A DNA stretch of 36,678 nucleotides from Gammaproteobacteria bacterium (GTDB lineage Bacteria; Pseudomonadota; Gammaproteobacteria; Steroidobacterales; Steroidobacteraceae). Below, one piece after another: positions 1 to 36,678 of the stretch. The stretch spans positions 1 to 36,678 of the forward strand of contig JAJFKF010000001.1 of assembly GCA_021773365.1 (NCBI GenBank), given 5' to 3'. The translations under genes were made by a program, and so were the position numbers. The notes beneath the pieces are model-generated. The model had not been told where the DNA came from and did no database searches. It worked only from the letters and a program-made list of their open reading frames with translations. The stretch's first letter is position 1, and the number at the start of each line of letters is the position of its first letter.

Positions 1-180
1 CCTGAATAGGGCCTGTCCGGTTCGAAGAGCGGGATGTGGAAACGGAGTCATGGACTCTCGATTGCGACACCGCCAGACGAAAGGGGCGGCAACAGTTGAG
101 AGGGTCCTACCGCCACCGCGCCACATCTCGACTCCACACACGGTGTTGAGTCAGCGCCCGGAGGCTGCCTGGCAACAGGG

Positions 181-1725
181 TCAGTACACGTCGCGGCGGT
201 ACAGGCCAGCCTCGATAAGGCGTAGCACTTCGTCTGCCCCGACGATTTCCTCCAGCGCTGATCTCACTCCGGGCTCCATCCCGTCGCGGCTGCCGCAGAC
301 GTAGATGCCTGCGCCCTTGTGCAGCCACTCGCATACGGTTGCCGATGCCTGCAGCAGTTTGTGCTGTACATAGATCTTTGTCTGCTGGTCACGTGAGAAG
401 GCGCAATCCAGGCGGGTCAATACGCCATTGCGCCGCCACAGATCAATGTCGTCGCGGTAGTAGAAATCAGAGGCCGCGCTGCGTTCGCCGAAGATCAGCC
501 AGTTGGGTCCGCGACCGGCCGCCGCCCGGGCCTTCAGATGCGGGCGTATGCCCGCAATGCCGGTGCCGTTGCAGATAAAGATCAGCGGGCGTGCATCGTC
601 CGGTGAGTGGAAAGCACCATGCGACCGGATGCGCGCTTCCAGGCGTGCATCCAGCCAGGCGTGCTCGGTCAGCCAGCCGCTGGCCAGGCCTGGCGTGCCG
701 TCGTCCATTCGGGCCTGACGCACCAGCAGTTCCACCCGACCGTCTGCGGGCAGCGAAGCAATGGAGAATTCCCGCTTCGGTAGCGGCGCCAGCGACTCGG
801 CCAGTACCTGGGGGTGTGCGCCTGCAGACGGCGAGGGCAGAATACTGCGCGCCACCACTTCAGCGAGACGGACAGATCGCCCCTGCAGCTGTACGGTCTC
901 ATGACCACCAAGCTGTGCTGCCTCGAGGAACTGTACGACCCGTTCGGTCCCGTGGCGGGGGCGTATCTCGATGAGGTCGCCGGCCTGCCAGTGGGCCGCT
1001 CTGGCCGGATCGAGCGGTGCCAGCGAGATGTAGAACGTAGGCTGCCCCGCACTTGCCGGATTGGCCAGCGTACGCCCTGCCAGGCGCCAGCTGTCGTAGA
1101 CGGGCTGCTGCCAGCGGGTGGTCGCCCCTGCAGTCAAGGTATCGAGGTGCCGGCGCCAACGTGCCAGCGCTGTTGTATCACCGTTGTCCATCTCCACGGC
1201 GTCAAACAAAGGCTGTGCCCCGTGCCGGCCCAGCCAGTCGTTCAACCTCCGGCCGAAAGCGCAGAAATTCCGGTATTCACGATCGCCCAGTGCCAGCAGA
1301 CCGAAGCGCAATGAGGTGAGGGCAGGCCCGGTTGCTGTCCCGTTGGTCATGAAGCGACTGATGAATGCGGTGGCACCATCCGGAGCATCGCCCTCGCCGG
1401 TGGTGCTGACGACAAACAGGGCGCGCTCAGTCTTGCGCAGTTGCGCGCTTCCCAGAGCGGAGAGTGGCGCGAGGGTCGTGGCTATGCCGGCGCTTTGCAG
1501 GGCGGTGGCGGTTTGTTGCGCGATCTCCTCCGCGCAGCCGGTCTGGCTGGCAAAGGCCACCAGCAGCGGAGGTTGTGCGGAGGAGGCCAGGATAGAGTGG
1601 AATGAATCCTGCCTGCGACGCCGACTGCGAGCCAGCGCTGTACACAGTGCAACGTAAAGCAGCACAAGGGTGGCGGCGCTCCATACTCGCACTGGTCCGG
1701 CGTCAATCCACAGCCAGTCTGGCAT
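181..1725 (-). CDS. Membrane-anchored flavodoxin/FAD/NADPH reductase (sulfite reductase alpha-like)
   Basis: Predicted diflavin reductase of 514 residues that would pass electrons from NADPH through FAD and FMN to a membrane or periplasmic partner. One hydrophobic segment (about residues 17-36) is followed by a basic stretch (RSRRRR), so the catalytic part should face the cytosol. The flavodoxin domain shows FASQTG, STTGEGD and LGDREYRNFC. The FAD domain shows REFSIAS and GLASGWL. The NADPH domain shows CNGTGIAGIRPHL, FGERS and YVCGSRDGM, and the protein ends in DVY as in cytochrome P450 reductase and CysJ relatives. It is the last gene of the PepSY-DUF2271-DUF4198-ApbE operon, 12 bases after apbE. 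No cysI lies nearby, so a role in sulfite reduction is unlikely; supplying electrons to the PepSY/DUF2271 partners is the better inference. Confidence 0.88.
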   Translation of the reverse strand: MPDWLWIDAGPVRVWSAATLVLLYVALCTALARSRRRRQDSFHSILASSAQPPLLVAFASQTGCAEEIAQQTATALQSAGIATTLAPLSALGSAQLRKTERALFVVSTTGEGDAPDGATAFISRFMTNGTATGPALTSLRFGLLALGDREYRNFCAFGRRLNDWLGRHGAQPLFDAVEMDNGDTTALARWRRHLDTLTAGATTRWQQPVYDSWRLAGRTLANPASAGQPTFYISLAPLDPARAAHWQAGDLIEIRPRHGTERVVQFLEAAQLGGHETVQLQGRSVRLAEVVARSILPSPSAGAHPQVLAESLAPLPKREFSIASLPADGRVELLVRQARMDDGTPGLASGWLTEHAWLDARLEARIRSHGAFHSPDDARPLIFICNGTGIAGIRPHLKARAAAGRGPNWLIFGERSAASDFYYRDDIDLWRRNGVLTRLDCAFSRDQQTKIYVQHKLLQASATVCEWLHKGAGIYVCGSRDGMEPGVRSALEEIVGADEVLRLIEAGLYRRDVY

Positions 1726-1737
1726 CTCTGTCGGCGC

Positions 1738-2754
1738 CTAGCAGTCTGCCGCCAGCCAGGCAGCCAGCGCCGGCGACAGGTATTCGGTGAAGCCATCGGC
1801 TGTCCGCGCCGTGAACAGGGCGGCCACGTCGTTGTTGCGAGCGTACTCCGCGCCAGCTTGCACGCCCATTACCAGAAGCGCGGTGGCGAGTGCATCGGCC
1901 TGCATGCAGGCGGAGTGCAGCACGGTCACCGCCGCAAGGCCATTATCAATCGGATAACCACCGCGCGGATCGAGCGCGTGCGAATAGCGTCGTCCCTCGT
2001 GCTCGAAATAGCGCCGATAGTCGCCGGAGGTGGCCGCAGCCACTTCGTGCAGGCCGATGACGGTTTGTCCGATACCCTGGGTATGTGCGGCGGGTGGTTC
2101 CAGGGCCACCCACCAGGGGCTGCCGTCGGGTTTGCAGCCGCGCCCGAGCAGCTCGCCACCGACTTCCACCAGGTAGTGATCCACGCCGAGATCGGTGAGA
2201 TATTCGCCCAGCAAATCCACCGCATAGCCCTTGGCAATCGCGCACAGGTCCAGTTCGATGCCCCCGGCCTGCTGCGCCATTCCCGCCTCGCGATCGAGCG
2301 ACAGCCGCCGCCACCCGCTACGCGTGCGAGCAGCGTCGACCTGAGCGGGGGTGGGTGGCGCAGTCCGCGAACCTGTTGGACCAAAACCCCATAAACGGGT
2401 CAGCGCACCGCCGGTGGGGTCGTAGGCGCCATCGGTGCTCCGCGCGATTGCCAGCGCGCAGTCGAGCACGGTGAACAGTTCTGGTGGCAGCGGGTGCCAT
2501 GTTGAAGCGGCAGCTGAATTGAATTGGCTGAGCGCCGACTGCTCACGCCAGTTGCTCATCTGCGCGTCGACCTGCTCAAGCCTGTCCTGCATATCCTCTT
2601 GCACAATTTCGACAGGCAGCGTGACCGGCGCGGCGAGCTTTACTGTCCAACTCGTCCCCATGGTCTGGCCGCCATAGGTCTGCAGTGGTCCTGACGGTGG
2701 GCCGTGGACATGCAGTACCTTCGGCAGTTCCGGGGGAACCAGGACCCGGCGCAT
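1738..2754 (-). CDS. apbE: FAD:protein FMN transferase (ApbE family)
   Basis: 338 residues. ApbE enzymes move FMN from FAD onto a Ser/Thr of target proteins, using Mg2+. Family motifs are present: GGQTMGTSW near the N terminus, the AIAKGYAVDLL and VEVGGELLGRG region, and HALDPRGGYPIDNG followed by CMQADALATALLVMG, which holds the metal-binding Asp. The start codon overlaps the stop of the upstream DUF4198 gene (TAATG), which indicates translational coupling and supports this start. Oddly, the N terminus (MRRVLVPPELPKVLHVHG) has no hydrophobic signal peptide or lipobox, although most ApbE proteins are exported and the likely substrate (the DUF2271 protein upstream) has one. It may be a cytosolic form, or its export route is not visible here. 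Confidence 0.93.
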   Translation of the reverse strand: MRRVLVPPELPKVLHVHGPPSGPLQTYGGQTMGTSWTVKLAAPVTLPVEIVQEDMQDRLEQVDAQMSNWREQSALSQFNSAAASTWHPLPPELFTVLDCALAIARSTDGAYDPTGGALTRLWGFGPTGSRTAPPTPAQVDAARTRSGWRRLSLDREAGMAQQAGGIELDLCAIAKGYAVDLLGEYLTDLGVDHYLVEVGGELLGRGCKPDGSPWWVALEPPAAHTQGIGQTVIGLHEVAAATSGDYRRYFEHEGRRYSHALDPRGGYPIDNGLAAVTVLHSACMQADALATALLVMGVQAGAEYARNNDVAALFTARTADGFTEYLSPALAAWLAADC

Positions 2755-3608
2755 TACTGCGGCAGGACCTCGAGTGTGACGCTATAGCTGGCGCGGCGCG
2801 CGGGCCGTTCCTGCGGGTCGTTTGTGGAGGCCTGCGAGGGTCCGGCGCCGCCCGGCATTCCGCGTCCGCCCACCGAGACGTTCAGCCAGTACATACCCGG
2901 GTACGGCCAGGTCACTTCGAACTCGCCGTTCTCCCCGGTGGTGGTGGTAATTTCCTGCAACGCATCGCGATAGCGGATGCCCTCGCGGATGATGGTCACG
3001 GTCAGTCCGGCGGCCGGCGCGCCGTCCAGCACGAATCTCATTCGTGCCGTTTCGCCCGCGAACAGGTCATTGGGATGGGTGATGGGCACCAGCTCCAGTC
3101 CCTGGCCCTCGGGCTTGAACACGGTCTCGGTGGGCGCGCCGGCGGTTACGAATACTTCTACGCGGTTGTGCGACTGCGTGACCTGCAGATTCTGCGCATC
3201 CGCCGGCACTTCGGCCTGCAGGCGCGCGGCATTGCCGCGCCAGCGTTTGCTTTCTCCGTTCTCCGTGTAACGGGCGAACATCGATTCGTCGGCGATGCTG
3301 ATCCGGTAGGTGCCGTTCATGGCGAGCTTCACATCGAAGCTGCTGCGAAACTTGCCGGTGCGGGGGTTCTGCGCCGGTACGGTTGAGCCATCCGGAGTAG
3401 TAATAGTGAGGTTGTCGAGCCTTGAGGCGTTGTGGTCGAAGTAGAACAGATCGTTGGAGCGCGCGGCATCGACCGTGATCCATGGGTCCTCACCGGACAG
3501 CACGGTAGAGGAGGGCAGCATCCAGGCGCGATGGGCCTCGGCGGTGGGCAAAGCGGTGACAAGTAGCAGTATCGGGGTCAGAGCAAGGATTGCGCTGGAT
3601 GGTTTCAT
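2754..3608 (-). CDS. DUF4198 domain periplasmic protein
   Basis: 284 residues with a clear signal peptide (residues 1-25, hydrophobic core ALTPILLLVTALP, cleavage after AEA). The mature protein would begin HRAWMLPS, a family-typical His/Trp/Pro start. A beta-rich body follows, with a late Ig-like or carboxypeptidase-regulatory-like part (GENGEFEVTWPYPGMYWLNV). DUF4198 proteins are often found in metal-uptake clusters; the molecular function is not known to me. I chose ATG 3608 rather than the longer frame up to 3734 because GAGGAG lies just upstream and the signal peptide starts there. It sits between the DUF2271 and apbE genes and shares one base with the apbE start. Confidence 0.85.
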   Translation of the reverse strand: MKPSSAILALTPILLLVTALPTAEAHRAWMLPSSTVLSGEDPWITVDAARSNDLFYFDHNASRLDNLTITTPDGSTVPAQNPRTGKFRSSFDVKLAMNGTYRISIADESMFARYTENGESKRWRGNAARLQAEVPADAQNLQVTQSHNRVEVFVTAGAPTETVFKPEGQGLELVPITHPNDLFAGETARMRFVLDGAPAAGLTVTIIREGIRYRDALQEITTTTGENGEFEVTWPYPGMYWLNVSVGGRGMPGGAGPSQASTNDPQERPARRASYSVTLEVLPQ

Positions 3609-3652
3609 GGTCGTTCTCCTCTCGAGACAAAAGGAATGCAGGTAGTGGCGAA

Positions 3653-4168
3653 TCAGGGATTGATTCGCACGTTTATCGCGCCGAGTTCCCGGCTGCCCTG
3701 CGCACGGAGCTGTCGTACCTGATCTGCAGGCCACTGGAAGGTGACTTCCAGCAGCTCGCGCCCGCCGACTTCACGTGCCGCTTCTACAATCAACCGGTAC
3801 TCACCCGGCGGCAGGTCCAGCAATGCCGGATGTCCGGCGGTGAAAGTCAGCGTGTGTTCGCCCGGTGCGCGGGTGGCTCCGCTCACCCCGTCAGCGGGCA
3901 TCTGCAGTTCCCGTCCCAGACGCCGCCACCACTGACGCAGATCCTTGAGCCACTCGGTGCCTTCATTGTTTTTCAGGTTCACGTCGTACCACACGGCCAG
4001 GTTCTGCAGCCGGCTTCGGTCCGGGCTTTCCAGCCACACGGCAAGGTAGGGCTGGTGATATTCGGCGACGTGCAGCCGCGGAATCTGCACGGTGACTTCC
4101 AGCTGGGCGACGCCTGCCGGCGCGGCCGTGGCGGCGCTGCACAGCGCCAGGGGTATCAGCTTGTTCAT
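3653..4168 (-). CDS. DUF2271 protein, predicted flavinylated periplasmic electron carrier
   Basis: 171 residues. A short signal peptide (about 1-21, MNKLIPLALCSAATAAPAGVA) precedes a compact domain typical of DUF2271 (YLAVWLESPDRSRLQNLAVW). Residues 93-99 read DGVSGAT, which matches the ApbE target pattern in which the final Thr receives FMN; Thr99 is therefore the predicted flavin site. This agrees with an apbE gene two genes downstream. The likely role, inferred from such clusters, is to carry electrons in the periplasm between the PepSY membrane protein and ferric substrates. ATG 4168 is preferred over ATG 4180 because GAGG sits at good distance; the longer frame to 4339 runs into the upstream gene. 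Confidence 0.85.
   Translation of the reverse strand: MNKLIPLALCSAATAAPAGVAQLEVTVQIPRLHVAEYHQPYLAVWLESPDRSRLQNLAVWYDVNLKNNEGTEWLKDLRQWWRRLGRELQMPADGVSGATRAPGEHTLTFTAGHPALLDLPPGEYRLIVEAAREVGGRELLEVTFQWPADQVRQLRAQGSRELGAINVRINP
3872..3892 (-). other. Predicted FMN attachment motif in the DUF2271 protein
   Basis: These codons encode D93-G-V-S-G-A-T99. The ApbE target pattern is Asp, a few residues, Ser/Thr-Gly-Ala-Thr/Ser, with FMN esterified to the last Thr/Ser. The match was read directly from the minus strand; flavinylation itself is inferred. Confidence 0.75.
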
Positions 4169-4190
4169 GGGAGACCTCATGGCGGGCAAT

Positions 4191-4805
4191 TCAGTGAATA
4201 AAAAGCAGAGCGAGCAGCAGCGGCAGCAGCAGGCCGAAACCCACGGTGGGCCAGGTGGATGGACGCTGACTGGCATGGAGTTTGAGCAGCAACAGGCCGG
4301 TGATGCTGAAAACAAGGCAGGCCACTGCGAGTACATCAAGGAAGATCGTCCATGCCAGCCCGGTGTTGCGACCTTTGTGCAGGTCGTTCAGATAGGCAAT
4401 CCAGCCGCGATCGGTGTCTTCGTGGCGCACTGCGCCGGTTTGAAGGTCAACGCTGAGCCAGGCGTCACCGCCGGGCCGGGGCAGCGCCAGATAGACTTCG
4501 TCGGCAGACCACTCCGCGGGACGAGTGCCGGTTTTCACCGATAGCTGCTCGGCCAGCCACGTGCGCAAGTCCGGTGGCAGCGGGGCGCTGTTGTTGTCAG
4601 GTGTCGGGAGCCGCGTCAGCAAGTCATGTGGCAGCTGCCTATCCTGGGTGACGACGCTGGGCGTGGCGGGAATGTGTGCGGCGTGATTGAGCGTGATGCC
4701 GGTGAAACTCAGCAGCACCATGCCTGTCAGGCACAATGCAGCGCTAACCCAGTGCCACAGGTGCAGCGTCTTCAACCAGTATGCGCGGCGTCCGGAACTA
4801 GCCAT
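4191..4805 (-). CDS. PepSY-associated TM protein (iron-uptake type)
   Basis: 204 residues. The N terminus has the family's WLKTLHLWHWVSAALCLTGMVLLSFTGITLNH pattern (first TM helix, with His residues that could bind haem). A periplasmic PepSY-like domain runs from about 45 to 140 (SADEVYLALPRPGGDAWLSVDLQTGAVRHE). The LHKGRNTG loop, a second TM helix (about 152-173) and a final hydrophobic stretch (about 186-203) complete it. Related proteins are thought to move electrons across the inner membrane for reduction of ferric siderophores. It is the first gene of the five-gene minus-strand operon. No strong Shine-Dalgarno sequence precedes ATG 4805. A Fur-like site lies about 200 bases upstream. Confidence 0.85.
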   Translation of the reverse strand: MASSGRRAYWLKTLHLWHWVSAALCLTGMVLLSFTGITLNHAAHIPATPSVVTQDRQLPHDLLTRLPTPDNNSAPLPPDLRTWLAEQLSVKTGTRPAEWSADEVYLALPRPGGDAWLSVDLQTGAVRHEDTDRGWIAYLNDLHKGRNTGLAWTIFLDVLAVACLVFSITGLLLLKLHASQRPSTWPTVGFGLLLPLLLALLFIH

Positions 4806-5002
4806 AGGGTCGACAGCGGTCTGCCCTGCGATTGCGTGCCGCAGGGGCGGATGCGAGGAACCTGCGCAATGTGCGGCGATGGATCAACGGAACTTCATCA
4901 GTGCAGTCAGTGAAATCGAGCGTCTCGCGTCGGCAGGGTCAACATGGCAGGGACTCCCGTAAGCATATGGAGAGGTAGTGACAGCGCGGCGCGACTTTAA
5001 GT

Positions 5003-5021
5003 GAGAACCATTATCATTTGC
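5003..5021. promoter_or_regulatory. Fur-box-like operator
   Basis: The 19 bases from 5003 match the classic Fur consensus at 13 of 19 positions (core CATTATCATTT). It lies in the divergent gap between the PepSY operon and tonB and overlaps the -35 element proposed for tonB. Iron-dependent repression of both directions is the inference. Confidence 0.6.
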
Positions 5022-5046
5022 AAGCTGTCACGGGCTGGCGTATCTT
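5018..5046 (+). promoter_or_regulatory. Candidate sigma70 promoter of tonB
   Basis: TTGCAA (5018-5023), a 17-base spacer and TATCTT (5041-5046). Transcription would begin near 5053, only a few bases before ATG 5056, so the message would be almost leaderless; no Shine-Dalgarno sequence is seen. The -35 element overlaps the Fur-like site. Confidence 0.4.
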
Positions 5047-5055
5047 TGCGCCCGT

Positions 5056-5703
5056 ATGTACACGCGGAATGCCTATATCGACGGTGTACGCGATCCGCGC
5101 CGGGTCGCGGCCATGCTCTTGGTCGCCCTGGCCCATGTGGGCGTGGTGTACGCGCTGGTCAACTGGGGGCTGAAGGCCGAGCGTCCGCCCGTTCAGGCAC
5201 CGATGCATGTGGGCCTGATCGCCGAAGAACAGGTGGTGGCCGAAGTGAAGCGTCCGCCGCAACCGGAAATCACCGTGCCACCGGTATATGTCGAGCCACC
5301 GCAGATCGATATTCCCTTGTTTGCCGAGTCGCCGCGCTCGATTGCGGTGACCTCCCGCAAGCCGCCGCAAGCAGCGGATCCCACTCCCGCTGCCAAATCC
5401 TCCGCGCCGAAACTGGTGTCCACGGTGGAGTACCTCGAACCACTGCGCCCGAGGTATCCACCGACTTCGCGGCGTCTGCGCGAAGAAGGGCTGGTGGTGC
5501 TGCTGGTGCTGGTCGATGAGCGCGGGACGGCAAGTCGCATTGAAGTACGTGATTCCAGCGGCCACAGTCGCCTGGACCGGGCGGCGCGGGAGGCAGTGGA
5601 GTGCGCGCGTTTCAAGCCGTATCGTGAGGGCGGTGTCGCCCAGGCTGCCCTGGTGCTGATTCCCGTCGAATTTTCCCTGAATTCGCGCATCGCGCGGCGC
5701 TGA
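5056..5703 (+). CDS. tonB: TonB family energy transducer
   Basis: 215 residues. TonB links the proton-driven ExbBD complex to outer-membrane receptors for iron complexes. Visible parts: a short cytosolic N terminus, one TM anchor (about residues 17-36), a periplasmic linker rich in Pro with Glu and Lys (EVKRPPQPEITVPPVYVEPPQ), and a C-terminal TonB domain from about 125 (LRPRYPPTSRRLREEGLVVLLVLVDERG, then SSGHSRLDRAAREAVECARFKPY). No exbB or exbD lies in the window. The divergent iron-reduction operon and the Fur-like site point to iron supply. ATG 5056 is the only start that keeps the whole TM anchor; no Shine-Dalgarno sequence precedes it. Confidence 0.85.
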   Translation: MYTRNAYIDGVRDPRRVAAMLLVALAHVGVVYALVNWGLKAERPPVQAPMHVGLIAEEQVVAEVKRPPQPEITVPPVYVEPPQIDIPLFAESPRSIAVTSRKPPQAADPTPAAKSSAPKLVSTVEYLEPLRPRYPPTSRRLREEGLVVLLVLVDERGTASRIEVRDSSGHSRLDRAAREAVECARFKPYREGGVAQAALVLIPVEFSLNSRIARR

Positions 5704-5792
5704 TTCCGGCCGCCCCGACAAGCAACCGCAACCAAAGCGACCTTCACGGCTGATATCATCCCCGGCTCCCCTGAGTCGAGCGAAGGATCAAC

Positions 5793-6872
5793 GTGCGCGT
5801 TTTCAACTTCTCACCTGGACCGGCGGCCTTGCCGCTGGAAGTGTTGCAACAGGCCCGCGAGGAGCTGCCCGACTGGCAAGGTCTGGGCATGTCCGTCATG
5901 GAAGTCAGCCATCGCGGCAAGGCTTTTCTCGAGGTGGCAGCGCGGGCCGAGGCGGATCTGCGCGAGCTTCTTGCCATTCCAGCCGGTTACAAGGTGCTTT
6001 TCCTGCAGGGTGGTGCGGCCGCGCAGTTTGCGGCTGTGCCAATGAACCTGGCCGCGGCGCAGGCCGAGGTCGATTACATCAACACCGGTGCATGGTCAAA
6101 GAAGGCAATCAAGGAAGCGGCGCGCTTCTGCAAGGTGAATGTTGTTGCCGATGAGGCTGCCAGCGCGTATACCACCGTCCCCGCAGCCGAAGCGCTGCGG
6201 CTCACGCCTGGCGCCGCATATCTGCACTACACGCCTAACGAGACCATCGGCGGAGTGGAATTTCCCTATGTGCCCGACAGCGGTGACACGCCGCTGGTGG
6301 CGGACATGTCCTCAACCATTCTCTCGCGGCCTGTCGACATCAGCCGCTTCGCGCTCATATACGCAGGTGCACAGAAAAACATCGGCCCATCGGGCCTGTG
6401 TATCGTGATTGTGCGCGAGGATCTCATTGGCAAGGCGCGTGCAGGCACTCCATCGGTGTGGGACTACAAGGCCATGGCCGATGAGGGCTCCATGCTCAAC
6501 ACGCCGCCCACCTTCGGTTGGTACATTGCTGGGCTGGTATTTCAGTGGCTGAAGCGTCAGGGCGGCCTGCAGGCTGTCGCCGCAGTGAATCGAGCCAAGG
6601 CCGAGAAGCTCTACGCCGCTATCGACAGCTCGGGTTATTACAGCAACCCGGTGGCGCGAAATTGCCGTTCGTGGATGAATGTGCCTTTTACGCTGGCCAA
6701 TCCCGAGCTCGACAAGAAATTCCTGGCGCAGGCGCAGGAAGCAGGGCTCGCCAATCTGAAGGGTCACCGTTCCGTCGGCGGCATGCGCGCGAGCATCTAC
6801 AATGCCATGCCCATGGCGGGCGTGGATGCACTGGTGCAGTTCATGCACGAATTCCAACAACAAAATGGATGA
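5793..6872 (+). CDS. serC: Phosphoserine aminotransferase
   Basis: 359 residues, the usual SerC length. It converts 3-phosphohydroxypyruvate and glutamate to phosphoserine (second step of serine synthesis) and often also serves pyridoxal phosphate synthesis. Family signatures: NFSPGPAALPLEVL at the N terminus, LFLQGGAAAQF, HYTPNETIGGVEF, and YAGAQKNIGPSG, where Lys195 should bind PLP. It starts with GTG 5793 after GAAGGA. Only three bases separate its stop from the next gene, serA, so the two serine-pathway genes form an operon. gyrA, which often precedes serC in gammaproteobacteria, is absent here. Confidence 0.96.
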   Translation: MRVFNFSPGPAALPLEVLQQAREELPDWQGLGMSVMEVSHRGKAFLEVAARAEADLRELLAIPAGYKVLFLQGGAAAQFAAVPMNLAAAQAEVDYINTGAWSKKAIKEAARFCKVNVVADEAASAYTTVPAAEALRLTPGAAYLHYTPNETIGGVEFPYVPDSGDTPLVADMSSTILSRPVDISRFALIYAGAQKNIGPSGLCIVIVREDLIGKARAGTPSVWDYKAMADEGSMLNTPPTFGWYIAGLVFQWLKRQGGLQAVAAVNRAKAEKLYAAIDSSGYYSNPVARNCRSWMNVPFTLANPELDKKFLAQAQEAGLANLKGHRSVGGMRASIYNAMPMAGVDALVQFMHEFQQQNG

Positions 6873-6875
6873 AGG

Positions 6876-8057
6876 ATGATCTACAAGATACTTACCCTGA
6901 ACAACATTTCTCCACGCGGTCTTGAGCGGCTGCCCCGCGAGCGCTATACCGTCGCCGCGGATATGGCGCTGCTGGAAAACAGCCCCGATGCAGTGCTGGT
7001 GCGCTCGGCGGACATGCACGCCATGCAGATACCAGACAGCGTGAAGGCCGTGGGCCGTGCTGGCGCGGGCGTCAACAATATTCCCGTGGCCGCGCTCAGC
7101 AAGCGTGGTGTGCCGGTATTCAATGCGCCGGGCGCCAATGCCAACGCTGTCAAGGAGCTGGTGTTGGCGGGCATGTTTCTGGCTGCACGCAATCTGTGTC
7201 AGGCCTGGAATTACGTTCACGACCTTCAAGGCGATGATGCGTCCATCGCCGCGGCGGTTGAGAAGGGCAAGAAGAAGTTTGTCGGTTTCGAGCTGCCCGG
7301 CCGCACGCTAGGTGTCGTGGGTCTCGGTGCCATCGGCGTGGAGGTGGCTAATGCGGCGCTCGGTTTGCATATGAAGGCGCTGGGTTACGATCCGCAGATC
7401 ACCGTGCAGCGCGCCTGGCAGTTGTCCTCCGGCGTCGAGCAGGCCCGGAGCTTGGAGGACCTGTTTTCCCGTGCGGACATGATCACCTTGCATGTGCCGC
7501 TCAACGACGCCACGCGTGGCCTGGTGAATTCCGCGCGCATCGCCCTGCTGCCCAAGGGTGCAGTGGTCCTCAATTTCTCCCGCGGAGGCATCGTGGATGA
7601 GGCGGCAGTGGTCGCCGCGCTCGATAGTGGGCATCTGCATGCCTACGTGTGCGACTTTCCCACCGACCATATCCGGCGCCACCCGCGTGTGGTGGCATTG
7701 CCGCACCTGGGTGCCTCCACCGGTGAAGCCGAGGAGAACTGCGCCGTCATGGTGACCGACACCGTGCGCGAATACCTGGAAAACGGCAATGTGCGCCACG
7801 CGGTGAATTTCCCCGATGCCCTGCTGCCGCGTACGGCCGATGAGCATCGCCTGGCGATCGCCAACAGTAATGTGCCGAATATGGTGGGCCAGATCTCCAC
7901 CTGTCTGGCCAGCGCCAATCTCAATATTGAGGATCTGCTCAACAAGTCCCGCGGTGAAGTGGCCTATACGCTGATTGATACCGACGCGCCCATTCCACCG
8001 TCAGTACGGGACAAGATCGGCTCCATCGCCGGCGTACTCTCGGCCCGCATCATATGA
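6876..8057 (+). CDS. serA: D-3-phosphoglycerate dehydrogenase, short ACT type
   Basis: 393 residues. Oxidises 3-phosphoglycerate with NAD+ (first step of serine synthesis). NAD-binding fold with VVGLGAIG at 148-154; catalytic Arg236 in NFSRGGIVDE and His277 in LPHLGAST. The catalytic Glu seen in the E. coli enzyme (FPTEP) is not conserved: this reads DFPTDH, as I recall for the shorter SerA subgroup. A C-terminal ACT domain (about 320-393, ending SIAGVLSARII) should give serine feedback control. Its stop overlaps the start of pheA by four bases (ATGA). Placement directly after serC supports serine synthesis over other D-2-hydroxyacid dehydrogenase roles. Confidence 0.92.
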   Translation: MIYKILTLNNISPRGLERLPRERYTVAADMALLENSPDAVLVRSADMHAMQIPDSVKAVGRAGAGVNNIPVAALSKRGVPVFNAPGANANAVKELVLAGMFLAARNLCQAWNYVHDLQGDDASIAAAVEKGKKKFVGFELPGRTLGVVGLGAIGVEVANAALGLHMKALGYDPQITVQRAWQLSSGVEQARSLEDLFSRADMITLHVPLNDATRGLVNSARIALLPKGAVVLNFSRGGIVDEAAVVAALDSGHLHAYVCDFPTDHIRRHPRVVALPHLGASTGEAEENCAVMVTDTVREYLENGNVRHAVNFPDALLPRTADEHRLAIANSNVPNMVGQISTCLASANLNIEDLLNKSRGEVAYTLIDTDAPIPPSVRDKIGSIAGVLSARII

Positions 8058-9235
8058 GTCGACGTAAATCCACCACACCCACCCGGCGCAAGCCAGCCGG
8101 GAAACGAAGTGGCAAGCCCGCACGGAATACGGTGGGCAAGCCGGTGCGCAGGCCGCTGGTGCTGGCGGATGTGCGTCGTCAGATCGACTCCATCGATGAG
8201 CAGCTGCATGCGTTGATCAATGAACGCGCGCGACTGGCGCAGGACGTAGGCATATCCAAACACCGCGAAGGCCATACGGTGGATTTCTACCGTCCGGAGC
8301 GCGAAGCGCAGGTACTGCGTCGCGCCCTGGAGCGCAATCGCGGCCCGCTGCGCGATGAAGAGGTCGTGCGTCTGTTCCGCGAGGTGATGTCCGCCTGCCT
8401 GGCGCAGCAGGAGCCGCTGAAGGTCGGGTTTCTGGGGCCGGAAGGCACCTTCACCCAGTCGGCGGTGCTCAAGCACTTTGGGCATTCGGTGCGCGCCCTG
8501 CCGCTGCACACCATTGATGAAGTGTTCCATGAGGTCGAGGCAGGGGCTGCGGATTTCGGCGTGGTACCCATTGAGAACTCCACCGAGGGGACGGTCAACA
8601 ATACGCTGGACATGTTCATCACCTCGCCGCTGAAGATCTGTGGTGAGATCGAGCTGCGCATCAATCAGCACCTGATGGGCAACATGCAGGACCTGAAACA
8701 GGTTGTGCGCATCTGTTCGCACCAGCAGTCCCTGGCGCAATGCCGCGCCTGGCTGGAGGAGCATCTTCCCGGAGTGGAAAGGGTGGCGGTATCGAGCAAT
8801 GCCGAGGGTGCCCGCCGCGCGCGCGATGAGAAAGGCACCGCAGCCATTGCCGGGCAGACGGCTGCTGAAGTGTACGGTTTGCATATGCTGGTCAGTGACA
8901 TTGAGGACCGGCCGGACAACACCACGCGCTTCCTGGTAGTGGGCCCCAAACTGTTCGAACCCAGCGGCAAAGACCGTACTACGCTCTTGGTCTCCGGCGG
9001 TCGTACCGAGGCGCCGGGTGCGCTGTTCCGGCTGCTCGGGCCTTTCGCCAAACACGGCGTGAATCTCACGCGCATAGAGTCGCGTCCCTCGCGGCGGCGC
9101 AAGTGGGACTATGTCTTCTTCCTCGACGCCGAGGGCCATGCTGCCGATCCGGGGTTGTCGCAGGCGCTGAAGGATCTGAAGGCGCAGGCGTCGCTGTTCC
9201 GTGTCCTGGGGTCTTATCCGCAGGCTGTGTTGTAG
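8054..9235 (+). CDS. pheA: Bifunctional chorismate mutase / prephenate dehydratase (P-protein)
   Basis: 393 residues. Makes phenylpyruvate from chorismate for phenylalanine synthesis. A Lys/Arg-rich extension of about 34 residues comes first and is unusual. The AroQ chorismate mutase helices follow (about 36-120, VRRQIDSIDEQLHALINERA). The dehydratase domain begins VGFLGPEGTFTQSA, with ENSTEGTVNNTLDMF and NTTRFLVVG. The C-terminal ACT domain has GALFRLL and the ESRPS phenylalanine-binding motif. It overlaps serA by ATGA, indicating coupled translation. The basic extension may be a real N terminus or an upstream start choice; the ATGA overlap favours this start. Confidence 0.95.
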   Translation: MSRRKSTTPTRRKPAGKRSGKPARNTVGKPVRRPLVLADVRRQIDSIDEQLHALINERARLAQDVGISKHREGHTVDFYRPEREAQVLRRALERNRGPLRDEEVVRLFREVMSACLAQQEPLKVGFLGPEGTFTQSAVLKHFGHSVRALPLHTIDEVFHEVEAGAADFGVVPIENSTEGTVNNTLDMFITSPLKICGEIELRINQHLMGNMQDLKQVVRICSHQQSLAQCRAWLEEHLPGVERVAVSSNAEGARRARDEKGTAAIAGQTAAEVYGLHMLVSDIEDRPDNTTRFLVVGPKLFEPSGKDRTTLLVSGGRTEAPGALFRLLGPFAKHGVNLTRIESRPSRRRKWDYVFFLDAEGHAADPGLSQALKDLKAQASLFRVLGSYPQAVL

Positions 9236-9336
9236 ATGCAGTTGGGCTGCTGCGGGAACCCCGGGCGACGGTGATGGTCTGCTGCGACTTCCATTACGAC
9301 ATTACGGGCCGGGCAATGCCAAACCATAGAGGCGGG

Positions 9337-12300
9337 ATGTATTCAATGTTTTCCATAAAATTGATGAAAAGTCTGTTGCTGACGGTGCTGCTTGGCTCCG
9401 CGGTGGCAGTTCTGGCGCAGCAATCCGGACCAGAGTCGTCGACCACGCCGCCGACGCAGCAGGCTGATGCGCAGAACGGTGCGGTGGTGCCGCGGCCACT
9501 CACTGCGAACGATGCGCTCAAATGGAAACGCCTGGCTGGCGTGACACGGTCGGCTGACGGTGGCTGGGTGGCCTACCAGTTCAGTCCCATTGAGGGTGAC
9601 AGTGAACTGATTGTCCGTTCGCTGCAGGGGGAAAAGGAATACCGTTACCCGGTAGGGGAAACCGGAAACGCCGGCGCGACGTTCTCTCATGACGGCGCCT
9701 GGGTGGTCTTCGCCACCTATCCGAAGCACGCTGAAGCCGAGAAGCTGAAGAAAGCCAAGAAAGGCGTGCAGGCGGGCGCCACGTTGGTCAACCTGGCCAG
9801 CGGCGAAAAATATGAGTACCCCAAGGTAAGAAGATTCACATTCTCCGGTGAGTCATCCGTCGCCCTGGCGTTGCATCGTCACGGTAGCAACGGTGCGGCA
9901 CAGGCGCCGCCTGGCGGCGGCAACGGTTCCAAGGGCAGGCCAGCTCCGAAAGGCAGCGACCTGATCGTGCGCAACCTTGCCTCGGGCAAGGAGTTGACCA
10001 TCGGCGGCGTGAGTGAATTTTCCTTCGATAAGCCAGGCCGCTGGCTGGCCTGGACCGTGACTACGGATGATCAGGTCGGCAGCGGTGTAGTGCTGCGCAA
10101 CCTTGCCAGCGGCGTGGTAACCACGCTCGACAGTGACAAGGCGCGCTATGAACGTCTGTCATGGAGCGAGGAGGGCGACGCATTGGCGGTACTCAAAGGG
10201 GTTGAGGACAAGGCCTTCGAGGAGCCACTGTATTCGGTGATGGGCCTGGCGAATCTCGCCGCATCCAGGCCCGCTCTGCACCTCGCGCAGTACGATCCCG
10301 GCAAGGACGAAGCCTTTCCGGACGGAATGCGCATCAGCCCCAATCGCGCACCAAGCTGGAGCGGCGATCGCAAGGCGCTGCTGTTCGGCATCGACGAAGC
10401 CAAGAAGAAGGACAGACAGGAGAAGGATTCGAAGGACGAGGAGGCAGCGGAGGAGAAGAAAGATGATGGAGAGACGCCGCCGGAGTCTGCAGCCGGGAGC
10501 GCCGAAGAAAAAGATGTAAAACCGGCACAGCCAGCGGCTGGCCGGAAAAAACCCGATGAGGAGAAACCAGACCTGGTGATCTGGCACTGGAAGGATGATC
10601 GGCTGCAGAGCGAGCAACAGGTGCAGCAGGGTCGCGACCGCAATCTCAGCTTCCTGGCCGTCTGGCATGTCGCCGAGGACAGATTTGTCCGGCTGGCCGA
10701 CGAGGATCTGCGCGACGTTTCGCCACCGGAGAAGGGTCGCTGGGCTGTGGGCACGCAGTCTGAGCCCTATCTGCTGACCGGTTCGCTGGAGGGCAGGCGC
10801 TACCAGGACGTGTATATGGTCGACATCATGGACGGGCAGCGTCAGCTTGTTGGTAAGCGCATGCGCTGGGTGTCCGGACAATCGCCCGACGGCAGCAAGC
10901 TCCTGTATTTTACCGATGGTCACTACCATGTCTTCGATGCCATGACAGGCCGTTCGACGAATATCACCCGTGACGTGCCGGTTTCTTTCATCAATGTGGA
11001 AGACGACCATAACGTCATTGATCCACCGGCTCCTGCCGCGGGCTGGACGGCTGACAGCCGGGCCGTGCTGCTGAGCGACCTGTGGGATGTCTGGCGCGTT
11101 GGTGTCGATGGTCGTGGCGCGGTGAATCTCACCGGCAATGGCCGTGAGGCGCAGATTCGCTACCGCCGCTATCCGCTTGATCGCACTGAGAAGGGGGCGG
11201 ATTTCAGTAAACCGCAGTATTTCACCATGTTGGGCGAGTGGACCAAGAAGGGCGGCGTGGCCCGCTTGATGCCTCGCCGGAGCAGGCTTGAGGTGCTGCT
11301 CTGGGACGATGCTGCCTATGGGCAACTGATGAAGGCGGAGAACGCGTCTACCTTGCTCTATACGCGCGCTACACCCACCACATATCCTGATTTGTACGTG
11401 GCTGATGCGGACCTGTCCGGTGCACGCAGGCTAAGTGACGGACAGGCACAGCTGGATGCGTACACCTGGTCAGCCGGAGCACGCCTTATCGATTTCGAAA
11501 GTGACTCGCCGCGACCGGAGCTGAAAGGCAAGAAGCTGCAGGCGAGCCTGTTGCTGCCCGCGGGGTACGAGCCCGGGCGCAGCTATCCGACCATCGTCTA
11601 TATCTATGAGCATCTCAGTGACGGCATGAACCGCTTTGCACATCCGGATGTACGCGGCTTCAACGCCGCGCTGTACACCAGCAATGGTTATGCGGTGCTG
11701 ATGCCCGATATCAGCTACGCGATCAATGATCCGGGCATGTCTGCGGTGTGGTGTGTGCTGCCGGCACTGCGCGCGGCAGCTGCCACCGGTATTGTTGACG
11801 CACAGCGGGTGGGTCTGCACGGCCACTCCTGGGGTGGCTACCAGACCGCGTTTCTTGTCACCCAGACCGATGCTTTCAAGGCGGCCATTGCGGGTGCGCC
11901 GCTGACAAACATGGTGAGCATGTACAGCCTGGTCTACAAGAACAGCGGCAGCGGCAATATGGCCATCTTTGAAAGTAGTCAGGGCCGCTTCAGCGGTGGC
12001 TATTGGGACCACTGGGATGCCTATGTACGCAATTCCCCGATAACCCATGCGCAGGATGTCAACACACCGCTGATCATCCTGCACAATGATCGCGACGGCG
12101 CGGTGGATTTCACCCAGGGCGTGGAGTACTACAACACCCTCAGGCGTCTGGGAAAACCGGTGGTCATGCTAGAGTACGTGGGTGAAAATCACGGGCTGGC
12201 GAAGCCGGCCAACAAGTTCGACTACACCATCCGCATGCAGGAATACTTCGATCACTACCTGAAGGGCGCAAGTGCGCCGGACTGGTGGACCGAGGGCGTG

Positions 12301-12393
12301 CGGCGGCTCGATATGGAAGAGCACCTGAAGGCGCGTCTGCCCTCTGCACTGGAAACGCAGCAGGCACCGGCTGGGAAGCCGGCGGCACAGTAG
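9337..12393 (+). CDS. Secreted S9 family prolyl oligopeptidase-like peptidase
   Basis: About 1018 residues. A signal peptide (KLMKSLLLTVLLGSAVAVLAQQ) starts the protein. A beta-propeller-like part follows, then an alpha/beta hydrolase domain from about residue 750. The expected triad is Ser831 (GHSWGGY), Asp920 (HNDRDGAV) and His952 (GENHGLAK). It resembles dipeptidyl aminopeptidases and acylaminoacyl peptidases that trim peptides in the periplasm. A highly charged linker of about 58 residues (354-412, rich in Lys/Glu/Asp) breaks the propeller part. ATG 9337 has AGAGG just upstream; ATG 9346 and 9364 are alternatives, and the open frame back to 9103 only overlaps pheA. It separates pheA from hisC, which are usually adjacent. 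Confidence 0.88.
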   Translation: MYSMFSIKLMKSLLLTVLLGSAVAVLAQQSGPESSTTPPTQQADAQNGAVVPRPLTANDALKWKRLAGVTRSADGGWVAYQFSPIEGDSELIVRSLQGEKEYRYPVGETGNAGATFSHDGAWVVFATYPKHAEAEKLKKAKKGVQAGATLVNLASGEKYEYPKVRRFTFSGESSVALALHRHGSNGAAQAPPGGGNGSKGRPAPKGSDLIVRNLASGKELTIGGVSEFSFDKPGRWLAWTVTTDDQVGSGVVLRNLASGVVTTLDSDKARYERLSWSEEGDALAVLKGVEDKAFEEPLYSVMGLANLAASRPALHLAQYDPGKDEAFPDGMRISPNRAPSWSGDRKALLFGIDEAKKKDRQEKDSKDEEAAEEKKDDGETPPESAAGSAEEKDVKPAQPAAGRKKPDEEKPDLVIWHWKDDRLQSEQQVQQGRDRNLSFLAVWHVAEDRFVRLADEDLRDVSPPEKGRWAVGTQSEPYLLTGSLEGRRYQDVYMVDIMDGQRQLVGKRMRWVSGQSPDGSKLLYFTDGHYHVFDAMTGRSTNITRDVPVSFINVEDDHNVIDPPAPAAGWTADSRAVLLSDLWDVWRVGVDGRGAVNLTGNGREAQIRYRRYPLDRTEKGADFSKPQYFTMLGEWTKKGGVARLMPRRSRLEVLLWDDAAYGQLMKAENASTLLYTRATPTTYPDLYVADADLSGARRLSDGQAQLDAYTWSAGARLIDFESDSPRPELKGKKLQASLLLPAGYEPGRSYPTIVYIYEHLSDGMNRFAHPDVRGFNAALYTSNGYAVLMPDISYAINDPGMSAVWCVLPALRAAAATGIVDAQRVGLHGHSWGGYQTAFLVTQTDAFKAAIAGAPLTNMVSMYSLVYKNSGSGNMAIFESSQGRFSGGYWDHWDAYVRNSPITHAQDVNTPLIILHNDRDGAVDFTQGVEYYNTLRRLGKPVVMLEYVGENHGLAKPANKFDYTIRMQEYFDHYLKGASAPDWWTEGVRRLDMEEHLKARLPSALETQQAPAGKPAAQ

Positions 12394-12411
12394 CGCGACA
12401 TTGCATTGCCC

Positions 12412-13533
12412 ATGACTGAAAAATTCATCGATCTGACTGCACCGGCCGTGCGCGGCCTGCATCCGTATGTACCCGGCAAACCCGTTTCGGAACTGGAGCG
12501 CGAGTACGGCGTCAAGGACATCGTCAAACTCGCGTCGAACGAAAATCCGCTCGGGCCCGGGTCACGCGCACGTGCCGCGCTGCAGGCCGGTATTGCCGAT
12601 GCAGGGTATTACCCCGATGGTGGTGGCTTTGCGCTCAAGAACCGGCTGGCACGTCTGCATGGGGTAGGTACGGAATGCATCACGCTGGGCAATGGCTCCA
12701 ATGATGTGCTGGTGCTGCTGGCTGAGGCGTTTTTGACCCCGGATACCGAGGCGGTGTATTCGCAGTATGGCTTCGCGGTTTACCCCATCGCGGTGCAGGC
12801 GACGGGTGCGAAGGCCTGCGTGGCACCGGCCTTGCCCGCAACCGATGCCATGCCGCTCGGGCATGATCTGCAGGCCATGACGGGTTTGGTGAGCGCGCGG
12901 ACGCGCCTGATATTCGTAGCCAATCCCAATAATCCCACCGGTACATGGCTGGATGGCACAAGCCTCAGACGGTTCATTGCCGCTGTGCCGCCGAGCACGC
13001 TGGTGGTCCTCGATGAGGCCTACTTTGATTATTCGCGCGGAGTGGATTGTCCCGACGCATCTGCCTGGCTGGGAGAGTTTCCCAATCTCGTCGTTGTGCG
13101 CACGTTCTCCAAAGCCTACGGTCTTGCCGGACTGCGGGTGGGCTATGCGCTTTCGCATCCGCAAGTGGCAGAGATACTCAACCGGCTGCGTCAGCCGTTC
13201 AACGTGAATTCCCTGGCGCTGGCCGCTGCCGAAGCTGCCCTGGATGACAAGGCCCATCTGCAGGAGACCGTGCGACTGAACGATGATGGTTTACGGCAGC
13301 TCGAGCAGGGGATGCGCCAACTGGAATTGCAGGTGGTGCCCTCGGCGGGCAATTTCCTGCTGGTTGACCTGGGTCGTCCGGCCGGTCCCGTTAACGAAAG
13401 TCTGCTGCGACAGGCCGTTATCGCGCGCCCGGTTGGCAACTACGGGTTGCCCAACCACCTGCGGGTGAGCACCGGCACTGCGGCGCAGAACACACGCTTC
13501 CTCTCCGCCCTGGCAGCCGCACTCAAGCAGTAG
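12412..13533 (+). CDS. hisC: Histidinol-phosphate aminotransferase
   Basis: 373 residues from ATG 12412 (an in-frame TTG lies at 12406). Transfers the amino group in the imidazole-acetol phosphate step of histidine synthesis; close relatives also act on aromatic keto acids. Signatures: KLASNENPLGPG, LGNGSNDVL, FVANPNNPTGTW, VLDEAYFDY and the PLP site TFSKAYGLAGLRVGYA (Lys234). It lies in the pheA-hisC-aroA order known from gammaproteobacteria, where this copy is often a second HisC used in aromatic amino acid synthesis. tyrA, often found between hisC and aroA, is absent. No clear Shine-Dalgarno sequence precedes either start. Confidence 0.93.
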   Translation: MTEKFIDLTAPAVRGLHPYVPGKPVSELEREYGVKDIVKLASNENPLGPGSRARAALQAGIADAGYYPDGGGFALKNRLARLHGVGTECITLGNGSNDVLVLLAEAFLTPDTEAVYSQYGFAVYPIAVQATGAKACVAPALPATDAMPLGHDLQAMTGLVSARTRLIFVANPNNPTGTWLDGTSLRRFIAAVPPSTLVVLDEAYFDYSRGVDCPDASAWLGEFPNLVVVRTFSKAYGLAGLRVGYALSHPQVAEILNRLRQPFNVNSLALAAAEAALDDKAHLQETVRLNDDGLRQLEQGMRQLELQVVPSAGNFLLVDLGRPAGPVNESLLRQAVIARPVGNYGLPNHLRVSTGTAAQNTRFLSALAAALKQ

Positions 13534-13551
13534 TTCCCATTCCCATTCCCA
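13534..13551 (+). repeat. Three tandem TTCCCA hexamers between hisC and aroA
   Basis: Three perfect TTCCCA units fill the gap between the hisC stop and the aroA start; the last A is the first base of the aroA ATG. The spot where a ribosome binding site would sit is pyrimidine-rich, so aroA has no visible Shine-Dalgarno sequence. Confidence 0.8.
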
Positions 13552-14855
13552 TGAGCATACCCGGTTACCGCGTGCAGCCCGTACAGGCGGTGCGCGGAAC
13601 GCTCGCCGTTCCCGGCGACAAGTCCATCTCTCATCGTGCACTGATGCTGGCCGGCATTGCCGAAGGTCGCACAGAGGTGTCCGGCTTCCTGGAAGGAGAG
13701 GATTGTCTGGCCACGCTGGACGCATTGCAGGTGCTGGGTGTGCGCATTCAGCGACCCGCTGCAGGTCGCGTCACGATCCAGGGCGCAGGGCTGCAGGGTC
13801 TGCGTCCTCCCGCTGCGGCCCTGCAGATGGGTAATTCGGGTACGGCCATGCGTTTGTTTACCGGACTACTGGCCGGGCAGTCGTTCCAGTCGGAACTGGT
13901 GGGAGATGCCTCGCTGATGCAGCGGCCGATGGAGCGGGTGGCGCTGCCGCTGCGGCAGATGGGTGCCCGCGTGGACACCATCGCAGGTCGTCCGCCCGTA
14001 CGGGTGGGTGGAGGAGGGCGATTGCAGTCCGTGCGCTACGAGCTGCCTGTTGCCAGCGCTCAGGTCAAATCCGCGGTGCTGTTGGCTGGCCTGTATGCGC
14101 AAGGCCTTACCGCTGTGACCGAGCCGGCCGTCACCCGGGATCACACCGAGCGCATGCTGCGCAGTTTCGGTGTAGAGGTCAGTGTCGAGGGGCGCACCAC
14201 GTCGCTGACCGGACCGGCGAGACTGTCGGCCACGGATATCGCCGTGCCGGGTGATTTTTCGTCCGCAGCATTCTTCATCGTGGCCGGCTGCATTGCAGCC
14301 AGCGGAACGATGGTTCTTCGCAATGTGGGCATCAACCCGACGCGGACTGGCCTGTTGGACATCCTGCGGCTGATGGGGGCCCGTATCCGCCTGGTTGATC
14401 AGCGGATGAGCGGTGCGGAACCGGTGGCCGACCTGCACGTGGAGCGCGCGGTCCTGCGCGGAGTAGAGGTCCCCCGGCATCTGGTTCCCCTTGCCATCGA
14501 TGAATTTCCGGCATTGTTCGTGGCCGCGGCCTGCGCGCAGGGCACCACCCGGGTTACAGGCGCGGCGGACTTGCGGGTGAAGGAAAGCGACCGCATAGCC
14601 GCAATGGCCAGGGGGCTGCAGGCCCTGGGCGTTTCGGTGGACGTCCTGTCTGACGGACTGGTGGTGCAGGGCGGAGAAATCGGCGGGGGGACAGTCGACA
14701 GCTGCGGCGATCATCGCATCGCGATGGCATTCGCCATGGCCAGCGTGCGGGCCAGCGCTGCCATCGAAATTGCCGACGTGGCCAATGTGGCAACCTCTTT
14801 TCCTGGATTCGTGGAGCTGGCGAGACAGGCCGGCCTTGGAGTCAGTCCGGCATGA
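13551..14855 (+). CDS. aroA: 3-phosphoshikimate 1-carboxyvinyltransferase (EPSP synthase)
   Basis: 434 residues, normal length. Joins shikimate-3-phosphate and phosphoenolpyruvate in the shikimate pathway that feeds chorismate. Motifs: GDKSISHRALMLAGIAEG (about 23-40), LQMGNSGTAMRLFTGLLAG, SAQVKSAVLLAGLYA, LRVKESDRIAAMARGL and DHRIAMAFAMA. The tandem TTCCCA repeat fills the place of the ribosome binding site, so translation may rely on coupling with hisC. The stop overlaps the cmk start by four bases (ATGA). Confidence 0.97.
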   Translation: MSIPGYRVQPVQAVRGTLAVPGDKSISHRALMLAGIAEGRTEVSGFLEGEDCLATLDALQVLGVRIQRPAAGRVTIQGAGLQGLRPPAAALQMGNSGTAMRLFTGLLAGQSFQSELVGDASLMQRPMERVALPLRQMGARVDTIAGRPPVRVGGGGRLQSVRYELPVASAQVKSAVLLAGLYAQGLTAVTEPAVTRDHTERMLRSFGVEVSVEGRTTSLTGPARLSATDIAVPGDFSSAAFFIVAGCIAASGTMVLRNVGINPTRTGLLDILRLMGARIRLVDQRMSGAEPVADLHVERAVLRGVEVPRHLVPLAIDEFPALFVAAACAQGTTRVTGAADLRVKESDRIAAMARGLQALGVSVDVLSDGLVVQGGEIGGGTVDSCGDHRIAMAFAMASVRASAAIEIADVANVATSFPGFVELARQAGLGVSPA

Positions 14856-15562
14856 GCGTACCGGTCATCACCATCGATGGCCCCAGCGGCTCGGGCAAGG
14901 GCACGGTGTCCCGCCGGGTGGCTGACTCGCTGGGGTGGCACCTGCTCGACAGCGGGGCCCTCTATCGTCTGGTTGCGCTGGCCGCCGGCCAGGGCGGCGT
15001 GGATCTCGCCGATGAAGCGGCGTTGGCGCGGGTGGCCCGGGATATGCGTGTGAAATTTGCCACAGATGGCAGTGGCGGCGAGCAGGTGCTGCTGGAGGGC
15101 AGCGACGTGACTGCGCAACTGCGCAGTGAAAAAGCGGGTAATGCCGCCTCCCGGGTTGCCGCTGTGCCTGCAGTTCGCCAGGCCCTGCTCGAGCGCCAGC
15201 AGCAGTTCGCCGAACCGCCCGGGCTGGTAGCGGACGGGCGGGATATGGGCACCGTGATCTTCCGCAGGGCGCAACTGAAGATTTTCCTCACGGCAGCCCC
15301 GGAGGAGAGGGCCCTGCGACGCTATAAGCAGTTGAAGGACAAGGGTCTTGATGTTAGCCTTGCCGCCCTTTCGCGGGAGGTCGCCGAGCGCGATGCACGT
15401 GACGCAGGCCGCAAGGTCGCGCCGCTCGCAGCCGCCGGGGATGCGATCATACTGGACTCAACCGGAATCGATGCCGAAGAGGTCGTCTGTCGCATACTGC
15501 GTCTGGCGCGAGAACGCTTTGGTGGTCCGGAAGAAACGACAAAGATTGACGACAAGGTTTGA
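14852..15562 (+). CDS. cmk: Cytidylate kinase
   Basis: 236 residues. Phosphorylates CMP and dCMP with ATP. The P-loop GPSGSGKGTVSRR is at about residues 10-22, followed by LLDSGALYR, the NMP-binding insert, VADGRDMGTVIF and the lid region RALRRYKQLKDKG. It overlaps aroA by ATGA and is followed 60 bases later by rpsA, the order conserved in gammaproteobacteria. Confidence 0.96.
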   Translation: MSVPVITIDGPSGSGKGTVSRRVADSLGWHLLDSGALYRLVALAAGQGGVDLADEAALARVARDMRVKFATDGSGGEQVLLEGSDVTAQLRSEKAGNAASRVAAVPAVRQALLERQQQFAEPPGLVADGRDMGTVIFRRAQLKIFLTAAPEERALRRYKQLKDKGLDVSLAALSREVAERDARDAGRKVAPLAAAGDAIILDSTGIDAEEVVCRILRLARERFGGPEETTKIDDKV

Positions 15563-15622
15563 TGACAAAGACTGATGGCAAAGGCCGATGTAATAGGCCG
15601 ATGACTCTGTAACCGAGGATCT

Positions 15623-17299
15623 ATGACCGAAAGTTTTGCCCAAATGTTCGAACAAAGCCTGGCCAGCCAGCGGATCCGGCCCGGCACGATTCTGATGGGA
15701 CAGGTAGTTGACGTTGGCGATGATTTCGTCGTCGTCAATGTAGGCCTGAAGTCCGAATCGATCATCCCCATCGAACAATTCCGCTCCGAGGCCGGCGAGA
15801 TCGAGGTCAAGCCCGGTGATGAGGTCGAGGTAGCCCTGGATGCCGTCGAGGACGGCTCCGGTGAGACTCGACTCTCGCGCGAAAAAGCCAAGCGCGCGCG
15901 TACCTGGACGCGGCTGGAGAAGGCCTTCGAGGCCGGTGAAATCGTCTCCGGCGCCATCAGCGGCCGGGTCAAGGGCGGATTCACGGTGGATGTGGAAAAC
16001 GTTCGCGCCTTCCTGCCTGGTTCCCTGGTGGATGTGCGCCCGGTGCGCGATCCGTCCTACCTGGAAGGCAAGACGCTGGAATTCAAGGTCATCAAGCTCG
16101 ATCAGAAACGCAACAACGTCGTGGTTTCGCGCCGCGCGGTGGTCGAACAGGAATACAGCGCCGAACGCAGCGCACTGCTTGATACCCTGCAGGAAGGTGC
16201 AGCCATCAAAGGTACCGTCAAAAATCTCACCGACTACGGCGCCTTCGTGGACCTGGGCGGCATTGACGGCCTGCTGCATATCACCGACATGGCCTGGAAG
16301 CGGGTCAAGCACCCCTCGGAGGTGGTTCAGGTCGGCGAAGAGATCGAGGTCCGCATCCTCAAGTTCGATCGTGAGCGCACCCGCGTCTCGCTCGGCCTCA
16401 AGCAGCTCGGCGCCGATCCCTGGCAGAACATCGCCCGGCGCTATCCGCCCAAGACGCGGCTGTTCGGCAAGATCACCAACATTGCCGACTACGGCTGTTT
16501 TGTAGAGATCGAGGAAGGCGTGGAAGGCCTGGTGCACGTCTCGGAAATGGACTGGACCAACAAGAACGTCAACCCCGCCAAGCTGGTGCATATCGGCCAG
16601 GAAGTGGAGGTCATGGTCCTGGATATCGACGAGGAGCGCCGACGCATCTCGCTGGGCCTGAAACAGTGCCAGATCAATCCCTGGGAGGAATTTGGCCAGG
16701 ACCACAACCGCAACGACAAGGTGCAGGGCCAGATCAAGTCCATCACCGATTTCGGTATTTTCATCGGCCTGCCAGGCGGCATCGACGGACTGGTGCATCT
16801 GTCGGACATCTCCTGGGAGGTGCCGGGTGAAGAGGCAGTGCGCAACTACCAGAAGGGCCAGCAGATCGAGGCGGTCATTATCTCCATCGATCCGGAGCGT
16901 GAGCGCATCTCGCTGGGCATCAAGCAGTTGGCTCAGGATCCGTTCTCCAACTACCTGATGGCCCACCCCAAGGGCACCATCGTCAAGGGCGTGGTGAAGG
17001 AAGTGGACGCCAAGGGTGCGGTCATTGATCTCGGCGACGGCATCGAAGGGCATCTGCGGGCATCGGAGCTGGCGCGCGATCGCGTCGAAGATGCACGTGC
17101 AGTGCTGAAAGTCGGTGAGGAAGTGGAGGCGAAATTCATCGGCATGGACCGCAAGGGCCGCGCCATCTCGCTGTCCATCAAGGCCAAGGAGGCGCACGAG
17201 GAGGCCGAGGCGGTGCAGAGTTACAGCACGGACACGGACAGTTCCTCCGGCACCAGCCTGGGTGATCTGTTGAAGGAGCAAATCGGCGGGCAGGACTAA
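15623..17299 (+). CDS. rpsA: 30S ribosomal protein S1
   Basis: 558 residues, the full six-domain form. S1 binds mRNA on the 30S subunit and helps initiation on leaders with weak Shine-Dalgarno sequences. Six S1/OB repeats can be followed: roughly 19-88, 107-170, 191-259 ([22 protein letters not shown]), 276-346, 363-433 ([20 protein letters not shown]) and 450-519. ATG 15623 has GAGGAT upstream. The 60-base gap after cmk could hold part of the S1 autoregulatory leader, but nothing specific is recognisable. Confidence 0.97.
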
Positions 17300-17338
17300 G
17301 GCTCACCGGCGCTCGGGCTCCATGCACAGGCTTCGCTC

Positions 17339-17641
17339 ATGACCAAATCGGAACTGATCGAAATCATCACGGCCAAGCAGAAGCATCTGCCCGCGAAGGA
17401 CGTGGAGCTGGCGCTGAAGCAGATTCTCGAAATCATGAGCGACGCGCTGGCCGTGGGCGAGCGCATTGAGATACGCGGCTTTGGCAGCTTCTCGCTGCAC
17501 TTCCGCCCGCCCCGCCAGGGGCGCAATCCCAAGACTGGCGAAGCCGTGGCACTGGCGGGCAAGTACGTGCCGCATTTCAAGCCAGGCAAGGACCTGCGCG
17601 AACGCGTCAATGAAGGTGCGGACAAGCCTATCCACGATTGA
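17339..17641 (+). CDS. ihfB: Integration host factor subunit beta
   Basis: 100 residues. It pairs with IhfA (30283-30582, also in this window) to bend DNA at specific sites. HU/IHF fold with [26 protein letters not shown], where the arm inserts a Pro between DNA base pairs. It lies 39 bases after rpsA, the usual gammaproteobacterial order. Confidence 0.95.
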
Positions 17642-17814
17642 GTCTTCTGACCCGGTTTCCACCTCCTGGATATCGGGACTCCTTGCAGAGGGGTGAACGC
17701 GCAGTTTATTGCCCTTCAAATCTCGTTCCTCCTGATCGATAGTGTCCTCCGCGCGGCGATCGCTGCCGCCGCAGGAATCGATCTTCAATTCATGTTTCTC
17801 AAGGAGGACTACCA

Positions 17815-18111
17815 ATGAAAATTCTTCACACGCTCAGACATGCGGTCATGGCCCTTGCCCTACTGCCGGCGCTGGCATTCGCCGGTCCGGTAGACATCAA
17901 CAGCGCCGACGCCAGGACACTGGCAAAGGAGCTGCAGGGCGTGGGGCTTGCCCGTGCACAGGCCATTGTCGAGTACCGGGAGAAAAACGGCGCCTTCAAG
18001 CGGGCCGAGGACCTGGCGCAGGTCAAGGGTATCGGCATGAAGGTGATTGAGCACAATCGCGAGAACATCAAGCTCGGTGGCAAGGCTGCCGCCAGAGCCA
18101 CTGCTGATTGA
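17815..18111 (+). CDS. ComEA-type helix-hairpin-helix protein
   Basis: 98 residues: a signal peptide (about 1-22, AVMALALLPALAFA) followed by one (HhH)2 DNA-binding unit (VDINSADARTLAKELQGVGLARAQAIVEYR, then LAQVKGIGMKVIEHNRENI). Such small secreted proteins bind incoming DNA in the periplasm during natural transformation in some bacteria, though many have no proven role. A strong ribosome binding site, AAGGAGG, lies just before ATG 17815. It stands alone between ihfB and galU, and a terminator follows at 18155. Confidence 0.85.
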   Translation: MKILHTLRHAVMALALLPALAFAGPVDINSADARTLAKELQGVGLARAQAIVEYREKNGAFKRAEDLAQVKGIGMKVIEHNRENIKLGGKAAARATAD

Positions 18112-18154
18112 CTGTTATCCTGAAAAATTCCCAGGGTCGTTTCAGATCCTGTCT

Positions 18155-18189
18155 GGGCGCGTTTTCATGACCTGAATCGCGCCCTTTTT
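18155..18189 (+). terminator. Rho-independent terminator after the comEA-like gene
   Basis: Arms GGGCGCG (18155-18161) and CGCGCCC (18178-18184) pair fully; the loop can pair further (TTCA with TGAA), and TTTTT follows. Confidence 0.8.
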
Positions 18190-18252
18190 GCTGCTCCTCG
18201 TTATCATTGGGCATCGGACAACCCGTAGCCGCCCAGATTCCCGAGGATCCCG

Positions 18253-19143
18253 ATGTCAAGCTTTACGCCGATCAATACCGCCGTATTTCCCGTTGCCGGG
18301 CGTGGCACGCGCTTTCTGCCGGCCACCAAGGCCTCGCCGAAGGAGATGCTGCCCATCGTCGACAAGCCCCTCATCCAGTACGCTGTCGAGGAAGCCTTGG
18401 CGGCCGGAGCGCGCAATCTGGTGTTCATCACCGGCAGTTCCAAGCGGGCTATCGAGGATCACTTCGATTCCGATCCGGAGCTGGAGGCGGCCCTGGAATC
18501 GCAGGGTAAACACAAATTGCTCGAGTCGTTGCGCGGCATTCTACCGTCGTGGGCCAGCTGTATCTTCATCCGCCAGCCCGCGCCACTGGGGCTCGGCCAC
18601 GCGGTGCTGTGCGCGCGGCCGGTGGTAGGCCAGGAACCGTTCTTCGTGCATCTGGCGGACGACCTCATTGATGCGCAGACGCCTTGCCTGAAGCAGATGA
18701 TTGATGTCTATCGCACGAACCAGGCGAGCGTGCTCGGCGTTCAGTCAGTGCCGCGCGAGGAAACCAATCGCTACGGCATCGTTGCCACGACCGAAGAGGA
18801 CGGGCGGCTATGCCGGGTGACCAGCATGGTGGAAAAGCCAGATCCGAAGGATGCTCCGTCCACGCTGGCCGTAGTCGGCCGATATGTACTCACCCCCGCG
18901 ATCTTCGACAAGCTGCGGCAAACCCAGCGCGGCGCCGGTGGTGAGATTCAGCTGACCGACGGCATCGCCGCATTGCTCGCCGACGAAGAGGTGTATGCGT
19001 ACCGCTTCGAGGGCAAGCGCTACGACTGCGGTAGCAAGCTCGGCTATCTGCAGGCCACCGTGGAGTACGCGCTGAATCACTCTGCGCTGCGCGATGAGTT
19101 CGGGCAGTATCTGACTGAACTGATGCGCCTGCGGCAGGAGTGA
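18253..19143 (+). CDS. galU: UTP-glucose-1-phosphate uridylyltransferase
   Basis: 296 residues. Makes UDP-glucose for polysaccharides and the cell envelope. The nucleotide-binding start [24 protein letters not shown] is complete, followed by [25 protein letters not shown] and [31 protein letters not shown] precedes ATG 18253. The last 25 bases of the gene, including the stop, lie in the 83-bp direct repeat that is copied at 20434; this copy is intact. Confidence 0.96.
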
Positions 19144-19201
19144 TGCAAGAGGAATACTGGCTGGCGCGGCTGGGATCGAACCAGCGCCCTGCTGATTAAC
19201 A
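19119..19201. repeat. Left 83-bp direct repeat (attL-like)
   Basis: Identical to 20434-20516 at 80 of 83 positions (mismatches at 19152, 19187 and 19190). It spans the end of galU, the short spacer and the 3' half of tRNA-Asn. Identity stops inside the anticodon loop, a common crossover site of tyrosine integrases. Confidence 0.85.
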
Positions 19202-19244
19202 AGAATGGCATTTTTGACATGTCAACTCGCTGCTACGCGCTAGG
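19158..19244 (-). pseudogene. tRNA-Asn pseudogene
   Basis: Positions 19158-19201 copy the 3' half of the tRNA-Asn at 20473 almost exactly; the two mismatches fall in the variable loop. Past the anticodon the match fails for about 26 bases. CGCTG (19228-19232) and CTACGCGC (19233-19240) then resemble the D-arm and acceptor end. The cloverleaf cannot form, and no promoter like that of the intact gene is present. Confidence 0.65.
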
Positions 19245-19374
19245 ATGGATCGCAAGTTATTGATTGTAAGAAGAGTAATTGTTCAGCGTGTTGAGGTAGA
19301 ATGTGCCGCGATGCGTGCCGTGGAGTAAGTCACTGCACGGAATTTGCATGGAGTGTCTCAAGGGAGAACAAGAA

Positions 19375-20376
19375 ATGGCGAAGCCGGATCGCGCAACTAC
19401 GCTGCGGGAGCTTTGTGAGAGTGTCACCGAAAAGCCGATCGAGCAGCTTGTATCCCACCCCGACTGGGGAAGAGTGAATTTCGAAGGCGCTGGAGAAGAC
19501 CTGAAGACAATCTTCGGAATAGCCAACCAGCTCAAGAATCTTCCAGTTGAACTACTCCCGGATGGCGAAATAAACCCCCTCATTCATTGTTTGCAACAGG
19601 TTTCGGAGCAAGTTGGCTCTATACGAAAGTTTTCGATTGAGCAAGCGAATCCTACTGGCGTTAGAGACGGGATCGTCACCAACCTAAGAAACCACGCCGA
19701 ACAGCTATATACCCAATCACAAGCCAGGATACCGTTCCTTGCTGTACAGCGTGGCGATGTCAAGCGGAATGAAGAAGCCTTGGCTCGGGCCGTGACGAAA
19801 GCCGATGAACTGAATCATAGTGCGGTAGCTACTGCCAATGAATCAAAGGCGGAGCTGGAAAAAATCATTGCCGCCGCGCGTGAAGCTTCTGCCAGTGTAG
19901 GCGTTGCTGTGTTCACAGGGGATTTCAAGAAAACGGCGGATGACCTGGGGATATCGGCCGGTAATTGGCTGAAGCTAACTGCGATATTCGCAGCCATAAC
20001 TATTCTTACTGCTGGCTTTTTTCCTGTTGTATTTCCAATCACAGAAGCCGGCTTCACGTTGACTGCGATCCAGATCTTCACATCAAAAGTGGTGGTGTTG
20101 GGCGCGCTGTTTGCAGCTACCATCTGGATCGGCCGCATGTATAAGGCGACAAAGCACCAAGAGTCAGTTAATCGCCATCGCGAGAATGGGCTGAAGACAT
20201 TTCAGGCCTTTGTCAAGGCGGCTAGTGACGACCAAACGCGTAATGCTGTGCTCATCGAGACGACCCGTTCAATTTTCTCGATTACAAATACCGGGTACTT
20301 GGATGGAGCTGAATCACCGCATGACGGAGGGGCGGTTCAGATACTTGAGTTGATAAAGTCCAGCGCGAAAGAGTAG
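19375..20376 (+). CDS. Unrecognised two-TM coiled-coil protein, island cargo
   Basis: 333 residues; I do not recognise the family. Residues 1-125 look helical and soluble. Residues 128-176 are rich in Ala, Glu and Lys and may form a coiled coil. Two TM helices follow (about 199-221 and 237-256) with a short loop between them. A C-terminal tail contains NRHRENGLKTFQAFVKAASDD and then NAVLIETTRSIFS, which looks like a distinct small domain. There is no signal peptide. AAGGGAG lies eight bases before ATG 19375, which fixes this start; the GTG at 19303 has no such site. It is the only gene between the tRNA-Asn direct repeats, and its base composition differs from its neighbours. A defence-type membrane effector is possible from context alone; nothing in the sequence proves it. 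Confidence 0.75.
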   Translation: MAKPDRATTLRELCESVTEKPIEQLVSHPDWGRVNFEGAGEDLKTIFGIANQLKNLPVELLPDGEINPLIHCLQQVSEQVGSIRKFSIEQANPTGVRDGIVTNLRNHAEQLYTQSQARIPFLAVQRGDVKRNEEALARAVTKADELNHSAVATANESKAELEKIIAAAREASASVGVAVFTGDFKKTADDLGISAGNWLKLTAIFAAITILTAGFFPVVFPITEAGFTLTAIQIFTSKVVVLGALFAATIWIGRMYKATKHQESVNRHRENGLKTFQAFVKAASDDQTRNAVLIETTRSIFSITNTGYLDGAESPHDGGAVQILELIKSSAKE

Positions 20377-20381
20377 AGAAA

Positions 20382-20402
20382 AGCCCCGCGAGGGGCGGGG
20401 CT
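20382..20402 (-). terminator. Terminator hairpin between island gene and tRNA-Asn
   Basis: AGCCCCGC (20382-20389) pairs with GCGGGGCT (20395-20402). On the minus strand it is followed by TTTT, so it best serves tRNA-Asn transcription; it could also slow plus-strand transcripts leaving the island gene, though no T run follows there. Confidence 0.7.
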
Positions 20403-20433
20403 GTGATACGGGCACTGTGCTTAGCTCTGGCCC

Positions 20434-20516
20434 ACTGATGCGCCTGCGGCAGGAGTGATGCAAGAGAAATACTGGCTGGCGCGGCTGGGATCGAACCAGC
20501 GACCCGCTGATTAACA
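20434..20516. repeat. Right 83-bp direct repeat (attR-like)
   Basis: Second copy of 19119-19201. It holds a stray copy of the last 25 bases of galU, the spacer, and the 3' half of the intact tRNA-Asn. Confidence 0.85.
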
Positions 20517-20547
20517 GTCAGCCGCTCTACCGCTGAGCTACGCGCCA
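20473..20547 (-). tRNA. tRNA-Asn (GTT)
   Basis: 75 bases including the encoded CCA. The acceptor TGGCGCG pairs with CGCGCCA; D-arm GCTC/GAGC; anticodon stem GCTGA/TCAGC with loop CTGTTAA, giving anticodon GTT; T-arm GCTGG/CCAGC with TTCGATC; discriminator G. It is convergent with galU and probably the integration target of the neighbouring insertion. Confidence 0.95.
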
Positions 20548-20565
20548 AGCATGGGAAGGGCCGCG

Positions 20566-20594
20566 ATTTTCCTTGAGGGCGGCGGTTCCGTCAA
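20566..20594 (-). promoter_or_regulatory. Candidate promoter of tRNA-Asn
   Basis: On the minus strand: TTGACG, a 17-base spacer, then GAAAAT, followed by a GC-rich discriminator typical of stable-RNA promoters. Transcription would start about 12 bases before the tRNA. Confidence 0.5.
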
Positions 20595-20621
20595 CCGCTG
20601 CGGACGGGTAAACGTCAATCT

Positions 20622-21806
20622 TCAGCTTTCGAGGCATCGCCGCAGCCGCTTCAGGGCTTCTTCCAGCGTTTCCATACTGCAGGCAAATGACAGGCGGACG
20701 TGACCCGGTGCGCCGAAACCGGAGCCTGGCACCACGGCGACCCCGCCCTCGTTCAGCAGGAACTCGGTGAAGGCGGTATCGTCAGCCAGACCCCGCGTCT
20801 TGATGGCGCCGTCCACCTGTGCAAAGGCGTAGAAAGTACCTGCACCTTTCAGGCAGGACACACCCGGCAGGGTGTTGAGGCCCTCGACGATGAAGTCGTG
20901 GCGGGCCTTGTAGTGGCGGTTCATTTCGGTCACGCAGCCCTGATCGCCGGTCAATGCTGACACAGCCGCTTTCTGGCTCATGCTGGCGGCGCTGGTGGTG
21001 GCCTGGCCCTGGATGGTGGCCATCGCAGTGATCAAATCCCTGGGGCCGCCACAGTAGCCGATGCGCCAGCCGGTCATCGCGTAGGCCTTGGAGCAGCCGT
21101 TGATGGTGACCGTACGGTCGTAGAGTTCGGGCACCGCAGACAACAGGCTGCAGAAAGGCTCATCGGCCCAGTAGATGTGCTCATAGATGTCATCGGTGCC
21201 GATCACGATGCGCGGGTGCTCCAGCAGCACCTTGCCCAGTGCCGCCAGCTCCGCGCGGGTGTAGGCCGCGCCGGTGGGGTTGCAGGGGCTGTTGAGCAGC
21301 AGCAGTCGGGTCTGCGGTGTGATCGCCGCCTGCAGCTGTGCAGGAGTGATTTTGTATCCTTGGTCGGCGCCGGCGAATACAGTGACCGGTTTGCCGTCGG
21401 CGAGCAGCACCATATCCGGGTAGGAGACCCAGTAGGGCGCGGGGATGATGGCCTCATCGCCTGGGTCGAGTATGGCGCTGCAGAGGTTATACAACGTCTG
21501 CTTGGCGCCGTTTGAAACCAGAATCTGGTCGCGACGATAATCGATGCCGTTGTCGCGCTTGAACTTCCCGATGATGGCATCTTTCAATTCGGCGATGCCT
21601 TCAACGGCGGTGTAGCGGGTAAAGCCGCTGCGGATGGCGGCAATACCGGCCTCGGCGATATGCGCTGGGGTATTGAAATCGGGCTCGCCTGCACCCAGTG
21701 CCACAATGTCCTTGCCTTGTGCCTTCAGTTGCGCGGCACGGGCTGTTACGGCCAGGGTAGGGGAGGGCTTCACGCGCTGAACGCGTCTGGACACTGCTAC
21801 ACTCAC
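20622..21806 (-). CDS. PLP-dependent aspartate aminotransferase (class I, gamma-type)
   Basis: 394 residues. Transaminates aspartate and 2-oxoglutarate; some members also act on prephenate or aromatic amino acids. Signatures: [55 protein letters not shown] and the PLP site [16 protein letters not shown] (Lys240). It is transcribed away from uvrB, with 72 bases between the starts. Confidence 0.92.
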
Positions 21807-21878
21807 GGGTCACCACGGGATGGTTTACGGGCAGCGCAAGTTTATCGTTTCTCCCGCGCCTTTTGGCAGTTTTTCAGC

Positions 21879-23906
21879 ATGCACGATGAATCACGTCTCA
21901 CGCTGCAGGCGCCTTACGAGCCTGCCGGTGATCAGCCCGCCGCCATCGCGCGCCTGATCGACGGGCTGGCAACAGGCCTGTCGCACCAGACCCTTCTCGG
22001 GGTGACCGGTTCAGGCAAGACACACGTGGTTGCACGGGTGATTGAAGCCGTGCAGCGCCCCGCGCTGGTGCTGGTGCATAACAAAACCCTGGCGGCGCAG
22101 CTCTACGGGGAGTTTCGTGATTTCTTCCCGAACAACGCCGTGGAATATTTCGTTTCCTACTACGACTATTACCAGCCTGAAGCTTACGTGCCCTCTTCTG
22201 ATACCTATATCGAAAAAGATGCTTCCATCAACGAGCACATTGAGCAGATGCGCCTGTCGGCCACCAAGGCGCTGCTGGAGCGTCGCGATTCGATTATTGT
22301 TGCCACGGTATCGGCCATCTATGGCCTGGGGGATCCGCAGGCCTACCTGAGCATGGTGCTGCAATTGTCCCGGGGCGATCGCATCGATCAGCGCCGCATC
22401 CTGCACCGTCTGGCCGATATGCAGTACACGCGCAATGATCTGGACCTCAGTCAGGGCACCTACCGGGTGCGTGGTGATGTCATTGACATCTTTCCTGCCG
22501 AATCCGGGCGGGAAGCGGTGCGAGTGGAACTGTTCGACGACGAGATCGACGCGCTGAGCTACTTTGATCCGCTGACCGGCGAGGCGCTGCGCAAGGTGCC
22601 GCGTCTGACCGTGTTCCCCTCCAGTCACTACGTCACGCCGAAGGAGCGGTTGATCGCCGCCACGGTGCAGATTCGCGAGGAGTTGCGTGAGCGCCTTGAG
22701 GTGTTGCGCCAGGCCGGCAAGCTTCTGGAGGCCCAGCGGCTGCAGCAGCGGACCTTGTTCGACATTGAAATGATGAACGAGGTGGGTTACTGCGCCGGTA
22801 TCGAGAATTACTCGCGTTATCTATCCGGCCGCGAGGCTGGCGAGCCGCCGCCGTGTTTGTTTGACTACCTGCCGGACAACGCGCTGCTGGTCATCGACGA
22901 GAGCCACCAGACCATTCCGCAGCTGGGCGCCATGTACAAGGGCGACCGCTCGCGCAAGGAAACACTGGTCGAGTACGGATTTCGTTTGCCGTCTGCGTTG
23001 GACAACCGCCCGTTGAGATTCGATGAGTTCGAGAAGATGGCCCCGCAGATGCTGTTCGTGTCGGCCACTCCGGGGCCCTATGAAAAGGCTCATGCCGGGC
23101 AGGTGGTGGAGCTGCTGGTACGGCCCACCGGACTTGTTGATCCGGAGGTCGAAGTACGCCCGGCCGGTACGCAGGTTGACGATGTGCTTTCCGAGATCAA
23201 CGCGCGTGTGCTGCGGCGCGAACGGGTGCTGGTCACCACGCTTACCAAGCGCATGGCCGAGGATCTCACCGAATACCTGCATGATCATGGGGTGAAAGTG
23301 CGGTATCTGCATGCGGATGTCGAAACCGTGGAGCGCAGTGAGCTGATCCGCGACCTGCGCCTGGGCAAGTTCGATGTGCTGGTCGGTATCAACCTGCTGC
23401 GCGAGGGGCTGGATATGCCCGAGGTGTCGCTGGTGGCGATCCTTGATGCAGACAAGGAGGGGTTTCTGCGCTCGGAGGGCTCGCTTATCCAGACCATGGG
23501 GCGTGCCGCGCGCAACGTTCATGGCAAGGCCATTCTTTACGCTGATCGCATCACCAATTCCATGCAGCGGGCCATGGACGAGACCGCCAGGCGGCGGGAA
23601 AAACAGGTCGAGTTCAACGCCCGCCATGGCATCACCCCGCGCAGCATCGTCAAGGCGGTGGCGGATGTCATGGAGGGTGCGCGTGCCGAGTCTGCCCGCC
23701 CGGCCCGCGGATTGCGTGTGGCCGAGCCGTCGGTCGCATACGGGCGCATGAAGCCCGACCAGGCCGCCCGGCGCATCAAGCAGCTCGAGCAGGACATGCA
23801 CCGTCTGGCGCGGAACCTGGAATTCGAGGCCGCGGCGCGGGCGCGCGATGAAATCCAGCGCCTCAAACAGCTGGAGCTGGGTCTGCCGCAAACCGGGGCG
23901 CAGTAG
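21879..23906 (+). CDS. uvrB: UvrABC system protein B
   Basis: 675 residues, normal length. Damage-verifying helicase-like subunit of nucleotide excision repair. The Walker A GVTGSGKT is at residues 41-48; the beta-hairpin motif [12 protein letters not shown] is intact, as are VIDESHQT, the helicase motifs in the second half ([25 protein letters not shown]) and the C-terminal UVR domain that contacts UvrC ([22 protein letters not shown]). ATG 21879 gives the family-typical N terminus; the open frame back to 21660 overlaps the divergent aminotransferase and is not used. Confidence 0.97.
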
Positions 23907-23910
23907 TTGC

Positions 23911-23939
23911 TTGCAGCGTCACGGGCGCTTCAGTATCTT
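23911..23939 (+). promoter_or_regulatory. Candidate promoter of tRNA-Val
   Basis: TTGCAG (23911-23916), a 17-base spacer and TATCTT (23934-23939), placed about 34 bases before the tRNA, just after the uvrB stop. Transcripts could continue into thrS. Confidence 0.45.
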
Positions 23940-23972
23940 TACGAGCCTTTTTGATGACTCCTTTCCAGCAGC

Positions 23973-24047
23973 AGGCGCGTAGCTCAGCGGTAGAGCACCA
24001 CGTTGACATCGTGGTGGTCGGTGGTTCGATCCCACTCGCGCCTACCA
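23973..24047 (+). tRNA. tRNA-Val (GAC)
   Basis: 75 bases including CCA. The acceptor AGGCGCG pairs with CGCGCCT; D-arm GCTC/GAGC; anticodon stem CCACG/CGTGG with loop TTGACAT, giving anticodon GAC; the T-arm has TTCGATC and one G-T pair; discriminator A. It lies 16 bases before thrS. Confidence 0.95.
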
Positions 24048-24063
24048 TATTCGCAGGTTTTCC

Positions 24064-25992
24064 ATGCCGGTCGTGACGTTGCCTGACGGCAGCCAGAAGC
24101 AGTTTGATAGCCCCGTCACCGTCGATGAAGTTGCGGCCAGCATCGGTGCGGGCCTGAGAAAGGCCGCCCTGGCCGGCAAAGTGGATGGCGAACTCGTTGA
24201 TACCGGCTTTCTGATTGAACGCGATGCCACCCTCAGTATCGTCACCGAGCGCGATCCGGAGGGTCTGGAGGTCATTCGCCACTCCACCGCGCACCTGCTG
24301 GCCCAGGCGGTCAAACAGCTCTTTCCGGAGGCCCAGGTCACCATCGGGCCGGTGATTGCGGATGGTTTTTACTACGACTTCGCCTTTGCCCGTCCCTCCA
24401 CTCCGGAGGACCTTGCCGCCATCGAGACGCGCATGCGTGAGCTGGTTGCGGCGGATATGCCGGTGTCACGCCGGGTCATGCCCCGCGACGAGGCGGTCGA
24501 GTTCTTCCGCTCGCTGGGGGAGGCCTACAAGGCCGAAATCATTCAGAGCATCCCGGCCGGCGAGCAGATCAGCCTGTACGGGCAGGGAGAGTGGGTGGAT
24601 TTGTGCCGTGGGCCCCATGTGCCCAGCACCGGCAAGCTCAAGGCGTTCAAGCTGATGAAAGTGGCCGGCGCCTACTGGCGCGGCGATTCGCGCAACGAAA
24701 TGCTGCAGCGGATCTATGGCACCGCCTGGCCCGACAAGAAGCAGCTCGATGCCTACCTGCATCGCCTGGAGGAGGCCGAGAAGCGCGACCATCGGCGCAT
24801 CGGCCGGGAACTGGACCTGTTTCACTTCCAGGAGGAGGCGCCCGGGGCGGTGTTCTGGCATCCGAAGGGCTGGACGGTATTCCAGTCCCTCATCAGCTAT
24901 ATGCGCGAAAAACAGACCGCGGCTGGCTTCGAGGAGCTGAACACCCCCGAAGTGCTGGATATCGAGCTGTGGCGCCAGTCCGGGCACGCGGAAAAATTTG
25001 GCGAAAACATGTTCACCACGAAGACGCCGGATGAGAGGGTCTATGCCCTGAAACCGATGAATTGCCCCGGCCATGTCCAGGTCTTCAGGCAGGGCCTGCG
25101 CAGTTACCGGGATCTGCCCCTGCGTTTCGCTGAATTCGGCAAGGTCCACCGTTATGAGCCTTCCGGGGCGCTTCATGGCCTGATGCGGGTGCGTGCCTTT
25201 ACCCAGGATGATGCCCACGTTTTCTGCACCGAGGAGCAGATAACCGCCGAATCAGTGCAGGTGACCCGGCTGATTCTGGATATTTATCGGGATTTCGGCT
25301 TCGAGGACGTGCGTATCAAGTTTTCCGACCGCCCGGCCAGTCGGGTAGGGGACGATGCGGTCTGGGATCGGGCCGAGGCGGCCCTGCAGGAGGCGGCGCG
25401 GGCAGCGGGCATCGAATGCGAGCTGAACCCTGGCGAGGGTGCATTTTACGGCCCGAAGCTGGAGTTTGTGCTGCGCGACGCCATCGGCCGCGACTGGCAA
25501 TGCGGCACCCTGCAGATGGACTTCAATATGCCCGGCCGCCTGGGAGCCACCTATATCGATGAGCACAGCCACAAGCGCACCCCGGTGATGATCCACCGGG
25601 CCATGTTCGGCTCCCTGGAGCGCTTTTTCGGCATTCTGATCGAGCACCATGCCGGCCGGCTGCCCCTTTGGCTGGCCCCCGTGCAGGCCGTGGTGGTCAC
25701 GATTACCGACCGGCAGGACGATTATGCCCGTCGGATAGGGGAATCACTTAAAAATCAGGGTGTTCGGGTTGAAATTGATTTGCGAAACGAGAAGGTGGGC
25801 TTTAAAATCCGCGAGCACACCTTACAGCGCGTTCCCTATCTTCTGGTAGCGGGCGATAAGGAAGTTCAAGCCAATACTCTGGCAGTGCGTACGCGGGATG
25901 GAAAGGATCTGGGCGTGCACGCTGTGGAGTCCCTCGCGCAGCGGTTGCTACAGGAAATCAGTAGCCGCGGCCGTCATGTTTTGGAGGATTGA
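24064..25992 (+). CDS. thrS: Threonine-tRNA ligase
   Basis: 642 residues, full length. Domains: TGS (about 1-61), the editing domain with [11 protein letters not shown], the class II core with [10 protein letters not shown] and [27 protein letters not shown] (zinc and motif 2), and an anticodon-binding C terminus ending HVLED. It heads the thrS-infC-rpmI-rplT-pheST-ihfA cluster. The final codons contain GGAGG, which serves as the ribosome binding site of infC. Confidence 0.97.
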
Positions 25993-25995
25993 TTT

Positions 25996-26514
25996 ATCGC
26001 GACATCCAAGCGCGTCAAGCGCAACGAAGAGATTTCCTCGCCCCAGCTGCGTGTGATCGACGCCGAAGGCGCACAGGCGGGGGTGATGAGCCGCAGCGAG
26101 GCGCTGCAACTGGCCGAGGCGGCAAGCCTGGATCTGGTGGAGGTTTCACCCACAGCGGACCCACCGGTATGCCGAATCATGGATTTCGGCAAGTTCCTTT
26201 TTGAGCAGAACAAAAAGGCGCATTCGGCCAAGAGGAAACAAAAACAGATTCAGATCAAGGAAGTGAAATTTCGACCAGGAACCGAGGAGGCTGACTACCA
26301 GGTCAAGCTGCGCAACCTCACCCGGTTCCTGATAGAAGGAGACAAGGCCAAGGTAACCCTGAGGTTCCGCGGTCGCGAAATGGCCCATCAGGAAATTGGG
26401 CGACGGCTTCTCCAGCGGGTGGTGGCTGATCTCGCCGAAATCGGTGTGATCGAACAACACCCTTCGATGGAGGGTCGGCAGATGGTCATGATGTTCGGGT
26501 CAAAGAAAAAATGA
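25996..26514 (+). CDS. infC: Translation initiation factor IF-3 with AUC start
   Basis: 172 residues if translation starts at ATC 25996. IF-3 checks the start codon and initiator tRNA on the 30S subunit. The N-terminal domain ([32 protein letters not shown]), the lysine-rich linker ([20 protein letters not shown]) and the C-terminal domain (ending [15 protein letters not shown]) are complete. No ATG, GTG or TTG lies in frame before GTG 26053, and starting there would remove about 19 residues of the N-terminal domain. GGAGG (25983-25987) sits eight bases before ATC 25996, an ideal distance. infC is known for AUU-type starts used in autoregulation, so AUC here fits that pattern. Confidence 0.88.
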
Positions 26515-26594
26515 CCTGAAAGAACTGACCAATAAAAAGTGACATTTGTCCGCCCCTAGCGCAAGCGACCGGGCTATAACTGGAGTTGAAGAGC

Positions 26595-26789
26595 ATGCCT
26601 AAGTTGAAAACCAACCGGGGTGCGGCGAAGCGTTTCCGGAAAACCGCGAAGGGCTTCAAACGCGCGCAGTCCCACCGTCGACACATTCTCACCAAGAAAC
26701 CAAGCAAGCGTAAGCGCCAGCTGCGCAGCGGCATGATGGTCCATGAGAGCGATGTCGGGCGCGTCGAACAGATGCTGCCCAACAGCTGA
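26595..26789 (+). CDS. rpmI: 50S ribosomal protein L35
   Basis: 64 residues, starting [18 protein letters not shown], the L35 signature, and very basic throughout. ATG 26595 is chosen over the in-frame TTG 26586 because it gives the family start; GGAG lies upstream. The 80-base leader after infC may hold L20 control sites, but none is recognised. Confidence 0.95.
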
Positions 26790-26845
26790 TCGCAATCGGG
26801 GCAATTAGCCCGCCTGGAAAATTTCGTACGTTTGGAGAATGAGTC

Positions 26846-28235
<1,390 letters not shown>

Positions 28236-28237
28236 GC

Positions 28238-30280
28238 ATGAAAGTCCCTTACTCATGGCTGTCTGACTGGATTGATCTGCCCTGGCCGGCGCGCGAGCTC
28301 GGCGAGCGGTTGACGCTGGCGGGATTCGAGCTTGAATCGCTTGATGACGAGGCAAACGATCCGGTGCTGAACCTGGCGGTGACGCCCAACCGGGGCGACG
28401 CCATGTCCGTGCTGGGTGTTGCACGGGAAATCGGGGCGCTGGCCGGACAGTCAGTGACGCTGCCGACCGCCGAACCGGTGCTGGCGAGCCGGGATGATAT
28501 TTTCCCCGTTCGCCTTGTCGCGTCAGCTGGCTGTGCCAGTTTCGTCGGGCGAGTTATTAAGGGCATCGACGTCAGTGCTGAATCGCCGCCCTGGCTGCGT
28601 GCACGACTGCAACAGTGCGGCATTCGCTCGATAAATCCGGTCGTCGACGTCACCAACTACACCATGCTGGAGCTGGGCACGCCCATGCATGGCTATGACC
28701 TGGGGCTGTTGCAGTCGGCAATTGATGTCCGCCTGGCCGCACTCGGTGAGACGCTACGCCTGCTTGACGGGCAGGACATCGAACTCGCAGGCGGTGAGCT
28801 TCTTATTGCGGACGCGGGTGGTCCCATTGGCCTTGCAGGGGTGATGGGCGGCGAACGTACGGCTGTCAGCGAACGTACCATCGATGTTTTTTTTGAGCTG
28901 GCATACTTTGAGCCGACGGTGGTTGGTGTCTGTGCGCGCCGGCATGGGTTGATCACCGACGCAGCGCAGCGATTCGAGCGTGGCGTTGATTACCGGATGC
29001 AGGAGTATGCAATGGAGCGGGCAACGCGTCTGCTCCTCGACATCGCCGGAGGCGAGCCCGGGCCCGTTACGACCAGCACCAGTGTCGGGCAGCTGCCGCA
29101 CATGGCTGCAGTGAGACTGCGCCGGCGGCAGCTTGATCGTCTCACCGGCGCCGATATTCCCGCAGCCCGGGTGCAGACCATACTGCAGTCCCTCGGTATG
29201 GCCGTGCAGGCGACGGAAGAGGGCTGGTCGGTCACCCCCCCCAGTCACCGCTTCGATATTGGCATCGAAGCTGACCTCATCGAGGAGGTGGCACGTATCT
29301 TCGGTTACGATGCCATCACTGAGCAGGATGCACGCATTGCACAGACCGTGGAGCCAGTGCCGGAGACACGACTGGAGGCCGTGAGGGCCTTGCAGATCCT
29401 GGCTGATCGCGGTTACCAGGAAGCCATCAGTTACAGTTTTGTCGATCCGAAATGGCAGCAGTTGTTGTTCGCTGACGGTGCTCAGCTGCAGTTGAGCAAT
29501 CCGATTGCCTCCGACATGAGCGCCATGCGAGTGTCATTGTGGCCTGGTTTGTTGACTGCTGTCGGCGACAACCTGCGCCGACAGCAGAAACGCGTGCGAC
29601 TGGCGGAATTCGGCAGCAAGTTCCTGCTGTCTGCTGAAGCCGGTTTGCGTGAGGTGGCCACGATCGCCGGTGCGGCGGTCGGTGAATTCATGCCACAGCA
29701 GTGGGGTGAGGGTGCGCGTGGCATCGATTTCTTCGATATGAAGGCCGATGTGCAGGCGCTGCTGGAGGCCACCGGTTGCGCCGATGAGTTTTCCTTCCGA
29801 GCCGAAGTGCTGGATTGTCTGCACCCGGGCCGAAGCGCGCGCATCCTGCGTGGCGAGCAGCCGGTCGGCTGGCTGGGGGAACTGCATCCGCAGAAGGCGA
29901 AGGCACTGGATTTGACATATCCGGTGCTGTTGTTCGAGCTGGAAACTGAAGCAGCTTTTGCTGGTATCCCCCCTGTTTTTACGGAAATTTCGAAGTATCC
30001 TTCCATTCGGCGTGACATTGCCGTTGTGGTGGATGAGGCGGTGGCGCTGGCTACGGTCAGCAGTGCGGTTCAGACCTCGGCAGGAGGCTTGCTGCGTGAG
30101 CTGGTGGTGTTCGATGTATACCGCGGCGCTGGGGTAGATTCAGGGCGAAAAAGCATCGCTTTAGGCTTGATTTTGCAGGAAACTTCCCGCACCCTTACTG
30201 ACTCGGATGCTGACCGGATCGTGGGCGCAGTCCTTGAAAAGCTGCGGCGTGAGTTCAACGCCTCAATAAGAGACCAATAA
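28238..30280 (+). CDS. pheT: Phenylalanine-tRNA ligase beta subunit lacking the tRNA-binding (EMAP-II/OB) domain
   Basis: 680 residues against about 795 in E. coli. The N terminus aligns ([33 protein letters not shown]) up to about residue 37. It then jumps straight to [24 protein letters not shown], which in E. coli comes about 115 residues later. The missing part is the whole tRNA_bind/EMAP-II OB fold. The rest is complete: B3/B4 editing domain ([29 protein letters not shown]), B5 ([23 protein letters not shown]), the core, and the FDX-ACB anticodon-binding C terminus ([25 protein letters not shown]). ATG 28238 lies two bases after the pheS stop; the in-frame TTG 28232 overlaps it. Confidence 0.95.
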
Positions 30281-30282
30281 TC

Positions 30283-30582
30283 ATGGCCCTCACCAAAGCG
30301 GAAATGGCGGAAGCGCTCTTCAATCAGCTTGGCCTCAACAAACGCGAGGCGCGTGAGCTGGTGGATCTGTTCTTTGAAGAAGTGCGTACGGCGTTGTCCA
30401 CCGGCGAGCAGGTGAAGCTTTCCGGCTTCGGCAATTTCGATCTGCGTGATAAAAATCAACGCCCGGGTCGCAATCCAAAAACCGGTGAGGAAATCCCCAT
30501 CAGCGCCCGGCGGGTTGTCACCTTCCGTCCCGGTCAGAAACTCAAAGCACGCGTCGAGGCCTATGCTGGAACCCAGCAATAA
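30283..30582 (+). CDS. ihfA: Integration host factor subunit alpha
   Basis: 99 residues, starting [27 protein letters not shown], with the DNA-arm motif [25 protein letters not shown]. It forms the heterodimer with IhfB (17339-17641). It begins two bases after the pheT stop, the usual gammaproteobacterial order, and its end overlaps the next gene by 20 bases. Confidence 0.97.
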
Positions 30583-30919
30583 CGACGAACTGCCTGCCAT
30601 TCCCGGCAAGCGCTACTTTACGATTGGTGAGGTCAGCGAGCTGTGCGCGGTCAAGCCGCACGTGCTGCGTTACTGGGAGCAGGAATTCCCGCAGCTCAAG
30701 CCGGTCAAGCGCCGCGGCAACCGCCGCTACTACCAGCGTCAGGATGTGATTGTCATTCGTCAGATTCGTGCCCTGCTGTACGAACAGGGCTTTACGATCG
30801 GTGGAGCGCGTAACAAGCTGGCAGGCGAGGAGGCGCGCGACGATCACAACATGAGTGCCCAGATCGCCCGCCAGCTTCGCGGTGAACTGGAAGAGATTCT
30901 GCGCATCCTGCGCCGCTGA
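30563..30919 (+). CDS. MerR family transcriptional regulator
   Basis: 118 residues. N-terminal winged helix ([41 protein letters not shown]), a second HTH part, then a short C-terminal helix ([17 protein letters not shown]) for dimerisation. No metal-binding Cys cluster is present, so it is not a classic metal sensor. It starts inside the ihfA end at ATG 30563; this companion of ihfA is conserved in many gammaproteobacteria, but its target is unknown to me. Confidence 0.9.
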
Positions 30920-30921
30920 AA

Positions 30922-31947
30922 TCAGCGTGTAACGGTCACTGCGCCCTGAGCAGGCATGACCATTATGTTGGGACCGCCACGGCGGCCGCCACCACCCATG
31001 AATCCCCTTATCGCGCCGCCACCGCGAAACATGCCGGACTGGGTTTTCTGCATTTCCTCATACTGCTTGAGCTGATCGGCACTGAGCACGCCTGCCACGC
31101 TTTCGCGTACCCGCGTGTTGTAGTCCTGCTGCCATTTTCTCTGCTGCGCCATGTTTTCCTGTGGAGACAGGCTCGTCGACCATATGGGCGCCGGTGTGCT
31201 CTTGCGTTCCTGCACCATGGCGGAAAACAACTGCTTTTCCTGGCTGGCGTTCAGCGGGATGTTGGAAGCGGCAAATTGCACGCCCAGCTGTTCAACCTGC
31301 GTACGTTCCCCCATGGTCTGGCGGTAATCCTCATACTGCAGATACTTGTCGCCCAGCGTGGCCATCAGTTCCACTTCGTTTTCCCGCTGCAGGTCGGTCA
31401 GGGCCTGTCGGTCGCCATTGGATTCCTGGAGTTGTTGCATCTGCTTGATCTGCTGTTCGGCCAGCAGGTCGATCAGCTGGCCGGCCTGATCGGCATTGAG
31501 ATTCAGCTCGGCCGCCAAGTCCTTGTACATGACACGCAGCCCCATTTTTTGCCGGGCAGCCATTGCCGCACGACCCTCGGGCGTTGACAGCCTGTTGCGG
31601 AAAGCGTTGCGGGCGCCGGCGAACATGCCGCGGCGCTCGCGGCCGGATTCACGCTCCGGCGGCTCCTCGGCGCCGCGCGAAGCAGGTGCTTGTGCCAGGG
31701 TTTCACCATCGTCAGGTGGGGAAATACTGTCCTCCGACCACCGGTTGGCGGCGAGCAATGCCTGCAGTTGCCGTTCCAGATCCAGACGGCTGGCTTCCAG
31801 TGCCTGCAGGTGGGCCTCCTGGTCCAGTCGTAGCGCTGCCTCGGCATCGGCACGACCGCGTGCGGTGTCCAGCTCGGTGTATAGATAGACGCTGGCAGAG
31901 CCTAACCCGAGGGTAGCCAGCGCGAAAACAGTCGTCGAAAGGTTCAT
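30922..31947 (-). CDS. Unrecognised membrane-anchored coiled-coil protein with Gly-rich C terminus
   Basis: 341 residues; family not recognised. One N-terminal hydrophobic segment (about 5-22, TVFALATLGLGSASVYLY) is a TM anchor or signal. A coiled coil (about 27-68, rich in Ala, Leu, Glu) and a low-complexity Pro/Glu/Arg stretch follow. A helical region (about 115-290, rich in Gln, Met, Leu) contains KDLAAELNLNADQAGQLIDLLAEQQ and later ESVAGVLSADQLKQYEEMQ. This 'L-x-AEQ/ADQ' style recalls periplasmic Spy/LTXXQ proteins, but the match is loose. The end is Gly/Arg-rich (FRGGGAIRGFMGGGGRRGG). GGAGGG lies six bases before ATG 31947. It is convergent with the merR-like gene, with two bases between the stops. 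Confidence 0.75.
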   Translation of the reverse strand: MNLSTTVFALATLGLGSASVYLYTELDTARGRADAEAALRLDQEAHLQALEASRLDLERQLQALLAANRWSEDSISPPDDGETLAQAPASRGAEEPPERESGRERRGMFAGARNAFRNRLSTPEGRAAMAARQKMGLRVMYKDLAAELNLNADQAGQLIDLLAEQQIKQMQQLQESNGDRQALTDLQRENEVELMATLGDKYLQYEDYRQTMGERTQVEQLGVQFAASNIPLNASQEKQLFSAMVQERKSTPAPIWSTSLSPQENMAQQRKWQQDYNTRVRESVAGVLSADQLKQYEEMQKTQSGMFRGGGAIRGFMGGGGRRGGPNIMVMPAQGAVTVTR

Positions 31948-32013
31948 AGCAGCCCTCCAGCTTCGGCATTTTAGATGCGGCAGCGGTCGGAAAGGTTGCG
32001 GGGCGTGAAAAAA

Positions 32014-32090
<77 letters not shown>

Positions 32091-32445
32091 AACCAGCGGA
32101 TACTAAGAGATCGGCCGCAAAAAGGGAACTGGCGCGTAATCGGGTTCCAGCTGCGAGTTTCCGGCCGTTCGCCGCGGGTAGGTCGGGGCGCTCATTGGTG
32201 GTCGCGGCGCAAGTGGACATTGTTGGTACAATCGATTCGATTGGCTGACATGTTCGTTTGCTTTGGAAGCAAAACATCAATGTTGAGAAGTGGTCGCAGA
32301 TATTCGAGCTAAGTTTGCAAATATTATGCCTTTGTGGTTAGTATCCGCCCCGCATAGAAGTTTCCCACGACTGTATTTTCAGGACTGAGATGCCGCCGTG
32401 GAAGTTTCATCCGTTCGTTGAAGTTTCAACAAGAGAGGACCGGCC
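32091..32445. other. 355-base gap with repeated GAAGTTTC octamers
   Basis: No gene is supported here. GAAGTTTC occurs at 32357-32364, 32401-32408 and 32420-32427; the last lies in the near-palindrome GTTGAAGTTTCAAC. A seven-bp stem with a three-base loop (TTTGCTT/AAGCAAA) spans 32257-32273. The second half is AT-richer, as expected for a promoter region of the gene at 32446. Confidence 0.6.
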
Positions 32446-32658
32446 ATGCCGAGAAAACCGACAAGTCATCGTAGACCCTGGACTGCCAAGGACATGAAAG
32501 TTCTCAAGCAGTTCGCCAAGCAGAAAAAGACGCAGCGCGCGGTCGCGCAGGCGCTGGGGCGTACCCCCGCAGCCGTGCAGCAGAAGGCGTTTGCCGAAGG
32601 TATTGCGTTCCGTCAGCGCAAGCGCCGTCCGGCCGCCACCCGCCGCAAGAAGAAGTAG
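32446..32658 (+). CDS. Small basic HTH-like protein
   Basis: 70 residues, strongly basic. RPWTAKDMKVLKQFAKQKKTQRAVAQALGRTPAAVQQKAFAEGI reads as a Myb/SANT-like or GcrA-like helix-turn-helix, followed by a Lys/Arg tail (RKRRPAATRRKKK). It probably binds nucleic acid; no target is known. GAGAGGA precedes ATG 32446. Three GAAGTTTC repeats lie upstream and a strong hairpin follows the stop. Confidence 0.8.
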   Translation: MPRKPTSHRRPWTAKDMKVLKQFAKQKKTQRAVAQALGRTPAAVQQKAFAEGIAFRQRKRRPAATRRKKK

Positions 32659-32677
32659 CCGGGTCTGCGGTAAGTCA

Positions 32678-32715
32678 GCGGGCGCGGACATCATTGGCCT
32701 GTCCGCGCCCGCTTT
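32678..32715 (+). terminator. Strong hairpin between HTH gene and SAM adenosyltransferase gene
   Basis: A perfect 13-bp GC-rich stem (32678-32690 with 32700-32712), a nine-base loop and then TTT. It ends eight bases before ATG 32721, so it also occupies the ribosome-binding region of the next gene. Confidence 0.75.
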
Positions 32716-32720
32716 GTCAG

Positions 32721-33536
32721 ATGCCATTCGAGCCCTGCGGGGTCATCACCCTTACCACCGATTTCGGCCTGCGCGATCCGTTCGTCGCCACCATGAAGGG
32801 CCGTATTCTTGCGCGCTATCCACGCGCCAGCATTGTTGATATCACGCATGACGTGCCGGCCTACTGGCCAGGCGAGGCCGGGTTCTGGCTGTCCCGTTCC
32901 TGGCGGTACTTTCCGGACGGCAGTGTGCATGTTGCCGTGATCGATCCTGGTGTAGGTACGCGGCGAGATATCATCGTGGCAGCCCATGCCACTCATGTCT
33001 TTATGGCGCCCGACAACGGGTTGCTGGCGCCATTGCTGGACGAGGCAGCGACACATCGCATTTATCGGTTGAATCCGCAGCTGCTGCAGCGTTTCTCGCT
33101 GGATGCGCCTAGCGCCACCTTCCATGGGCGGGACATTTTTGCGCCTCTGGCCGCCGAGCTGGCTGCGGGGCGTTGCCAGCCGGAGGATCTGGGTGAGCCG
33201 ACCAGCGAATATGTGCCCGGCTGGATCGAGGAACCGCACCTCATCGGTCAGGCGGTGCACGGCGTCATAGTCACCGTGGATCATTTCGGCAACCTCATTA
33301 CCAACGTAGAGCGTAGTCACCTCAGCCGTTTCACGCAGCCGGTGGTTCACGCGGCCGGTCGGCGATTCGCCCTGCGACGCACCTACGGCGACGTGCGCGC
33401 GGGGGAGTATCTGGCGCTGCTCAATGCTTTCGGGGTGATCGAACTGGCGCGGGCGGAGCGCAGTGCTGCAGAGGGCCTGGGGCTGGGTCGCGGCGCGCCG
33501 GTGAGCGTGACTGAAGGTTTGCGCACAAGTCAATGA
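32721..33536 (+). CDS. SAM hydroxide adenosyltransferase (DUF62 / chlorinase-fluorinase family)
   Basis: 271 residues. Most bacterial members hydrolyse S-adenosylmethionine to adenosine and methionine; only a few are halogenases. Motifs: TLTTDFGLRDPFVATMKG at the N terminus, DITHDVP, VIDPGVGT, FMAPDNGLL, TFHGRDIFAPLAAELA and VDHFGNLITN, with a C-terminal barrel (GEYLALLNAFGVIELA). The Asp/Arg/His set expected for the hydrolase is present (FHGRDIF). ATG 32721 is preferred over the in-frame TTG 32694, which lies inside the upstream hairpin. No Shine-Dalgarno sequence is visible, since the hairpin fills that space. Confidence 0.9.
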   Translation: MPFEPCGVITLTTDFGLRDPFVATMKGRILARYPRASIVDITHDVPAYWPGEAGFWLSRSWRYFPDGSVHVAVIDPGVGTRRDIIVAAHATHVFMAPDNGLLAPLLDEAATHRIYRLNPQLLQRFSLDAPSATFHGRDIFAPLAAELAAGRCQPEDLGEPTSEYVPGWIEEPHLIGQAVHGVIVTVDHFGNLITNVERSHLSRFTQPVVHAAGRRFALRRTYGDVRAGEYLALLNAFGVIELARAERSAAEGLGLGRGAPVSVTEGLRTSQ

Positions 33537-33580
33537 TTTATATAAAAATTATATGCCCTTCCGGCGCTGCAAAATCACTG

Positions 33581-33608
33581 TTGAACGCCATCACGGATCA
33601 TATATAGT
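33581..33608 (+). promoter_or_regulatory. Candidate promoter of the PA3496-like gene
   Basis: TTGAAC (33581-33586), a 16-base spacer and TATAGT (33603-33608). Transcription would start near 33615, at the base of the hairpin that follows. Confidence 0.4.
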
Positions 33609-33611
33609 GCG

Positions 33612-33652
33612 CAGCCCATTGGTCTGGACCACGGGTTCGGACCACTGGGTTG
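33612..33652 (+). promoter_or_regulatory. Long hairpin in the 5' leader of the PA3496-like gene
   Basis: 19-base arms (33612-33630 and 33634-33652) enclose a three-base loop ACG. One pair is mismatched and three are G-T. There is no following T run, so it is not a typical terminator. A shorter stem, GTCCG/CGGAC (33691-33695 with 33707-33711), lies further down the leader. Confidence 0.6.
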
Positions 33653-33736
33653 GATGATATAACCCGCTCTGACCCGTCTGGATGAATTCAGTCCGGCTGG
33701 CCGGAACGGACACTGGGGTCTGGCGGAGCCGTGCCC

Positions 33737-33955
33737 ATGTCGCAACACAGCGAACACTTCGATATTGACGATGAATTTCTTGCCGAATCCGAGTCAACGG
33801 TGGATCTCGACCGCAATGCCATGGAGCGGGCGGAGCGGCGCAATCGCCAGTCCAGCAGCAGCATCAAGCGCGGCAAGGCGGCCTGGAGCAAACTCGAAGA
33901 TGTCCTGGCCGAACGACGGCTGGCAAAAGAACTCGGTGCGCTCTTCGAGGACTAG
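33737..33955 (+). CDS. Small PA3496-like putative envelope integrity protein
   Basis: 72 residues. Acidic N terminus (HFDIDDEFLAESESTVDLD), then a basic helical part ending WSKLEDVLAERRLAKELGALFED, which resembles small PA3496-family proteins of gammaproteobacteria; the match is from memory and short. There is no signal or TM segment. ATG 33737 has GGAG eight bases upstream; GTG 33731 is the alternative. A structured leader of about 120 bases may precede it. Confidence 0.65.
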   Translation: MSQHSEHFDIDDEFLAESESTVDLDRNAMERAERRNRQSSSSIKRGKAAWSKLEDVLAERRLAKELGALFED

Positions 33956-34019
33956 ACCGCGTGCTGGCACGCTCGCTCCGTGGCCACTCCCAGCACATCG
34001 TGCGCAAGACTGACAAGCC

Positions 34020-36605
34020 GTGAATTCCCCCTGGATAGTACTTAAATTCGGCGGCACCAGCGTTTCTACCGCCGGAAACTGGCACAACATCGCCCGTATC
34101 CTGCACGCCCGGCTGGAAGAGGGATTGCGCCCGGTGATGGTGCACTCGGCACTATCCGGTGTGACGGATTTGCTGGAGTCCTTGCTGGTAGAGGCTCAAG
34201 GCGGCCAGTATCAACCGCTGCTGCAGAAAATCGAAGCGCGTCACCGAGCGCTGGCGCAGGAGCTGGGTGTAATAGCGGGCAGGGAGCTGCAAGTCCACCT
34301 TGACGATCTGGGGCAGATCGCTGCCGGCGTAGCCCTGGTGGGCGAGGTGAGCGACCGGATGCGCGCGCGGGTGATGGCCGCAGGTGAGATTATGGCTACG
34401 GTGCTTGGTGCGCTGTACCTGCGCTCCCAAGGTCTGGAAGTTTCATGGATCGATGCGCGTACGGTGCTGCTTGCCGACACGCGCCGTGGCGCTCACGCGC
34501 GGGCAGACGTGCTGTCGGCAATCTGCGATTTCGCGCCCGATCCGGAACTGGAGCGGCGATTGCATGGTCCCGGCCACGAGCAGCGCAATCTGGTTGTTCT
34601 CACCCAGGGATTCATTGCCGGCGATGAGGACGGAAACACCGTGTTGCTCGGCCGTGGCGGTTCAGACACTTCGGCGGCCTACCTGGCGGCCAAGCTGAGC
34701 GCCAGACGGCTGGAAATCTGGACTGATGTGCCGGGGATGTTCAGCGCCAACCCGCACCTGACGCCCACCGCGAGACTACTGAAAATACTCGACTACGATG
34801 AGGCGCAGGAGATCGCCAGCAATGGCGCCAAAGTGCTGCATCCACGCTGTCTGCTGCCGGTGCGCCAGTACGGAATTCCTCTGCATGTTTTTGCCACACA
34901 GATGCCGGACTATCCTGGAACCGTGATTACCCGCAATGCGGGGGAGGGCGCCGCGCAGGTCAAGGCGATTGCCATCAAGTCAGGCATTACGCTTATTTCC
35001 ATGGAAAGTCCGGGCATGTGGCATCAGGTGGGATTCCTTGCCGACGCCTTTCAGGTGTTCAAGGAGCATGGTTTGTCGGTGGATCTGGTCTCCACTTCCG
35101 AGACCAACGTCACCGTATCACTTGATCCGGGTGCCAACGCACTTGACGTGGGTATCGTCGAGGAGCTGGTGGCCAACCTGGAGAGGCTGTGCCGGGTGCA
35201 GGTCATCGGCCCCTGTGCAAGCCTGAGCCTCGTCGGTCGCAATATCCGCGCGATCCTGCACAAGCTCGGCGGCGCACTGGAATTGTTCGAAGAACAGAAA
35301 ATCTATCTGGTAAGTCAGGCCGCAAACGATTTGAATTTCACCTTCGTCATCGATGAGAAGCAGGGCGAACGGCTGGTACACCAGCTGCACGATCTGCTCA
35401 TTCGCGCCAGCGCCAACGATCAAGTGTTGGGGCCGACCTGGGAACAGCTGCACGCACCACCTGAAGAAAATACGACGCGCAGAGCTGCGCAGCCGTGGTG
35501 GCAGCAACAGCGCGAACAGCTGCTGCAGATTGCCAGCACGCGTCCGGCAGCTTTCGTCTATGACACCGGGACGTTGCTCAGTCGGGTCTCTGAGTTGCGT
35601 GCCATGCGCTCTATCGATCGGGTGCTGTATGCAATGAAGGCCAATTCCCACCCGCAGATCCTGCAGCGTGTGACGGCGGCCGGCGCGGGCCTGGAATGCG
35701 TTTCGCGCGGGGAGCTGGAGCGTGCCCTGACGGCGGGTGCCCGGGATATTCTTTTTACGCCGAATTTTGCGCCGCGCGAGGAGTATGCCTTCGCCTACGA
35801 AAGCGGCGCCGTTGTAACCCTGGATAATCTGCATCCATTGCGTGAATGGCCGGATATATTTCGCGGGCGCGAAGTGTTCGTGCGTGTTGATACCGGTCGA
35901 GGTCGCGGTCATCACGAGCACGTCCGAACAGCAGGGGCCTATTCAAAGTTCGGGATACCATTGGCGGAACTCGAGGAATTAGGGCAGTTAGCCCTTGCAG
36001 CCGGGGCGAGCATTGTCGGCCTGCATGCCCATCCCGGCAGCGGTATTTTTGATATTCACAGTTGGGCGGAGACTTTCGCGCAACTTTCCGGGCTGCGCCA
36101 GCAATTCCCGCAAGTACGCACGCTCAATATTGGCGGAGGCCTCGCGGTGCCGGAGCGTCCCGGGCAATTACCCGTGGATCTGCGGGCACTCGATGCGGTG
36201 CTGCTTGATGCCAGGTCCCGTCACCCCGACTGCAAGGTCTGGATGGAGCCGGGCCGGTACATCGCAGCAGAAATGGGGGTGCTGCTTGCTCGCGTTACGC
36301 AGCTGAAAGGCAAGGGCGAAGTGCGCTATATCGGCGTTGCCACGGGTATGAATTCCCTCATTCGTCCAGCCCTTTATGGCGCGCATCATGAAATCGTCAA
36401 TCTCACGCGCCTGGATGAGCCGGCACATGCCACATTCAATATTGTCGGCCCCATCTGCGAAACCGGCGACCAGCTCGGCGCCGACCGCCTGCTGCCGATC
36501 ACCCATGAAGGTGACATTCTGCTAATTGCCAACGCCGGCGCCTATGGTCACGCCATGAGTTCGAACTACAACCTGCGTGCCCCGGCAGAAGAGATTTTGA
36601 TCTGA
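34020..36605 (+). CDS. Bifunctional aspartate kinase / diaminopimelate decarboxylase
   Basis: 861 residues. It joins the first and last steps of lysine synthesis in one chain. The aspartokinase half (about 1-455) shows VLKFGGTSVST, LLGRGGSDTSAAYLA and two ACT domains (from about 315, with DLVSTSETNVTVSLD) that should sense lysine or threonine. The decarboxylase half (about 490-861) shows the PLP lysine in YAMKAN (Lys540), LHAHPGSGIFD, NIGGGLAVP, MEPGRYIAAEMG and GAYGHAMSSNYN. Both active sites look complete. GTG 34020 is the only possible start after an in-frame stop at 34011. Such LysC-LysA fusions are known in Xanthomonas and Xylella, which supports the lineage guess. Confidence 0.94.
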   Translation: MNSPWIVLKFGGTSVSTAGNWHNIARILHARLEEGLRPVMVHSALSGVTDLLESLLVEAQGGQYQPLLQKIEARHRALAQELGVIAGRELQVHLDDLGQIAAGVALVGEVSDRMRARVMAAGEIMATVLGALYLRSQGLEVSWIDARTVLLADTRRGAHARADVLSAICDFAPDPELERRLHGPGHEQRNLVVLTQGFIAGDEDGNTVLLGRGGSDTSAAYLAAKLSARRLEIWTDVPGMFSANPHLTPTARLLKILDYDEAQEIASNGAKVLHPRCLLPVRQYGIPLHVFATQMPDYPGTVITRNAGEGAAQVKAIAIKSGITLISMESPGMWHQVGFLADAFQVFKEHGLSVDLVSTSETNVTVSLDPGANALDVGIVEELVANLERLCRVQVIGPCASLSLVGRNIRAILHKLGGALELFEEQKIYLVSQAANDLNFTFVIDEKQGERLVHQLHDLLIRASANDQVLGPTWEQLHAPPEENTTRRAAQPWWQQQREQLLQIASTRPAAFVYDTGTLLSRVSELRAMRSIDRVLYAMKANSHPQILQRVTAAGAGLECVSRGELERALTAGARDILFTPNFAPREEYAFAYESGAVVTLDNLHPLREWPDIFRGREVFVRVDTGRGRGHHEHVRTAGAYSKFGIPLAELEELGQLALAAGASIVGLHAHPGSGIFDIHSWAETFAQLSGLRQQFPQVRTLNIGGGLAVPERPGQLPVDLRALDAVLLDARSRHPDCKVWMEPGRYIAAEMGVLLARVTQLKGKGEVRYIGVATGMNSLIRPALYGAHHEIVNLTRLDEPAHATFNIVGPICETGDQLGADRLLPITHEGDILLIANAGAYGHAMSSNYNLRAPAEEILI

Positions 36606-36678
36606 CAGGTGGTTCCCGCGTGACGTAATCAATCCAGTGCGCGGTGCGCAAGCCGCGTTCGACTGTCATGACGCGCGC

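Follow-up and report, generated by a model that had tools for sequence, protein, structure and literature searches.

The window, that is, the whole 36,678-nucleotide stretch analysed here, comes from a 4.0 Mb Steroidobacteraceae genome (G000) and carries the genes for both subunits of phenylalanyl-tRNA synthetase (PheRS) in the usual order thrS–infC–...–pheS–pheT–ihfA, with thrS, infC, pheT, and ihfA assigned by NCBIfam and pheS by Pfam (Table 1). The pheS open reading frame opens at 27147, and the start that fits the family is 27207. Its product matches PF01409 (346.4 bits) and PF02912 (78.8 bits), the catalytic and N-terminal coiled-coil domains both being present, and the ATG of the adjacent pheT lies 2 bases past the pheS stop. 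Elsewhere, the window holds genes for tRNA-Asn(GTT) at 20473–20547, tRNA-Val(GAC) at 23973–24047, and tRNA-Pro(GGG) at 32014–32090, and a fused aspartate kinase/diaminopimelate decarboxylase at 34020–36605 (1181 bits to NF006515).

Table 1. Coordinates of the PheRS genes and of the domains of PheT in the window
Feature	Position	Strand	Basis
pheS, catalytic alpha subunit, 342 aa	27207–28235	+	Pfam PF02912 and PF01409; length by similarity
pheT, PheRS beta subunit without B2	28238–30280	+	Pfam; TIGR00472; open frame, 680 aa
N-terminal B1 segment, residues 1–39	28238–28354	+	Alignment with long and short relatives
Junction of B1 with the strand that precedes TPNRGD, where the OB domain is missing	28343–28370	+	Alignments
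B3/4 editing domain	28532–29050	+	Pfam PF03483
B5 domain	29111–29308	+	Pfam PF03484
Catalytic-like module (B6/B7; CLM)	29384–29944	+	Pfam PF17759
B8 anticodon-binding (FDX-ACB) domain	29990–30271	+	Pfam PF03147

The original prediction, made from the sequence alone, held that PheT lacks the complete tRNA-binding EMAP-II/OB domain, some 115 residues, through a neat domain loss that leaves the other PheT domains and PheS intact, and our analysis bears this out. The Pfam scan of the window PheT found no PF01588 (tRNA_bind, the B2 EMAP-II/OB domain), and B3_4, B5, CLM, and FDX-ACB were all matched far above their cut-offs. E. coli PheT (3pco_B) aligns in two pieces, residues 2–38 with 2–38, a weak alignment of 1.8 bits, and 154–795 with 40–679, so that the E. 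coli chain jumps from 38 to 154 over one window residue; what is missing is about residues 39–153, i.e. the ∼115 aa of B2. Against long relatives, the gap is clean and covers exactly the whole OB domain, and the junction itself consists of residues 36–44, DDEANDPVL. The window PheT scores 580.6 bits with TIGR00472 (pheT_bact, cut-off 402.65), with the match starting at residue 40; judged by these matches, it is a B2-less variant that the curated bacterial model still scores as PheT. PheRS beta of the archaeal/eukaryotic type has an uninterrupted B1, with no OB domain inserted in it, and we take TIGR00471 and PF18262 (PhetRS_B1) to be the models of that type. The window PheT differs from it, being bacterial by TIGR00472, far under the TIGR00471 cut-off (107 bits compared to 282.65), and not matched by PF18262 in the Pfam scan; six of 18 short PheTs do match PF18262 weakly, three of them over the cut-off. 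B3_4 (PF03483) has one match in the whole window genome (98.95% complete, 157 contigs), which is this pheT, and hence there is no second pheT; a full-length copy elsewhere, which would have spoken against the prediction, is ruled out. A predicted structure of the window PheT, with two relatives as alignment, had a mean pLDDT of 54.0 and a pTM of 0.36 and was not used.

Relatives were searched with the short N-terminus, a one-piece match spanning the junction being taken as the mark of a short gene. In the order, at least 22 of 396 genomes gave a spanning match (340 gave any match), namely G000 and G005 of the window's own family (f1), eight genomes of family f12, three of f6, and nine of f13, and at least 20 of 370 genomes did so in the class sample (completeness ≥90%; 361 with a match), spread over 12 family codes. 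Order and class together comprise 41 short genomes, which fall into 15 family codes; reading the junction in each of the 41 showed that the linkers differ. On whether the loss is clade-wide, the answer is divided: every pheT examined in some other families is short, but in the window's family, where 178 of 217 genomes matched, the one-piece match from residue 1 occurs in G000 and G005 only, among the matches listed. Genus g57 of f6 has both forms, with G305, G320, and G329 short, and G296, G301, and G335 carrying PF01588 in a 792-aa frame. In a phylum sample of 299 genomes, G000 alone spans the junction among the matches listed, a result that says little about other classes as the query was built from the short genes of this class.

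The domain searches agree with the junction reading. The spacing from the B1 motif to TPNR is 20–33 residues in 18 short genes and 136–138 in 43 long ones, as measured by a motif that examined 94 loci and missed 33, after which PheT extraction was redone by profile search. PF01588 is absent at E 0.001 from 18 of 18 other short PheTs, each of which has B3_4, B5, CLM, and FDX-ACB, and is present in the long control PheT L034 in the same Pfam scan. When 54 genomes were searched for PF01588, all 11 long-PheT genomes carried it in a frame of 792–816 aa, and none of the 42 taken as short carried it inside pheT (40 of these were read at the junction, G263 and G272 were presumed short from a single weak match, and G662 was left unclassified); the profile search of G005, G474, and G743 gave no PF01588 match at all. 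Among the class-level short genomes, 17 of 20 are ≤2.0 Mb and the others 3.0, 3.6, and 4.0 Mb, while the f12 genomes measure 2.2–3.1 Mb and the short f6 genomes 3.9–4.6 Mb, which shows that B2 loss is not confined to small genomes. Three further variants were seen among the relatives. In f50 genomes G475 (L112) and G691 (L116), PheT is further shortened to 654–657 aa, with the catalytic-like module ending at position 161–164 of 214. In drafts G047 (L077) and G305 (L066), pheT lies in two reading frames, through either sequencing error or a real change. In f98 genomes G631 and G716, relatives of the short-PheT genome G523, B2 is kept in an 800-aa frame with PF01588 barely passing (29.5 bits), and there the domain is perhaps on its way out.

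Two separate B2 losses have occurred inside the window's own family. Trees were built from the PheT cores, B3 to B8, without the trait's own columns, and G002 was dropped from them, with only 30 residues recovered. In the careful tree of 36 cores, four of them short, a 100/99 clade unites G005 with nine long genes and leaves G000 outside; the four short rows require three changes, and the starred branches force all three. The AU test rejects a tree in which G000 and G005 are held together (delta lnL 24.24, p-AU 0.0119), a grouping that was picked with the tree already in view, and a PheS+PheT tree again places G005 with G004, G017, and G073, apart from G000. When 93 cores were placed in a quick tree, 41 of them short and 52 long, eight changes were needed, at least six of them forced by starred branches; as 48 rows have uneven letter make-up, one row is very long, and few long relatives were sampled near the class-level short genes, six is to be read as a soft minimum.

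As the window genome is a draft of 157 contigs, an assembly error or collapsed sequence could have removed the 345 bases coding for B2. This is extremely improbable, since the junction is in frame and 40 further short genes, taken from assemblies other than this one, have it at an equivalent position in the structure, with differing linkers, and two short genes, those of G271 and G597, are on single-contig genomes. The absence of one PheT domain might also mean that pheT is decaying or being replaced, which is almost certainly not the case for a gene with a 680-aa open frame, other domains far over their cut-offs, no second copy, and an ordinary PheT/PheS ratio. The terminal PheT/PheS branch ratio is 1.74 for G000 and 1.86 for G005, in a range of 1.02–4.51 over 50 taxa, so the remaining part of PheT shows no faster decay. 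The branch ratios were also examined for a higher rate of evolution in PheT relative to PheS among short lineages, and none was seen. Finally, change counts on unrooted trees cannot separate gain from loss, and the B2-less form could be ancestral here with repeated gain of the long form, or short genes could have spread by transfer. We find this highly improbable, because the long form is present in E. coli, Thermus, all 11 distinct PDB PheT sequences matched, and nearly all sampled relatives, and it is unlikely that one domain was inserted several times into one position. In the PheT tree, G000 and G005 each fall within the family to which they belong, and the window PheT clusters with members of its family and order.

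The remaining question is whether the function of B2 was moved elsewhere or simply given up. PF01588 occurs elsewhere in G000 in a 743-aa frame, which we read as MetG, and in a free 123-aa protein (G000:C135:45756–46043; L002:1429–1800) that scores above the NF007495 and TIGR02222 cut-offs (CsaA/tRNA-binding-protein family). The search for a free-standing OB protein proposed in the original prediction thus had a positive result in the window genome, but the protein is CsaA-like, and several other short-PheT lineages have no free OB protein. That the OB function was transferred to a free-standing protein acting in trans is very unlikely, even though a free PF01588 frame of 107–143 aa, as in G000, is also found in ten of ten searched f13 genomes and in G597, G763, G565, G786, and G720. 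The free protein of G000 belongs to a separate known family; in all eight f12 and all three short f6 genomes, PF01588 matches once, to a frame of 667–892 aa (MetG size plus readthrough), and no free frame is matched; and in the long-PheT genome G021, beyond the matches in PheT and in the MetG-sized frame, PF01588 gives a third, weak one. As f12 and the short f6 genomes do without a free OB protein, short PheTs do not need one and are not regularly accompanied by one, and replacement in trans is not supported. As a separate observation, the sole PF01588 match is a free frame of 107–118 aa, not of MetG size, in f13 genomes G299, G241, G285, G252, G289, G303, G279, G047, G263, and G272 and in G597, G763, and G565, where the OB domain of MetG may have been split off or lost.

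All five editing residues are kept in the window PheT, H151, G204, E220, T240, and A242, which correspond to H265, G318, E334, T354, and A356 in E. coli numbering; H265, E334, T354, and A356 we take to be editing-site residues of E. coli PheT. G318 is described as an editing-site position of that protein (PMC4066437). Among the 93 cores compared, G318 is invariant (41/41 short, 52/52 long), H265 is kept in 39/41 short and 52/52 long (Gln in G508 and G741), and E334 in 40/41 short and 52/52 long (Thr in G741). T354 is found in 31/41 short and 52/52 long, with Ser in the ten other short PheTs (eight f13 genomes, G558, and G741) and in 0/52 long, and A356 in 29/41 short (11 Ser, 1 Gly) and 46/52 long (6 Ser). 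Changes at H265, E334, and T354 are therefore seen in short PheTs only, and the statement that editing is kept fails for part of the short PheTs; from the residues present, proofreading may have been lost in G741 (L122) and G508 (L117). ARAGORN finds a normal-looking tRNA-Phe gene with anticodon GAA in all 13 loci checked, that of G000 among them; the loci come from seven short genomes and at least six long or sibling ones. A changed tRNA-Phe that makes up for the missing domain was considered on the basis of gene presence and anticodon.

These changes raise the possibility that the loss marks relaxed proofreading, with more Tyr or m-Tyr at Phe codons being tolerated. In its favour are the restriction of the three altered positions to short PheTs, the small size of most class-level short genomes, the title of Roy & Ibba 2006 (as cited in PMC12494982), by which the domain 'contributes to the editing', and the normal growth of editing-dead G318W E. 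coli except with m-Tyr (PMC4066437). We nevertheless consider it unlikely, because the editing residues are kept in the window PheT and in at least 29 of 41 short PheTs at each position, and the window genome measures 4.0 Mb. Moreover, eight of the ten T354S carriers are in f13, so this change is mostly that of one family and would represent few events.

Both the dispensability and the natural absence of B2 have precedents. By its title, Roy & Ibba (2006, Biochemistry 45:9156, as cited in PMC12494982) calls the domain 'dispensable'. The B2-deleted E. coli PheRS of that study resembles the window form in having no B2 RNA-binding domain, but it was made in the laboratory, whereas the window form is natural and recurrent. 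A B2-less PheRS beta is reported in bacteria of the candidate phyla radiation (CPR; PMC5370408), which likewise naturally lacks the B2 OB domain; compared by description, that case differs in lineage and in being one example, presented with no analysis of editing residues or of the number of losses. Mycoplasma pneumoniae lives with a PheT split after the B1–B2–B1 unit (PMC12494982), which shows that this unit and B3–B8 tolerate separation; the Mycoplasma protein retains B2 and is cut behind the unit, while the window PheT has no B2 and forms one unbroken chain. The 11 distinct PDB PheT sequences matched are all 785–845 aa, and hence there is no B2-less PheT with a solved structure among them. 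In the literature searched, with most subscription papers outside the search, natural B2 loss is stated by PMC5370408 alone, as far as the sources go, and repeated B2 loss in this class was not found. As far as our searches go, then, it is the repeated loss in this class that is new, while the dispensability of B2 and its natural absence in CPR were already known.

Taken together, the results show a genuine loss of B2, in frame and confined to that domain, in a bacterial (αβ)2 PheRS that is ordinary in other respects and that very probably still charges tRNA-Phe and edits Tyr-tRNA-Phe. B2 is an OB-fold inserted in B1, in a B1–B2–B1 arrangement (PMC12494982), and its removal leaves B1 contiguous, which makes the loss both neat and repeatable. 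The original prediction saw in the loss a puzzle of how tRNA-Phe binding is maintained. This puzzle is mostly dissolved, as the anticodon is contacted by B8, the PheS coiled coil also binds tRNA, and editing is carried out by B3/B4 (PMC3275996); with B2 already called dispensable and missing in other bacteria, the mystery is smaller than first thought. We infer that the enzyme works and that the cost of the loss falls on editing. Charging of tRNA-Phe would most likely proceed as usual, with the anticodon presumably held by B8 and the body of the tRNA by the PheS coiled coil. Tyr-tRNA-Phe would most likely still be edited at the B3/4 site, and capture of released mischarged tRNA is perhaps weaker. 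Loss of editing in E. coli (PheT G318W) is described as having no measurable effect except m-Tyr sensitivity (PMC4066437). A more speculative and rather doubtful extension is that B2 loss is a recurrent switch to low-capture proofreading, in which recapture of mischarged tRNA-Phe is given up and raised Tyr or m-Tyr at Phe codons is tolerated or used, with the editing site then eroding in some lineages (G741, G508, and f13). The paired short and long siblings would allow the order of these events, B2 loss and editing-site erosion, to be tested.

B2 looks like a universal component of bacterial PheRS, although how far it is needed has been unclear, and in these lineages it has been lost without an obvious substitute. 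The clean and repeated losses, some of them in genomes of 3–4.6 Mb and with PheRS otherwise ordinary, provide natural sibling pairs for measuring the role of B2 in charging and proofreading.
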